64,000 nucleotides of DNA from Serratia marcescens (GTDB lineage Bacteria; Pseudomonadota; Gammaproteobacteria; Enterobacterales; Enterobacteriaceae): NCBI RefSeq assembly GCF_006715005.1, contig NZ_VFMJ01000001.1, positions 1,612,001 to 1,676,000 on the forward strand. Reading direction: 5' to 3'. Below the pieces are notes generated by a model. That model was not told the DNA's origin and did no database searches. It saw only the letters and a program-made list of their open reading frames with translations. Shown in pieces: positions 1 to 64,000 of the stretch (within the stretch, counting starts at the first letter, position 1; each line of letters opens with the position of its first letter). A program made the position numbers and the translations under genes.

Positions 1-366
1 ATGGGACTGTCATTGATCTTTATCGCCCACGATTTGGCGGTGGTGAAGCACATTTCCGATCGCGTGTTGGTGATGTATCTGGGCCATGCGGTGGAGCTGG
101 GCACCTATGACGAGGTGTACCACAACCCGCAGCATCCTTACACCAAAGCGCTGATGTCGGCGGTGCCGATCCCGGATCCGGACAAGGAGAAGGAGAAGCA
201 GATCCAGCTGTTGGAAGGGGAGCTGCCTTCGCCGATCAACCCGCCGACCGGCTGCGTGTTCCGCACCCGCTGCCCGATCGCCGGGCCGGAGTGCGCCAAG
301 ACGCGTCCGCTGCTGGAGGGCAGCTTCCGCCACGCGGTATCCTGCCTGAAGGTCGATCCGCTGTAA
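1..366 (+). CDS. oppF: Oligopeptide ABC transporter ATP-binding protein OppF, C-terminal part
   Basis: This is the 3' end of the gene, cut by the left edge of the window; the ATG at base 1 is an internal Met. The 121 residues hold the region after Walker B ([13 protein letters not shown], containing the switch His) and the C-terminal oligopeptide-transporter extension with Cys residues ([15 protein letters not shown]). The sequence matches enterobacterial OppF almost residue for residue. OppF is one of two cytoplasmic ATPases that power OppABCDF import of peptides. It is expected to be the last gene of oppABCDF, and a strong hairpin follows the stop codon. The N-terminal Walker A part lies outside the window. 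Confidence 0.95.
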
Positions 367-385
367 TGCGCCGCTAGCCGGCAAC

Positions 386-419
386 AAAAAGCCCCGCTGA
401 ATAAGCGGGGCTTTTTTTA
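386..419. terminator. Bidirectional terminator between oppF and yciU
   Basis: The stem GCCCCGCT/AGCGGGGC (391-411) has a run of T downstream on the + strand and a run of A upstream. It can therefore terminate both oppF (+) and yciU (-). Confidence 0.85.
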
Positions 420-439
420 TCCGATGCGCTGGCGGCGAA

Positions 440-763
440 TCATTCTTTCCACAGAATGTGGCACAGCTTGTGGTCTTTCTCGCGGCAGATCAGCACGCGG
501 GCGAACACGTCGTTGATCGGCTCGCCGTCGCTGTCTGCCAGACCGATCACCACTTCGGCGAAGAAGTCCGGGTTCAGGTCGTAATCCACGTGCTCGCTCC
601 AGTCTTCGGAGGGATCGTACAGTTCGGCGCCGCCGCGCTCTTCAAACTGCAGGTTGAACAGCAGAATATCCGCCGGATCCAGATTGTCGCCGGCCAATTC
701 GAGAAAGATGTCGTAGGCCTGTTCCAGCGTTTCGTCTTCGGTAAGGCGGTTATTCAAATCCAT
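440..763 (-). CDS. yciU: YciU family protein (UPF0263/DUF440)
   Basis: A 107-residue acidic protein that matches YciU of E. coli and HI1450 of Haemophilus in length and sequence. Acidic stretches ([21 protein letters not shown] near the N-terminus) fit the family's proposed double-stranded-DNA-mimic fold. The exact cellular role is not established. There is no signal peptide. It lies between oppF and clsA, as in other Enterobacterales, 56 bp downstream of the clsA stop on the same strand. Confidence 0.9.
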
Positions 764-819
764 AAAAAAATCCTGATAACAAATGATTTGGCGTTATTAA
801 AGCACGCTCGTCGCGGCTT

Positions 820-2280
820 TTACAGCAGCGGGCTGAAAAAGTAGAACAGGCGCTCGACCAGGCGATGCCAGAATGGCCGCTTCAGCCACTCTTTGGCGTT
901 CAGCAACTGGGAACGGGCGATGTAATCTTCCTGCACGCAGGCCAGATCGCTGCCGAAGCCGTCATCGTCGATCACCAGCGTGATCTCGAAGTTCAGCCAC
1001 AGGCTGCGCATGTCCAGATTAACGGTGCCGACCAGGCTGAGCTGGCCGTCCACCAGCACGCTCTTGGTATGCAGCAGGCCACCTTCGAACTGATAGATTT
1101 TCACGCCGGCCTCCAGCAGCTCGGAGAAGAATGCGCGGCTGGCCCAGCGCACCATCATCGAATCGTTGTCGCGCGGCACGATGATACTGACCTCAACGCC
1201 GCGTAGGGCGGCGGTGCAAATGGCGTGCAGCAGATCGTCGCTCGGCACGAAGTACGGCGTGGTCATGATCAACTGCTCGCGCGCAGAATAGACCGCTGTC
1301 AGCAGCGCCTGGTGGATCATCTCCTCGGGGAAGCCGGGGCCGGAGGCGATCACCTGAATGGTATGGCCGCTTTCCTGCTCGAACGGCATGATATTGACGT
1401 CCGGCGGCGGCGGCAGAATGCGCTTGCCGGTTTCAATCTCCCAGTCGCAGGCATAGACGATGCCCATGGTCGTGGCCACCGGGCCTTCCATGCGCGCCAT
1501 CAGGTCGATCCATTGGCCGACGCCCGCATCCTGCTTGAAGTAGCGCGGATCGACCATGTTCATGCTGCCGGTATAGGCGATATAGTTGTCGATCAGCACC
1601 ACTTTGCGGTGCTGGCGCAGATCCATGCGGCGTAGAAATACGCGCAGCAGGTTGACCTTCAGCGCTTCGACCACTTCGATGCCGGCATTGCGCATCATCG
1701 CCGGGTAGGGGCTGCGGAAAAATTGCAGGCTGCCGGCGGAGTCCAGCATCAGGCGGCAATGTACGCCGCGCCGGGCGGCGGCCATCAGTGATTCGGCCAC
1801 CTGATCGACCAGGCCGCCGGGCTGCCAGATATAGAACACCATTTCGATGTTGTGGCGTGCCAGCTCGATATCGCGGATCAGCGCTTTCAGCGTGTCGTCG
1901 GTGGTTGTGAGCAGCTGCAGCTGGTTGCCTTTGACGCCGTCGATGCCCTGGCGGCGGTTGCACAGCTGGAACAGCGGTTCGGCGACTTCACTGTACTCGG
2001 TAGCGAAGATGCGGCGGCTCTCTTTCAGCTCTTTCAGCCAGCGTGCGGTTGACGGCCACATGGCCTTGGCACGCTCGGCCCGGCGCTTGCCCAGGTGCAG
2101 TTCGCCGAACGATAAATAGGCCACGATGCCGAATAGCGGCAGAATGTAGATAACCAGCAGCCAGGCCATGGCAGAGGGAACCGCGCGGCGTTTCATCAAA
2201 ATGCGCATCGTCACGCCGGCGATCAGCAGCCAGTAGCCGAACACCATGAGCCAACTGATTACGGTATAAAATGTTGTCAT
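820..2280 (-). CDS. clsA: Cardiolipin synthase A
   Basis: Joins two phosphatidylglycerol molecules to give cardiolipin and glycerol at the inner membrane. The start is placed at 2280 because the protein then begins [11 protein letters not shown] and is 486 residues, the E. coli ClsA length; an open frame continues upstream but does not look like ClsA. Two N-terminal hydrophobic segments (about 5-25 and 37-57) are followed by two phospholipase D motifs, HRKVVLIDN in the first half and HTKSVLVDG in the second. The C-terminus ends in the family tail LFYFFSPLL. High confidence by near identity to ClsA. Confidence 0.96.
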
Positions 2281-2522
2281 AAAGGCGAAAAATCCCGTTC
2301 GCAAACCACCAATGATGAGTGTACGCACAGATCGGTCAAGGCGAAACCTTTTATCGGCGCTTATGTTACATAAATATGATGAAGTTAAGGCACTTGCTGA
2401 AAATGAAAGGGCGGCTTTTGCCCGCGTGGCGCCCGCTGTACCGCCGATAACTGCGGCTTGGATCACGGACGGAAAGGACTATAATGCCCGCGGTTGGCAT
2501 TAGACGAACGAGTGACGGAATT

Positions 2523-2699
2523 ATGAGACGCAGTAGAAATGAAGTGGGCCGCTGGCGCATGTTGCGGCAGAGCCAACGCCGCCGGCATCGCTGGCTGGAA
2601 CGCCAGTCGTGCAGCAATCGCCATATTATCCGGGTGCGGCGTCGCCTGGACGATCAGCATCGGCGCGCGCTGCTGTTTGCGGTATCCTGCGAGTGGTAA
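2523..2699 (+). CDS. yciY: Small basic protein YciY
   Basis: A 58-residue, Arg-rich protein whose start MRRSRNEVGRWRM matches E. coli YciY. The frame is open further upstream, but homology begins at 2523. Function is unknown. It sits divergently upstream of clsA, the same place as in E. coli, and ends just before a terminator hairpin. Its high Arg content suggests nucleic-acid or phosphate contacts, but that is only inference. Confidence 0.8.
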   Translation: MRRSRNEVGRWRMLRQSQRRRHRWLERQSCSNRHIIRVRRRLDDQHRRALLFAVSCEW

Positions 2700-2703
2700 A
2701 ACG

Positions 2704-2732
2704 AAAACAGTCCCGTGAGGGACTGTTTTGTT
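2704..2732. terminator. Terminator after yciY / Dps-family gene
   Basis: The inverted repeat AAAACAGTCCC/GGGACTGTTTT around GTGA is flanked by A and T tracts and lies between convergent genes. It should act in both directions. Confidence 0.8.
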
Positions 2733-2744
2733 ATGGCGCCAGGG

Positions 2745-3236
2745 TTATTTGCCCAGATAGGCGTTGAGCATCCAGACCTGTTTTTCCTGTTCTTTGATGT
2801 AATCGCTCATCAGCGACGCGGTGCCTTCGTCACCGGCGTCTGCCGCCACCGCCAGCAGCTCACGCTGCTGTTGCAGCAAGACTGAATACCCTTCCAACAG
2901 GCCGCGCAGCGTGCCTTTATCATCGGTCACGTTGGTGTGTTCCTTGATGTCGGCGGTTTTCAGATAGTCGCTGAAAGCGTGACGCGGCTGAGAACCCAGC
3001 GTCAAAATACGTTCCGCCAGCTCATCCACCTTGGTCAGCAGATCGTTATATGTCTCTTCGAATTTCGCGTGCAGTTCAAAGAACTGCGGGCCGGTAATAT
3101 TCCAGTGATAGCCGCGCACGTTCATATACAGCACCTGATAGTTCGCCAACAGCGCATTCAGCGCTTCGGCGAGTTTTGCCGATTGTTTACTGTCGAGGCC
3201 GATATGGGTTTTCGCTGCTTTCTTTGCCGTTGCCAT
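2745..3236 (-). CDS. Dps-family ferritin-like DNA-protection protein
   Basis: A 163-residue Dps/miniferritin. Such proteins form dodecamers that oxidise and store iron and protect DNA in starvation or peroxide stress. The start at 3236 (MATAKKAAKTHIG) has a good AGGAGA ribosome site. The ferroxidase residues can be read as His44, His56, Glu60, Asp71 and Glu75, with the same spacing as His51/His63/Asp67/Asp78/Glu82 of E. coli Dps. The rest of the sequence is far from E. coli Dps, so this is a second Dps lineage rather than its ortholog. The short Lys-rich N-terminus could bind DNA. It is the first gene of the accessory block between yciY and yciI. Confidence 0.88.
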   Translation of the reverse strand: MATAKKAAKTHIGLDSKQSAKLAEALNALLANYQVLYMNVRGYHWNITGPQFFELHAKFEETYNDLLTKVDELAERILTLGSQPRHAFSDYLKTADIKEHTNVTDDKGTLRGLLEGYSVLLQQQRELLAVAADAGDEGTASLMSDYIKEQEKQVWMLNAYLGK

Positions 3237-3436
3237 AATAATCTTCTCCTGATTATTTGTTCCGATAGTAGACAGAATCAATTTCCATAGCTGTTACAGT
3301 AACCGGATTTATCGCAGGGTTAAACACGATAACAGGCATTATTGCCATCGCTCAAACCGATGACGATAAATCCGTCGAGCAAATTGCCGAATCAGTTTAC
3401 GCAGGATCCGCAGGCGAAAAAAGCCGCTTTTATCGG

Positions 3437-4909
3437 TTACTTGCGCAGCGCCAGTTTCACCGCGCCGGCGCCCAGCGCCATTAACAGCGCGGCGGCGATC
3501 AGCACCGTAATAAACGCGCGCTCAAAGGCCAAACGCGCCAGCTGCGTCAGCTGCTGCGCGCGGTCGGCCGCCATCCCGGCCGCCAGCCGCAGGGCTTCGT
3601 CGATGCTGTCGTAGGCCAAATCGCTGACCGGCAGCTCCGCTGGCAGTGCCAGGCTGTGGCTATAGACCGCCGTCATCAGCCCGCCGAGCAGCGTCACGCC
3701 CAGCACGCCACCCAGTTCGTAGGAGACGTCTTCGATAGAGGCCGCCATGCCGGATTTCTCCTCTGGCGCGTTCAGCATGATGGCGGTGGACGCGGCGGTG
3801 ATCACGCCGCCGAGGCCAAAGCCCACCAACGCCAGGCTCACCAGCTGCAGCCCCATACTGCTTTGATACCACAGGGCGAGGCCGGCGATGCCAAAGGTGG
3901 TCAGGGCGAAACCGCCGAGGATGATGCTGCGTTCGCCGTAGCGCGGCAGCAGCAAACCGGCCATCGGCCCCGCCAGCGCTGAGGCCAGCGGGATCGGCAA
4001 AATAAACAGCGCCGCCTGCAGCGGGCTGAGGCCGAGCACCAGCTGCAAGCGTTGGCTGAGCACCAGCTCGACGCCGATCAGCGCCACCATCGACAGCAGG
4101 GCCACGCCGATGCCGCCCGCGAACAGCCGATTGCGGAACAGGGAGAAATCGATCATCGGGTGAGCACTGCGCTGCTGACGACGCACGAACAGCACGAGGA
4201 ACAATACGCCGATCGTGGCCGCCACGAGCAGGGCGATCGCATCAGGCGTCGGCTTGCTCAGCTCCTTCAGCGCATAGATAGCGCCGACCAGGCCAATCAT
4301 GATCTGCACCGAACCGACGATGTCCGAAGGGCGCGGGTTATCGCCGCCGCAGCGAGGGATCAGTTTCGACGCCAGCGGCCAGACCAGCAACACGACCGGC
4401 ACATTGATCAGGAACACCGAACCCCACCAGAAATACTCCAGCAGCAGGCCGCCGACCACCGGGCCGATGGCCGCACCGCCGGAGGCCACCGAGGCCCAGA
4501 TGCCGATCGCCAGCGCGCGTTCACGTTCGTCGGTAAAGACGTGGCGCACGATGGACAGCGTGGCGGGCATCATCATTGCCGCGCCAACGGCGAGGAACAC
4601 CCGCGCGGCGATCAGCCATTCGGCGGTGGGCGAGAAAGCGGCGCACAGCGACGCGACGGCAAACACCGGCAGTCCGGCGAGAAACAACCGTTTATGGCCG
4701 ATGCGATCGCTCAGCATGCCGGCGCCGGGCAACAGGCCGGCCACCACCAACGGGTAAGCGTTGACGATCCAGAGTTTTTGCGAGGCACTGGCGTTCAGCG
4801 CCTGGGTTAAGCGCGGCAGGGCGGTATATAACACCGTCATATCGATAACGATCAGGAAAAGGGCGCTGGCGACCATCGTCAGGATCAACCAGCGGTTCTT
4901 GGCGTACAT
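3437..4909 (-). CDS. 14-TM MFS multidrug efflux transporter, SmvA/QacA type (DHA2 family)
   Basis: A 490-residue inner-membrane drug:H+ antiporter. Hydrophobic segments span the whole length. Family motifs seen are DMTVLYTALP in helix 1, GMLSDRIGHKRLFL in the 2-3 loop, and ASGGAAIGPVVGGLLLEYFW, the motif C region. The stretch WWGSVFLINVP is very like Salmonella SmvA, which exports quaternary ammonium compounds, methyl viologen and chlorhexidine. A TetR gene is transcribed divergently 126 bp away, the arrangement of smvA-smvR. Likely substrates are cationic biocides or dyes (inference). The SmfY-type pump of S. marcescens is an alternative name for this family member. Confidence 0.85.
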   Translation of the reverse strand: MYAKNRWLILTMVASALFLIVIDMTVLYTALPRLTQALNASASQKLWIVNAYPLVVAGLLPGAGMLSDRIGHKRLFLAGLPVFAVASLCAAFSPTAEWLIAARVFLAVGAAMMMPATLSIVRHVFTDERERALAIGIWASVASGGAAIGPVVGGLLLEYFWWGSVFLINVPVVLLVWPLASKLIPRCGGDNPRPSDIVGSVQIMIGLVGAIYALKELSKPTPDAIALLVAATIGVLFLVLFVRRQQRSAHPMIDFSLFRNRLFAGGIGVALLSMVALIGVELVLSQRLQLVLGLSPLQAALFILPIPLASALAGPMAGLLLPRYGERSIILGGFALTTFGIAGLALWYQSSMGLQLVSLALVGFGLGGVITAASTAIMLNAPEEKSGMAASIEDVSYELGGVLGVTLLGGLMTAVYSHSLALPAELPVSDLAYDSIDEALRLAAGMAADRAQQLTQLARLAFERAFITVLIAAALLMALGAGAVKLALRK

Positions 4910-4991
4910 AATTCATATCCAGTTAACGTGGGCGGCGCGGAGGCGCCGCCATTCGGGTAACCCACCGGCGATGCCGGGTGGTATACTGATG

Positions 4992-5020
4992 ATAATATAT
5001 ATCCATACGTTCGTATTGAA
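4992..5020 (-). promoter_or_regulatory. Promoter of the MFS pump gene with embedded TetR-type operator
   Basis: On the minus strand TTCAAT (5015-5020) and TATTAT (4992-4997) are 17 bp apart, a good sigma-70 layout for the pump gene. Between them, touching the -35 box, lies the inverted repeat ATACG-TT-CGTAT (5005-5016). A dimeric repressor bound there would cover the promoter. The divergent tetR gene begins 20 bp further, so the site could also set autoregulation. The site is visible; which protein binds it is inferred. Confidence 0.6.
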
Positions 5021-5035
5021 AAGAAGGGTTTCTAA

Positions 5036-5587
5036 ATGGGACGTCAACGCAGCATCGATCGCGACAAGGTTTTGGACATCGCCGAAGAGATCGTCGCCAC
5101 CCAGGGCGCCGCCGGCTTGACCATCGACGCCGTCGCCAAAGCGATGGGGATCTCCAAGGGCGGGGTGCAGTATTGTTTCGGCAGCAAAGACGCCCTGATC
5201 GATGCCATGTTCGATCGCTGGGGCAGTGCCTATGAGACGCTGTTCACGGCGATCGCCGGCGACGATCCTTCGCCGCAGACTGCCGTGCGGGCGCATATGT
5301 TGGCCACCCAGAGTTCGGATCAGACCGCCAGCGCCAAGGCCGCCGGGCTGATGGCGACGCTGATTCAAACGCCGGAGCATCTGGCGAGCACGCGCGAATG
5401 GTATCGCAGCCGCATCGCCGGTTTGGATTTGACCACCGAAGAAGGCAAGCGCGCGCGCCTGGCGTTTCTCGCCACCGAAGGCGCCTTTATGCTGCGTTAC
5501 TTTGGTTTAATGGATATCGACCAGGCGGAATGGGAAACGATGTTCGCCGATATGCAGGCATTGATATTGACGGGCGGCGACAAGTAA
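5036..5587 (+). CDS. TetR/AcrR family repressor, divergent from the MFS pump (SmvR-like)
   Basis: A 183-residue one-domain-plus-effector regulator. The N-terminal helix-turn-helix reads LTIDAVAKAMGISKGGVQYCFGSKDAL (split here at about residues 28-54), typical of TetR proteins. The C-terminal part (about 60-183) is the variable ligand-binding helical domain. Divergent pairing with an SmvA-like pump matches SmvR, whose inactivation raises biocide efflux in other Enterobacterales. It probably represses the pump and itself through the palindrome at 5005-5016. The ligand cannot be deduced. Confidence 0.85.
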   Translation: MGRQRSIDRDKVLDIAEEIVATQGAAGLTIDAVAKAMGISKGGVQYCFGSKDALIDAMFDRWGSAYETLFTAIAGDDPSPQTAVRAHMLATQSSDQTASAKAAGLMATLIQTPEHLASTREWYRSRIAGLDLTTEEGKRARLAFLATEGAFMLRYFGLMDIDQAEWETMFADMQALILTGGDK

Positions 5588-5634
5588 GCGCAGGGACAAG
5601 CGGCAGGGAGCAGCCTGCCGCGGGCTAAGCCTGA

Positions 5635-5898
5635 TTATTTATAGGCTATCGCATTGATGGTTTCGAAGGTGGTTTTCCCCTCGCGACCGATAATGACGTA
5701 ATACTTACCGCCTTTTTCATCTACCGCTTTCGACAGACGCGCATGGTCGATCCCCACGGTGTCGTCGCCGTCTTGTGAAATGGTCACCGGACCGATCTCG
5801 GTATGTTTCGCCGCCTCTTCCCGAGTGATTTCAATTGCCGCCAGGGAAGAGAATGAGGTGAACGCCAGCAGTGCCAAGAGATATTTAGTTGCCTTCAT
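5635..5898 (-). CDS. Secreted YdgH/BhsA/McbA-like protein (DUF1471)
   Basis: An 87-residue protein with a signal peptide (MKATKYLLALLAFTSFSSLA, cleavage after about residue 20) and a single DUF1471 domain (VTISQDGDDTVGIDHARLSK...YYVIIGREG). The start at 5898 is chosen because it opens the signal peptide. Small proteins of this family (BhsA, McbA, YhcN) are periplasmic or outer-membrane-associated and respond to acid, peroxide, copper or biofilm conditions. The precise role here is unknown. It is convergent with the tetR gene, 47 bp away. Confidence 0.85.
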   Translation of the reverse strand: MKATKYLLALLAFTSFSSLAAIEITREEAAKHTEIGPVTISQDGDDTVGIDHARLSKAVDEKGGKYYVIIGREGKTTFETINAIAYK

Positions 5899-6031
5899 AA
5901 TTATTCCTTTTGGAAGATAAAAACGACCCGTAACTGCATCTTGACTACGGCTCAAGTGTAGGTCAGCGGCGGCGGTTTACCATGCAGCGGCAAAAAATAG
6001 TCTCAGACGGTGGCGCCTATCACACTGATAG

Positions 6032-6124
6032 TTAGTCAAGGGGGCGGCGAAAGGCGTATGTTTATCGAACAAGATATTCCCTCGAAGAACCTTTAAGCCA
6101 GCCACTCCGTGCTGGCTTTTTTTT
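6032..6124 (+). ncRNA. Candidate small RNA with strong intrinsic terminator
   Basis: No gene on the + strand precedes the excellent terminator at 6095-6124, so that terminator has no known client. The transcript would begin near a 15-bp palindrome (CTATCA-CAC-TGATAG, 6017-6031). The 3' part, CCCTCGAAGAACCT followed by AAGCCAGC...GCTGGCTTTTTTTT, recalls the flanks of RyhB without its long central seed. No convincing -35/-10 pair was found, so the start is a guess. It could instead be a remnant or an antisense terminator for the sugar-transport operon. Confidence 0.3.
6095..6124 (+). terminator. Rho-independent terminator on the + strand
   Basis: Perfect stem AAGCCAGC/GCTGGCTT (6095-6102, 6111-6118) with an eight-base loop and eight T. 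The minus strand has no T tract here, so the terminator serves a + strand transcript. Confidence 0.8.
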
Positions 6125-6173
6125 GCAGACAAGTGCCATAGCAGGGCCCCCTGGAGCCAGGGGGCCGGGGGGA

Positions 6174-7181
6174 TTATTTGCGGGCATCCAACAGCGCTTG
6201 GGCGTTCTCTGCGGTAACGACGGTCCACGGAATGTAGTAATGCTTCTGCGTGCCACCCTCCCATTTCAGATCCTTGGCGTACTGCTTCCAAATATCCGAC
6301 TGAGGTTGATAGCTTTCACCTTTCACAGCACGCAGCGCGACGTCGATGGAGCCCTGCATCTGGCCTTTGGCATCTTGCAGAATAGAGACCATTTCACCGG
6401 CCTGCACCGCATGAATCGCGTCGGAAACGCCGTCAACGCCGGCAATCGCGAAGTCCTTCACATTCAGGCCGGCGCCTTTGATCGCTTCGATAGCGCCCAG
6501 CGCCATCTCGTCGTTTTGGCCGATCACGCCGTTGATTTTACCCCGGTGTTTCTGCAGCCAGTTTTCCATCAACGGCTGCGCTTCCGCGCGTGACCAGTTG
6601 GCCGTTTTGCGTTCAAGTACGGTGACCTGGCCGACACCGCACTCGGCAATCGCTTTATCGTTGCCCTTGCCGCGCTGGATCTCGCCGCTGCCGCCTTTCG
6701 GGCCTTCGATAATCACCACGTTCACCTTTTGGTTCTTGCAGTCGAGTTTGTTCAGGACGGCTTTGGCTTCCAGATACCCGCCCAACTCGTCATTAGACAC
6801 CACTTCAGACGTCATCGCGTCCGTGTTCAGGCGCGCGTTGGTGACCACCACCGGGATTTTGGCTTCGTTGGCATTAGTGACGATATCGATATTGGCTTCA
6901 AAATCCATCGGGTTGACGATAATGGCATCGGCGCGCGTCTGGATAGCGGTGGCGGCCTGATCGTTTTGCACCGATGCATCATAACGCCCATCGTAGAAGG
7001 TCAGCACGGCTTCGCCGCTTTTCACCGCCGGGTGTTCCTTCCCGAACCTTTCCATCAATTGCACAAACTCGGCTTTGTTGCCGTACATCAATACCGCAAT
7101 TTTAACCGGGGCGGCCTGAGCAGCCGACAGGCTACCGAACATCATGGCAGAGGCAAACAACGCTATCTTGGTCTTATTCAT
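6174..7181 (-). CDS. Periplasmic sugar/polyol-binding protein of ABC importer
   Basis: A 335-residue type I periplasmic binding protein (RbsB-like fold). A signal peptide of 23 residues ends at SAAQA before APVKIAVLMYGN. The ORF keeps the family landmarks DAIIVNPMD, GQNDEMALGAIEAIK and AIAGVDGV. It is the last gene of a minus-strand operon with the permease, ATPase, xylulokinase-like kinase and xylitol dehydrogenase-like enzyme, with AGGAGA before its ATG. From context the ligand is probably a pentitol (xylitol or D-arabinitol) or D-lyxose; sequence alone does not settle this. Confidence 0.88.
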   Translation of the reverse strand: MNKTKIALFASAMMFGSLSAAQAAPVKIAVLMYGNKAEFVQLMERFGKEHPAVKSGEAVLTFYDGRYDASVQNDQAATAIQTRADAIIVNPMDFEANIDIVTNANEAKIPVVVTNARLNTDAMTSEVVSNDELGGYLEAKAVLNKLDCKNQKVNVVIIEGPKGGSGEIQRGKGNDKAIAECGVGQVTVLERKTANWSRAEAQPLMENWLQKHRGKINGVIGQNDEMALGAIEAIKGAGLNVKDFAIAGVDGVSDAIHAVQAGEMVSILQDAKGQMQGSIDVALRAVKGESYQPQSDIWKQYAKDLKWEGGTQKHYYIPWTVVTAENAQALLDARK

Positions 7182-7214
7182 GGTTTTCTCCTGGTAGAGT
7201 TGGGTCTGATGTTA

Positions 7215-8252
7215 TTAATCGCGCTGTTGCTTACGCGAGGGGTCGAGCAAGACGGCAAGAACGATCAATGCGCCTTTGATAATTTGTTGGTAATACGATT
7301 GCACGCCGAGCAGATCGAGGCCGTTATTCATCACCCCGATAATCAGTACGCCGAAGAAGGTGCCGACCAGCGTACCGACACCGCCGGCCATGCTGGTGCC
7401 GCCGATCACCACCGCCGCGATGGCGTCCAGCTCATACCCTGCGCCGGCGTTGGTCTGCGCCGAGCCGGTGCGCGCCGTGAGGATCAGGCCGGCGATGCCG
7501 GCCAGCGCGCCGCACAGCGTATAAACCAGAATTTTGATGCGGATGACGTTGATCCCCGAGGTGCGCGCGCTTTTCGGGTTGCCGCCGACGGCGTAGATGT
7601 AGCGCCCGAAGAGGGTTTTATTCAGCACAAGCCAGGCGAGGGCGAACAGCACGATGAAGATGATAACGGGCACCGGAACGCCGCCGACATAGCCATTGCC
7701 TAACCAGCGGAAATCGCTGTTCAATTGCGATACCGGATTGCCGTTGGTGGTCAACATGGTTAAACCGCGCGCCGCGGAGAGCATGCCCATGGTGACGATA
7801 AACGGCTGCAGCCGATAACGGGCTAACACGGTGCCGTTCACCAGGCCGCAAACGATGCCGATGCCCAGCGCCACAATCAGCGGCGCCATGACGGCGGTCG
7901 CGGTGTCGCCGATAGCCAATCCGCTGTTGTTGGTGGCGAAGCGAGCGGCAACGATCCCGCTTAACGCCAGCACCGAGCCCACGGAGAGATCGACGCCGGC
8001 CGTAATGATGACAAAGGTCATGCCGATCGCCAGAATGCCGTTGATCGAGACCTGGCGCAGGACGATCAGGGTGTTTTCATTGCTGAGAAAATAATTGCTG
8101 CTCCAGGCGCCCTGAGCGACCTGGTATTCGCCAATCAGCGCCACGATCAGGCACAGTGCGAAAAAGGCGATGATAATGCCGTACTTGTGCATACGGCGCT
8201 TATTGCGGGTGAAAAATGAAATTCCTGGTGATAAGGAGTGGGCGCTGCTCAT
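7215..8252 (-). CDS. ABC sugar/polyol transporter permease (RbsC/AraH family)
   Basis: A 345-residue inner-membrane permease (BPD_transp_2 family) with about eight to ten hydrophobic segments. Family landmarks are GVDLSVGSVLALSGIVAA, FIVTMGMLSAARGLT and the helical stretch GTSMAGGVGTLVGTFFGV near the C-terminus. The start at 8252 (MSSAHSLSPG) has GAGAGA just upstream; a longer frame to 8279 would overlap the ATPase gene. It should form a homodimer that passes the substrate from the binding protein at 6174-7181, driven by the double ATPase at 8269-9774. The stop precedes the binding-protein start by 33 bp, so they are co-transcribed. Confidence 0.9.
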   Translation of the reverse strand: MSSAHSLSPGISFFTRNKRRMHKYGIIIAFFALCLIVALIGEYQVAQGAWSSNYFLSNENTLIVLRQVSINGILAIGMTFVIITAGVDLSVGSVLALSGIVAARFATNNSGLAIGDTATAVMAPLIVALGIGIVCGLVNGTVLARYRLQPFIVTMGMLSAARGLTMLTTNGNPVSQLNSDFRWLGNGYVGGVPVPVIIFIVLFALAWLVLNKTLFGRYIYAVGGNPKSARTSGINVIRIKILVYTLCGALAGIAGLILTARTGSAQTNAGAGYELDAIAAVVIGGTSMAGGVGTLVGTFFGVLIIGVMNNGLDLLGVQSYYQQIIKGALIVLAVLLDPSRKQQRD

Positions 8253-8268
8253 TTTTTTTCTCTCTCTG

Positions 8269-9774
8269 TTAAACCGCAAGTTTCATCAGTGCTGCCTGGG
8301 TCGCCTCGGCTGCCGAAAGCTCGCCGGCCAACTGCCCGTCGCGAAACACCAATATGCGATCGCTCATGCCGATAATTTCCGAAAGCTCGGAGGAAACCAT
8401 GATGATCCCTTTGTTTTGCAAGGCGAACTCCGACATAAATCGATAGATCTCTTTCTTGGCGCCGACGTCGATACCGCGCGTCGGTTCGTCGAGCAGCAAA
8501 ACCTCCGGGTCCAGCAGCGCCCAGCGGCCCAGCACGACTTTTTGCTGGTTGCCGCCGCTCAGGTTGCCCACCGGCTGTTCGCCATCGTGGGTTTTTACGT
8601 TGAAGCGCTGGATCATGTCGCGGGTTCGCGCCTGCTCCCGTTTCTCGCTGACAAACCCCATCCGGCTGATGGCGGCAAAAGAGGCGATATTGATGTTTTC
8701 ACTGACGGAGCGGCACAGCACCAGGCCGGTTTCCTTGCGATCTTCCGTCACGTAGGCAATGCCGCTGTCGATGGCCTTGCGCGGAGAATGGCGGTTCAGC
8801 GTCTTGTCACCCACGCGGATCGTGCCGCTGTCGGCATGCTGAACGCCGAAGATAAGATCGAGAAACTCGCTGCGGCCCGATCCCACCAGCCCATAGATGC
8901 CCAGGATCTCACCGTGCTTCAGCCGCAGGCTGATATCTTTGATCTTGCTGCGCCAACACAGGTTGTTGACCTCCAGCAAGACCTTTTCGCCGGGCTGATT
9001 GAATTTGGCGAACTCGCTGTCGTACTCGCCGCCAATAATGTGTTCGATCAGCTGCTCACGGGTAATGTCAGCGATATAGCCTTCATGGATATAGGCGCCG
9101 TCGCGGAAAATGGTGTAGCTGTCCGCGATTTGGAATATCTCTGACAAGCGGTGGGAGACGTAGATAATGCCTTTACCTTTCGCCGCCAGCTGCTGAAGCG
9201 TCTGAAAGATTTTTTGCGCATCCTCTTCGCCAATCGCCGAGGTGGGTTCATCCATGATGATGATGTCGGCATTGGCATGGGACAGCGCCTTGGCGATCTC
9301 GACCAGTTGCTGCTCGGCGACGCTGAGGTTGCGCATTTTTTCTCGGGCGTCGATCTTGAAATCAAGTTCTTTAAGCAGGCGGGTCGTGCGCTGGTTGAGC
9401 GTTGCGAAGTCGACGAACCCCAGGCGTCTCGGCTCGCGGCCCAGCCAAATGTTTTCGGCCACCGTCAGATCCGGGATAGCGCTCAGTTCCTGCTGCACGA
9501 TGGCGATGCCGGCGTTGAGGGCCTCCCGGGGATGATGAAATTCACAGCGTTGGCCATTGATAAAAATGTCGCCGCCATCGGGTTGAATAAAACCCATCAG
9601 AATGCTGAGAAAGGTGGATTTACCCGCGCCGTTGCCGCCGCACAGGGCATGGATGGAGCCGCGCCGCAGGCAAAACTCCGCATTCTTGAGCGCCACGACC
9701 GGGCCAAAGGCTTTCCTGACGCCGCTGACCTCCAGCAGGTAGGCGGGCGCTTGAGTCTGGGGATCTCGCGTCAC
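8269..9774 (-). CDS. ABC sugar/polyol transporter double ATPase (RbsA/XylG/MglA type)
   Basis: A 501-residue protein with two fused ATP-binding domains, the carbohydrate-uptake-2 class. The first half has Walker A GGNGAGKST, signature LSVAEQQLVEIAKALS and Walker B IIIMDEPTSA. The second half has the degenerate P-loop GLVGSGRSEFL typical of this class, signature LSGGNQQKVVLGRW and Walker B VLLLDEPTRG. ATP hydrolysis takes place mainly at the first site in known family members. Its ATG overlaps the kinase stop by 4 bp, so translation is coupled. It drives uptake with the permease and binding protein of the same operon. Confidence 0.92.
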   Translation of the reverse strand: MTRDPQTQAPAYLLEVSGVRKAFGPVVALKNAEFCLRRGSIHALCGGNGAGKSTFLSILMGFIQPDGGDIFINGQRCEFHHPREALNAGIAIVQQELSAIPDLTVAENIWLGREPRRLGFVDFATLNQRTTRLLKELDFKIDAREKMRNLSVAEQQLVEIAKALSHANADIIIMDEPTSAIGEEDAQKIFQTLQQLAAKGKGIIYVSHRLSEIFQIADSYTIFRDGAYIHEGYIADITREQLIEHIIGGEYDSEFAKFNQPGEKVLLEVNNLCWRSKIKDISLRLKHGEILGIYGLVGSGRSEFLDLIFGVQHADSGTIRVGDKTLNRHSPRKAIDSGIAYVTEDRKETGLVLCRSVSENINIASFAAISRMGFVSEKREQARTRDMIQRFNVKTHDGEQPVGNLSGGNQQKVVLGRWALLDPEVLLLDEPTRGIDVGAKKEIYRFMSEFALQNKGIIMVSSELSEIIGMSDRILVFRDGQLAGELSAAEATQAALMKLAV

Positions 9775-11288
9775 AGTTGTACCTCCGGGTAGGTCTGCTG
9801 CAAGCGTTGCAGGTACCGTTGATAAAGCGTCTCGTATTGCGCCTGTCTGCCGGCATGTGGCCGTGTGCGCGTGGCTTCATCCAGCGCAACGAAACGTTGG
9901 CACAGTTCGGCCAGCAACGCGTTGGCGTTCCGCTGCGGATCGTCGGCCAACTCCGTCGCCCACATCGCCTGAATGGCGCCGCCCAGCGCGGCGGTCTCTT
10001 TGGCTTTCAGACAGACCACCGGGCACCCCATCACGTCCGCGACGATTTGTCGCCAGGCGGCGCTGCGGGCGCCACCGCCGGTGAGGCGGATCTCGCGCGC
10101 TTCGATGCCCTGACGGCGAAACAGCTCGATGCCATAGCGCAACCCATAGGTGGCGCTTTCGACCACCGCCAGGCAGAGATTGGCGCGGGTAAAATTGTCG
10201 CTATCGAGGTTATGCAGGCTGGCGCGTGCGTGGGGCAGCGGCGGAACGCGTTCGCCATTGAAGAACGGCAGCATCTCGACACCGCCTGCGCCGGGCGCGG
10301 CCTGCGCCAACAAAGCGTTAAAGCCGGCAAGGTCTTCGTCCAGCAGCGTTTGTACCGCAGTGGTGGCCGAGGTGACATTCATGGTGCAAATCAATGGCAG
10401 CCACCCGTTGGTGCTGGAGCAGAAGCCGGCAATCATGTCCGACTCCGCCGCGACGGGGGTGGCAGACCAGGCGAATAGCGTGCCGGAGGTGCCCAGACTC
10501 AGGGTAAGGGTGCCGGCCTCGATGTTGCCGGAACCGATGGCCGCCATCATGTTGTCGCCGCCGCCGGTCGATACCCGCACCGTTGGGCCGAGGCCGAGCT
10601 TCTCCGCCGCGGCGGGGCGCACCGTGCCGATGCAGCACTCCGCGCTTTTGAGCGGCGGCAGGGCATGCCACAGGCGGCCGCTGTCGTCGATGAGATCGAC
10701 GGCGGTTTTGCTCCAGCGACGGGTGCGCACATCGAACAACCCGGTGCCGGAAGCGTCGCCATATTCCGCTACGCGCTCCCCGGTCAGCCAAAAGTTCAAG
10801 TAGTCATGGGGCAACAATACGGTGTGCAGTTTTGCCCACAACGCCGGATGGTGCGTCTTGAACCAAAGGATTTTTGACGCGGTATAGCCGGTGGCAATCC
10901 GCAGGCCGAGCGTTTCCAGCGAGCCGTTGGCCCCGCCGAGCCGTTGCAGGAGCCGTTCGTTTTCCTCTGCGGTTTCGGTATCGCACCACAGCTTGACGCT
11001 GTGCAGCACGTTGCCGTCTGCGTCCAGCGGTACAAATCCATGTTGTTGGCCCGAGACCCCCAGAGCGTTAATTTCCCCGGCATCAATACCGGCGTTAGTC
11101 ACGGCTTGGCGAAAAGCGATGACCAGCGCCTCAATCCACCAGTCGGCCTCTTGTTCGCGCCGGCCATTGGCTTGGCTGATGAGACGGTGAGGGGCGTTGC
11201 CCTCACCGAGAATCACGCCCTGTGTGCTGTCGACAATCACGACTTTCGTGCCTTGCGTACCACAGTCTATGCCAGCATAGAGCGCCAT
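9771..11288 (-). CDS. FGGY-family carbohydrate kinase, xylulokinase-like
   Basis: A 505-residue FGGY kinase close to XylB. It would phosphorylate D-xylulose to D-xylulose 5-phosphate for the pentose phosphate pathway. Start at 11288 gives MALYAGIDCGTQGTK, the phosphate-1 motif; other landmarks are ALGVSGQQHGFV, the catalytic-Asp region TGGGDNMMAAIG, SLGTSGTLFAW and the adenosine-binding LTGGGARSAAW. The first residues of the longer frame overlap the dehydrogenase gene and lack homology. It lies 4 bp after the dehydrogenase and overlaps the ATPase start. With xylitol dehydrogenase and D-lyxose isomerase neighbours, D-xylulose is the most sensible substrate. Confidence 0.88.
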   Translation of the reverse strand: MALYAGIDCGTQGTKVVIVDSTQGVILGEGNAPHRLISQANGRREQEADWWIEALVIAFRQAVTNAGIDAGEINALGVSGQQHGFVPLDADGNVLHSVKLWCDTETAEENERLLQRLGGANGSLETLGLRIATGYTASKILWFKTHHPALWAKLHTVLLPHDYLNFWLTGERVAEYGDASGTGLFDVRTRRWSKTAVDLIDDSGRLWHALPPLKSAECCIGTVRPAAAEKLGLGPTVRVSTGGGDNMMAAIGSGNIEAGTLTLSLGTSGTLFAWSATPVAAESDMIAGFCSSTNGWLPLICTMNVTSATTAVQTLLDEDLAGFNALLAQAAPGAGGVEMLPFFNGERVPPLPHARASLHNLDSDNFTRANLCLAVVESATYGLRYGIELFRRQGIEAREIRLTGGGARSAAWRQIVADVMGCPVVCLKAKETAALGGAIQAMWATELADDPQRNANALLAELCQRFVALDEATRTRPHAGRQAQYETLYQRYLQRLQQTYPEVQL

Positions 11289-11292
11289 AGGA

Positions 11293-12327
11293 TTACTCCA
11301 TTTCCAGCATGATTTTGATGTCCGAGGCATGTCCCGCCGCCGCGCGCTCGAAGGCGGCCACGCTGTCGGAGAACTTGTAGGTTTGGCTTATCAACGGCTG
11401 GACGCGCAATTTGCCGCTGCTCAACAGCCGCAGCGTGCGCGGGTACATGTTGGCGTAGCGGAAAATGGTTTTGAAGGTAATTTCCTTCGCCTGTGCGGCG
11501 ACGATATCCAGCGGCGCGGCATCGATCGGCATGCCGACCAGCACCGCGGTCGCCCCTGGCGCCGCATGTTCAGCCAGCGTTGCGATAGCCGGTTTGGCGC
11601 CGCTGCATTCGAACACGACATCGGCGCCATTGCCGCTGGTGAGCGCGGCCACTTTCCCCGGCAGGTCGCCGGTTTTGATATTGACGGCGTGCAGCCCTTC
11701 ATAACTGGCCGCTACGGCGAGTTTTTCGTCAAACAGGTCGCAAATAATGACGTCTGAGCAGCCGCCCGCCAGCGCCGCGAGGGCGGTGACCACGCCGATC
11801 GGCCCAGCGCCGATCACCAGGGCGATATCGCCAGGTTTGATCCCGGCTTTGGTGGCCGCTTGCATGCCGATGGCTAAGGGTTCAACCATGGCGCCTTCAG
11901 CGAAACTGACGTTGTCCGGCAATTTGAATGTGAAGGCGGCAGGGTGGATGACGGTTTCGCGCAGGCAGCCGTGCACCGGCGGCGTCGCCCAGAAGCGAAC
12001 GGCCGGGTCCAGATTGTAAATACCGGCGCGCGTCTGGGCCGAGTTGAGATCGGGAATGCCGGGCTCCATGCAAACGCGATCGCCGACGCTGAGGTGGGTG
12101 ACGTTTTTGCCTGTCGCGAGCACCACGCCGGAGGCTTCATGGCCGAGTACCATCGGGGCGTTAACCACGAACGGGCCAATGCGACCATGTTGGTAATAGT
12201 GCACATCACTGCCGCAGATGCCCACGGAATGAATTTTTATCTGCACATCATCGGGCCCCAGCGTTTCGGCAAGCTGGACGTCCTCGATAGCGATTTCCCC
12301 CGCTTTGGCCAACACTAATGCTTTCAT
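11293..12327 (-). CDS. Zn-dependent NAD pentitol dehydrogenase, xylitol dehydrogenase-like
   Basis: A 344-residue medium-chain dehydrogenase that should oxidise xylitol (or D-arabinitol) to D-xylulose with NAD. The catalytic zinc region reads [13 protein letters not shown] and LGHEASGVV; the Rossmann motif is [10 protein letters not shown]. The structural-zinc Cys cluster of many relatives is absent (replaced by [20 protein letters not shown]), as in sorbitol/xylitol dehydrogenases of this subgroup. The segment [14 protein letters not shown] is characteristic of bacterial xylitol dehydrogenases. It is first in the minus-strand operon, close to two operator-like sites. Sorbitol is a possible alternative substrate. 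Confidence 0.85.
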
Positions 12328-12351
12328 ATTGCCTCCTGGTGAATCATTTTT

Positions 12352-12367
12352 ATGGTAACGGTATCAT
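12352..12367. promoter_or_regulatory. LacI-family operator-like site near the dehydrogenase operon
   Basis: A 16-bp imperfect palindrome with central CG, ATGGTAAC|GGTATCAT, 6 of 8 positions symmetric. It lies 24 bp upstream of the dehydrogenase ATG, where a LacI repressor from the adjacent gene could block transcription. The central CG and half-site layout fit LacI-family operators. Binding is inferred. Confidence 0.45.
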
Positions 12368-12521
12368 TTCAATGCGGCGATAGTGGGCCAAAGCGGGTGG
12401 TTAAACTGTGATCGATGTTGGAATTACTCGACGGGAGTTAATTTTGCTGGTGGGTTGTTATTCAATATAGGGATGGAGATCACAAAATAGGCGATGCAAT
12501 GACGGTTTTAATATCAGCATG

Positions 12522-12537
12522 ATGATATCGATACTGT
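12522..12537. promoter_or_regulatory. LacI-family operator-like site near the D-lyxose isomerase gene
   Basis: The segment ATGATATC|GATACTGT has central CG and shares the half-site ATGATA with the site at 12352-12367. It ends 15 bp before the isomerase start. The pair could bracket the divergent promoters. Confidence 0.4.
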
Positions 12538-12552
12538 TACTTTGCAGGGGAA

Positions 12553-13110
12553 ATGATGAACAAACAACAACGTGCCATAGCCGCTACGCTGGAATATTTG
12601 CGCCAGGCGGGCATTGTTCTGACTGAAGAAGAACAACAACGTATTGAAATTGCGATGTTTGGCTTGGCTGACTATCCCGTCTCAGGGCTGCAGCTGCTGA
12701 CCTATATCAACTCACCTCGGTATTGTGCAAAAGAGTTGGTGCTGTTTCCGGGGCAAACCTGCCCAGAGCATTTGCATCCTCCTTTCGCCGGCACGCCCGG
12801 CAAGCAAGAGACGTTCCGCTGCCGTTGGGGTGAGGTGTTTCTGTTTGTCGATGATGAAAACCTGACGCTTAATGATGCCGGCGGCGAACCGGTATGCCGG
12901 GTGCCAGAGGGCGCAGAGCCTTGGTATACCTGCAATCGCTATATTCTCTTGCGGCCAGGCGAACAGTACACCATCGCACCCAATACCCGGCACTGGTTTC
13001 AGGCTGGAAAGCGGGGCGTAGTGGTGTCCGAGTTTTCTTCCGAGAGCCGTGACGAGCTGGATATCTTTACCGATCCCCGGATTAACCGCCTGGCAGGCGT
13101 AAACCATTAG
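12553..13110 (+). CDS. D-lyxose ketol-isomerase-like cupin
   Basis: A 185-residue single-domain cupin related to enterobacterial D-lyxose isomerases, which interconvert D-lyxose and D-xylulose (also mannose/fructose) with a Mn2+ or similar ion. Likely metal ligands are His73, His75, Glu86 (HLHPPFAGTPGKQETF) and His147 (APNTRHWFQ). Two ATGs open the frame (12553 and 12556); the second is better spaced from AGGGG. It is divergent from the pentitol operon and followed by the LacI gene. Its product D-xylulose would feed the kinase of the operon. Confidence 0.85.
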   Translation: MMNKQQRAIAATLEYLRQAGIVLTEEEQQRIEIAMFGLADYPVSGLQLLTYINSPRYCAKELVLFPGQTCPEHLHPPFAGTPGKQETFRCRWGEVFLFVDDENLTLNDAGGEPVCRVPEGAEPWYTCNRYILLRPGEQYTIAPNTRHWFQAGKRGVVVSEFSSESRDELDIFTDPRINRLAGVNH

Positions 13111-13180
13111 CGCCACAATGAAAGTTCTGTCATGATGTTGCTAATGGTACAAAATGATACTTTAAGCTAAGGAGCTGCAT

Positions 13181-14182
13181 TTGGCAGTGGGTCGAGGACG
13201 GAAAGCGACGCTGGCTAGCGTGGCCGCACAGGCAAACGTCAGTAAAATCACCGCTTCGCGGGCATTTTCTCAGCCGGACAAGGTTCATCCGGAAACGCTG
13301 CGCCGCATTCGGGAGACGGCTGCCGAACTCGGTTATGTGGTCAATGCCGCGGCGCGCAACCTGCGGGCGAAAAGCAGCAGAACCATCGGCATCGTCAACC
13401 CGGATATGGCCAACCCGTTCTTTGGCGGCCTGACACGCCTGATGACGCTTGAAGCGCAAAAAATGGGATACGACACCCTGGTGTTCGACTCCTATGAGTC
13501 TCAGGAAAGCGAAGACAGAATCATCGACAAACTGATTGGCTACAACGTCGATGCGATTATTCTCTCGGTCATTTCCAACGATCATCTGTACCAGCCTTCC
13601 TACCTAAAACGGTTGGAAACATTGAATATTCCGGTGGTGCTGATCGACCGGGAACTGGACAATCGCCACTGCAGCGGAGTGTATATCGATAACCTGGACT
13701 GCGGCCTCCAGGCGGGGCGCTGGCTTTTGGAACAGAAAGCGCAGCGGGTGGTAGTGGTGTCCGGACCGGAAAACTCCAACGTGGCACGGGACAGGGTCAC
13801 AGGGCTGCAGGCGGCGTTGCAAGGGAAAGTGGCGTCGTTTGAAGTGTTGTATGCCGATTTCTTTATGGACGTCGCCTGGCAAGAGACGAGCCGTTGGCTG
13901 GCCAATCACCGCGCGCCGGACTTTTTCGTTGGCTGCAATAACCAGATCTCCCTGGGTATTATCAAGGCCTGCATCGAGCATCGGCTGCCGTTGATGCAGG
14001 ACGTGTCGCTGTTCAGCATCGATGAGGTTTCGCATGCCGAGATCTACGGTTTTCATTTCCCCTGCGTGTCGCATGATTTGCAAGAGATCGCCTGGCAAGC
14101 CTTGAATCTGGCGATCCGTCGTATTGCCGACCCCGAGATCAAACCGGGCAAAGTGGTGGTACGGGGAAAACTCGTTATATAA
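13181..14182 (+). CDS. LacI/GntR-type transcriptional regulator of the pentitol locus
   Basis: A 333-residue LacI-family protein. The start is a TTG at 13181, chosen for its AAGGAG site seven bases upstream; it opens just before the helix-turn-helix ATLASVAAQANVSKITASRAF and hinge region (residues about 9-65). The rest is a periplasmic-binding-like effector domain (SRTIGIVNPDMANPFFGGL onward) that would sense a sugar or sugar phosphate. It follows the isomerase gene on the same strand and is the obvious candidate to bind the palindromes at 12352 and 12522. Confidence 0.87.
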   Translation: MAVGRGRKATLASVAAQANVSKITASRAFSQPDKVHPETLRRIRETAAELGYVVNAAARNLRAKSSRTIGIVNPDMANPFFGGLTRLMTLEAQKMGYDTLVFDSYESQESEDRIIDKLIGYNVDAIILSVISNDHLYQPSYLKRLETLNIPVVLIDRELDNRHCSGVYIDNLDCGLQAGRWLLEQKAQRVVVVSGPENSNVARDRVTGLQAALQGKVASFEVLYADFFMDVAWQETSRWLANHRAPDFFVGCNNQISLGIIKACIEHRLPLMQDVSLFSIDEVSHAEIYGFHFPCVSHDLQEIAWQALNLAIRRIADPEIKPGKVVVRGKLVI

Positions 14183-14231
14183 CGGCAGGTGCAACCTTTA
14201 TGGGGAGGCTTTGGCTCACTCGCTCCGGGCG

Positions 14232-15182
14232 TTAGTTTGCGCCCAGTCCAAACAGCGTTGCCGCATTGCGATCCAAAATGGCGTTCACCTCTTCTTCGGG
14301 TAATCCCGCGCGCCGGATGTAGTCCACCGTGGTTTGAAAAAGCTCGCCTGGCTGGAATGGGAAATCCGTGCCGAACAGCAACCGCTCGGTGCCGAACGTC
14401 GCTGCTGCCGCTTGCAGCGCGGGCACCTGATCGTGGCCTACCGTGTCGTACCACATGCGCAGGGCGGCGGGGCTTGGCGGTTCCGGCGTGTTCGGCGCCT
14501 CCCACGCGACGGTTTGGTCAAGGCGTTCCAGCGTCATCGGCAGCAGGCCGCCCAGGTGCGGCACAATGATTTTCATCTCAGGAAAGCGTTGGGGGATGCC
14601 GTTGAGGATAAAGTGCATGGCGGCGACTGTGTCTTCGATCGGCGCGCCGATCGACCAGGTCAAGGCGTAATCGGCGATGAGCGGCGAGTGCGCGCCGCGG
14701 CCGGCGGGATGAATGGCCAGCACGCTGCGGCGGCGATTGAGTTCCTGATAGAGCGGCTCGAACAGCGGGTTGGCGATAGACAGCCCGAGCACCGAGGTGG
14801 TGATGCAGGCGCCCAGCATATTGAGCTGGGTAAAGGCCCTTTCAAGCTCGCGTAACGCAGCGTCGATATGCGGCAGCGGCAAGGAAGCGATAGCCCGAAA
14901 ACGGGTGGGATAACGCGCTACCAGCTCCGCATATTCATCATTGATCCGGCGCGCGGCCTCTACGGCGGCCTGTTCGTCTTCCAGATGCGGCGACAGCGGC
15001 GTCGCAGACAGGATTTGCATGTCGATGCCAGCGTTGTCCAGCAGGGCGAAACGCGCGTCGAGTTCGAGTTCGGTGCGGCCGGCGCCCAGGTGCCGATAGG
15101 CGGCAACGTCGTGTACGCCATGCGCTTGCAAAAGATCCAGATATTCCGTGCTCCACAGGTGAGCGTGTACGTCGAGTCGCAT
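14232..15182 (-). CDS. Amidohydrolase-family metal-dependent hydrolase (ACMSD-like)
   Basis: A 316-residue TIM-barrel protein of the amidohydrolase_2 family, whose members include aminocarboxymuconate-semialdehyde decarboxylase and 2,6-dihydroxybenzoate decarboxylase. Metal-site motifs are visible: DVHAHLW at the N-terminus, LAIHPAG, VPHLGG and LLFGTDFPF. These imply one divalent metal and hydrolysis or non-oxidative decarboxylation of a small organic acid. The substrate cannot be named. It is convergent with the LacI gene (49 bp gap) and has no obvious operon partner. Confidence 0.8.
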   Translation of the reverse strand: MRLDVHAHLWSTEYLDLLQAHGVHDVAAYRHLGAGRTELELDARFALLDNAGIDMQILSATPLSPHLEDEQAAVEAARRINDEYAELVARYPTRFRAIASLPLPHIDAALRELERAFTQLNMLGACITTSVLGLSIANPLFEPLYQELNRRRSVLAIHPAGRGAHSPLIADYALTWSIGAPIEDTVAAMHFILNGIPQRFPEMKIIVPHLGGLLPMTLERLDQTVAWEAPNTPEPPSPAALRMWYDTVGHDQVPALQAAAATFGTERLLFGTDFPFQPGELFQTTVDYIRRAGLPEEEVNAILDRNAATLFGLGAN

Positions 15183-15306
15183 CGGTCGATCTCCAGAGTT
15201 CGCGGCGATGCCGCGGGTTCAGGAGAGTATAGGCAGGCGGCGTGACGTCCCCTGGCGAGAGAGCATTTTTTCTACCGACGGGTTAGGGTGAGAGCACGCA
15301 TTGATC

Positions 15307-15328
15307 CGGGAGCGGCGCGCCGCTCCCG
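15307..15328. repeat. 22-bp perfect palindrome before yciI stop
   Basis: CGGGAGCGGCG followed by its exact inverse, flanked by GATC on each side. It lies between yciI (-) and the amidohydrolase gene (-). It has no T tract on either strand. It may fold in RNA or bind a dimeric protein. Confidence 0.5.
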
Positions 15329-15348
15329 ATCAGGCAACGTGCAGCAAG

Positions 15349-15645
15349 TCAGAACACCTGTTTGAACGGTTTCACCGTCACCTCGGCGTAGACGCCGGCG
15401 GCGATATAAGGATCCTGCTGCGCCCAGGCCTGAGCTTGCGCCAGCGACTCGAATTCGGCGATCACCGTCGAACCGGTAAAGCCGGCGGCGCCGGGATCGT
15501 TGCTGTCGATGGCCGGGTTAGGGCCGGCGACCACCAGGCGACCGGCGTCACGCAGCGCCTGCAGGCGCGCCAGGTGTGCCGGGCGCACCGCCAGACGGTT
15601 TTCCAACGAGTTGGGGACGTCTTGCGCGTAGATCAGATAAAGCAT
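15349..15645 (-). CDS. yciI: YciI family protein
   Basis: A 98-residue protein that matches E. coli YciI in length and sequence, with the family's ferredoxin-like fold and conserved His/Asp pair (the [18 protein letters not shown] region). Relatives are single-domain enzymes of uncertain function; one acts as a dehydrochlorinase. It precedes tonB in enterobacterial gene order, which helps fix where the accessory block ends. Confidence 0.92.
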
Positions 15646-15820
15646 GTTTCACCTTTAAAATCATGGCTATAAAATGGTGTTACCAAGGTAGCGCAAAAGG
15701 CGCGGCAGGGGAACGGTGCGCGGCGAATTTCCCGACGGATTGGCGCTTATGCCTTGAAGCCGCTACTTTTTATTCGTATAGTGCGGCGCGCTTAAACTGA
15801 TATGCCATTGAGGTGAGGAT

Positions 15821-16474
15821 ATGACGGAACTGGTAAGGGAAAAACTCGATTTGCCTGCGGGCAAAAGCAAACTGCTGCTGCATTCGTGCTGCGCGCCCTG
15901 TTCCGGCGAGGTGATGGAAGCGATCCAGGCCTCCGGGATCGAGTACGCCATTTTCTTCTATAACCCCAACATTCACCCGCAAAAAGAGTATCTGCTGCGC
16001 AAGGAAGAGAACATCCGTTTCGCCGAGCAGCACGGGGTGCCGATCATTGATGCCGATTACGACACCGACAACTGGTTCGCCCGCGCCAAGGGGATGGAGA
16101 ATGAGCCGGAGCGCGGTATTCGTTGCACCATGTGTTTTGACATGCGTTTCGAGCGCACGGCGCTGTATGCGCATGAGCACGGTTACGACACCATCTCCAG
16201 CTCGCTGGGCATTTCGCGCTGGAAGAATATGCAGCAGATCACCGACTGCGGCATTCGGGCGGCGGAAAAATATCCCGATTTGGTGTACTGGGATTACAAC
16301 TGGCGCAAGAAGGGCGGTTCGTCGCGCATGATAGAGATCAGCAAGCGCGAACGCTTCTATCAGCAGGAATACTGCGGCTGCGTCTATTCGCTGCGCGACA
16401 CCAACCTGCACCGCAAGGCGCAAGGGCGGCCGCTGATTAAACTGGGCGTGCTTTACTATGGCGATGAAGAATAA
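15821..16474 (+). CDS. queH: Epoxyqueuosine reductase QueH
   Basis: A 217-residue protein of the DUF208/QueH family, which reduces epoxyqueuosine to queuosine in tRNA, a non-homologous alternative to cobalamin-dependent QueG. The N-terminus carries the adjacent-Cys motif [11 protein letters not shown], and further Cys residues ([19 protein letters not shown]) complete the expected iron-sulfur and catalytic set. It is divergent from yciI and ends in a terminator. E. coli has no gene here. Confidence 0.88.
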
Positions 16475-16492
16475 CGCTTAATCACCGCAATC

Positions 16493-16520
16493 AACCCGCT
16501 CCGGCGGGTTTTTTATTTTT
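16493..16520 (+). terminator. Terminator after queH
   Basis: Stem AACCCGC/GCGGGTT with loop TCCG, followed by a T-rich run. Confidence 0.88.
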
Positions 16521-16655
16521 TGACGCCCGGCCAAACGTTAATGAAGCGTGTTGTTCCGGCGATAAAAAAGCAACGGCCAGGTTAATATCCTTATGAGTTT
16601 GCTGGTTTTAGCCGCGCATACTGGCGATTAAAGCGATAGTTTGCCTTTCGTTATT

Positions 16656-16674
16656 GAATATGATTGCTATTTGC
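16656..16674 (+). promoter_or_regulatory. Possible Fur box upstream of tonB
   Basis: GAATATGATTGCTATTTGC agrees with about 11 of 19 positions of the Fur consensus and lies 37 bp before the tonB start. Iron control of tonB by Fur is known in enterobacteria. The match is modest. Confidence 0.35.
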
Positions 16675-16680
16675 ATTTAA

Positions 16681-17460
<780 letters not shown>

Positions 17461-17527
17461 GGTAGACCAGGCGACAGATATCAAGCGTGCTGATCGTTTT
17501 TCGCTTCATCTGACTACCGCCCTTGAC

Positions 17528-17554
17528 TTCCTCGCCCGATGCCTGGGCGAGGAA
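17528..17554. terminator. Hairpin after tonB
   Basis: A perfect 10-bp stem TTCCTCGCCC/GGGCGAGGAA with a seven-base loop, 68 bp after the tonB stop. There is no T tract, so it may be an RNA-stabilising hairpin or a weak terminator. Confidence 0.5.
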
Positions 17555-17806
17555 GCTATCCAGACCTGATAATTCACGTTGATTGTTTTACGTGAACGTC
17601 CTCTTTTTCCTACCGCAATGCCAAATTTATCCTCATAAATATTCGCAATCTGCCGGCAAACTTCACCGTTCTCATAGCAATACTTTTACATGCCTGTTGA
17701 AAAACATTCATTTTCATCAGGTTATGAGTTTTTTTGACATGGATACGCAGGTTTTAAATTTATTCCTGTCGTGACTATGCGTCAAATTGGTGTAAAAAAT
17801 AATCAA

Positions 17807-17840
17807 TGGTAAACATGTGATATGTGATTCGGGTTTACAA
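17807..17840. promoter_or_regulatory. BirA (biotin repressor) operator upstream of accessory bioB
   Basis: TGGTAAACA (17807-17815) and GGTTTACAA (17832-17840) are separated by exactly 16 bp. The enterobacterial BirA site is TTGTAAACC-N16-GGTTTACAA, so the right half matches 9 of 9 and the left half 7 of 9. A promoter-like TTGGTG...TAAACA pair with 17-bp spacing (17787-17815) overlaps the left half-site. Repression by biotin-charged BirA is therefore expected. Confidence 0.8.
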
Positions 17841-18041
17841 GTGAGGGGTGATTTGCTTGAATGCGGAGCGAGATTTGTCACTACGCCCGCTAAGCCGACG
17901 ACCACTGCATTGTTCGTCGGTGAGCGAGGGAAGGTGCGGTCTCAAACAGCCACTCAGGTCAGTGAAGTCTCCGTAAACCTGTGTGACAGAACGGGGGCTG
18001 TCTGACGAGGCTGTCACTGCGAATAACATCAGGATGAAAAT

Positions 18042-19064
18042 ATGAGCTGGACGATTGATAAAGTGAAAGTGCTGTTTAATAAGCCTTTGTTGGATTTGCT
18101 CTATGATGCGCAAAAGGTGCATCGTCAACATTTTGATCCGCTGGAAATACAAATGAGCACTTTGCTGTCTGTTAAAACAGGAGGGTGCCCAGAGGACTGC
18201 AAATATTGTTCGCAAAGCGCAAGGTATAAAACAGGATTGCGGGCAGAAAAGTTGTTGCAGGTAGAAAAAGTCTTACAGTCAGCCCGTACAGCGAAAGAGG
18301 CTGGCTCCTCGAGATTTTGCATGGGAGCGGCCTGGAGTAATCCGCACGAACGCGATATGCCTTATTTGGAGGAGATGGTCAGAGGGGTTAAGGCGTTGGG
18401 GTTGGAAACCTGCATGACGCTGGGAAAACTGACTGATTCTCAGGTCGAGCGATTGGCTAACGTTGGCTTAGACTACTATAGCCACAATCTGGATACCTCT
18501 CCCGAATATTATGGCAGCATCATCACAACCCGCACTTATCAGGATAGATTAACGACGATCGATAAAGTCAGGGCGGCTGGCATCAAGGTCTGCTCCGGTG
18601 GAATATTGGGTCTAGGTGAAAGTAACCTAGACCGGATTGGTCTGCTTTTGCAATTGGCAAACCTTTCTAAAGCGCCGGAAAGTGTGCCCATTAACATGCT
18701 GGTCAAGGTGGCGGGCACCCCCCTGGAAGACAGTGAGCCGGTGGATGCCTTTGACTATATCCGCGTCATTGCCGTTGCCAGAATCATGATGCCGACCTCC
18801 TATGTGCGCATCGCGGCAGGGCGCGAGAAAATGAATGAGCAAATGCAGGCCATGTGTTTTATGGCGGGGGCCAATTCAATTTTCTATGGATGCAAATTGT
18901 TAACGGCAACGAATCCCGATGAGGATCAGGATATGAAATTGATACGGAAGTTGGGTCTGAAAACACAAAAAGTGCGCCAATCACTGACAGACGAGGAAGA
19001 GGGCGCTTCATTGCTGAAAGACGTAATGACTATGGATGATGAGAACTATTATCAGGTTATTTGA
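18042..19064 (+). CDS. bioB: Biotin synthase (accessory copy outside the bio operon)
   Basis: A 340-residue radical-SAM enzyme that inserts sulfur into dethiobiotin. All known ligands are present: Cys49, Cys53 and Cys56 (CPEDCKYC) for the [4Fe-4S] cluster; Cys93, Cys124, Cys184 and the Arg of [10 protein letters not shown] for the [2Fe-2S] sulfur donor. It is clearly a BioB but somewhat diverged from the usual enterobacterial one. Codon use is AT-rich: bases 18061-18120 have 24 G/C in 60, against 41 in 60 at 19381-19440 in yciA. It stands alone between tonB and yciA, where E. coli has none, and is preceded by a BirA site, so it is probably acquired yet biotin-regulated. Confidence 0.92.
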
Positions 19065-19100
19065 TGCGGCATTTAAATATGCCCACGGATAAAGCGGCAA

Positions 19101-19123
19101 GCCAACAGCAGTATGCTGTTGGC
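19101..19123. terminator. Hairpin between bioB and yciA
   Basis: A perfect stem GCCAACAGCA/TGCTGTTGGC with loop GTA between convergent genes. T content downstream is only moderate on both strands. Confidence 0.55.
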
Positions 19124-19133
19124 TTCAATCATC

Positions 19134-19562
19134 TTATTCTTCGAAACCGACGCGGAAATTCATTTTGCCCTCAGGCAGCGCGCGCGAGTTGCCTTCCGCA
19201 TCGACCGCCACATAGGTGAACACCGCTTCGGTCGCCCGGTAACGCTGGCCGATCGGGGCGGAAGAAACTTTCTTTACCCACACTTCGATATTAATGGTGA
19301 TCGAGCTGCGCCCGGTGCGGATACAGTGCGCATAGCAGCAAACCACGTCGCCTACCGCCACCGGTTTCAGGAAGGTCATGCCGTCTACGCGTACCGTCAC
19401 CACGCGCCCTTCGGCGATCTCTTTGGCCTGGATGGCGCCGCCGATATCCATTTGCGACATCAGCCAGCCGCCGAAGATATCACCGTTAGCATTGGTATCA
19501 GCCGGCATCGCCAGCGTGCGCAGCACCAGCTCGCCGCTGGGTAAAGGTCGTTGTTGTGTCAT
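19134..19562 (-). CDS. yciA: Acyl-CoA thioesterase YciA
   Basis: A 142-residue hotdog-fold thioesterase that hydrolyses a broad range of acyl-CoAs in the cytoplasm. The active-site region is TNANGDIFGGWLMSQMD, with the catalytic Asp in that loop, and the hotdog helix follows (IGGAIQAKEIA). It is close to E. coli YciA with a slightly longer C-terminus. It is convergent with the accessory bioB and lies upstream of yciB in core order. Confidence 0.94.
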   Translation of the reverse strand: MTQQRPLPSGELVLRTLAMPADTNANGDIFGGWLMSQMDIGGAIQAKEIAEGRVVTVRVDGMTFLKPVAVGDVVCCYAHCIRTGRSSITINIEVWVKKVSSAPIGQRYRATEAVFTYVAVDAEGNSRALPEGKMNFRVGFEE

Positions 19563-19638
19563 AGCAGTCTGCTTTTAAAAGGAGGGAATAACATCATACT
19601 GCCCGCGGCAAGCGCCGCAGGCATTAACAATTTTGTAA

Positions 19639-20178
19639 CTATTTTTTCTGTTCTTCCGGCATGTGCCGGTAAATATAGATACCGCTGAGGAGGGTGAAGA
19701 CCAGCGTCAGTACCGTCAGGCCAAAGACTTTGAAATTGACCCAGACGCTTTGCGGCAGCCAGAAGGCGACATAGATGTTCGCCAGGCCGCAGGCCAGGAA
19801 GAAGACCGCCCAGGCCAGGTTGAGGTTACTCCACACTTTGTCCGGCAACGTCAGCTCTTTGCCCAGCATGCGCTGAACCAGCGGTTTTTTGAGCACCCAT
19901 TGGCTGATCAGCAGCGCCAGCGCGAACAGCGCGTAAATCACCGTGACCTTCCATTTGATAAACAAATCATTATGGAATACCAGCGTCAGGGTGCCGAATA
20001 CCAGCACCATCAAGAAGGTGATCAACGTCATCTTCTCGACCTTGCGGTATTTCACCCAGGTGAACACCAGCGCCAGTGCGGTGGCGACGATCAACGCGCC
20101 GGAGGCGACGTAGATGTCGTACAGCTTATAAAAAGCGAAAAAGACAATTAGCGGGAGGAAATCAAGAAACTGCTTCAT
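19639..20178 (-). CDS. yciB: Inner-membrane septation protein YciB (IspZ)
   Basis: A 179-residue integral membrane protein with five or six hydrophobic helices, beginning [20 protein letters not shown] as in the family. YciB interacts with cell-elongation and division proteins and affects envelope integrity in E. coli. The sequence matches throughout ([33 protein letters not shown]). It is the second gene of the yciC-yciB-yciA block, although here a SulP gene lies between yciC and yciB. Confidence 0.94.
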
Positions 20179-20400
20179 AAATCAATCCATCATCTGTTCA
20201 TCGGCCGACTATACCGGATTCGGTGAGCTCTGTGTACCGCCGGGCGTTGCCGATTATCGGCGTTTAGCCGGCGGATTTCTGCCGCGAAAGCAGGAATTTG
20301 CATAAACTTACGCAAGAAAGCGCCGGCACATTGCCAGCGCGGGCCGCAGGTCGCATAGTAAGTGTCATCATAACCAGATAATTTACCGCGGAAAACAAGC

Positions 20401-22104
20401 ATGCAGTGGAAATCTCTCCAGGCCCTGACGCCTGGTTTGACGCATTTATTGGGCTATCAACGCAGTTGGCTCAAGCCGGATATTCGCGCCGGCCTTTCCG
20501 TCGCCGCCGTCGCCCTACCGGTGGCCATCGCCTACGCCGAACTGGCCGGGGTTAGCCCGGTGGTGGGGCTCTATTCCTGTATCTTGCCGATGATGGCCTA
20601 CGCACTGTTCGGCTCGTCGCGCCAGCTGATCGTTGGGCCCGACGCTGCCACCTGCGCGGTGATCGCCGCCGTGGTGACGCCGCTGGCAGCGGGCAATATG
20701 GAACGCCATTGGCAGCTGACCATCATGATGACCGCCATGATGGGCGGTTGGTGTCTGCTGGCCAGCCGGTTCAAGCTGGGGGCGCTGGCGGATCTGCTGT
20801 CGCGACCGATCCTCAGCGGGCTGCTGAACGGGGTGGCGATCACCATTATTGTCGATCAGATCGGCAAGGTGTTGGGGTTCACGGTGCGCCCGGCACAGCT
20901 GATCGAACGCATCTACGCGCTGCCCGGTAACCTGCTGCACAGCGACTGGCTGACGATGGCGGTGTCGTTGTTGACGCTGGTGACGCTGCTCGGATTTAAA
21001 AAATGGCGGCCTAACTGGCCGGCCCCGCTGTTTGCCATCGTGCTGGCGGCGTTCGTCACCTGGGCGGGCGGCCTGCAGCAGCATGGCGTGGTGACGGTGG
21101 GCGGTTTCAGCGGCGTGTTGCCGATCGTCCAATGGCCGGACTTCCAACCTGGTTTGCTGCGCGACATGGTGATCCCGGCGCTCAACCTGGCGGTGGTGAG
21201 CTTTGTCAGCATGATGCTCACCGCCCGCAGCTTCGCCGCCAAGAACGGCTATGAGGTGAACGCTGACGCCGAGTTTCGTGCGCTGGGGCTGGTGAATATC
21301 GTCTCCGCGCTGTCGCAAGGTTTCGCCATCAGCGGTGCGGACTCGCGCACCGCGGTGAATGACGCCAACGGCGGCAAGAGTCAGCTGGTGTCGATCATCG
21401 CCGCTGCAGTCATCGCCTTCGTCTTGCTGTTCCTGATGGCACCACTGCAGTTTATTCCGGTGGCCGGATTGGGCGTGGTGCTGATGTATGCCGCCTGGTC
21501 GTTGCTGGATATCCGCGGCATCTGGATCTTGCGCCGTCGCAACGCGCAGGCGTTTCGCCTGGCGCTGTTTACCTTCCTCAGCGTGCTGCTGGTGGGGGTG
21601 ATCAGCGGCATCGGGCTGGCGGTGTTGCTGGGGCTGATGCAGTTTCTGCGTACCGTCTTTCGGCCGACGGAACAACTGCTGGGCGTCAACGATGAAGGCA
21701 TGATCCACTCCATGGGCAACAACAATGGGGTGAAGGCGGTGCCTGGCGTCATGATGTATCGCTTCAATTCGCCGCTGACCTATTTCAACGTGGCCTATTT
21801 CAAACGCCGTATCCTCAATTTGGTCGACGGCACGCCGTTCCAGCCACGCTGGGTGGTGGTGGATGCGGTGGCCAGTTTCACCCACGCCGATATCAGCGTG
21901 CTGGCGGCCATCGACGAACTGAAACGCGACCTGTTACAGCGTAACGTAAGGCTGGTGCTGGCGGGGCGCAGCACCGAGCTGACGCGTTGGTTCCGCATCA
22001 ACCGCTTAGGGCGCGACAAAGAGCTGATTTTGGTGCCGGACCTGTATCTGGCCCTGAAACTGATTCAGAGTAAGGAGCAGGCGGAAGCCGCCACGGCGGG
22101 GTAA
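20401..22104 (+). CDS. SulP-family anion transporter with STAS domain
   Basis: A 567-residue inner-membrane SLC26/SulP carrier. Residues about 20-430 contain the membrane domain with the SulP signature region (VAAVALPVAIAYAELAGVSPVVGLYS). The C-terminal cytoplasmic STAS domain (about 440-555) includes WVVVDAVASFTHADISVLAAI. Substrates in the family range from sulfate and bicarbonate to dicarboxylates (DauA) and cannot be fixed here. It is inserted between yciB and yciC, transcribed opposite to both. The start at 20401 is 222 bp from yciB. Confidence 0.88.
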   Translation: MQWKSLQALTPGLTHLLGYQRSWLKPDIRAGLSVAAVALPVAIAYAELAGVSPVVGLYSCILPMMAYALFGSSRQLIVGPDAATCAVIAAVVTPLAAGNMERHWQLTIMMTAMMGGWCLLASRFKLGALADLLSRPILSGLLNGVAITIIVDQIGKVLGFTVRPAQLIERIYALPGNLLHSDWLTMAVSLLTLVTLLGFKKWRPNWPAPLFAIVLAAFVTWAGGLQQHGVVTVGGFSGVLPIVQWPDFQPGLLRDMVIPALNLAVVSFVSMMLTARSFAAKNGYEVNADAEFRALGLVNIVSALSQGFAISGADSRTAVNDANGGKSQLVSIIAAAVIAFVLLFLMAPLQFIPVAGLGVVLMYAAWSLLDIRGIWILRRRNAQAFRLALFTFLSVLLVGVISGIGLAVLLGLMQFLRTVFRPTEQLLGVNDEGMIHSMGNNNGVKAVPGVMMYRFNSPLTYFNVAYFKRRILNLVDGTPFQPRWVVVDAVASFTHADISVLAAIDELKRDLLQRNVRLVLAGRSTELTRWFRINRLGRDKELILVPDLYLALKLIQSKEQAEAATAG

Positions 22105-22105
22105 A

Positions 22106-22134
22106 CAAAAAAGGGGCGCGCCGAAGCGTGCCCC
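22106..22134 (-). terminator. Terminator of yciC
   Basis: Read on the minus strand, the stem GGGGCACGC/GCGCGCCCC with a TTCG loop is followed by seven T. It lies between the convergent SulP and yciC genes and may also end SulP transcription weakly. Confidence 0.8.
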
Positions 22135-22156
22135 TTGGGTTTTGGTTGCGTCGACG

Positions 22157-22909
22157 TTAGCCGCGCAGCAGCATGTACAGACGGAACAGATAGATCAGCA
22201 GCAGGGCAGACACCAGGTTGCTCAACGCGGTCAGTACCACGCTGGCGACGTTCGGCGTCAGCACCGACAGATGGCTCACCAAAAACAGCACCAGCAGCTT
22301 GGCCGCCAGCCACAGCATCATCGCCGGCACAATTACGCGCGCATTGGCGAAGGCCAATTTGCTGCTCAACTTGAGCGACGCGAACACGCCTTTTTTATCG
22401 ACGGAGGCGATCACCGGCGCCAGCGCGAAGGCGATTGCCATCGCCACGCCCGGCACCACAAACAGCGTCAGGCCGAGCTGGATCAGTAGGGTGCAGATAA
22501 ACAGCAGCAGCAACAGACGCGGCAGATCGGGCGCCGAAGCGCCGAGCGCGCGCAGGGCGCTGGTGCGTTCGCCTTGTGATACCAGACGGATCAGCGTCAG
22601 CATCCCGCCGACCAGCAGCACGTTGCCGACCAGCGCGGAGAAGGTCGCGGCTGCCGACACTTTCAGCAACACCATCTGCTGTTCCGGCGTCATCTGCTGG
22701 ATCACTTCCTGAATGCCCATGCCGGTAGACGAAGCGAAATCGCTGGTGGTGGCAGCGAGCGTCGCCAACTGTTCGGCATCGGGGCTGAAGGCCTGATTCA
22801 GCAGTACGGAGATAAACGCCGTCAACAGCGCCAACATTAGGATGCTGGCCAGTTGGTTGCGTAAAAAGTTAAAACTGTCACGGTACAAAGCGTTGGCCGT
22901 GATAGGCAT
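22157..22909 (-). CDS. yciC: YciC family inner-membrane protein (UPF0259)
   Basis: A 250-residue protein with about six transmembrane helices that matches E. coli YciC ([19 protein letters not shown] start). It belongs to the UPF0259 family. Its function is not established, though E. coli YciC has been linked to envelope stress. It lies between the SulP and ykgJ genes. Confidence 0.93.
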
Positions 22910-22943
22910 GCAGACTCCTTGGCGTCGGGAAAACAGAGATAAA

Positions 22944-23384
22944 TCAGTGGGTGATTGTACCCTGTTCCACGTCGCTGTGGCACCCCGCGAATTGCACTAC
23001 GCCTATTTCTTCAACGATCGTCGTTTCAGGCAGCGATAGTGGCAAGGGCACCGGCAGGGGCGGCAGGCCGTAGCGTTCCCGGGCGCGATCGCAGGCTTCG
23101 TTGCGCAGGCCGTTTTCACCGGACTGATCGAACTCTCTGCACGGGCTGGGCCGATTGAGGTAGATAGAGCAGGACACGGCTTTGCCGATCTCGCCGTCCA
23201 GCGCGTTACAGCGCGGGGACTTGCTGTTGGTCCCCTGCATACAGCGCAGGAACGGGCTCAAAGGCTCCGTTAAGGAAAGGGGAACGGTGCCGCCGCCGTC
23301 TTCAGCTTCGGCCCAATAGAATGACACTCGAAAGTAACCGCAGCATGCGCCGCAGTTGACACAGGGATTAAGGATTTCGCTCAT
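22944..23384 (-). CDS. YkgJ family cysteine-cluster protein
   Basis: A 146-residue protein related to E. coli YkgJ. It has the Cys cluster [19 protein letters not shown], then [13 protein letters not shown], and [16 protein letters not shown], typical of the CxxCxxxC-type family proposed to bind zinc or iron. The C-terminal 35 residues are a low-complexity Pro/Leu extension not found in YkgJ. Function is unknown. It is on the same strand as yciC, 34 bp upstream of it. Confidence 0.86.
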
Positions 23385-23510
23385 CTTGATTGCTCACCGA
23401 CTCCTTACGGCACCAACCAAAACCAACACGGAAAATGAAATTACCTCAGCCGCATTTTTCTCCGCAACCGAAATTTGAACATGTAGATAATTTGCAACAA
23501 AATCGATTTT

Positions 23511-23524
23511 TTGATGCAGATCAA
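23511..23524. promoter_or_regulatory. FNR box upstream of ompW
   Basis: TTGAT-GCAG-ATCAA is a perfect FNR half-site pair. A TAGGTA -10-like element at 23545-23550 places the site near -41, a class II activator position. Anaerobic activation of ompW by FNR is known in E. coli. Confidence 0.75.
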
Positions 23525-23590
23525 TCCTTGATTTATTAGGCGGTTAGGTAACCTTGTTTTTAGTGGGATTTTAAATTTTTACACATAAGA

Positions 23591-23611
23591 TGTGATCTCG
23601 ATGGGATCACA
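23591..23611 (+). repeat. Inverted repeat in the ompW leader
   Basis: TGTGATC and GATCACA flank seven bases, so the leader RNA can form a small hairpin. A CRP site is unlikely because the TGTGA and TCACA halves are too far apart. Confidence 0.5.
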
Positions 23612-23670
23612 AATACCCGAAAGTAGGTATATTCCCCCTCGAGCGATTAACCACACAAATGGAATGGATA

Positions 23671-24303
23671 ATGAAAAAGACAACTCTGGTGGTATTGGCG
23701 ACGATGATGGCGCCTATGTTGGCAAGTGCGCATCAGGCCGGTGATTTCCTGTTCCGCGCGGGCACCGCGACGGTGCGTCCAAATGCGGGTTCGGACAACG
23801 TATTGGGGCTGGGTTCGCTGGATGCGAAAAACAATACCCAGCTCGGTCTGACCTTCGGTTACATGGTGACGGACAACATCGGCGTTGAGTTGTTGGCCGC
23901 GACACCGTTCCGCCACAAGGTCACCTTGGGCGGCACCGATCTGGCGACCGTTCACCAATTGCCGCCTACGCTGATGGCGCAATACTACTTCGGCGACAAG
24001 CAGGACAAGCTGCGTCCTTACCTGGGCGTCGGCGTTAACTACACCACCTTCTTCGACGAGAAGTTCAACGACTACGGCAAAAGCGCCGGTTTAAGCAATC
24101 TCGATCTGAAAGATTCCTGGGGCGTGGCGGCGCAGGCCGGCCTGGATTACAACCTGGATGAGCACTGGATGCTGAACATGTCGGTGTGGTGGATGAACAT
24201 CGAAACCAAAACTCGCTTCAACGATGCGAATGGCGGGCACCACAGCTTCGATACGCGTCTGGATCCGTGGGTGTTCATGTTCGGGGCAGGTTACCGCTTC
24301 TGA
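23671..24303 (+). CDS. ompW: Outer-membrane protein OmpW
   Basis: A 210-residue eight-stranded beta-barrel porin of the OmpW family. The start at 23671 opens a signal peptide MKKTTLVVLATMMAPMLASA; the mature part begins HQAGDFLFRAGTATVRPNAGSD. The sequence carries the conserved barrel segments (QLGLTFGYMVTDNIGVELLAATPF) and ends in the outer-membrane signature GAGYRF. OmpW forms a narrow hydrophobic channel and is linked to osmotic and anaerobic adaptation. The FNR box at 23511-23524 indicates anaerobic induction. Confidence 0.96.
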   Translation: MKKTTLVVLATMMAPMLASAHQAGDFLFRAGTATVRPNAGSDNVLGLGSLDAKNNTQLGLTFGYMVTDNIGVELLAATPFRHKVTLGGTDLATVHQLPPTLMAQYYFGDKQDKLRPYLGVGVNYTTFFDEKFNDYGKSAGLSNLDLKDSWGVAAQAGLDYNLDEHWMLNMSVWWMNIETKTRFNDANGGHHSFDTRLDPWVFMFGAGYRF

Positions 24304-24316
24304 TGAAGGCCGCAAG

Positions 24317-24339
24317 CAGGGAGGCGTTGCGCCTCCCTG
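24317..24339. terminator. Hairpin between ompW and BON lipoprotein gene
   Basis: The stem CAGGGAGGCG/CGCCTCCCTG lies between convergent genes. It has no T tract, so it is a weak bidirectional terminator candidate. Confidence 0.5.
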
Positions 24340-24347
24340 TGTCGGTA

Positions 24348-24662
24348 TTATTTAACCTGCATCACGTTTTCAACCGATTTCACGCCGGCCACGCCGCGTG
24401 TGACCTGCACCGCACGGTTGGCGTCATCGCTGGACGTCACGAAGCCGCTCAGCTGTACGCGCCCTTTAAAGGTTTCCACGCTGATCTCACGTGACTTGAT
24501 GTTTTTATCCGCCAGCAACGCCGATTTCACTTTGGTGGTGACCACGGTGTCATCGATATAACCGCCTGTTCCCTCCGATTTTGCCGTCGGCGCGCAAGCG
24601 CTCACCGCGACCGCCACAACGGCTGCCATGCACAAGGCTGAAAGGGTTTTAAACAGCTTCAT
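24348..24662 (-). CDS. BON-domain lipoprotein
   Basis: A 104-residue lipoprotein. The signal peptide has the lipobox VSAC (Cys at about residue 23), so the mature protein is tethered to an envelope membrane. The remainder (about 36-104) is one BON domain (VKSALLADKNIKSREISVETFKGRVQLSGFV), the module found in OsmY and DolP that contacts phospholipid membranes. The role here is probably envelope stress or osmotic adaptation, by family. It lies between ompW and trpA. Confidence 0.88.
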   Translation of the reverse strand: MKLFKTLSALCMAAVVAVAVSACAPTAKSEGTGGYIDDTVVTTKVKSALLADKNIKSREISVETFKGRVQLSGFVTSSDDANRAVQVTRGVAGVKSVENVMQVK

Positions 24663-24847
24663 AAATTACTCTCCATGCAATGTTATGGTTGAAATTCGCT
24701 ACGGTTTTTCGCCATAGCGAGCGCATTCCCCAAATCAAACGAAGAAATGCATAGCGAACAACGTTCATTGTGAGACAAGACTGGGGTTTGTTCAAATTTT
24801 TGCTGTAAATAAATGGAACAAACTTTGAGGGGAAACAAGCTGTTAAA

Positions 24848-24870
24848 GCGAGCGCCGGCAGGGCGCTCGC
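24848..24870 (-). terminator. Terminator hairpin at the end of the trp operon
   Basis: GCGAGCGCC/GGCGCTCGC with a five-base loop lies 10 bp after trpA on the minus strand, followed by a weak T-rich stretch. Confidence 0.65.
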
Positions 24871-24879
24871 TAAAGAGGA

Positions 24880-25686
24880 TCACGCCCGGGTGGCGCGCTT
24901 CATATTGCTGACGAAGGCCGCCAGCTTGGTCAGCATCTCCGCAGGGTTGGCATGGTGCTGTTCGATGATTTTGACGATTGCCGAGCCGGAGATCGCGCCG
25001 GCGGCCCCGGCCTGCAGCGCCGCCTTCACCTGCTCGGGTTCGGAGATGCCGAAGCCCTGCAGCGGCGGCGCGGCGTGATACTCGCGCAGCTTGTTCACCA
25101 GGTGATGCAACGGCAGCTGCGCTCGGCTTTCGGTGCCGGTGACGCCGGCGCGCGACAGCAGGTAGGTGTAGCCGCGGCCGTGCGACGCGATTTCACGCAG
25201 CAGATCGTCATCGGCGTTCGGCGGGCAGATGAAGATCGGTGCGATACCGTGGCGCGCGGCGGCGGCGCGGAATGGCGCAGACTCTTCAAACGGCACGTCG
25301 GCGACCAGCACCGAATCCACGCCCACTTCGGCGCAGCGTTGGTAAAACGCATCGATGCCTTTATGGAACACCAGGTTGGCGTACATCAGCAGGCCGATGG
25401 GTATGGTCGGGTGCTTCTGGCGGATGGCCGCCAACATCTCGAAGCATTGGGTCGGCGTGACGCCGGCGGCGAAGGCGCGCAGCGTCGCGCTCTGGATGGT
25501 TGGGCCATCCGCCAGCGGGTCGGAGAAGGGAATGCCCAGCTCCAGCGCGTCCGCACCGGCCTCGATCAGGGTGTCGATAATCTGCAGCGACAACGCCGGG
25601 TTAGGATCGCCCAGCGTCACGAACGGGACGAATGCGCCTTCCTTGCTGCTTTCCAGACGCGTGAACAGTTGCTGATAACGTTCCAT
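24880..25686 (-). CDS. trpA: Tryptophan synthase alpha chain
   Basis: 268 residues. Cleaves indole-3-glycerol phosphate to indole and glyceraldehyde 3-phosphate within the alpha2-beta2 complex; indole passes by a tunnel to TrpB. Catalytic Glu49 and Asp60 are visible in [15 protein letters not shown]. Loop 6 reads [12 protein letters not shown]. Its ATG overlaps the trpB stop by one base (TGATG), a translational-coupling arrangement typical of trpBA. It is the last gene of the operon. Confidence 0.97.
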
Positions 25687-26876
25687 CAGATTTCTCCCCG
25701 TGCTTTCAAAATGTCGTGAACGGTAAATATGTCTTTGTCGCCGCGGCCGGACAGGTTGACCACCAGGATCTGCTCTTTCTGCGGCGTTTCACGGATCATT
25801 TTCAGCGCGTGCGCCAGGGCGTGTGAGGATTCCAGCGCCGGGATGATGCCTTCATGGCGCGACAGCGCCTTGAACGCTTCCAGCGCTTCGTCGTCGGTGA
25901 TCGACACGTATTCGGCGCGGCCGGTGCTGTTCAGGAAGGCGTGCTGCGGCCCGACGGACGGGAAGTCCAGTCCGGCGGAGATCGAATAGGATTCTTCAAT
26001 CTGGCCTTCGGCGGTCTGCATCATCGGCGCCTTCATGCCGAAGTAGATGCCGACGTGGCCGTGTTTGAGCGGCGCGCCGTGCTGACCGGTTTCGATGCCC
26101 AGGCCGGCAGGTTCCACCCCGATCAGCCCAACGCCGGCGTCATCGATAAAGTCGGCGAACATGCCGATGGCGTTGGAGCCGCCGCCGACGCAGGCGATGA
26201 CCGCATCCGGCAGACGGCCTTCGCGCTCCAGCACCTGCGCTTTGGTTTCTTCGCCGATCATGCGCTGGAATTCACGCACGATGGTGGGGTACGGGTGCGG
26301 GCCGGCGGCGGTGCCGAGCATGTAGTGCGCGGTTTCATAGCTGCCGGACCAGTCGCGCAACGCTTCGTTGCAGGCGTCTTTCAGGGTGGCGGAGCCGCTG
26401 TGCACCGGGATCACTTCCGCGCCCATCAACCGCATGCGGAACACGTTCGGCGACTGGCGCTCGACGTCTTTGGCTCCCATATAGATGCGGCATTTCAGGC
26501 CGAGCAGCGCGCAGGCCAGCGCCGACGCGACGCCGTGTTGGCCTGCGCCGGTTTCCGCGATGATCTCGGTTTTGCCCATGCGCTTGGCCAGCAACGCCTG
26601 GCCCAGCACCTGGTTGGTCTTGTGTGCGCCGCCGTGCAGCAGGTCTTCACGCTTCAGATAAAGCTTGGTGTTGCTGCCGGCGGTGAGGTTTTTGCACAGC
26701 GTCAGCGCCGTCGGGCGGCCCGCGTAGTTCTTCAACAGATCGATAAATTCAGCCTGAAATTCCGGATCGCGCTGAGCGCTGACAAAGGCTTCTTCCAGTT
26801 GTTTCAGGGCCGGCATCAGAATTTGCGGCACATACTGGCCACCAAATTCGCCGAAGTAGGGGTTAAGCAGCGTCAT
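25686..26876 (-). CDS. trpB: Tryptophan synthase beta chain
   Basis: 396 residues. PLP enzyme that condenses indole with serine to give tryptophan. The PLP lysine is in HGGAHKTNQ (about Lys86), the phosphate-binding loop is [10 protein letters not shown], and the catalytic Glu lies in ETGAGQHG. The start [18 protein letters not shown] matches the enterobacterial protein. It is separated from trpC by 41 bp and overlaps trpA. Confidence 0.97.
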
Positions 26877-26917
26877 GAGAGTTCCCGTTATTATCCGTTA
26901 TTAATATAGAGCCGTAT

Positions 26918-28282
26918 TCAGTAGGCGCGCAGGGTCTGGAAGACCGAGGCCAGGCGCGCGGGATCTTTGATGCCCGGTTCGCTTTCCACGCCGGAGTTGA
27001 AGTCCAGCCCGGCGCAGCCGAGCTTGGCCGCTTCGACGCAGTTGTCGGCGCGCAGGCCGCCCGCCAGCATCACGTTAGTCAGATCTTGGTCTTGCAATAC
27101 CGACCAGTCGAAGCGTTGACCGGTGCCGCCGGCGCCGTTGTCCAGCAGATAACGGTCGACATGCTGCAGATCGCGCGCTGGAACCCGATCTTTCACGCTC
27201 AGCGCCTTCCAGATGCGGCAATCGGCCGGCAAACGGGCGCGCAGGGCGCTGATATAGGCCTGGTCTTCCGCGCCGTGCAGTTGCACCGCATGCAGTCCGA
27301 GGCGTTCAACGGTCAACGCCACGGTATCGACCTGGGCGTCGCAGAATACGCCGACGTACTTCAGCGGCGCGCCGGAGATCACTTCGCGGGCGCGGGTGAT
27401 GTCCACATAGCGTGGCGAACGGCCGACGAAAATCAGCCCGCCGTAGATGGCGCCGGCCTGATAGGCGGCGGCGGCGTCCTGCGGACGGGTTAGGCCGCAC
27501 ACTTTGTTGTCGCCCAGGATCACGCGGCGCACGGCGGCGCGCAGATCGGGTTCAGACATCAGCGCGCTGCCGATCAGAAAGCCGTTGGCGTAATGGCTCA
27601 GCTCGCGGATCTGCCCGTAGTTGTTGATGCCCGACTCGCTGATCACCGTTACGCCATGCGGTACGCGCGGCGCCAGCTCACGGGTGCGGTTCAGGTCGAT
27701 GCTCAGATCGCGCAGATCGCGGTTATTGATGCCGACCACGCGCGCTTCCAGCGCGATCGCACGCTGCAGCTCTTCTTCACTGATCACTTCGGTCAGCACA
27801 CCCATGTTCAGGCTGTGAGCCACCGCGGCCAGCTGGCGGTACTGCTCGTCGGTCAACACCGACAGCATCAGCAAGATGGCATCGGCCTGATAGTAGCGCG
27901 CCAGGTAGATCTGATACGGGTCGATGATAAAGTCTTTGCACAATACCGGTTGGGTGACGGTTTTACTGACCAGCGGCAGGAAATCGAAGCTGCCCTGAAA
28001 GTATTTCTCGTCGGTCAGCACCGAGATCGCCGAGGCGAAATCTTTATAGACCGTGGCGATCTCCACCGGATCAAAGTTCTCACGAATCAGTCCCTTGGAA
28101 GGCGAGGCCTTCTTGCATTCGAGAATGAAAGCCGTACGGGTGCCCTGCAGCGCGTGGTAGAAGCTGCGTTCGCTCGGTACGATGTCATTCTGAAAGCCGG
28201 CCAGGGGCTGTTGCTGTTGTCGCGCCGCGATCCATTGCGCTTTGTCGCGGACAATCTTGTGTAGCACGGTTTCCTGCATCAT
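26918..28282 (-). CDS. trpC: Bifunctional indole-3-glycerol phosphate synthase / PRA isomerase TrpCF
   Basis: 454 residues with two fused TIM barrels. The N-terminal IGPS (about 1-255) has ECKKASPSKG and the C-terminal PRAI (about 256-454) begins at KVCGLTRPQDAAAAY. It performs steps 3 and 4 of tryptophan synthesis. The fusion is the normal enterobacterial form. Its stop and the trpD start are one base apart, so expression is coupled to trpD. Confidence 0.97.
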   Translation of the reverse strand: MMQETVLHKIVRDKAQWIAARQQQQPLAGFQNDIVPSERSFYHALQGTRTAFILECKKASPSKGLIRENFDPVEIATVYKDFASAISVLTDEKYFQGSFDFLPLVSKTVTQPVLCKDFIIDPYQIYLARYYQADAILLMLSVLTDEQYRQLAAVAHSLNMGVLTEVISEEELQRAIALEARVVGINNRDLRDLSIDLNRTRELAPRVPHGVTVISESGINNYGQIRELSHYANGFLIGSALMSEPDLRAAVRRVILGDNKVCGLTRPQDAAAAYQAGAIYGGLIFVGRSPRYVDITRAREVISGAPLKYVGVFCDAQVDTVALTVERLGLHAVQLHGAEDQAYISALRARLPADCRIWKALSVKDRVPARDLQHVDRYLLDNGAGGTGQRFDWSVLQDQDLTNVMLAGGLRADNCVEAAKLGCAGLDFNSGVESEPGIKDPARLASVFQTLRAY

Positions 28283-29281
28283 TTATCCTCTTGCCGCCAG
28301 TGCGATGACACGCTCATAGGCCTGCCCGCTGTTGATCATATCCAGTGCCTGCTGCGCATTTTGGCGCAGGTCTTCATGTCCGAATAACTTCAGAAGCAAC
28401 GCGACGTTGGCCGCGACCGCCGCGGCGTGCGCCGGCTCGCCTTTACCTTGTAACAGCCGCGCCAAAATGTCACGGTTTTCTTCCGGCGTGCCGCCCAGCA
28501 AGGCTTCCAGCGGATAGGTTTCCAATCCGAAGGACTGCGGCGTGAGCTGGTAGCTGCTGATTTCGCCGTTGTTCAATTCCGCTACGTGCGTCGGGGCGTG
28601 GATCGCCACCTCGTCCATGCCGCCGCCGTGAACCACCGCCGCACGCTGATAGCCCAACACGCGCAGGGTTTCGGCAATCGGCAGCACCAGTTCCGGGCTG
28701 TATACGCCGATCAGCGCCAGCGGCGGACGCGCCGGGTTAATCAGCGGGCCCAGCACGTTGAACAGCGTGCGGGTCTTCAGCTGCTGGCGCACCGGCATGG
28801 CGTGGCGAAAACCGGTGTGGTACTGCGGCGCGAACAGGAAACACACGCCGAGGTCGTCCAGCGCTTTGCGCGCTTCTTCCGCCGGCAGATCCAGACGGAT
28901 GCCGAACGCAGCCAGCAGATCCGAAGAGCCGGAACGGCTGGAGACGCTGCGGTTGCCGTGTTTGGCGATTTTCGCGCCGCACGCCGCCGCCACGAAGGCG
29001 CTGGCGGTGGAAATATTGATGCTGTTGGTGCCGTCGCCGCCGGTGCCGACGATATCGGCGAACAGATAATCCGGGCGCGGGAATGGCTGAGCGTCGTCCA
29101 GCAGCGCTTTGGCGGCGCCGGCGATCTCTTCCGGGCGCTCGCCGCGGACTTTCATGCTGATCAGCGCGGCCGCCAGTTGGCTCGGCTCCAGTTCGCCGCG
29201 CACGATGGCGCTGAACAGCTGTTGGCTTTCCTGCTGGCTCATCGACTCGGCGCGGTACAGTTTCTCAAGAATAGGTTGCAT
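28283..29281 (-). CDS. trpD: Anthranilate phosphoribosyltransferase TrpD (unfused)
   Basis: 332 residues. Transfers the phosphoribosyl group from PRPP to anthranilate. Start 29281 ([14 protein letters not shown]) is used; the frame is open to 29332 but would overlap trpG. The PRPP and metal sites are [31 protein letters not shown] and the conserved HGGGMDE. In E. coli this domain is fused to TrpG; here it is a separate protein 16 bp after trpG, as is known for Serratia. Confidence 0.97.
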
Positions 29282-29297
29282 CGTCGTGTTCCTTATA

Positions 29298-29879
29298 TTA
29301 CTTCGCCAGCGCCCAGGCGAGGGTCTGCTCAAGCAGGCGCGCGCCGTGGGTGGTCAGAATCGATTCCGGGTGGAACTGGAAGCCGCACACGCGGCGACGT
29401 TCGTCGCGCACCGCCATCACCATCTCGCCGAAACGGGCGTTGACGGTGAGATCGGCCGGGATGTTGCTGCCGACCAACGAATGGTAGCGCGCCACCGGCA
29501 GCGGGTTGGCCATGCCGGCGAACATGCCTTCGCCATCGTGAACGATCGCCGAGGCTTTACCGTGCAGGATCTCACCCGCCTGGCCGACCTGGCCGCCGTA
29601 GGCTTCGACGATCGCCTGGTGGCCGAGGCAGATGCCGATGATCGGCAGCCGGCCGCGCAGGCGCTGCAGCAGTTCCGGCATGCAGCCCGCTTCGGACGGC
29701 GTGCCGGGGCCCGGCGACAGCATCAGCACCGGCTGGGTCATGTGCTCCAGGCGTTCGATGATCACCTCGGCGGCGATCTGGTTACGGTAAATCACCACCT
29801 GATGGCCGCTGGCGCGCAGCTGATCGACCAGGTTGTAAGTAAAGGAGTCGACGTTGTCGAGCAACAGGATATCGGCCAT
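29298..29879 (-). CDS. trpG: Anthranilate synthase glutamine amidotransferase subunit TrpG
   Basis: 193 residues. Class I glutaminase that supplies ammonia to TrpE. Catalytic Cys is in GICLGHQAI, and His/Glu in FQFHPESI. Separate from TrpD, as in S. marcescens. Its ATG overlaps the trpE stop by one base, which keeps the two subunits in balance. Confidence 0.97.
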
Positions 29880-31438
29880 CAGAACACCTCCTTGGCATGG
29901 TGCGCAGTGGCGATGGCGCGCAGCACGGCACGGGCTTTATTACGGGTTTCGTCGGCTTCCGCCTGCGGGATGGAATCCAGTACCACGCCGGCGCCGGCCT
30001 GCACGGTGGCGATGCCGTCTTCAACGTAGGCAGAGCGAATGACGATGCAGGTATCCAGATCGCCGGTGGCAGTGAAGTAGCCCACCGCGCCGCCGTAGCT
30101 GCCGCGGCGCGTGCCTTCTGAGGCGGCGATCAGCTGCATCGCCCGCACTTTCGGCGCGCCGCTGAGGGTGCCCATGTTCATGCAGGCCTGGTAGGCGTGC
30201 AGCACGTCGAGATCGGCGCGCAGGGTGCCCACCACCCGGGAAACCAGGTGCATGACGAACGAATAGCGGTCCACCTTGGTCAGGTCGGCCACGTAGCGGC
30301 TGCCGGCCTGGCAGATGCGCGCCAGATCGTTGCGCGCCAGATCGACCAGCATCAGGTGCTCGGCCAGCTCTTTGTGGTCGGTGCGCATTTCCAGCTCGAT
30401 GCGGCTGTCGAGATCCAGATCCAGCGAACCGTCGGCACGGCGGCCGCGTGGGCGAGTGCCGGCGATCGGGTAGATTTCGATTTGGCGATTGCCCGCGTCG
30501 TATTTCAGCGCGCTCTCCGGCGAAGCGCCAAACAGGGTGAAGTCATCATCCTGCATGAAGAACATGTACGGGCTGGGGTTGTTGTCTTTCAAGGTCTGGT
30601 AGGCCGCCAGCGGCGCCGGGCAAGGCAGGGAGAAGCGGCGCGACGGCACCACCTGGAAAATCTCGCCCTGACGGATCGCTTCCTGCAGTTCGCTGACCAC
30701 CGCGCCGTACTCTTCGTCGCTCTGGTTGCAGCTCAGCTGCATGTTCTCCAGCGTTTGATGCGGGATCGGCTGCGGGGTTTGTTGCAACTCGGCCTGCAGC
30801 TGTTCCAGACGTTGCTGCAAGCGCTGTACTTCACTCGCCTGCTCGCTGAAGACGCTGGCCTGCAGGCGGGCCGAGCCGCGTTGGTGATCCAGCACCAGCA
30901 GGGTTTCCGCCAGATAGAAACAGAAGTCCGGGCAGCGCTGATCCTGGCGCAGTGCCGGCAGGTCTTCGAAACCGGCGACCAAATCGTAGGCGAACAGGCC
31001 GCCCAGCATCACGGCTTCGCGCTCGTCCGCCGGTGAGTCCACCAGGGTCAGCAGCGTGCGCAGCGCGTCGAACACCGACAGTGAGCGCAGGCGAGCGTCT
31101 TCGTCCTGCACCGCGTCGATCGCCGGGAAGGTCAGTTCGCGGCCGTTGGGGCGCGCCTGATTGCGCACCTCGGACGGCAGCGCTTCGTCCAGCAGCGGCA
31201 ACAGCGCCGCGCCGTTGGTGGTGAGCGCCTGCACGCTGACGGTATGGCCCAGTGCGGTAATGCGCAGCGCGCTGTCGATCACCAGCAGGCTCTGCAGATT
31301 CTGTTTGCTGTTGATTTCCGCCGACTCCAGCAGCAGGGTGGCCGGACGGGCGCCGCACAGCTGATGGAAAATGGTGGTGGGGTCGCCCCGGTAGCTGGCT
31401 TGCGCCTTCAGCAATGTCAGTTGTGGTTTGATGTTCAT
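29879..31438 (-). CDS. trpE: Anthranilate synthase component I TrpE
   Basis: 519 residues beginning [18 protein letters not shown], with a first Met (31441) one codon earlier as an alternative start. It converts chorismate and ammonia to anthranilate. The tryptophan feedback site LLES lies near residue 40 ([10 protein letters not shown]), the chorismate-binding region in the C-terminal half ([30 protein letters not shown]). The protein agrees closely with the crystallised S. marcescens TrpE. It is the first structural gene after trpL. Confidence 0.97.
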
Positions 31439-31467
31439 CATTGGTGGTTCCAGTGAATTCTGTCCAT

Positions 31468-31492
31468 AAAAAAGCCCGCATCAGGTGCGGGC
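31468..31492 (-). terminator. trp attenuator (3:4 terminator)
   Basis: On the minus strand GCCCGCA/TGCGGGC (31474-31492) is followed by a T run, giving the classical attenuator hairpin between trpL and trpE. Alternative pairing with leader sequences upstream is expected. Confidence 0.9.
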
Positions 31493-31530
31493 TCAGGAAA
31501 TCTGCATTGTCAGATGACAGCTATGCGCGA

Positions 31531-31590
31531 TTACACCGCCCGCAAGAGGGAGGTACGCCACCAACCGTGAAGAGAAATATAGTTGTTCAT
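31531..31590 (-). CDS. trpL: trp operon leader peptide TrpL
   Basis: A 19-residue peptide MNNYISLHGWWRTSLLRAV, read directly from the sequence. Tandem Trp codons (TGGTGG) at positions 10-11 make ribosome stalling sense charged tRNA-Trp, which favours the antiterminator. It differs from the remembered S. marcescens peptide by one residue (Asn3). It is too short for standard ORF calls. Confidence 0.93.
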   Translation of the reverse strand: MNNYISLHGWWRTSLLRAV

Positions 31591-31643
31591 TTGCCGACTC
31601 TCTCTGTTAACGCTCATCTGACACGGCCGTTGCCGTGAACTTG

Positions 31644-31678
31644 TGTACTAGTTAACTGGTTCGGCGCGGCAAAGTCAA
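31644..31678 (-). promoter_or_regulatory. trp promoter and TrpR operator
   Basis: On the minus strand TTGACT (31673-31678) and TTAACT (31650-31655) are 17 bp apart. The -10 region lies inside the TrpR-type palindrome CGAACCAGTTAACTAGTACA (31644-31663), nearly identical to the E. coli trp operator. Confidence 0.9.
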
Positions 31679-31821
31679 CCCTCTTTTTGCACAATGTTTT
31701 AGCGGTCAGCGTGAATTCTATTCATCATCCGCCTGGCGCCTGCGGCCAGGGCAGAATAGATTTCCGTCCGGCCGCCGATCGCGGGTATGATAGAAAACCA
31801 AGCCATTGCCGGATAGCCGTT

Positions 31822-32703
31822 TTGACAGACAGTAACCCCCAATCCACCGCTTTTACTCTGTACGACCTCCACAGCCACACGACCGCCTCCGACGGCTACC
31901 TGACGCCGACGCAGCTGGTACAGCGTGCGGTCGAGATGCGTGTGGGCGTGCTGGCGATCACCGATCACGATACCACCGCCGGATTGGCCGAGGCCGCCGC
32001 GGCCATTGTGGAGCAGGCGTTGCCGCTGCGGTTGGTCAACGGAGTGGAAATCTCGACGCTGTGGGAAAATCATGAAATCCATATCGTTGGGTTGGGCATG
32101 GACGTCACGCATCCGGCGCTGGTGACGTTGCTGGCTGCGCAAACCGAGCACCGCCACCGACGGGCACAGGAGATCGGCGTGCGTCTGGGTAAGGCGCGCA
32201 TTCCCGATGCCTATGCCGGCGCCCAGCGGTTGGCGGGGGCCGGTGCGGTGACCCGCGGCCATTTCGCCCGTTACCTGGTGGAGATTGGCGTGGCGGACAA
32301 CATGGCGCAGGTGTTCAAGAAATACCTGGCCAAGGGCAAAACCGGCTACGTGCCGCCGCAGTGGTGTACAATAGAACAAGCCATTGATGCGATTCATCAA
32401 TCGGGCGGTCAGGCGGTGATGGCGCATCCAGGCCGTTACGATCTGACCGCGAAGTGGTTGAAACGTTTGCTGGCGCATTTCGCCGAACACGGCGGCGACG
32501 CCATGGAAGTGGCGCAGTGTCAGCAGGCGCCGCATGAGCGCTCGCAATTGGCGAAATACGCCCAGGACTACCGCCTGTTGGCCTCGCAAGGCTCTGATTT
32601 TCATCAGTCTTGTTCGTGGATCGAACTGGGCCGCAAGCTGTGGCTGCCGGGCGGCGTTGAGCCGGTGTGGCGCGATTGGCCGCAGCCGGGCGAGGCGGTC
32701 TGA
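31822..32703 (+). CDS. rnm: RNase AM (5'-3' exoribonuclease, PHP family; YciV/TrpH)
   Basis: 293 residues, the E. coli length, if translation begins at the TTG at 31822 (MTDSNPQST). Upstream open frame lacks homology. PHP metal motifs are DLHSHTTASDG, ITDHDTT, GVEIS, AHPGRY and QGSDFH, which hold a tri-metal centre. The enzyme trims 5' ends of rRNAs and removes nucleotides from short RNAs and 3',5'-bisphosphates. It diverges from the trp operon and is followed by yciO. Confidence 0.92.
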   Translation: MTDSNPQSTAFTLYDLHSHTTASDGYLTPTQLVQRAVEMRVGVLAITDHDTTAGLAEAAAAIVEQALPLRLVNGVEISTLWENHEIHIVGLGMDVTHPALVTLLAAQTEHRHRRAQEIGVRLGKARIPDAYAGAQRLAGAGAVTRGHFARYLVEIGVADNMAQVFKKYLAKGKTGYVPPQWCTIEQAIDAIHQSGGQAVMAHPGRYDLTAKWLKRLLAHFAEHGGDAMEVAQCQQAPHERSQLAKYAQDYRLLASQGSDFHQSCSWIELGRKLWLPGGVEPVWRDWPQPGEAV

Positions 32704-32752
32704 TTTTACGCGCGTGTGGCAACGCGCGCGGGCATCATTTTAGGAGCAAGTC

Positions 32753-33373
32753 ATGAGTCAGCTTTTTTATATTCACCCGGACAACCCGCAGCCGCGTTTG
32801 ATTAACCAGGCGGTTGAGGTGCTGCGCAAGGGCGGCGTGATCGTTTATCCCACCGATTCCGGCTATGCGCTGGGTTGCATGCTGGAAGAGAAGGCGGCAA
32901 TGGAGCGCATTTGCCGCATCCGTCAGTTGGACGGCAACCACAACTTTACCCTGATGTGTCGCGATCTGTCCGAGTTGTCGACCTATGCGCACGTCGATAA
33001 TACGGCGTTCCGCCTGATCAAAAACAATACGCCGGGCAACTACACCTTCATTCTGAAAGCGACCAAAGAAGTGCCGCGCCGCCTGATGAATGAAAAGCGC
33101 AAAACCATCGGCCTGCGTGTGCCGTCGAACCCGATCGCATTGGCGCTGTTGGAGGCGCTGAACGAACCGATGATGTCCACCACGCTGATGCTGCCGGGCA
33201 ATGATTTTGCCGAGTCCGATCCGGAAGAGATCAGCGATCATTTAGGCAAGGTGGTCGATCTGGTGATCCACGGCGGTTTCCTCGGCCAACAGCCGACTAC
33301 GGTTATCGATCTGACCGAATCCTCGCCGGAAGTGGTGCGCGAAGGGGCGGGCGACGCGGCGCCTTTCCGCTGA
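32753..33373 (+). CDS. yciO: YciO family protein (TsaC/YrdC-like)
   Basis: 206 residues of the Sua5/YciO/YrdC family. Related TsaC makes threonylcarbamoyl-AMP for tRNA t6A; YciO is its paralog with a less certain role. The conserved ATP and threonine site reads YPTDSGYALGC near the N-terminus, and KNNTPGNYTFILKATKEVPRR. Location after rnm matches other enterobacteria. Confidence 0.93.
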   Translation: MSQLFYIHPDNPQPRLINQAVEVLRKGGVIVYPTDSGYALGCMLEEKAAMERICRIRQLDGNHNFTLMCRDLSELSTYAHVDNTAFRLIKNNTPGNYTFILKATKEVPRRLMNEKRKTIGLRVPSNPIALALLEALNEPMMSTTLMLPGNDFAESDPEEISDHLGKVVDLVIHGGFLGQQPTTVIDLTESSPEVVREGAGDAAPFR

Positions 33374-33488
33374 TGTAAAAGGTTGCCACCTTGCCCATTG
33401 TCTGAAAATCGGCTGAAGCGACGCTATTTCGCGTGAAAGCCGCTATTCTTGAATACTTCAGAATTGATAATGGGCAGGATGCGCAGCA

Positions 33489-33848
33489 ATGATTAAACAG
33501 GTTTCTTTTTTAGCGGCCTTATTATTTTCCTCAATGGCAAATGCGGGGTTTTATTCGGGCAGCGGTTTGCTGGCGGAATCCGGCGGTTACGTAAAAAATA
33601 AAAGCGGTGAAGCCACCGTGGCCGAAGCGCTGAATGGCGGCATGTTTATGGGGTACGTCGCCGGCGTATTCGATACCTATTCCATGCAGGGCAATCGCAA
33701 TATCTGCCCGGAAGCCGGGATGAGCATCGGCGTAGCCGCCGACGCGGTGATGCAGTATTTGAACGAGCATCCTGAGCAGCTGCATTATTCCGCACCGTCG
33801 GTGATCATGTTGGCGCTAACCGCCGCCTATCCCTGCGTGCGCCATTAA
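33489..33848 (+). CDS. Rap1a/Tai family immunity protein-like (orphan)
   Basis: 119 residues with a signal peptide (MIKQVSFLAALLFSSMANA) and a mature domain of about 100 residues carrying Cys73 and Cys116. The pattern ICPEAGMSIGVAADAVMQYL-NEHPEQLHYSAPSVIMLAL-TAAYPC is the recognisable core of Rap1a/Tai4 proteins, which neutralise peptidoglycan amidase effectors of type VI secretion in the periplasm. No effector gene is adjacent: the neighbours are yciO and an alpha/beta-hydrolase. It may be an orphan defence gene or an unrelated periplasmic role of the fold. Homology is by pattern, not search. Confidence 0.75.
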   Translation: MIKQVSFLAALLFSSMANAGFYSGSGLLAESGGYVKNKSGEATVAEALNGGMFMGYVAGVFDTYSMQGNRNICPEAGMSIGVAADAVMQYLNEHPEQLHYSAPSVIMLALTAAYPCVRH

Positions 33849-33996
33849 GTTTCCCTTCCAATTCGTGCGCATTTTTTCATAAGGTGCGCTCGGACTCTTA
33901 CCGCACGAACTTCAATAGATCAATGCCTGCTGCGCTGTCACCTTATCCCCGTCGGTATTTCCCGAACGGGTCGGGGAGAGACGCGCAGGAGGTAAT

Positions 33997-34794
33997 ATGA
34001 CCGCATTTCACAGCGCCAACATGGCGCTCGACTATCAGGATATCGGCTCAGGGCCGCTCACGCTGGTGTTGCTGCCCGGCTGGTGCGAACCGAAAACCGT
34101 GTTTGAGCCGTTCATCGCTCTGGCCGCCGAACGCTATCGGGTGATCAGTATCGACTGGCGCGGCCACGGCCTGTCGTCAAAAGCGGCGGAGATGTCGCTG
34201 GCGGCGGACGATTTGCTGGAAGATGTGCGTCAGTTGCTGACGGCGCTGCGTTTGGACAATGTGATCACCCTGTCGGTGGCGCACGCCAGCTGGCTGGCGG
34301 TGGCGTTGGCCGAAGCGTTACCGCAGCGGGTACGGGGCATGGTGTTTCTCGACTGGATCATGACGCAGCCGGAACCGGCGTTCTTTACGGCGGTGAGCCG
34401 TATGCAGCAGCCGCAGCAGTGGCTGGCGGCGCGTGACGCTTTGTTCGACTTCTGGCAGGGAGGCATCCGCCACGATCGGGTCAAACGCCATCTGGAGGTC
34501 GAGATGGCGCAGGAAGATTACCGGCTGTGGCGTGCCGCCGGCGTAGCCATCGAACAGGCCTACCGGCAGTTCGGCTCGCCGCTGCAACGCCTGGCGGGAA
34601 TGAGCGCGCCGCCCCCGTGTCGACACATCTACTCGTTGGATCGCCGCGACGACTATCTGCGGCAGCAGCAGGCATTTGCCGCCGAACAGCCGTTTTTCTC
34701 CGTGGTGCGTCTAGGGGAGGCTCGCACTCACCTCGGCATTTTGGAACGGCCCGACGCGGTGCTGTGGGCGGTGGAGGATTTTTTGGCGCCGTGA
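33997..34794 (+). CDS. Alpha/beta-hydrolase related to cofactor-free 2,4-dioxygenases, nucleophile replaced by Ala
   Basis: 265 residues, alpha/beta-hydrolase fold. Compared from memory with 1H-3-hydroxy-4-oxoquinaldine 2,4-dioxygenase (HOD), these motifs align: LPGWC (residues 26-30), DWRGH (53-57), SVAHASW (93-99), LDWIM with Asp119, DALFDFW with Trp153, FGSPLQRL, CRHIYS and RTHLGILERP with His245. The nucleophile Ser of HOD (in TSHG) is Ala95 here, with His96 kept. In HOD the catalytic His-Asp pair does most of the work, so a cofactor-free oxygenase role on a heteroaromatic or quinolone substrate is plausible. It may also be a non-catalytic homolog. Two other neighbours give no function clue. 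Confidence 0.7.
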   Translation: MTAFHSANMALDYQDIGSGPLTLVLLPGWCEPKTVFEPFIALAAERYRVISIDWRGHGLSSKAAEMSLAADDLLEDVRQLLTALRLDNVITLSVAHASWLAVALAEALPQRVRGMVFLDWIMTQPEPAFFTAVSRMQQPQQWLAARDALFDFWQGGIRHDRVKRHLEVEMAQEDYRLWRAAGVAIEQAYRQFGSPLQRLAGMSAPPPCRHIYSLDRRDDYLRQQQAFAAEQPFFSVVRLGEARTHLGILERPDAVLWAVEDFLAP

Positions 34795-34830
34795 ACGCCG
34801 TCTGAAGGGGGCCACCGCCGATAAAGTGGG

Positions 34831-34858
34831 TTTCAACACCTTAGAAAGCCTGTATAAT
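34831..34858 (+). promoter_or_regulatory. Likely rluB promoter
   Basis: TTTCAA (34831-34836) and consensus TATAAT (34853-34858) with a 16-bp spacer, about 100 bp before rluB. Confidence 0.6.
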
Positions 34859-34956
34859 ACGCGGTTCGATCCTGATAAACGTATTATGACCGTTGTGGCG
34901 CTTGGCCGCGGCGGTATCCCCCCGACGCCTGTGAAGGCGACATTAGAGGTTGCTCA

Positions 34957-35862
34957 ATGAGCGAAAAGTTACAGAAAGTTTTAGCGCGCGCCGGGCATGG
35001 CTCGCGTCGTGAAATCGAAACCATGATTGAAGCCGGGCGCGTCAGCGTCGACGGCAAGGTCGCCAAGTTGGGCGATCGCGTTGAAGTGACCCCGGCGATG
35101 AAAATTCGTCTGGATGGCCATGTCCTGTCGATCAAAGAATCCGAAGAGGTGGTTTGCCGGGTGCTGGCTTACTACAAACCGGAAGGCGAGCTATGTACCC
35201 GCAGCGATCCTGAAGGCCGCCCGACGGTGTTCGATCGCTTACCGAAGCTGCGCGGTTCGCGCTGGGTGGCGGTAGGGCGCCTGGACGTCAACACCTCCGG
35301 TCTGCTGCTGTTCACCACCGACGGTGAACTGGCGAACCGTCTGATGCACCCAAGCCGTGAAGTGGAACGTGAGTACGCGGTACGCGTGTTCGGCCAGGTC
35401 GACGATGCGAAAGTGAAGCAGCTGAGCAAGGGCGTGCAACTGGAAGACGGCCCGGCCGCGTTCCGCACCATCAGCTTCCAGGGCGGTGAAGGCCTCAACC
35501 AGTGGTACAACGTGACCCTGACCGAAGGCCGCAACCGTGAAGTGCGTCGCCTGTGGGAAGCCGTGGGCGTGCAGGTGAGCCGCCTGATCCGCGTGCGCTA
35601 CGGCGACATCGATCTGCCGAAAGGCCTGCCGCGTGGCGGCTGGGCGGAACTGGATCTGCCGGCGATCAACTACCTGCGCGAGCTGGTTGAATTGAAACCG
35701 GAAACGGTCAGCAAAATGCCGGTGGAGCGTGAGCGCCGCCGCGTGAAGGCTAACCAGATCCGCCGTGCGGTCAAGCGCCACTCTCAGGTGGCCGGCAGCG
35801 GCCGCCGCAGTGCGCCAGGCAGCAAGCCGGGTAAACCGGGCAAGCCAAGCAAGCGCAGCTAA
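34957..35862 (+). CDS. rluB: 23S rRNA pseudouridine(2605) synthase RluB
   Basis: 301 residues. N-terminal S4 RNA-binding domain ([22 protein letters not shown]) and a catalytic domain with Asp110 in [11 protein letters not shown]. The C-terminal tail is basic and Gly/Ser/Lys-rich. It converts U2605 of 23S rRNA to pseudouridine. It is 162 bp after the HOD-like gene and before a terminator. Confidence 0.95.
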
Positions 35863-35870
35863 TTCCTCAT

Positions 35871-35900
35871 TCTGGCCCCGTTCGGGGCCAGAACTTTTTG
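35871..35900 (+). terminator. Terminator after rluB
   Basis: The stem TCTGGCCCC/GGGGCCAGA with loop GTTC is followed by a T run. On the minus strand there is no T tract. Confidence 0.85.
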
Positions 35901-36491
35901 TTACCAATCGATCCCCTGCTGCGCCTTCACGCCGGCATCGAACGCGTGTTTTACCGGCCGCATCTCCGTGACCGTATCCGCCAGTTCCAGCAAATCGCGA
36001 TGGCAACCGCGCCCGGTCAAGATCACCGTTTGGTGCGCAGGGCGCCCCAGCAACGCTGCCTTCAGCTCTTCCAGTTCCAGATAGCCGTAGGTCAGCATGT
36101 AGGTCACTTCGTCCAGCAGCACCAGATCCAGGCTGCTGTCGGCCAGCATGCGCTTGCCGTGCTGCCACACCGCCTGGCAGGCGGCGGTATCGCCGGCTTT
36201 ATTCTGCGTCTCCCAGGTAAAACCGGTGGCCATCACCTGGAATTCAACGCCGTGTTGCTGCAGCAGATTCTTTTCGCCATTGGGCCACTCGCCCTTGATG
36301 AACTGGATCACCCCGGCGCGCATGCCGTGGCCAACCGCCCGGGTGACGGTGCCGAAGGCGGCGGTGGTTTTACCCTTGCCGTTACCGGTAAACACCAACA
36401 GCAGGCCGCGGGTGTCCTGCGCGGCGGCGATGCGGGCATCGACCTGTTCTTTCAGGCGCTGCTGACGCTGTTGATGACGATCTTCCGCCAT
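35901..36491 (-). CDS. btuR: Cob(I)yrinic acid a,c-diamide adenosyltransferase
   Basis: 196 residues of the CobA/BtuR type. It adenosylates corrinoids to make adenosylcobalamin. The P-loop is LVFTGNGKGKTTAAFG, followed by LVLLDEVTY and VILTGRGC motifs. It shares its minus-strand neighbourhood with yciK, whose stop is 13 bp upstream of it. Confidence 0.95.
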   Translation of the reverse strand: MAEDRHQQRQQRLKEQVDARIAAAQDTRGLLLVFTGNGKGKTTAAFGTVTRAVGHGMRAGVIQFIKGEWPNGEKNLLQQHGVEFQVMATGFTWETQNKAGDTAACQAVWQHGKRMLADSSLDLVLLDEVTYMLTYGYLELEELKAALLGRPAHQTVILTGRGCHRDLLELADTVTEMRPVKHAFDAGVKAQQGIDW

Positions 36492-36504
36492 GAAACGCTC
36501 CTTA

Positions 36505-37266
36505 TTATTCGGCCGCGCCGGGTTTACGGTTTGGCTGCGCGTCGAAGCTCATGCCGGTTTTCCGGCGGCTGTCTTCGCCCATCAGATACAGATACAGCGG
36601 CATGATATCGGCCGGGGTTTTCAGCTTGTTCTTGTCCTCGTGCGGGAAGGCAGATGCGCGCATTTTGGTGCGGGTGCCACCCGGATTGATGCAGTTCACC
36701 CGCAGATTGCGGTTTTTATACTCGTCGGCCAGCACCTGCATCATGCCCTCGGTGGCGAATTTCGACACCGCATAGGCACCCCAGTCTGCGCGGCCGGTGC
36801 GCCCGACGCTGGAACTGGTGAACACCAGCGAACCGGCGTGGGATTTCAGCAGCAGCGGCAGCAGCGCCTGAGTCAGCATAAAGGTGGCGTTGACGTTAAC
36901 CTGCATCACCTCTTGCCACATGGTCATCGACAGGTCGGCCATCGGCGCGATGTCGCCGAGCAGGCCGGCGTTGTGCAGCACGCCGTCAAGGCGGGGGATC
37001 TGGCTCGCCAGATCGTCGGCTATCTGCCGGCATTGCTCCTGAGTGGCGTGCAGCAAGTCCAGCGTCACCACCCGGGCCGGGGCGCCGCCCTGGGCCGCGA
37101 TCTCTTGTTGTACCGCCAGCAGTTTGCTCTCGGTGCGCCCCAGCAGCACCAGCTGAGCGCCGAAGCGCGCATAGGTCAGCGCCGCTTCGCGGCCGATGCC
37201 GTCACCGGCGCCGGTGACCAAAATGATACGTTGTTCGAGCAGATCTTGTTTGGGTTGGTAATGCAC
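36505..37266 (-). CDS. yciK: SDR-family oxidoreductase YciK
   Basis: 253 residues if translation begins at the GTG at 37266 (MHYQPKQDLL), as in E. coli; an ATG-start frame reaching 37386 lacks homology. The cofactor motif TGAGDGIG and catalytic SxxxxxxxxxxxYxxxK (SSVGRTGRADWGAYAVSKFA) are visible. Function is not assigned; it is a classical SDR without a known substrate. Upstream of btuR on the same strand. Confidence 0.9.
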   Translation of the reverse strand: MHYQPKQDLLEQRIILVTGAGDGIGREAALTYARFGAQLVLLGRTESKLLAVQQEIAAQGGAPARVVTLDLLHATQEQCRQIADDLASQIPRLDGVLHNAGLLGDIAPMADLSMTMWQEVMQVNVNATFMLTQALLPLLLKSHAGSLVFTSSSVGRTGRADWGAYAVSKFATEGMMQVLADEYKNRNLRVNCINPGGTRTKMRASAFPHEDKNKLKTPADIMPLYLYLMGEDSRRKTGMSFDAQPNRKPGAAE

Positions 37267-37625
37267 GATAAATCCTCGCCTGGGTGGCTGTTCTCCCGCG
37301 AATATCGGGGAGCAAGGGTGAAACGCGCGGCCGGGGCGGGAGCAAAGGCTCGACCGTCTGCGGGCCGCGCAGCGAATTCGTCTCATCGTATTGATGAATA
37401 ATGGGTGTTATATGCCTTAATCCGTGGGCATTTTCAATGCGTAGCAGGCTGAAATGGCATTCTTTTGTAACAAAAGCACGGCGGTGGCGCCTTGGTTCGG
37501 CCTTGAATCGTCCCCATAGTGATGATCCGTGTGCAATGAATTTTCATTTAGCCGCGACAGCAGCCGCTGCGGTTGGCTAAAATGGAAAGAAGCATACTAA
37601 CAACCTGTAAATAAAGGCGGAATCT

Positions 37626-38672
37626 GTGGAGTTTATATCTGTTTATGGCCTGTTTCTGGCCAAGGTCGCCACGGTGGTGCTCGCCATCGCCGCGTTGGCC
37701 ATCCTGGCGGTCAGTTTGGGGCAACGCAAGAACCGCCAGAAAGGGGAGCTGCAGCTGACCGATCTCGGTGAACAGTATCGCGAGATGCAGCGTGATATGC
37801 GCCTGGCGCGTATGGATACCGCCGAGCAGAAGGTCTGGCTGAAACAGTTCAAAAAGCAGACCAAGGCCGACGACAAGCTGAAGAAGCAGCGCGCCAAGTC
37901 CGGCGCGGTGGAAGTGACTAAGCCGTGCCTCTATGTGCTGGACTTCAAGGGCAGCATGGACGCGCACGAAGTCACCTCGCTGCGCGAAGAGATCTCGGCG
38001 GTGCTGGCGGTAGCGTCGGCGCAGGATGAAGTTCTGCTGCGTCTGGAAAGCCCTGGCGGGGTGGTGCACGGCTACGGCCTGGCGGCCTCGCAGCTGGAGC
38101 GCCTGCGCAAAGGCGGCATTCGCCTGACGGTAGCGGTGGATAAAGTGGCGGCCAGCGGCGGCTACATGATGGCCTGCGTCGCGGATCGCATCGTGGCGGC
38201 GCCGTTCGCCATCATCGGCTCCATCGGCGTGGTGGCGCAGATCCCGAACTTCCACCGCCTGCTGAAAAAGAACGACATCGATGTGGAGCTGCACACCGCC
38301 GGGCAGTTCAAACGGACGCTGACGCTGTTTGGCGAAAACACCGAGCAGGGGCGCGAGAAGTTCCGCGAAGATCTGAACGAAACCCACGAGCTGTTCAAAC
38401 GCTTCGTGCATGAGCAGCGCCCGTCGCTGGACATCGACAGCGTCGCCACCGGTGAACACTGGTTCGGTTCTCAGGCCAAAGAAAAGGGGCTTATCGACGC
38501 CATCGGCACCAGCGACGATTTGCTGATCGCCGAGCTGGATAACCACGAGGTGATCGCTGTGCGCTACACGCGCCGCAAACGCCTGATGGATCGCTTCATC
38601 GGCAGCGCGGCGGAAAGCGTCGATCGCTTGCTGTTGCGCTGGTGGCAGCGTGGTGAAAAGCCGCTGCTGTAA
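37626..38672 (+). CDS. sohB: Inner-membrane serine protease SohB
   Basis: 348 residues, S49 family (SppA/SohB). N-terminal transmembrane helix (about 9-29), then a periplasmic or membrane-associated protease domain. The serine-lysine dyad is Ser177 (KVAASGGYM) and Lys229 (TAGQFKRTLTLFG). The GTG start at 37626 gives the family start MEFISVYGLFLAKVATVV. SohB is a suppressor of DegP heat sensitivity in E. coli. A terminator follows. Confidence 0.93.
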   Translation: MEFISVYGLFLAKVATVVLAIAALAILAVSLGQRKNRQKGELQLTDLGEQYREMQRDMRLARMDTAEQKVWLKQFKKQTKADDKLKKQRAKSGAVEVTKPCLYVLDFKGSMDAHEVTSLREEISAVLAVASAQDEVLLRLESPGGVVHGYGLAASQLERLRKGGIRLTVAVDKVAASGGYMMACVADRIVAAPFAIIGSIGVVAQIPNFHRLLKKNDIDVELHTAGQFKRTLTLFGENTEQGREKFREDLNETHELFKRFVHEQRPSLDIDSVATGEHWFGSQAKEKGLIDAIGTSDDLLIAELDNHEVIAVRYTRRKRLMDRFIGSAAESVDRLLLRWWQRGEKPLL

Positions 38673-38692
38673 CGGCGGTGATAGCGTGAATC

Positions 38693-38722
38693 AACGGGGG
38701 CCAGGTGCCCCCGTTTTCTTTT
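38693..38722 (+). terminator. Terminator between sohB and yciN
   Basis: The stem AACGGGGGC/GCCCCCGTT is followed by T-rich sequence on the + strand. Confidence 0.8.
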
Positions 38723-38723
38723 C

Positions 38724-38975
38724 TCAATCGACCAGGTGGTATTTTTCCGAAAGCAGATGGGCCAAGTGTTTAAACATATTAAATACCGCGGTGGTTTTGG
38801 CGGTGGGCAATCCATCGGCATCCAAAAAGTATTCGCCGCGGAAAACTAAAACGCCGCTTTTTTGTTCAACGTCGGTGGCGATCATGCCGTGCAGATAATC
38901 TTCGTGTTGGCGGATGATGTTATTTGCTTCCGCCAGCAGGGCCTCGCGGCCGATAGGGGCAGTATTCGTGTGCAT
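38724..38975 (-). CDS. yciN: YciN family protein
   Basis: 83 residues that match E. coli YciN ([17 protein letters not shown]). Its function is unknown; it is a small soluble protein located between sohB and topA, transcribed opposite to both. Confidence 0.92.
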
Positions 38976-39402
38976 TTATTAGACTCCAAACTAAAAACTC
39001 TGCGCATATTCTAACGCCGGTTCGCTTTTATCCGCAAACCGACTAAGGTTTATTTGCCGTCTGGATGGCCATGGGCGGCCGCCGGTTGGCGAAATCGGTC
39101 TTTCCGTGCTAATTAGGTTGCGTGACGCTTTTTATCAGGTACAGTGTGGGATTTTGCGGCGTCGGGTGGAAGGTTTTGTTTACGCCATGAATAAAACTCA
39201 CACAGCCATACTTCTGGGGCATGGGTGAATAGCAGGCAGGATCAACAACTTGCGTTCAGGTTGAGCAGTTGGGCAACCAAAAGAAAAAAATCTGTTGATC
39301 TCTTGCCAGACTGCCGCAATATAAAAAAAGAGACACGAATTGCCGCGGCACGGCGAGATAAAAGACTTCTTTTTAGAAGAAATAAATTAGGTAAAGGTAA
39401 AT
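38976..39402. other. 427-bp gap between yciN and topA
   Basis: No gene seen. It should hold the topA promoters. One possible pair is TTGCGT (39118-39123) and TACAGT (39140-39145), 16 bp apart. An open frame at 39225-39410 overlaps the topA start and lacks homology. A small AT-rich hairpin (CTTC...GAAG) sits just before the topA ribosome site. Confidence 0.5.
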
Positions 39403-42000
39403 ATGGGTAAAGCTCTCGTAATAGTTGAGTCCCCGGCAAAAGCCAAAACTATTAATAAATATTTAGGAAATGACTACGTGGTGAAGTCCAGCGTCGGTCA
39501 TATCCGTGATTTGCCGACCAGTGGCTCAGCCAGCAAAAAGAGCGCTGACTCAACCGAAGACAAAGCCAAGAAAAAAGTTAAAAAAGATGAGAAGGCGGCG
39601 CTGGTAAATCGCATGGGCGTCGACCCTTACCACGGCTGGAAAGCACATTATGAAATCCTGCCGGGTAAAGAAAAAGTGGTCGCCGAGTTAAAATCGTTGG
39701 CGGAAAACGCCGACCACATTTATCTCGCAACCGACCTTGACCGCGAAGGGGAAGCCATCGCCTGGCACCTGCGGGAAGTGATCGGTGGGGATGACAAACG
39801 CTTTAGCCGCGTGGTGTTTAACGAAATCACCAAAAACGCAATCCAACAGGCGTTCAAACAGCCGGGCGAGCTGAACATTGATCGCGTTAACGCGCAGCAG
39901 GCTCGCCGGTTTATGGACCGCGTGGTGGGCTATATGGTCTCGCCGCTGCTGTGGAAAAAAATTGCCCGCGGCCTGTCCGCCGGCCGCGTACAGTCGGTGG
40001 CGGTGCGCCTGGTGGTTGAGCGCGAACGCGACATCAAGGCGTTCGTGCCGGAAGAGTACTGGGAGCTGCATGCCGATCTGCTGGCGAAGGGTGAAACTGC
40101 GCTGCAGATGGAAGTGACTCACGCGCACGACAAACCGTTCAAGCCGGTCAACCGCGAGCAGACTCACGCCGCGGTCAAGCTATTGGAAAAAGCCCGCTAC
40201 ACGGTGCTGGATCGCGAAGATAAACCGACCAGCAGCAAGCCGGGCGCGCCTTTCATTACCTCCACGCTGCAACAGGCCGCCAGCACTCGTCTGAGCTTCG
40301 GCGTGAAGAAAACCATGATGATGGCGCAACGGCTGTATGAAGCCGGCCACATCACCTATATGCGTACCGATTCCACCAACCTGAGCCAGGATGCGCTCAA
40401 CATGGTGCGTGGCTATATCGGTGACAACTTCGGCGACAAATACCTGCCGAAGGCGCCGAATCAGTACAGCAGCAAAGAGAATTCGCAGGAAGCGCACGAA
40501 GCGATCCGTCCTTCGGACGTGAACGTGCTCGCCGAGCAGTTGAAAGACATGGAAGCGGACGCGCAGAAGCTGTATCAGCTGATCTGGCGCCAGTTCGTTG
40601 CCTGCCAGATGACGCCGGCGCAATACGATTCCACCACGCTGACGGTGAAAGCCGGCGATTATCAGCTGCGCGCCAAGGGCCGTACGCTGCGCTTTGACGG
40701 CTGGACCAAGGTGATGCCGGCGCTGCGCAAGGGCGATGAAGATCGCACCCTGCCATACGTCGAAATCGGCAGCGATCTGGATCTGCAAAAACTGATCCCA
40801 AGCCAGCACTTCACCAAGCCGCCGGCGCGCTACAGCGAAGCCTCGCTGGTGAAAGAGTTGGAAAAACGCGGCATCGGCCGCCCGTCCACCTACGCCTCCA
40901 TCATCTCGACCATTCAGGATCGCGGTTATGTGCGGGTGGAAAGCCGCCGCTTCTATGCCGAGAAAATGGGTGAGATCGTCACCGATCGCCTGGAAGAAAA
41001 CTTCCGCGAGCTGATGAACTATGACTTCACCGCGCGCATGGAAGACGGTCTCGATGAGGTTGCCAACAACCAGGCCGAGTGGAAAGCGGTGCTGGACGAA
41101 TTCTTCGTCGACTTCAGCGAGCAGCTGGAAACGGCGGAGAAGGATCCGGAAGAAGGCGGCATGCGCCCTAACCAGATGGTGATGACCAGCATCGACTGCC
41201 CGACCTGCGGCCGTAAGATGGGCATCCGTACCGCCAGCACCGGCGTGTTCCTCGGCTGTTCCGGCTATGCGCTGCCGCCGAAGGAGCGCTGCAAAACCAC
41301 CATCAACCTGGTGCCGGAAGCGGAAGTGCTCAACATCCTCGAAGGCGACGACGCGGAAACCAACGCGCTGCGCGCCCGCCGCCGCTGCCAGAAATGCGGT
41401 ACGGCGATGGACAGTTATCTGATCGACAACCAGCGTAAGCTGCATGTCTGCGGTAACAACCCGGCGTGTGACGGCTATGAGATCGAAGAGGGCGAGTTCC
41501 GCCTGAAAGGCTACGATGGCCCGGTGGTGGAGTGCGACAAGTGCGGCTCGGAAATGCACCTGAAAATGGGGCGCTTCGGCAAGTACATGGGCTGTACCAA
41601 CGAGAACTGTAAAAACACCCGCAAGATCCTGCGCAACGGCGATGTCGCGCCGCCGAAGGAAGATCCGGTGCCGTTGCCGGAGCTGCCGTGCGAGAAGTCC
41701 GACGCCTATTTCGTGCTGCGTGACGGCGCTGCCGGCGTGTTCCTGGCGGCCAATACCTTCCCTAAATCGCGCGAAACCCGTGCGCCGCTGGTGGAAGAGC
41801 TGGCTCGCTTCAAGGATCGCTTGCCGGAGAAGCTGCGCTATCTGGCCGATGCGCCGGTGGCGGATGCCGAAGGCAATAAAACGCTGGTGCGTTTCAGCCG
41901 TAAAACCAAACAGCAGTACGTCTCTTCTGAAAAAGACGGCAAGGCGACCGGTTGGTCCGCGTTCTACGTGGACGGCAAGTGGGTCGAAGGCAAGAAGTAA
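39403..42000 (+). CDS. topA: DNA topoisomerase I
   Basis: 865 residues. TOPRIM domain at the N-terminus ([18 protein letters not shown]), active-site Tyr319 in ITYMRTDST, and three four-Cys zinc-finger regions toward the C-terminus (CPTCGRKMG..., [19 protein letters not shown]). It relaxes negative supercoils and is essential for balancing gyrase. The start ATG has AAAGGT upstream. A terminator follows and cysB lies downstream, as in E. coli. Confidence 0.97.
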
Positions 42001-43340
<1,340 letters not shown>

Positions 43341-43673
43341 CCGCCAGCGTTGACGACATCAAACAACACCCGGACAGGCCTGCGCCTCTCCGGGTTTTTT
43401 ATGAGCAAAACCCTGCGCCATAAAACACCCCATTCGCAAGCTGCGCTAATCCAATCCTAGTGGGGAGAATGCGTTATGGCGCTTTAACGTCAGGCCAACG
43501 CCCTCTGTCATTTTCGCTAAGTTTCTGAATCACGGCCATTCAACCTTGAAACAGCTTATGGCTCCCTTGTTAGGAATCATCTGAAAACAAAGTGTTTTTG
43601 TTCTGGCAAAGAGTTTTTTTTCTCTCGGAAGTTAAAGTAATGCTAACCAATTGCCAGCGGAGCCGCTTATCTC
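43341..43673. other. 333-bp gap between cysB and vgrG
   Basis: Contains the cysB terminator and the vgrG upstream region. A sigma-54-like TGGCA is present near 43604, but the -12 half is missing, so it is not called. No gene seen. Confidence 0.5.
43368..43400 (+). terminator. Terminator after cysB
   Basis: The stem ACCCGGA/TCCGGGT encloses a second small stem and is followed by six T. Confidence 0.85.
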
Positions 43674-45983
43674 ATGACCAGCCGTATCTCTGTTCAATTG
43701 CCCGTTGAGGGCCTGCTTTTTTGGAAGCTGGCGGGCCGTGAGGCCTTGTCCGAGCCGTTTGCGCTTACGCTGACCTTGCTGGGCCGGGATGCCCGCATTA
43801 ATCGCAGCGAGCTGTTGGGGCAACCGGTCACGGTGAATTTACCGACGGGGCTGCTGTCAGCGGATCGCCATATCAATGGCAAAGTGACCCGCGTTGCCGT
43901 CAGTGCCGTCGAATTAAGTGGCACGCGTTATGCTGTGTATACGTTGACGGTGGAATCGGATCTATGGCCGATGAAGCGGGATCGCAATCTGCGCATCTTC
44001 CAGGGCCAGACGGTGCCGCAAACGGTGCATGCTTTGCTCAGCGAATATCAGGTGAACGTAGAGGATAAACTCACCGGTCGCTATCGGGTGTGGGATTACT
44101 GTGTTCAGTATCAGGAGAGCAGTCTCGATTTTATCAGCCGCCTCATGGAGCTGGAGGGTATCGTTTACCATTTTCGCCATGAGGCGGGCCGCCACACGCT
44201 GGTGCTGACGGATGCGGCAGGGCAGTATCAGCCGTTTAGCGGCTACGAGACGATTCCTTACCATCAGACTCCGTCTGGCGGCAGCACCCTCGAGCAGGGC
44301 ATCGGCCAATGGGCACCGGAAGACAGCGTAACGCCGGGCATTTACGGTTTGGACGACTATGACTTTCGCAAACCGAACGCCTGGCTGTTCCAGGCTCGTC
44401 AAAACCCGGCCTCGCCGATGCCGGGCAGCATCGATGTCTACGATTGGCCGGGCCGCTATGTCGAACACGCCGATGGAGAGTTCTACGCGCGCGTGCGCCA
44501 GGAACGCTGGCAGGTGGAACATCAGCAGGTACACGGCACAGCAACGGCGATTGGAATAGCGCCGGGTTATACCTTTACCCTGATCAACGCCCCGTTTTTC
44601 AGCGATAACGGCGAATACCTGACGACGGCCGCCGATTATACGTTCTCCGAGAACCGCTACGCCAGCGGCGAAGAAGGAGGGACGGTTCATCGCGTCGACT
44701 TTACGGTTATCCCGGCCGCTACCGTCTTTCGTCCGCTGACGGTGACGCCGTGGCCGCGCACCTATGGCCCGCAAACGGCCAAGGTGGTGGGGCCTGTCGG
44801 CGAGAATATCTGGACGGACAAATACGGCCGGATAAAAGTGAAGTTTCACTGGGATCGCCGCGCCAAAGGGGATGATACCAGTTCGTGCTGGGTGAGGGTC
44901 TCGAGTGCCTGGGCGGGGCAAGGGTTCGGTTCGGTACAGATACCGCGCGTCGGCGATGAAGTGGTGGTGGACTTTATCAATGGCGATCCGGATCGGCCGA
45001 TTGTCACCGGGCGCGTCTACAATGAGGCGAGCATGCCGCCGTGGGTGTTGCCGGCGGCGGCTACGCAAATGGGCTTTATGACTCGCAGTAAGGACGGAAG
45101 CCGGGATAACGCCAGCTATCTGTTTTTCGAAGATAAGGTGGGCAGCGAGGCCGTGGAACTGCACTCCGAAAAGGATATGAAGGTTTCGGTGGAAAATGAC
45201 CAGCAGGTCAATATTGACGGTAACCGGACGACAACTATCCTCAAGCAACAGCAAGACGAAGTGACGGGCAATGCCACCTTCCATTACAAGAGCCAGCGTA
45301 CCACCACGGTGGATCACAAAGAAACCGGCTATTTTAATGGCGGTGTCGCTACGGAGATCAAGGCGGGGCGGACGTTCGACATTAAGGACGGCGGCGACAA
45401 GGTAACGATCAAAGGCGACCGCACCAGCGATATCGAGGGGAATGAAAGCCACCATGTCACCGGCAAACTGACCGAGACCCTGGATAAAGGGCGGGACGTT
45501 ACGATCGGCGCCGGCGGCCATAAAGAGGACATCACCGGGGGCGTTACCCGCGAGATCAAGGGCGGCGTCAACGAAACGATCAAAGACGGCGTTACCACCA
45601 ATATCAATAGCGGCGACTGGACGCAAAACGTCAACGCGGGAACCATTACGATTTACAGCCCGCATCAGATCAAGATTGTCAGCGGCGAAAAGATCAGCCT
45701 TGAAGCGCCGGAGTCCGTGTTCAATCCCAAGCTGCACAGCCTGACCGTGACCGCCTTCAGCGAAAGCATTACCGGTAATAGCGTATCGGCATCGGCGATA
45801 GCCAGCAGCATCGTTGGCGTGTCCAACGGCCTGACGGGGCTATCAAATTCTTATAAGCTGAAAGAGTTTTCAAAGACGGCGTTCAAAACGGAAACGAACG
45901 GGGTGGTGGTGAATGTCGAGGTGACCAATATCAGCAACAGAACGCTGAATGTAACGAATAACTCGTTGTTTATAATTACATAA
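43674..45983 (+). CDS. Type VI secretion spike protein VgrG (orphan copy)
   Basis: 769 residues. Residues about 1-370 form the gp27-like base (MTSRISVQLPVEGLLFWKLAG through SLDFISRLMELEGIVYHF). About 380-460 is the gp5 OB-fold (GENIWTDKYGRIKVKFHWDR, SCWVRVSSAWAG, VVDFINGDPDRPIVTGRVYN). About 500-680 is the triple-stranded beta-prism with repeats such as DIKDGGDKVTIKGDRTSDI and TREIKGGVNETIKDGV. The last 85-90 residues are a less typical Ser/Asn/Val-rich extension ending NNSLFIIT. VgrG tips the T6SS puncturing device and carries effectors. No other T6SS genes are in the window; the neighbour is a small membrane protein 17 bp downstream. Confidence 0.93.
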   Translation: MTSRISVQLPVEGLLFWKLAGREALSEPFALTLTLLGRDARINRSELLGQPVTVNLPTGLLSADRHINGKVTRVAVSAVELSGTRYAVYTLTVESDLWPMKRDRNLRIFQGQTVPQTVHALLSEYQVNVEDKLTGRYRVWDYCVQYQESSLDFISRLMELEGIVYHFRHEAGRHTLVLTDAAGQYQPFSGYETIPYHQTPSGGSTLEQGIGQWAPEDSVTPGIYGLDDYDFRKPNAWLFQARQNPASPMPGSIDVYDWPGRYVEHADGEFYARVRQERWQVEHQQVHGTATAIGIAPGYTFTLINAPFFSDNGEYLTTAADYTFSENRYASGEEGGTVHRVDFTVIPAATVFRPLTVTPWPRTYGPQTAKVVGPVGENIWTDKYGRIKVKFHWDRRAKGDDTSSCWVRVSSAWAGQGFGSVQIPRVGDEVVVDFINGDPDRPIVTGRVYNEASMPPWVLPAAATQMGFMTRSKDGSRDNASYLFFEDKVGSEAVELHSEKDMKVSVENDQQVNIDGNRTTTILKQQQDEVTGNATFHYKSQRTTTVDHKETGYFNGGVATEIKAGRTFDIKDGGDKVTIKGDRTSDIEGNESHHVTGKLTETLDKGRDVTIGAGGHKEDITGGVTREIKGGVNETIKDGVTTNINSGDWTQNVNAGTITIYSPHQIKIVSGEKISLEAPESVFNPKLHSLTVTAFSESITGNSVSASAIASSIVGVSNGLTGLSNSYKLKEFSKTAFKTETNGVVVNVEVTNISNRTLNVTNNSLFIIT

Positions 45984-46000
45984 AATGGAGCAGCACACTT

Positions 46001-46396
46001 ATGTCTCTGGCTGATATGTCGAAGTACTTCCTGTATGCGGGGATCGCCACCCCTGTCGTGATGGGCATTTTCTTTTACTGTATTTTTAAAAATAACGGCG
46101 GTAACTCGACCGAGACGTCTGCCGTTAAAAACTATCTCAACAAGGACAGCTGGCAAGGCGAAATTATCGCCTCGCACCTCGAATCCTGTCGGCAAACCAA
46201 CACTCGATACGGCAATGACTTTTTCTTTGACGTTGATTTTTATCTCCCGGGCGACACCCGACTCCACACTGCCAAGGCCCTGGTTCAACCTGGCCAGATG
46301 CATTTACTGCGCAAAGGGATGGACATCAAAGTAAAGAAGGGCCGTAAGGATCAGCTGGCGGTTGTGGAGATGGATTTCCCCGCTGAGCCGTTGTAG
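46001..46396 (+). CDS. Small membrane protein following vgrG
   Basis: 131 residues with one N-terminal hydrophobic helix (about 8-28, FLYAGIATPVVMGIFFYCIF) and a soluble beta-rich part (about 48-131, DSWQGEIIASHLESCRQTNT... AVVEMDFPAEPL). The family is not recognised with certainty; the pattern recalls small membrane-anchored beta-domain proteins such as DUF3592 types. It is 17 bp after vgrG, is probably co-transcribed, and ends in a terminator. An immunity, adaptor or VgrG-linked accessory role is possible but unproven. Confidence 0.65.
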   Translation: MSLADMSKYFLYAGIATPVVMGIFFYCIFKNNGGNSTETSAVKNYLNKDSWQGEIIASHLESCRQTNTRYGNDFFFDVDFYLPGDTRLHTAKALVQPGQMHLLRKGMDIKVKKGRKDQLAVVEMDFPAEPL

Positions 46397-46418
46397 AGCA
46401 AACCTTTCCCTGTTAAAG

Positions 46419-46442
46419 CGCCGCATCGTTGCGGCGTTTTTG
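46419..46442 (+). terminator. Terminator after the vgrG-linked membrane protein gene
   Basis: The stem CGCCGCA/TGCGGCG with loop TCGT is followed by a T run. Confidence 0.85.
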
Positions 46443-46616
46443 TTGGCGCATGGCCTAACCCCTTGGCGGCGCTCGGACTTCTTTTCCGCTGATTGTTCCT
46501 GCCTATCGCTGTGATCAAATCGTGTTGTTATCAAAACGTTAACTTATCTTTGTGGTATCTTTAAACAAGACCTCACTGATTACCCTGTTTTAGTCACAAT
46601 AAGAAATGGAGGAGCT

Positions 46617-49289
<2,673 letters not shown>

Positions 49290-49298
49290 TTAGGCAAT

Positions 49299-49329
49299 AA
49301 AAAGGGCGCCGTAAGGCGCCCTGATTGTT
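49299..49329. terminator. Bidirectional terminator between acnA and ribA
   Basis: The stem AGGGCGCC/GGCGCCCT with loop GTAA has an A run before it and T-rich sequence after it. Confidence 0.85.
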
Positions 49330-49345
49330 TCCGCCGCGGCGGCGA

Positions 49346-49939
49346 TCATTTCTGATCGAGCAAATGGCCCATTTTGGCGGCCTTGGTCGCCAGATAGTGT
49401 TCGTTCTTCGGGTTGCGGCCGACGATCAGCGGCACGCGCTCGCTGATGTTGATGCCGGCTTCGGTCAGGATCTCGACCTTTTTCGGGTTGTTGGTCAGCA
49501 AACGCACCGCGTCGACGCCCAGCAGTTTGAACATGTCGGCGCACAGGGTGAAGTCGCGCTCATCGGCGGCAAAGCCGAGCTGGTGGTTGGCTTCCACGGT
49601 GTCTGCGCCCTTATCCTGCAGGGCATAGGCGCGGATCTTGTTCAACAGGCCGATATTGCGGCCCTCCTGGCGATGATAAAGCAGGATGCCACGGCCTTCT
49701 TCGGCAATCTGCTCCAGCGCGGCTTCCAGTTGAAAACCGCAGTCGCAGCGCAGGCTGAACAGGGCATCGCCGGTCAGACATTCGGAATGCACGCGTGCGA
49801 GCACCGGCGTTTCGCCGGAAATATCACCGAATACCAGCGCCAGATGGTCATGCCCGGTCGCCAGTTCTTCGAATCCTACCATCAGGAAATCGCCCCAAGG
49901 TGTCGGCAGTTTAGCCTCTGCCACCCGTTTAAGCTGCAT
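49346..49939 (-). CDS. ribA: GTP cyclohydrolase II
   Basis: 197 residues. It opens the imidazole ring of GTP, the first step of riboflavin synthesis. The start 49939 ([14 protein letters not shown]) has GGAGA upstream; an ATG at 49951 is within that ribosome site. Zinc ligands Cys54, Cys65 and Cys67 are seen in [20 protein letters not shown], and the catalytic [11 protein letters not shown] follows. Confidence 0.96.
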
Positions 49940-50218
49940 GTCATTCTCCACAAAAAACTACGATTCAATCATTGTCGCGCATCCTAAGTCCGGTTCGGTA
50001 AATTGACCAAGACTAAAACGTGCTACGCCGATCTCTATTTCGTTAATTATCGGCTATTTTGCCACAACTTCTTGCCGGGCGGTGCTCAGCAAACCAGCAG
50101 ATGGCGTTTTCTGGCCACCTATTACTGCGATAGGTTGCCTATCTGTTTAATTTTTCGCGTGTTATCAATATTGCACTCTTGTTACACTGCTGCCTGATTC
50201 ACGCAGAGGAAGAATAGA

Positions 50219-50983
50219 ATGTATGAGATAGCAAAACGCACGGCGGGCGGCGCGCTGTTGTTGCTGTTGATGCCGCTGGTAGTATGGGCATCCGGCTGGC
50301 ACTGGCAGCCCGGCGGCAACGAGCCGCTGCTCAAAGCGCTGTACTGGGTGACCGAAACCGTGACCTCGCCGTGGGGCATTCTGACCAGCGCTATCCTTTG
50401 CGGTTGGTTTTTGTGGTGCCTGCGCTTTCGGTTGAAGGCAGCCATCGGCCTGGCCATTCTGCTTGCCGCCGCGTTGGTGATTGGGCAGGGGGTCAAGTCC
50501 TTAATCAAGGATCGGGTGCAAGAACCGCGACCGTTTGTGGTATGGCTGGAGCAAACCCACGGCGTGGACGGTAAATACTTCTATTCGCTGCATCGCAAAG
50601 AGCGCAGCGCGCTGGTGCGCGAGCAATTGCAGGATCAGACGGTGGTGCCGAACTGGCTGCGCAAGCACTGGCAGTTTGAAACCGGTTTCGCTTTCCCGTC
50701 GGGGCACACGATGTTCGCCGCTACCTGGGCGCTGTTGGGCGTAGGGCTGCTGTGGCCGCGCCGCCATTATAAAACCGTCGCGCTGCTGATGGTGTGGGCG
50801 ACCGGCGTGATGGGCAGCCGCCTGCTGTTGGGCATGCACTGGCCGCGCGATCTGGCGATGGCTACGCTGATCAGCTGGCTGCTGGTGGTGGTCACCTGCT
50901 GGTTGGCGCAGCGCTGGTTCGGCCCGCTGACGCCGCCGCCGCAAGAGCAGCAGGAAATCGCGGCGCGCAAGCCTGAGAAATGA
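50219..50983 (+). CDS. pgpB: Phosphatidylglycerophosphatase B
   Basis: 254 residues, PAP2-family integral membrane phosphatase that dephosphorylates phosphatidylglycerol phosphate and undecaprenyl diphosphate. The three PAP2 motifs are KSLIKDRVQEPRP, PSGHTMFA and SRLLLGMHWPRD. Membrane segments are N-terminal and around the motifs. It is followed by lapA. Confidence 0.95.
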   Translation: MYEIAKRTAGGALLLLLMPLVVWASGWHWQPGGNEPLLKALYWVTETVTSPWGILTSAILCGWFLWCLRFRLKAAIGLAILLAAALVIGQGVKSLIKDRVQEPRPFVVWLEQTHGVDGKYFYSLHRKERSALVREQLQDQTVVPNWLRKHWQFETGFAFPSGHTMFAATWALLGVGLLWPRRHYKTVALLMVWATGVMGSRLLLGMHWPRDLAMATLISWLLVVVTCWLAQRWFGPLTPPPQEQQEIAARKPEK

Positions 50984-51010
50984 GTGTTATGTGACCATGT
51001 CACACACACG

Positions 51011-51031
51011 GCGGCGTCGGATCGACGCCGC
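51011..51031 (+). terminator. Hairpin after pgpB
   Basis: A perfect 9-bp stem GCGGCGTCG/CGACGCCGC with loop GAT, but without a T tract. Weak terminator or mRNA-end hairpin. Confidence 0.45.
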
Positions 51032-51055
51032 ATTAACCGCTTACATTCTCCCGCC

Positions 51056-51081
51056 ATTGCAATCCGCCCGGTTGCCCCCAT
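51056..51081 (+). promoter_or_regulatory. Possible sigma-32 promoter of lapAB
   Basis: ATTGCAA (51056-51062) and CCCCAT (51076-51081) are 13 bp apart, close to the heat-shock pattern CTTGAAA-N13-CCCCAT. E. coli lapAB is known to be under heat-shock control. The 200-base leader that follows is long. Confidence 0.5.
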
Positions 51082-51281
51082 ATCCTTATAAATTCGACGT
51101 TTTGAGAAGCTTTCTCATCAATTTGTTCGCTAAGACCATTTACTGCCGAATATGCCAGCAGATATGTGGTTTTATCGTGCCGCAGGGTTTCCCTGCCGCA
51201 GCGGGAAATGCTAACTTAAGGGTTAGGGACGCCACGTTTTGGCATCGTTCATCCGATTCACTCGGCATCGCGGGAAAGAAT

Positions 51282-51584
51282 GTGAAATATTTGCTGATTT
51301 TTTTGTTGGTTCTGGTGATCTTCGTGATTTCCGTCACCTTGGGTGCGCATAACGATCAGGTGGTCAATTTTAACTATCTGGTTGCGCAGGGCGATTATCG
51401 CGTATCGACCCTGTTGGCCACGCTGTTTGGCGCCGGTTTCGTGCTCGGCTGGATCATTTGCGGTCTGTTCTACCTGCGTACCCGTATTGCGCTGGGTCGC
51501 GCCGAGCGCAAGATCAAAAGGCTGGAGCTGCAGCTTGATCAGCCCGCTGAACCGGCGGCTCAGCCCGTTGTCAGCAAGGAATAA
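51282..51584 (+). CDS. lapA: Lipopolysaccharide assembly protein A
   Basis: 100 residues from a GTG start at 51282 (MKYLLIFLLVLVIFVISVT), the family start; the upstream open frame has no homology. Two transmembrane helices (about 2-22 and 44-66) and a C-terminal coiled, charged tail (RAERKIKRLELQL). LapA helps LapB at the inner membrane in LPS homeostasis. It is 6 bp before lapB, so translation is probably coupled. Confidence 0.93.
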   Translation: MKYLLIFLLVLVIFVISVTLGAHNDQVVNFNYLVAQGDYRVSTLLATLFGAGFVLGWIICGLFYLRTRIALGRAERKIKRLELQLDQPAEPAAQPVVSKE

Positions 51585-51590
51585 TCCTCT

Positions 51591-52763
51591 ATGTTAGAAC
51601 TGCTGTTTCTGTTGCTGCCCGTGGCTGCCGCGTACGGTTGGTACATGGGGCGCAGAAGCGCTCAGCAGGATAAACAGCAAGAAGCCAACCGCCTGTCGCG
51701 TGAATACGTGGCAGGGGTGAACTTTCTGCTTTCCAACCAGCAGGACAAGGCGGTCGATCTGTTCCTCGATATGTTGAAAGAGGACAGCAACACCGTTGAA
51801 GCCCACCTGACGCTGGGTAACCTGTTCCGCTCGCGCGGCGAAGTCGACCGCGCCATCCGCATCCATCAGGCCTTGATGGAAAGCGCCTCACTGACCTTTG
51901 AACAGCGCCTGCTGGCGGTACAGCAGCTGGGCCGCGACTATATGGCGGCCGGGCTGTACGATCGCGCGGAAGACATGTTCAGCCAGTTGACTGACGAAGC
52001 GGATTTCCGCGTATCGGCGCTACAACAACTGCTGGTGATCCACCAGGCTACCAGCGATTGGCAAAAAGCCATCGACGTGGCGGAAAAGCTGGTCAAGCTG
52101 GGCAAAGAGAAACAACGCGTCGAGATCGCGCACTTCTACTGTGAGCTGGCATTGCAGGCGATGGGCAGCGACGATCTCGATCGGGCGATGAGCCTGCTCA
52201 AGCGGGCAGATGCAGCCGATAAACAGTGTGCGCGCGTGTCTATCATGTTCGGGCGCATCTACATGGCGCAAAACGACTATGCTAAAGCGGCCGAGTCGCT
52301 GCAACGGGTGCTGAGTCAGGATAAAGAGTTGGTCAGCGAAACGCTGCCGATGCTGCAGGAATGTTACACGCATCTGCCGGAACAGCAGCACAACTGGGCT
52401 GAATTCCTGAAGCGCTGCGTGGAAGAGAACACCGGCGCTACCGCCGATCTGATGCTGGCCGAAATCATCGAGCAGCACGAAGGGCGCGACGTGGTGCAGG
52501 TTTATATCAACCGCCAGCTGCAACGCCATCCGACCATGCGGGTATTTTACCGGCTGATGGATTATCACCTGGCGGACGCCGAAGACGGTCGAGCGAAAGA
52601 GAGTCTGCTGCTGTTGCGCGATATGGTCGGCGAGCAAATTCGTACCAAGCCGCGTTACCGCTGCCACAAATGTGGCTTCACCGCCCACTCGCTCTATTGG
52701 CATTGTCCGTCGTGCCGCGCCTGGTCATCGGTCAAACCGATCCGCGGCCTGGACGGGCAATAA
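51591..52763 (+). CDS. lapB: Lipopolysaccharide assembly protein B (YciM)
   Basis: 390 residues. N-terminal helix (about 1-20) anchors it to the inner membrane; tandem TPR repeats follow; the C-terminus is rubredoxin-like with four Cys (CHKCGFT... CPSCRAWS) that bind metal. LapB with FtsH degrades LpxC and thereby sets LPS synthesis. It ends in a strong terminator. Confidence 0.96.
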   Translation: MLELLFLLLPVAAAYGWYMGRRSAQQDKQQEANRLSREYVAGVNFLLSNQQDKAVDLFLDMLKEDSNTVEAHLTLGNLFRSRGEVDRAIRIHQALMESASLTFEQRLLAVQQLGRDYMAAGLYDRAEDMFSQLTDEADFRVSALQQLLVIHQATSDWQKAIDVAEKLVKLGKEKQRVEIAHFYCELALQAMGSDDLDRAMSLLKRADAADKQCARVSIMFGRIYMAQNDYAKAAESLQRVLSQDKELVSETLPMLQECYTHLPEQQHNWAEFLKRCVEENTGATADLMLAEIIEQHEGRDVVQVYINRQLQRHPTMRVFYRLMDYHLADAEDGRAKESLLLLRDMVGEQIRTKPRYRCHKCGFTAHSLYWHCPSCRAWSSVKPIRGLDGQ

Positions 52764-52782
52764 CGCGGCGGCGCGACAAAAC

Positions 52783-52812
52783 AAAACGGGGCGATTTATC
52801 GCCCCGTTTTTT
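52783..52812. terminator. Terminator after lapB
   Basis: The near-palindrome AAAACGGGGCGAT/ATCGCCCCGTTTT is flanked by A and T tracts and lies between convergent genes. Bidirectional. Confidence 0.9.
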
Positions 52813-52832
52813 TATGTTCGTCTGTTCGTCGT

Positions 52833-53132
52833 TTACTTTTTCTTGCCGCCTTTGGCGCCGGTTTTCAACAGCTGGCGGAGTTTTTTCAGCTCTTTCTGGC
52901 TCAGCGGCTGTTCTATTTCTTCTTCGGTGCTTTGGTTGTCTATCTCGCCGTGGTGCAGCTCATCCGCCTTTTTGGTCGGTTTTTCTGCCTTGGCGGCGGG
53001 CGCGCTGAAGCTGCTTTCCAGGCGCTGGCATACTTCCACGCTCAGCGAAAATTCGTTTTCAGCGGCGGCGGCGCGGATTTTTTCCTTGAGTTCCAGAGGA
53101 ATTTTAATGGTAAGTGTCGATATCTCGCTCAT
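52833..53132 (-). CDS. Small ribbon-helix-helix-like DNA-binding protein
   Basis: 99 residues from 53132. The N-terminal segment MSEISTLTIKIPLELKEKIR followed by AAAAENEFSLSVEVCQRLE fits the Arc/MetJ ribbon-helix-helix fold: a short strand with alternating polar residues, then two helices. The C-terminus (about 43-99) is charged and low-complexity, ending in a Lys cluster. No target is known and no toxin partner is adjacent. It lies between lapB and a DUF1471 gene, a site with no E. coli equivalent. Confidence 0.7.
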   Translation of the reverse strand: MSEISTLTIKIPLELKEKIRAAAAENEFSLSVEVCQRLESSFSAPAAKAEKPTKKADELHHGEIDNQSTEEEIEQPLSQKELKKLRQLLKTGAKGGKKK

Positions 53133-53269
53133 TTTGAAAGCCTTTCTGCAGGAAGATGCCTTCAAGCTAAGCCACTGGCGATCGGGTGTCTAGTGTGTAA
53201 TAAAAATTTAATATTTATGTAACAAATGAGGGCGAGGCAAACGCGGGTTTTTTAGGCGAGAAACAGAGG

Positions 53270-53293
53270 CAGGGCCCGAGTGAGCGGGCCCTG
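53270..53293 (-). terminator. Hairpin after the second DUF1471 gene
   Basis: The stem CAGGGCCCG/CGGGCCCTG lies after the minus-strand gene but has no clear T run. Confidence 0.5.
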
Positions 53294-53304
53294 TACCGGG
53301 AACA

Positions 53305-53565
53305 TTATTTGTAGATGATCGCGGTGCCGCTCAGCATGTTGTTACCACCGGCGGAGATGATGCGGTAGCTGCTGGCGCCCTGGGCATCCGCTTTAGCGGC
53401 CAGCTTTTTCTCCAGGCTGCTGAGGGTGGTCGCGTGGCCTGCGGAAACGACGCCGGTGGCAGTCAGGCTATCGGCCTGCTGGCTGCTGATCGGTTCAGCC
53501 GCGAAGGTGGCGAAAGAGGTCAGTGCGATAGCGGCAGCGGCCGCAAAATATTTGATGGTTTTCAT
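53305..53565 (-). CDS. Secreted YdgH/BhsA/McbA-like protein (DUF1471), second copy
   Basis: 86 residues with a signal peptide (MKTIKYFAAAAAIALTSFAT, cleavage after FA) and one DUF1471 domain (SLEKKLAAKADAQGASSYRIISAGGNNMLSGTAIIYK). It is only distantly like the DUF1471 protein at 5635-5898. The family responds to envelope stresses; the function here is not known. Confidence 0.85.
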   Translation of the reverse strand: MKTIKYFAAAAAIALTSFATFAAEPISSQQADSLTATGVVSAGHATTLSSLEKKLAAKADAQGASSYRIISAGGNNMLSGTAIIYK

Positions 53566-53894
53566 AGGTGACTCCAGTCTGTTTATTAAGGAAGGAAGCC
53601 GTTCGCTTCCGATGTGGTGAATAATAAAGCATCCGTGCCAATTGAAAATCTGATAATGCTGAGTAAGTCATTCAAAATATCTGATTAACAATTTACGCAT
53701 CTTTACGGCGTTTTACGCTGCGTGGTTTATTGCTGACGCGCTTTCGTTGACGCGCCATGACAAAGGTGAGAAGTAACATGACAGAGCGCCGGTGCGCGCT
53801 GCGGCTGGGATTTCTGGCCCCCGGCATGTAGAATGCGGCGGTCAGTTTCGCGGGTGAGTCCCTGATTATGTCTATTTTAGAGAAGGTAGAAGAA
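53566..53894. other. 329-bp gap before pyrF
   Basis: Should contain the DUF1471 promoter (minus) and pyrF promoter (plus). A TAGAAT (53829-53834) could be a pyrF -10 but lacks a good -35. A minus-strand frame at 53693-53923 overlaps pyrF and has no homology. Confidence 0.5.
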
Positions 53895-54623
53895 ATGAAG
53901 TCTGAAAATAACGCTAATAACAATGACTTAAAATCATCTCCAATCGTTGTGGCGTTAGATTACGCCGATAAGAACGCTGCGCTGGCGTTCGCCGACCGTA
54001 TCGATCCGCAAGACTGCCGGCTGAAAGTGGGCAAAGAAATGTTCACGCTGTTTGGGCCGCAGCTGGTGCGCGATCTGCATGGGCGTGGCTTCGACGTGTT
54101 TCTCGACCTGAAATTCCACGATATACCCAATACCACCGCGCATGCGGTCGCGGCGGCGGCTGAGCTGGGTGTTTGGATGGTCAACGTCCATGCCAGCGGC
54201 GGTGCGCGCATGATGACCGCCGCTAAAGAAGCGTTGGCGCCATTCGGGGCGGATGCGCCGCTGCTGATTGCCGTGACGGTGCTCACCAGTATGGAAGCGG
54301 AAGACCTGCGCGGCATCGGCATCGAGGCCAGCCCGGCGGAGCACGCCGAGCGCCTGGCACGCCTGACCCGCGACTGTGGGCTGGACGGCGTGGTGTGTTC
54401 GGCACACGAAGCGCAGCGGCTGAAGGCGGCCTGCGGGCAGGCTTTCCAACTGGTTACACCGGGGATCCGCCCTGAGGGCAGCGCGGCGGGCGACCAGCGC
54501 CGTATCATGACGCCGGTGCAGGCGCAGGCCGCCGGCGTGGACTACATGGTGATTGGGCGTCCGATCACCCAATCTGCCGATCCGGCCGCGACGCTGCGCG
54601 CGATCCGCGCCTCTTTGGCCTGA
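53895..54623 (+). CDS. pyrF: Orotidine 5'-phosphate decarboxylase
   Basis: 242 residues starting [15 protein letters not shown] at 53895, the start that best fits length; the longer frame begins nine codons earlier. It decarboxylates OMP to UMP. The catalytic Asp/Lys tetrad includes [11 protein letters not shown], and the C-terminal phosphate loop is TPGIRP and VIGRPIT. It is followed 10 bp later by yciH. Confidence 0.95.
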
Positions 54624-54633
54624 GGAACCGCCG

Positions 54634-54960
54634 ATGAATGACGATAACAGCCGCCTGGTGTATTCCACGGACACCGGCCGCATCAAGCAGGAAGAGGTTA
54701 AGCCGCAACGCGCCAAGGGCGACGGCATCGTGCGCATCCAGCGTCAAACCAGCGGCCGCAAGGGGAAGGGCGTGTGCCTGATCGCCGGCGTCGATCTGGA
54801 TGACGCTGCGCTCGACAAACTGGCGGCCGAGCTGAAAAAGAAATGCGGCTGCGGCGGTTCGGTGAAAGACGGGATCATCGAGATCCAGGGCGATAAACGC
54901 GATCTGCTCAAGCAGCTGCTGGAAGCGAAAGGCATGAAGGTCAAATTGACGGGCGGTTGA
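54634..54960 (+). CDS. yciH: SUI1-family translation factor-like protein YciH
   Basis: 108 residues from 54634 (MNDDNSRLVYSTDTGRI). The core KGVCLIAGVDLDDAALDKL and KKKCGCGGSVKDG is the eIF1/SUI1 fold. In E. coli YciH affects fidelity of initiation under stress. It is co-transcribed with pyrF, with 10 bp between the genes. Confidence 0.94.
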   Translation: MNDDNSRLVYSTDTGRIKQEEVKPQRAKGDGIVRIQRQTSGRKGKGVCLIAGVDLDDAALDKLAAELKKKCGCGGSVKDGIIEIQGDKRDLLKQLLEAKGMKVKLTGG

Positions 54961-55100
54961 GGTGAATCGCCATGCCGCGGTGCAATGCCGTGGCATGGCT
55001 TGAGGTTGTTGCTGCCGGGGGTTAGCCCGTTAACGGTAAAAGAACTCTAGACGTAAAGTAAAGCAGACCTGAAATCATCGTTATTTTGGTTAATGCGTCA

Positions 55101-55119
55101 AAGCGCCGAGGCGCTTTTG
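55101..55119 (+). terminator. Terminator between yciH and osmB
   Basis: The stem AAGCGCC/GGCGCTT with a GA loop is followed by four T. A larger hairpin near 54970-54998 precedes it. Confidence 0.6.
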
Positions 55120-55150
55120 CCAGCCTGTCGGCCGAGGACTCTCGGTCAGG

Positions 55151-55369
55151 TTATTTGCCAACCTGGTGACCGATGATGCCCCCCACCGCAGCCCCGCCCA
55201 ACGTGCCCAACGCGCTGCCGTCTGTCAGTACGGCGCCGCCGACTGCACCGGCGCCGGCGCCGATAGCGGTGTTACGATCGCGCTTGGACATGTTGGAGCA
55301 TGCGCTGAGTGAAAACGCCAAAGTCAGTGCCAGAGCGGCGGTAGCGAAACGTTTATTGATAATCATCAT
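55151..55369 (-). CDS. osmB: Osmotically inducible lipoprotein OsmB
   Basis: 72 residues. Lipoprotein signal with lipobox LSAC, then a Gly-zipper domain (AIGAGAGAVGGAVLTDGSALGTLGGAAVGGIIG, split here near residues 36-70) that can insert in membranes. Osmolarity and RpoS induction is known in E. coli. A double Met opens the frame; either is possible. Confidence 0.93.
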   Translation of the reverse strand: MMIINKRFATAALALTLAFSLSACSNMSKRDRNTAIGAGAGAVGGAVLTDGSALGTLGGAAVGGIIGHQVGK

Positions 55370-55649
55370 AATGACTTCTCCTTAGCATTGGCTATATGGA
55401 AGTGCCCTATAAGTATAGGCGCTAACCATCAATCAGGCCTGCTGTTGATTCCCATACAGTATCGATATAAAAAATGGCATTTTTTGTTAATGGCCGAATA
55501 ATTAGCAGGTTACGGCCCAAAAGTTACCGAAACTGAGTATAGGTTTCTCGGAAAGGATAAACAGGTAAATAGTCTTAAAATCCCGCTGCACAGGGGGAAC
55601 GGTGCGCGGTGTGGCCCGCGCGCCGCGGTGGGTGCGGTGGCGGCCCGCG

Positions 55650-56396
55650 TTAGTCGTTGACCAACTCCACCTGTACGCCCTGGCGTTTCAGCTGATGCTG
55701 ATACTCGAGCGCCAGACGCGAATCGGTGATCACCCGGCTGATCTGGCCCGGCTGCGCCAGCGGGTTGGGCTGGATCTGGCCGAATTTGCTGGAGTCCGTC
55801 AGCACGATATTCTCCACGCCCTTGGCCAGCACCGCGCTGACCACGTCGGCGCGCATCATGTCGCGGCCGGTAAAGCCGGTTTCGGCCTGAAAGCCGTCAA
55901 TGCCGATAAACGCCTTGTTGAAATGCACCTGCTGAATGCACAGCCGCGTGAGCGGGCCGACCACGGTCTCGCTTTTCTTCTGGTACATGCCGCCCAGCAC
56001 AATCACGTCGCAGTCGGTTTCTTTCAGCAGGTTGGCGATGTAGTGGCTGACGGTGATCAGCGTAATGCGCTTGCGTTCGGCGATGTAGCGGGCCAGCAGG
56101 GCGTTGGCGCTGCCGCTCTCGATAAAGATCGTCTCGCCGTCATTGACCTGCGCGGCGGCGTACTGCGCCAACCGTTGCTTGAGGGTGAAATTGGACATCA
56201 TGCGAGCGTCGACGTCGTCGCTCTCCAGCGCCACGGCGGAGCCATGTACTCGCTTCAGATAACTGCGCTTTTCCAGCAGGTTGAGATCCTGCCGGATAGT
56301 GACTTCCGAAACGCCCGAGGCGCGCGCTAGCTCATTGACGCTGATCCGCCGGCGATCGTTAACCAACTGCAATATGGTCTGTTGTCGTAAATTCAT
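55650..56396 (-). CDS. yciT: DeoR-family transcriptional regulator YciT
   Basis: 248 residues. N-terminal winged helix ([38 protein letters not shown]) and C-terminal sugar-phosphate-binding domain ([20 protein letters not shown]). It is close to E. coli YciT, which responds to osmotic conditions. Here it sits 50 bp downstream of ybiW on the same strand, so it may be transcribed with, or regulate, the glycyl radical enzyme genes. No GRE regulation by YciT is known. Confidence 0.9.
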
Positions 56397-56446
56397 ATCG
56401 GCCTGATGATGCGGCCGCCAAGGCGCGGCCGCTAAGAGTCAAAGGT

Positions 56447-58879
56447 TTAAAGAGTATGTTCTGTGCGCGCAATAATATCATCCTGCGCCTCAGGGGATAA
56501 TGCGGTAAAGAAAGCGGAATAGCCAGCTACGCGAACCACTAAATCACGATATTGGTCAGGGTGTTGCTTCGCCGCCAGCAGCGTTTCGCGCGACACGATG
56601 TTGTACTGCACATGCCAGCCGCGGTAGCTCTCGAAGAAAGTGCGCAACATCAGCATGAGCTTTTCCCGATCGCGCGGGTTGTCCAGCGTCGCCGGGTTCA
56701 GTTTTTGATTGAGCAACACGCCGCCGAGGATCGCCTCGGTCGGTAATTTGGCGAGCGAATTGAACACCGCCGTTGGCCCCAGGTGGTCGGTGCCGGACGC
56801 CGGGCTGGCACCTTCCGCCAGCGGCTGGTGCGCCTTGCGCCCATCCGGGGTAGCCAGGGTGGCGGCGCCGAAGGGCACGTTGGCCGAGATAGACGACGTG
56901 CCGGCGTAGTAGCCGCCGCCGATCGGCCCGCGGCCGAAGCGGGTGTTGCGGTACTGCTTCAGTTCCTCGATGTAGGTTTGGTAGGCGCGCACCAGCAGCC
57001 GATCGACGTCGTCCACGTCGTTGCCGTATTTGGGTGCGGCGTTGAGCAGCCGCTGGCGCAGCTGTTCGCCATCCAGCCCGGCGAAGTCGTCGGCCAGCGC
57101 CGCCGCCAGTTGCTGCTGGCCGATTGTCCTTTGATCGAACACCAGTTTGCGCACCGCCGCCAGGCTGTTGCCGAGGTTGGCGATGCCGACCTGAAGGCCG
57201 GAAACCCAGTCGTACTTGGCGCCGCCTTGCTTGATGCTTTTGCCGCGTTCGATGCAGTCATCCACCAGCGCGGAACAGAGGATATCGTGGGCGTTCTCCT
57301 CCAGCACGCTGTCCACCACGCATTCGATCTCAATTGACTTGCGCGTGTAGTAGCGGATTTGCCGATCCCAGGCGGCCATCACCTGCTCGAAATCGGTGAA
57401 GTTTCCTTTGGACAGCGCCTGTTCCTGCGGCAGGAAAATCTGCCCGGAGGTGGCGTCGCGGCCCTGTTCCAACGCCGCCAGCAGCACGCGGGCGAAGTTG
57501 ATGAAGCTCATGCCGGTGCAGCGATAGCCCCATTTACCGCCGACGGCGGTCTCGATGCAGCCGATGGCGGCATAGTCGTAGGCGTCCTGCGGTTCAACCC
57601 CCAACTTGATGAACTCGGGTATGACGATTTCGTCGTTGTTGAACGCCGGCATGCCGAAGCCGCAGCGGATCACCTGCACACAGGCGTCGAGGAAATCGGC
57701 GCTCATTCCGGCGTGGTAACGCACGCTGAGGTTGGGCTGGGTGGAGCGCAGGCGGCCGCAGGACTCGAGAATGGCGTAGGACAGCGGGTTGACCGCGTCG
57801 CACGGCCGGCCGTCGATCAGTTTTTGGCCGCCGATGGTGACGTTCTGGTACAGCGGGCTGCCGGCGGAGGCCTTGGAGTGCGAGCCGGAACGGATCTTGT
57901 TGACCTCCAGCAGCTTCAGCCAGCAGCTGTGCAGCAGCTCGATGGCGTCTTCCCGCCCCAGGTTTTGCTCCAGCTCCACGTCGCGCCGATACCAGGGATA
58001 GAGATATTGGTCGAGGCGACCGAAGGAAACCGAATGGCCGTTGGATTCGATCTGCAACGTCAGTTGGATGAAATAGCACAGCTGCAGCGCCTGCCAGAAG
58101 GTGTGCGGTGGGCGATGGGCGATCAGGTCGCAGTTGTCTGCGATAGCCAGCAGCTCGGTGCGGCGCCAGTCGCGGGTTTCGCGTTGCGCCATGTCGCGCG
58201 CCAGGCGAGCGAAGCGCAGGATGTGTTCGCTCAGCGCCGCCAGCACGATGTCGATGGCGTTGAGAAACTGCGCTTTGTGCAGATCTTCCCACTCGGTCAG
58301 GTGCAGGCGGCGGCTGCGCGCGTTCACCTTTTCACGCAGGCCGTCGAGGCCTAACTCCAGCAGCAGCGGGAAGTTGACCGCCAGATGGGCGTCGCCGGAG
58401 GTCATGTTGCCCTCGGCCTTGATGATGCCCGTGGCGAGCAGCGCCTTTTGTTCGTCGGTAAACATGCCGTAGCAGCGATCCTGCACCGTTTGGCCGCGCC
58501 ACCAGGGGCAAAGACGGTGCAAAATCGCCTTGTTCTCTTCGCTGACCGAGAAGCCGGCACCCGGCCGGTCGGCCAACTGGTCTATCTCGCTTTCTATCCA
58601 GCCGACGGTATATTCGGGGAAAATCGGCGCGGCGCGCAGCTCGCTGGCCTGGTTGCCGACGATCAGCTCGTCGTTGGCGATCCAGATGCTGCGCTTCGCC
58701 AGGTGGTTAGCCAGCGCCAGCGCACGGCGCACCGGCAGCGGCCGATCCTGGTGCTGTTGGTAGGCCTCGGTATAGTGCTGCGCGCGTTCGGTGCACACCG
58801 GTGGTTTGACGATGTGGATCAGCGCGTTCTTATGCGCCTGAATACGGGCGCTGAGGGTGGTCAAATCCAATGTGGTCAT
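56447..58879 (-). CDS. ybiW: Glycyl radical enzyme YbiW (PflF)
   Basis: 810 residues, the same length as E. coli YbiW and very similar to it. Cys441 in AIGCIETAVGG is the thiyl residue and Gly786 in RVAGYSAFF the glycyl radical. It is a pyruvate-formate-lyase/dehydratase-like enzyme whose true substrate is not settled. Activation needs the SAM enzyme YbiY, whose stop is 4 bp upstream. Expression is expected only without oxygen. Confidence 0.95.
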   Translation of the reverse strand: MTTLDLTTLSARIQAHKNALIHIVKPPVCTERAQHYTEAYQQHQDRPLPVRRALALANHLAKRSIWIANDELIVGNQASELRAAPIFPEYTVGWIESEIDQLADRPGAGFSVSEENKAILHRLCPWWRGQTVQDRCYGMFTDEQKALLATGIIKAEGNMTSGDAHLAVNFPLLLELGLDGLREKVNARSRRLHLTEWEDLHKAQFLNAIDIVLAALSEHILRFARLARDMAQRETRDWRRTELLAIADNCDLIAHRPPHTFWQALQLCYFIQLTLQIESNGHSVSFGRLDQYLYPWYRRDVELEQNLGREDAIELLHSCWLKLLEVNKIRSGSHSKASAGSPLYQNVTIGGQKLIDGRPCDAVNPLSYAILESCGRLRSTQPNLSVRYHAGMSADFLDACVQVIRCGFGMPAFNNDEIVIPEFIKLGVEPQDAYDYAAIGCIETAVGGKWGYRCTGMSFINFARVLLAALEQGRDATSGQIFLPQEQALSKGNFTDFEQVMAAWDRQIRYYTRKSIEIECVVDSVLEENAHDILCSALVDDCIERGKSIKQGGAKYDWVSGLQVGIANLGNSLAAVRKLVFDQRTIGQQQLAAALADDFAGLDGEQLRQRLLNAAPKYGNDVDDVDRLLVRAYQTYIEELKQYRNTRFGRGPIGGGYYAGTSSISANVPFGAATLATPDGRKAHQPLAEGASPASGTDHLGPTAVFNSLAKLPTEAILGGVLLNQKLNPATLDNPRDREKLMLMLRTFFESYRGWHVQYNIVSRETLLAAKQHPDQYRDLVVRVAGYSAFFTALSPEAQDDIIARTEHTL

Positions 58880-58883
58880 GGCG

Positions 58884-59783
58884 TTATCCTCGCAAAATGG
58901 CGGTCAGGCCTTTGGCGCCGGCGTACGCTTCGGCGAAGGCCAGCAGATCGGGCGCGTCCAGCGGCGTGCGGGCGGCGCGGTAGGGCTCGCCGAGCAGGTG
59001 ATACTTGTTGATGCCCAGCGTGTGGTACGGCAGAAAATGGATCTCCGATACGCCGATCTCGTCGGCGGCGAAGTCGACAATCGCGCGGACAGAGTGGCGA
59101 TCGGCATTGAAATCGGGGATCAGCGGCACGCGCACGGTCATTGGCACGCCGTGCGCCGCCAGCCGGCGAAAATTGTTCATCACCCGGCGGGCCGAGCCGC
59201 CGGTCCAGGTTTTGAAACGCGCTTCATCGGTGTGTTTGAGATCGGCCAACAGCAGATCCAGCCAGGGCAACGAAGGGGCGATGTAATGCCACGGCACGTG
59301 CAGACAGGATTCGACGGCGGTGTGGATGCCGGCTTCGCGGCCGCGCCGCAGCAGCTCCGCCGCGACTTCCGGCTGTATAAAGGGCTCGCCGCCGGACAGC
59401 GTTAAACCGCCGCCGCTGCGCAGGTAGAAAGGCTTATCCCGCATCACCTCGGCCATGATATCGTCGGGGTTGACCACGCTGCCGCACAGGGTGAGCGCGC
59501 CGGTCGGGCAGGCGGCGGCCAGCGCCGCGTAGTCGTCTGCGCTGATGACGTCGCGCCGCAGCGTCAGTGCGCCCTCGTCACGTAGCAGGCCTTGTGGGCA
59601 GCGCTCGGTGCACAGCGTACAGCCGCTCAGACACAGGCGCTCGTCAAACAGCAGATCCGCGTGGCGCGAGCGGCTTTCCGGGTTCTGACACCAGCGGCAG
59701 CTCAGCGGGCACCCTTTTAAAAAGACCACGCTGCGGATGCCGGGGCCATCATGGGTCGAGTAGCGCTGCAGATTGAAGAACAT
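58884..59783 (-). CDS. ybiY: Glycyl radical enzyme activase YbiY (PflE-like)
   Basis: 299 residues of the radical-SAM class. CxxxCxxC (Cys25, Cys29, Cys32 in GCPLSCRWC) binds the SAM [4Fe-4S] cluster; an inserted ferredoxin-like segment has further Cys ([13 protein letters not shown] and ACPTGAL). It creates the glycyl radical on YbiW. First gene of the minus-strand ybiY-ybiW pair; its start is 62 bp from a perfect FNR box. Confidence 0.94.
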
Positions 59784-59844
59784 GAGTCACCCGTTTGGCG
59801 TTGCTGAATCTTTCGCCATTAAAGATCTTTCGAATGAAAGTTGA

Positions 59845-59858
59845 ATTGATTTTGATCA
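59845..59858. promoter_or_regulatory. FNR box between ybiY and fsaA
   Basis: TTGAT-TTTG-ATCAA is a perfect FNR consensus pair. It lies 62 bp from the ybiY start and 75 bp from the fsaA start and can serve either promoter or both. It fits anaerobic expression of the glycyl radical enzyme. Confidence 0.8.
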
Positions 59859-59932
59859 AAAGTGGGCGGGGTTTTTGCCCTATGATGATCAGAGTTTGAA
59901 TCCGCCCACAGAACATGACACAGGAGTCCGTG

Positions 59933-60598
59933 ATGGAGCTTTATCTCGATACCGCCGATGTGACTGCGGTAAAACGCCTGGCGCGCATTCTGCCGCTGCA
60001 CGGCGTCACCACCAACCCGAGCATCGTGGCGAAGGAAGGCAAGCCGATCTGGGAAGTGCTGCCTGCACTGCGCGACGCCCTTGGCGGCACCGGCAAGCTG
60101 TTTGCGCAGGTGATGGCGGCCGATGCCGAGCGCATGGTGGCGGAGGCGGCGCTGCTCAGCCAGCGGGTACCGGGGCTGGTGGTGAAGATCCCGGCAACCG
60201 CTGAGGGATTGGCGGCGATCAAGAAGCTTAAAACGATGTCCATCCCGACGCTGGGCACGGCGGTATACGGCGCCGGGCAGGGGCTGCTGGCGGCCTTGGC
60301 CGGGGCGGAATATGTAGCGCCTTACGTCAATCGGGTAGACGCGCAGGGCGGTGACGGTATCGAAATGGTGCACGAGCTGCAGCAGCTGCTGAGCCTGCAC
60401 GCACCGTCGGCGCAGGTGCTGGCCGCCAGCTTCAAAACGCCGCGCCAGGCGCTGGAATGCCTGCTGGCGGGCTGCCAGGCTATCACGCTGCCGGTGGATG
60501 TGGCGGAGCAGTTCCTCAGCGCGCCGGCGGTGCAGGCCGCGGTCGAGAAGTTCGAGCAGGATTGGCAGGGGGCGTTCGGCTCCACGTTGCTGGGTTAA
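59933..60598 (+). CDS. fsaA: Fructose-6-phosphate aldolase FsaA-like
   Basis: 221 residues from 59933 ([10 protein letters not shown]). It is a transaldolase-family class I aldolase that splits fructose 6-phosphate to dihydroxyacetone and glyceraldehyde 3-phosphate. Schiff-base Lys85 is in [12 protein letters not shown]. The pairing with ybiW-ybiY is conserved from E. coli, but here it is divergent rather than directly in line. The start has GGAG upstream. Confidence 0.93.
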
Positions 60599-60610
60599 AA
60601 CCTGAGCAGT

Positions 60611-60633
60611 AAAAAGGGCGCCGCGGCGCCCTT
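60611..60633 (-). terminator. Terminator of the CstA-family gene
   Basis: The 20-bp palindrome AAGGGCGCCG/CGGCGCCCTT is followed, on the minus strand, by a run of T. It lies between convergent fsaA and the carrier gene. Confidence 0.8.
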
Positions 60634-60651
60634 GCTGGATGACCGAAACGC

Positions 60652-62718
60652 TTAGCCGCGGCCGGTCTCCTCTCGCAGCGCGGCGCTTACCTCGTGCGCC
60701 GTCGGGTGTTCGGCACGCAGCGCCCGGCGGATCGCGAAGAAGGCGGCAATCAGCATGGTTACCGCCACCAGCATAAAGAACCCGCACAGCGCGGCGTTGA
60801 TTTGGTTGCTGAAAACGATGGTTTCCATGTCTTTGAGCGATTTGGCCGGCGCAATGATCGTGCCTTGCTCGATGCCGGTGGAGAATTTCTTCGCCTGCGC
60901 CAGGAAACCGATGCTCGGTTTCTCGTGGAAGATCTTCTGCCAGCCGGCGGTCATGGAGGTCACGAACAGCCAGGCGGTCGGCAGGATGGTAACCCAGGCG
61001 TAACGCTGTTTTTTCATCTTGAACAGCACCACGGTGCCGAGGATCAGCGCCATCGACGCCAGCATCTGGTTGCCGATGCCGAACAGCGGCCACAGGGTAT
61101 TGATGCCGCCGAGCGGATCGACCACGCCTTGATACACGAAGAAGCCCCAGCCGGCCACCGCCACCGTGGTGCCGGCGAGGTTGCCGAACCAGGAACGGTT
61201 GTTGGCCAGCTGTGGCACCGCCACGCCCACCAGATCCTGCACCATAAAGCGGCAGGCGCGGGTACCGGCGTCGACGGCGGTCAGGATGAACAGCGCTTCG
61301 AACAGAATGGCGAAGTGGTACCAGAAGGCCATCATCGCCCGGCTGTTGAACACCTCGCTGATGATGTGCGCCATGCCCACGGCGAAGGTCGGGGCGCCAC
61401 CGGCGCGCGACAGGATGGAGTTCTCGCCCACCTCTTTGGCGATCAGCGCCAGCGTTTCCGGTGTGACGATAAAGCCCCAGCTGTTGATGACCTGCGAAGC
61501 ATTTTCCACCGTGGTGCCGATCAGTGCCGCCGGCGAGTTCATGGCGAAGTAAACGCCCGGATCCAGCACCGAGGCGCAGATCAGCGCCATGATGGCGACG
61601 AACGACTCCATCAGCATGGCGCCGTAACCGATAAAGCGGATGTGGCTTTCGCGTTCTACCAGCTTGGGCGTGGTGCCGCTGGAGACCAGCGCGTGGAAGC
61701 CGGAAATGGCGCCGCAGGCGATGGTGATGAACAGGAACGGGAACAGGGCGCCTGCAAACACCGGGCCGCTGCCGTCGATGAAGCGCGAGACCGCCGGCAT
61801 TTTCATCTCCGGCATGGCGAAGACGATGCCGATGGCCAGCCCGATGATGACGCCGATTTTCATAAAGGTGGAAAGATAGTCGCGCGGCGCCAGCAGCAGC
61901 CACACCGGCAGCACCGAGGCAACGAAGCCGTAGATCACCAGCACCCAGGTCAGGGTGGTGCCGTGCAGCGTGAAGAACGGCCCCCAGTAGGGGTCTTGCG
62001 CCACATTGCCGCCGTAAATGATCGCCAGCAGCATCAGCACGAAGCCGATCACCGAGATTTCAGCGATCTTGCCCGGCCGGATAAAGCGCATATAGATGCC
62101 CATGAACAGGGCGATCGGGATGGTGGCGGCGATGGTGAACAGCCCCCACGGGCTGTCGGCCAGCGCTTTTACCACCACCAGTGCCAGCGCCGACAGGATG
62201 ATGATCATCACCCCCAGCGCGCCGAGCATGGTGATCACCCCGGCGAATGCCCCCAGCTCTTGCTTGGCCATTTCCCCCAGCGAACGTCCGTCGCGGCGCG
62301 TGGAGATGAACAATACCAGGAAGTCCTGCACCGCACCGGCCAGCATAACGCCAACCAGGATCCAGATGGTTCCCGGCAGGAAGCCCATCTGCGCGGCCAG
62401 GATCGGCCCCACCAGCGGCCCGGCGCCGGCGATGGCGGCGAAGTGGTGGCCGAACAGCACCCATTTGTTGGTGGGCACGTAGTCCAGGCCGTCGTTGTGG
62501 CGCTCTGCCGGGGTCAGACGGCGGTCGTCCAGTTCAAAGACCTTGTCGGCAATGAACCGGCTGTAGAAGCGGTAGGCGATGCTGTAGCAGGCGACGGCGG
62601 CGACCACCAGCCAGACGGCGTTGACGTGTTCGCCGCGGCTGAGCGCCAGCATGGCGAAGGCGAAAGCGCCGGCCAACGCCACCAGCAGCCAGATAAGTCC
62701 TGACCTGATGTTTTTCAT
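60652..62718 (-). CDS. CstA-family carbon-starvation carrier (CstA/BtsT type)
   Basis: 688 residues with about 16 membrane segments. Family landmarks are NKWVLFGHHFAAIAGAGPLV, CGAISGFHALVSSGTTPK, AVDAGTR and GGINTLWPLFGIGNQM. Members import pyruvate (BtsT, CstA) or peptides. The sequence is closer to CstA than BtsT in the central part, but it is shorter and could be a third paralog. No sensor genes are adjacent. A perfect left CRP half-site lies at 62821-62828 upstream. Confidence 0.87.
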   Translation of the reverse strand: MKNIRSGLIWLLVALAGAFAFAMLALSRGEHVNAVWLVVAAVACYSIAYRFYSRFIADKVFELDDRRLTPAERHNDGLDYVPTNKWVLFGHHFAAIAGAGPLVGPILAAQMGFLPGTIWILVGVMLAGAVQDFLVLFISTRRDGRSLGEMAKQELGAFAGVITMLGALGVMIIILSALALVVVKALADSPWGLFTIAATIPIALFMGIYMRFIRPGKIAEISVIGFVLMLLAIIYGGNVAQDPYWGPFFTLHGTTLTWVLVIYGFVASVLPVWLLLAPRDYLSTFMKIGVIIGLAIGIVFAMPEMKMPAVSRFIDGSGPVFAGALFPFLFITIACGAISGFHALVSSGTTPKLVERESHIRFIGYGAMLMESFVAIMALICASVLDPGVYFAMNSPAALIGTTVENASQVINSWGFIVTPETLALIAKEVGENSILSRAGGAPTFAVGMAHIISEVFNSRAMMAFWYHFAILFEALFILTAVDAGTRACRFMVQDLVGVAVPQLANNRSWFGNLAGTTVAVAGWGFFVYQGVVDPLGGINTLWPLFGIGNQMLASMALILGTVVLFKMKKQRYAWVTILPTAWLFVTSMTAGWQKIFHEKPSIGFLAQAKKFSTGIEQGTIIAPAKSLKDMETIVFSNQINAALCGFFMLVAVTMLIAAFFAIRRALRAEHPTAHEVSAALREETGRG

Positions 62719-63103
62719 GAAACAACTCCTTGGCGTGCAGAGGTAAAAATCGACGTTGTTATTAGGAATGACGTTTTAACAGTAGAGGTTTTGCCGCCTA
62801 ACCGCGGCAGGTCGGATGAGAAATGTGAAGCAGGTGGGGTTTTAGTGTAAAAACAACGTGATGAAACCGCGTTGGCGCAGGCTGTCGCTCACGCAATCCT
62901 CAGCAGTTATTCATTCTGCATTTTCACGGCGCGTACAGCGAATCATCGTCGTTTTTTATCCGGGCACGGTGTCTGGCAACTTATTATTTTATCTGTCGAG
63001 GCGTGCCGAAATAAAATCATTCATGCCGTGTTATACCTTTATTTCAATCCGCAGGTTTAATCATTCATAAAATAAATAATAAAGTCACGAAAGGAATTTA
63101 ATT
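62719..63103. other. 385-bp gap between the carrier gene and the M20 gene
   Basis: Holds the promoters of two divergent genes. AAATGTGA at 62821-62828 is one good CRP half-site, but the other half is poor. The last 100 bases are AT-rich. No gene or RNA is recognised. Confidence 0.5.
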
Positions 63104-64000
63104 ATGATAAATAAAATCATCGAAGGGTATTTACCGCAGCTCACGGCCATTCGGCACGATATACATCAACACCCTGAACTGGGTTTCGAAGAGTTTCGCA
63201 CCAGCGATCTGGTGGCGGATTATCTGAATTCGTGGGGCTATGAGGTGCACCGCGGATTGGCGGGCACCGGCGTGGTGGGCACGCTGCGGGTGGGCGACGG
63301 CGTTAAACGCCTAGGATTGCGTGCCGATATGGACGCTTTGCCGATCGAGGAGAACAACGGCAAGCCCTGGCGCAGCAGCGTGGCCAACCGCATGCACGCC
63401 TGTGGCCATGACGGCCACACCACCATGCTGCTCGGTGCCGCCCGTTACCTGGCGCAAACGCGCAATTTCAACGGCACGCTGCACCTGATTTTCCAACCGG
63501 CGGAAGAGATGTTGAACGGCGGTGCGCGCATGGTGGAACAGGGGCTGTTCGAGCGCTTTCCTTGCGACGCCATCTTCGCCATGCACAACATGCCGGGGAT
63601 GCCGCTCGGCGAATTCTTCTTCCAGCACGGCCCGTTTATGGCCTCGATGGATCAGTTCAACGTGCGGGTGCAGGGGCGTGGCGGCCACGGCGCCATCCCG
63701 CAGCTGACGGTCGATCCGGTGCTGGTGGCCTCGCATATCACCGTCGCGCTGCAGAGCATCGTTTCGCGCAATATCGATCCGCTGGAGGCGGCGGTGATCA
63801 CCGTCGGCAGCATCAAGGCCGGTGAGGCGGCCAACGTGATCCCGAACAGCGCGGAGATGAAGCTCAGCGTGCGCTCGCTGGATCGCCAGGCGCGTGCCAC
63901 CTTGCTGGCACGCATTCCGGCGCTGATCGAAGCGCAGGCGGCAAGCTTCGGCGCGCATGCGGTGGTGGAACATGTTAACGGCACCCCGGTGTTGGTCAAC
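63104..64000 (+). CDS. M20-family amidohydrolase / metallopeptidase (N-terminal part)
   Basis: 299 residues of a longer gene cut by the right edge. The start MINKIIEGYLPQLTAIRHDI has AAAGGA upstream. It resembles hippurate/IAA-amino-acid hydrolases: RADMDALPIEE and MHACGHDGHTTMLLGAARYL give the metal-binding Asp, Cys and His residues, PAEEMLNGGARMVEQG the catalytic Glu, and GRGGHGAIPQ starts the lid domain. Probably hydrolyses an N-acyl amino acid. The exact substrate is unknown. Confidence 0.9.
   Translation, partial: MINKIIEGYLPQLTAIRHDIHQHPELGFEEFRTSDLVADYLNSWGYEVHRGLAGTGVVGTLRVGDGVKRLGLRADMDALPIEENNGKPWRSSVANRMHACGHDGHTTMLLGAARYLAQTRNFNGTLHLIFQPAEEMLNGGARMVEQGLFERFPCDAIFAMHNMPGMPLGEFFFQHGPFMASMDQFNVRVQGRGGHGAIPQLTVDPVLVASHITVALQSIVSRNIDPLEAAVITVGSIKAGEAANVIPNSAEMKLSVRSLDRQARATLLARIPALIEAQAASFGAHAVVEHVNGTPVLVN

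Follow-up and report, generated by a model that had tools for sequence, protein, structure and literature searches.

Few enzymes use O2 without a metal or cofactor, and to our knowledge the tested ring-cleaving dioxygenases of the alpha/beta-hydrolase fold all act on 3-hydroxy-4-quinolones. A gene of Serratia marcescens raises the question of what reaction a relative of these enzymes might perform, and on what substrate, when alanine stands in the place of the hydrolase nucleophile. The gene lies within a stretch of 64,000 nucleotides (the whole of the DNA analysed, hereafter the window, to which all coordinates refer), where it runs on the forward strand from ATG to TGA at 33997..34794 and encodes a protein of 265 residues. 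The motif AGGAGG at 33987..33992, four nucleotides 5' of the ATG on the same strand, is a likely ribosome-binding site, and a promoter scan of the locus returned one site against a mean of 0.9 in shuffled sequence, in other words no excess. The initial annotation had read in the protein the landmarks of the cofactor-free 2,4-dioxygenases, and these indeed stand in the translation where it had placed them: Gly28-Trp29-Cys30, Asp53-Trp-Arg-Gly-His57, Asp119-Trp-Ile-Met, Trp153 and Arg243-Thr-His245. Likewise, alignment with HOD puts Ala95-His96 at the nucleophile elbow where HOD has Ser101-His102, such that the elbow nucleophile (Ser, Cys or Asp) of serine hydrolases is absent, its place being taken by Ala95 (codon GCG, 34279..34281). 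The other pairs in this alignment are Asp126/Asp119 (codon 34351..34353), Trp160/Trp153 (34453..34455, in the cap domain) and His251/His245 (34729..34731), HOD residue first; here as below, the correspondences to HOD are those of the sequence alignment, not of model coordinates, and all codons are on the forward strand.

The affiliation of the protein is the first matter to be settled. Its best matches among solved structures (phmmer, PDB) are HOD entries at E 5e-45 to 2e-43, headed by the HOD S101A variant (8oro), which is the laboratory equivalent of Ala95, engineered in HOD but natural here. AqdC follows at E 2e-38 and 4e-37 and QDO at E 4e-35, after which the next solved match is an unrelated alpha/beta-hydrolase at E 1.4e-10. 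An AlphaFold2 model, calculated from 37 sequences which were all family members (36 of them from related loci, the other being the window protein), has a mean pLDDT of 93.1. With this model as the Foldseek query, the top 19 rows are all AqdC, HOD or QDO. The superposition on HOD, QDO and AqdC that had been proposed for this protein gives Z values of 37 to 38: a second structural aligner places the 11 listed HOD, AqdC and QDO entries at Z 37.3-38.3 and rmsd 1.4-1.6 (AqdC 6ra2 at 38.3, HOD 2wj3 at 37.7, QDO 3ibt at 37.3), and the next fold is at 27.9. The match spans 261-263 residues and includes the cap domain, although a fold comparison of this kind gives no information on substrate. Since both the sequence match and the match of the predicted fold lie with these enzymes, the protein is, on sequence and modelled fold, a member of the HOD/QDO/AqdC family, as the initial annotation had proposed. 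An ordinary serine esterase or hydrolase might have been expected from the Pfam assignment (Abhydrolase_1) and from the name 'alpha/beta hydrolase' that its relatives bear in databases, NCBIfam giving only weak matches far below the cut-offs. Ordinary esterases are not, however, its closest relatives; the elbow lacks the serine, the dioxygenases are the better matches by 25 to 34 orders of magnitude in E-value, and the best esterase lies about 10 Z units lower. On the phmmer and structural scores the esterase assignment was rejected, and it is to be regarded as extremely improbable.

The alanine itself had been taken as the unusual feature of the protein. This does not hold, since 57 of 78 aligned family rows have Ala at the elbow and 21 have Ser, and AqdC2 from Rhodococcus erythropolis BG43 is among the former. 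Ala is found both in the AqdC2 gene and in the deposited sequence of AqdC 6ra2, in conflict with the AqdC variant 6rb3, whose deposited sequence shows Ser in this position and, in place of the catalytic histidine, Ala; the AqdC elbow is taken here as Ala, following a 2023 paper over the conflicting depositions. The accompanying argument, that oxygen chemistry could survive without the serine, stands and is already in print, that paper describing AqdC as naturally Ala at this position and the serine as dispensable in HOD, where the S101A change leaves kcat unaffected and raises Km 60-fold. The Ser-to-Ala change is, in short, not new, but already known and explained. Moreover, the two residues interchange repeatedly within the family. 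A tree of 65 rows from which the elbow column had been left out requires 10 Ser/Ala changes (10-11 in bootstraps), of which 8 are imposed by well-supported branches, and the closest Ser/Ala pair (L037 and L074) is 85% identical overall. As a small control, GHSMG is found in 13/13 loci (from 11/299 genomes) of an ordinary alpha/beta-hydrolase that this genome also encodes, a set which, at 57-100% identity, is narrower than the HOD family. The roughly ten switches thus indicate, on comparative grounds and separately from the HOD mutants, that the serine can be dispensed with. Within the Enterobacterales, on the other hand, the alanine is fixed: it is present in 21/21 full-length Serratia orthologues, by way of three different Ala codons, and in all 17 distinct aligned relatives from other genera, giving 38/38 rows. 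A frameshift or sequencing artefact at Ala95 is ruled out by the same residues. With the serine known to be missing from working relatives, attention shifts to what the enzyme might cleave.

In this regard the position of the protein within the family is instructive. The alignment of 78 rows was drawn from 85 distinct proteins of 230-330 residues together with QDO and AqdC, leaving out one aberrant frame (L100) and eight ordinary alpha/beta-hydrolases of 23-25% identity (L103-L110); four of these hydrolases had served as outgroup in an earlier family tree. For the tree a further 13 rows were dropped as near copies of others. Five loci added after the alignment stand outside all Ser/Ala counts, and of these L131 has Ala and L132, L133, L134 and L135 have Ser at the elbow. 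Four clades are each recovered as one, namely the Enterobacterales (27 rows, support 100/100), HOD with AqdC (5 rows, support 100/97, with no Enterobacterales rows), a QDO-like pair, and a wide set of 31 rows at ~32-38% identity which draws on the Pseudomonadota, Acidobacteriota, Myxococcota, Actinomycetota, Cyanobacteriota and archaea. Most proteins of this wide set carry the motif VAL[SA]HAGW (for example L066, L067, L071, L078, L081 and L086). The window protein falls outside both the HOD/AqdC clade and the QDO clade, and it is about equally distant in sequence from HOD (Arthrobacter sp. Rue61a, gene meqE; 32% identity), QDO (Pseudomonas putida 33/1; 31%) and AqdC and AqdC2 (30-32%). We know of no characterised member in the Enterobacterales clade (Serratia, Photorhabdus, Rahnella, Ewingella, Erwinia and Pantoea) or in the wide clade beside it, and any activity is, for this reason, carried over across the deepest splits of the family.

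The residues of the pocket allow a closer comparison. Twenty-two HOD positions were mapped, comprising 19 ligand contacts (PMC10548524), the Asp126/His251 dyad (PMC3961685) and Leu128 (PMC5178339). At 13 of the 22 the window protein has the residue of HOD (Gly35, Trp36, Cys37, His102, Asp126, Phe136, Leu156, Trp160, Met177, Trp185, Gly189, Ile192 and His251, in HOD numbering), and at 14 that of AqdC. The dyad, whose retention had been claimed from the sequence, is intact as Asp119/His245 in all 38 aligned Enterobacterales rows; the equivalents in QDO are Asp120 and His244, and Ser95 at the elbow (PMC3961685). Across the whole family, eight residues are invariant in 78/78 rows (Gly35, Trp36, His102, Trp105, Trp160, Trp185, Ile192 and His251), seven of which are among the mapped positions. 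Both O2-site residues are present, as Trp29 (codon 34081..34083) and His96 (34282..34284), and the cap-domain Trp185 is represented by Trp178 (34528..34530); these likenesses are shared with AqdC (Mycobacteroides abscessus, 6ra2/6ra3) and AqdC2 as well as with HOD. According to PMC10548524 and PMC3961685, Trp36 in HOD offers its backbone NH to the O2/oxyanion site and its backbone carbonyl to the substrate NH, His102 is part of the O2 site, and His251 is the catalytic base with Asp126 as partner, such that H251A lowers kcat/Km by 5,500- to 512,000-fold depending on pH.

The differences are concentrated elsewhere. Relative to HOD the changes are His38 to Glu31 (codon 34087..34089), His100 to Val94 (34276..34278), Ser101 to Ala95, Gly103 to Ala97, Ser188 to Ala181 and Phe252 to Leu246 (34732..34734), with three further conservative hydrophobic changes; those at His38, His100, Gly103 and Phe252 also set the protein apart from AqdC and AqdC2. 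At the sites of His38 and His100, every one of the 38 Enterobacterales rows has Glu/Gln and Val, respectively, whereas the histidine pair is kept in 5/5 rows of the HOD/AqdC clade. In HOD both histidines contact the substrate (PMC10548524 and PMC5178339), and according to a computational study a long chain at C2 would clash with both of them as well as with the backbone of Trp36-Cys37 (PMC5178339). Given that clash, Glu31 and Val94 are likely to alter what C2 group is accepted, and the changed lining suggests that this group would differ from that of the substrates of HOD or AqdC. Oxygenase activity as such does not depend on the pair, since QDO, too, is without it and has Gln/Thr there. QDO differs from the window protein in its serine elbow and its clade.

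These features bear directly on the suggestion of the initial annotation that the enzyme might cleave the Pseudomonas quinolone signal (PQS) as a quorum-quenching agent. Serratia, Rahnella and Pantoea live in soil or on plants beside pseudomonads, and AqdC is not only the top structural match but also has alanine at the elbow, all of which would speak for such a role. A PQS-cleaving subfamily was reportedly defined by Wullich et al. in 2020. Against this, the protein lies outside the AqdC clade, the histidine pair of that clade is replaced throughout the Enterobacterales, and relatives of AqdA and AqdB, which flank AqdC2 and two further AqdC-clade genes, are absent from the window; among the matches listed, a search of the open-licence PMC literature returned no PQS-cleaving enzyme of HOD type from Serratia. 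Cleavage of PQS is, on balance, quite unlikely.

The genomic surroundings can be examined in the same manner. Directly upstream of the gene lies one of the Rap1a family (33489-33848; PF18602 by Pfam, type VI immunity-like), and on the other flank is what we take to be rluB (34957-35862), with neighbours presumed to be yciO upstream and btuR, yciK, sohB and topA downstream. The position is fixed in Serratia, and the neighbours differ in the other genera with listed flanks. Pathway partners were sought by tblastn (E <= 1e-5) with AqdA2, AqdB2, the meq monooxygenase and the meq hydrolase in the window and in the gathered loci. No relative of these four proteins was found in the 64-kb window or at any Enterobacterales locus of the HOD-like gene, and a quinolone-degradation cluster in the window was accordingly rejected. 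The same search recovers partners beside the AqdC-clade genes L040, L042 and L044 and beside HOD itself (L041), and this direct absence of catabolic partners sets the Enterobacterales clade apart. Two QDO-like loci (L132 and L133, in genomes G599 and G602 of the phylum), with the serine elbow, have relatives of the meq flavin monooxygenase and hydrolase alongside at 45-47% identity, and are by sequence probable quinoline-degradation clusters. The wide set yields one weak pathway match (L066, 32% over 94 residues). Weak flavin-monooxygenase matches, mostly of 23-31%, occur at ordinary-hydrolase loci including the control family. The best AqdB2 match genome-wide (27% identical, E 5e-18) is beside a control hydrolase, far from the HOD-like gene. 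Just downstream of Rahnella copies are genes of PF03992, the antibiotic-biosynthesis-monooxygenase family (L059:5813-6100, with frames overlapping by 7 bases; L038:6900-7223; L093:5900-6220). The two Rahnella proteins of this family are dissimilar and stand in two different contexts, and because they matched no other locus gathered at that point they are kept out of the explanation. An anti-phage role was also considered and rejected, PADLOC giving no match.

Within the genus the gene is common but not universal. The closest named loci (S. bockelmannii, S. marcescens and S. ureilytica) have 95-97% protein identity and the same gene order. In a sample of 30 genomes, 26 of which are at least 4.9 Mb in size, 21 of the 26 large genomes have an intact gene, four (G013, G016, G024 and G026) have only remnants in the same place, and in one (G001) the space from the Rap1a gene to rluB is taken up by other genes; the four smaller genomes gave no match at E <= 1e-12. 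This stretch of G001 (locus L143, G001:C1:915600-924800, at 1271-7714) appears by eye to hold genes for a benzoylformate-decarboxylase-type enzyme, an aldehyde dehydrogenase, a ketopantoate-reductase-like protein, an MFS transporter and a LysR regulator. The Rap1a-family gene is present also at Serratia loci with a decayed HOD-like gene. Three Serratia genomes (G014, G011 and G029; loci L031, L032, L033 and L136) contain a second, QDO-like paralogue with a serine elbow, which in G014 adjoins an amidohydrolase and is closest to QDO 3ibt (E 4e-74), and in G011 has an internal stop. Outside the genus the family looks rare: a class sample of 369 genomes gave matches in 2 others (E <= 1e-15), and a phylum sample of 398 gave them in 3 others (E <= 1e-20). 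A scan of species-representative contigs gave 65 loci (L101 and L102 partial), among them homologues in Photorhabdus, Rahnella, Ewingella and Erwinia at 51-55% identity and plasmid copies in Rahnella and Pantoea at 48-51%, two of the Pantoea copies covering only 69% of the query. The plasmid copy of Pantoea agglomerans ZJU23 (L045) is shortened to 186 residues and hence lacks the region of the catalytic histidine. No relative was found in a scan of viral contigs.

Decay or loss in 5 of the 26 large Serratia genomes means that the gene is dispensable. This, together with the missing catalytic serine, might be read as the mark of a pseudo-hydrolase, that is, a dead enzyme or binding protein kept as a sensor. 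The intact copies are, however, under purifying selection, with a median dN/dS of 0.10 (from 72/210 pairs, those with dS between 0.05 and 1), their dyad is complete throughout the Enterobacterales, and AqdC with the same alanine is an active dioxygenase, making a non-catalytic protein very unlikely.

By analogy with HOD, the protein is probably a cofactor-free, general-base oxygenase of HOD type acting on a heteroaromatic substrate. Each chemical step of such a mechanism is modelled on HOD. A flat heteroaromatic substrate would be held between Trp29, Trp153, Trp178 and Ile185, and its acidic enol, with a 3-hydroxy next to a 4-oxo group, would give up its proton to His245, itself tuned by Asp119. 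O2 would sit in the former oxyanion hole, formed by the backbone NH of Trp29 and His96 and by the side chain of His96, with Ala95 in place of serine beside it; it would then add to the substrate anion, such that the ring opens with loss of CO. Independence of a nucleophile and a kept His-Asp dyad would, of course, suit any base-catalysed reaction, and an enzyme of the same architecture that makes no use of oxygen, for example a lyase, isomerase or retro-aldol enzyme, might also be envisaged, the more so as the neighbouring clade includes archaea. The invariance in 78/78 rows of the O2-site Trp36/His102 and of the aromatic Trp160/Trp185 makes this rather unlikely.

For the HOD-type oxygenase, a 3-hydroxy-4(1H)-quinolone or close analogue is plausible as the leading substrate class, and a substrate of 3-hydroxyflavone type is possible. 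A stand-alone, patchily kept gene would suit a role in clearing some foreign or waste heteroaromatic, independently of any complete catabolic pathway. Among the archaea of the wide clade are Nitrosocaldus and Calditenuaceae, which dwell in hot springs, where 3-hydroxyquinolones are not an obvious food, and this counts against the reading as a quinolone oxygenase. There is in this regard an appreciable, though lesser, chance that the Enterobacterales clade, and perhaps the wide clade too, comprises cofactor-free oxygenases for a substrate class other than the 3-hydroxy-4-quinolones, with permanent loss of the serine in the Enterobacterales branch and a pocket remodelled around Glu/Gln31 and Val94.

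The HOD-like family as gathered here is wider than its tested branches. What remains is a clade that is well conserved, uncharacterised and exclusively Ala, and whose pocket is altered; it is a good target for assay rather than a surprise. As natural proteins with a changed pocket, its members are ready test enzymes for the substrate range of the family, and could equally serve to probe the part that the elbow residue, as published, plays in retaining O2 against water. Should PQS or some other antimicrobial prove to be the substrate, the gene would be a common detoxification gene of Serratia.
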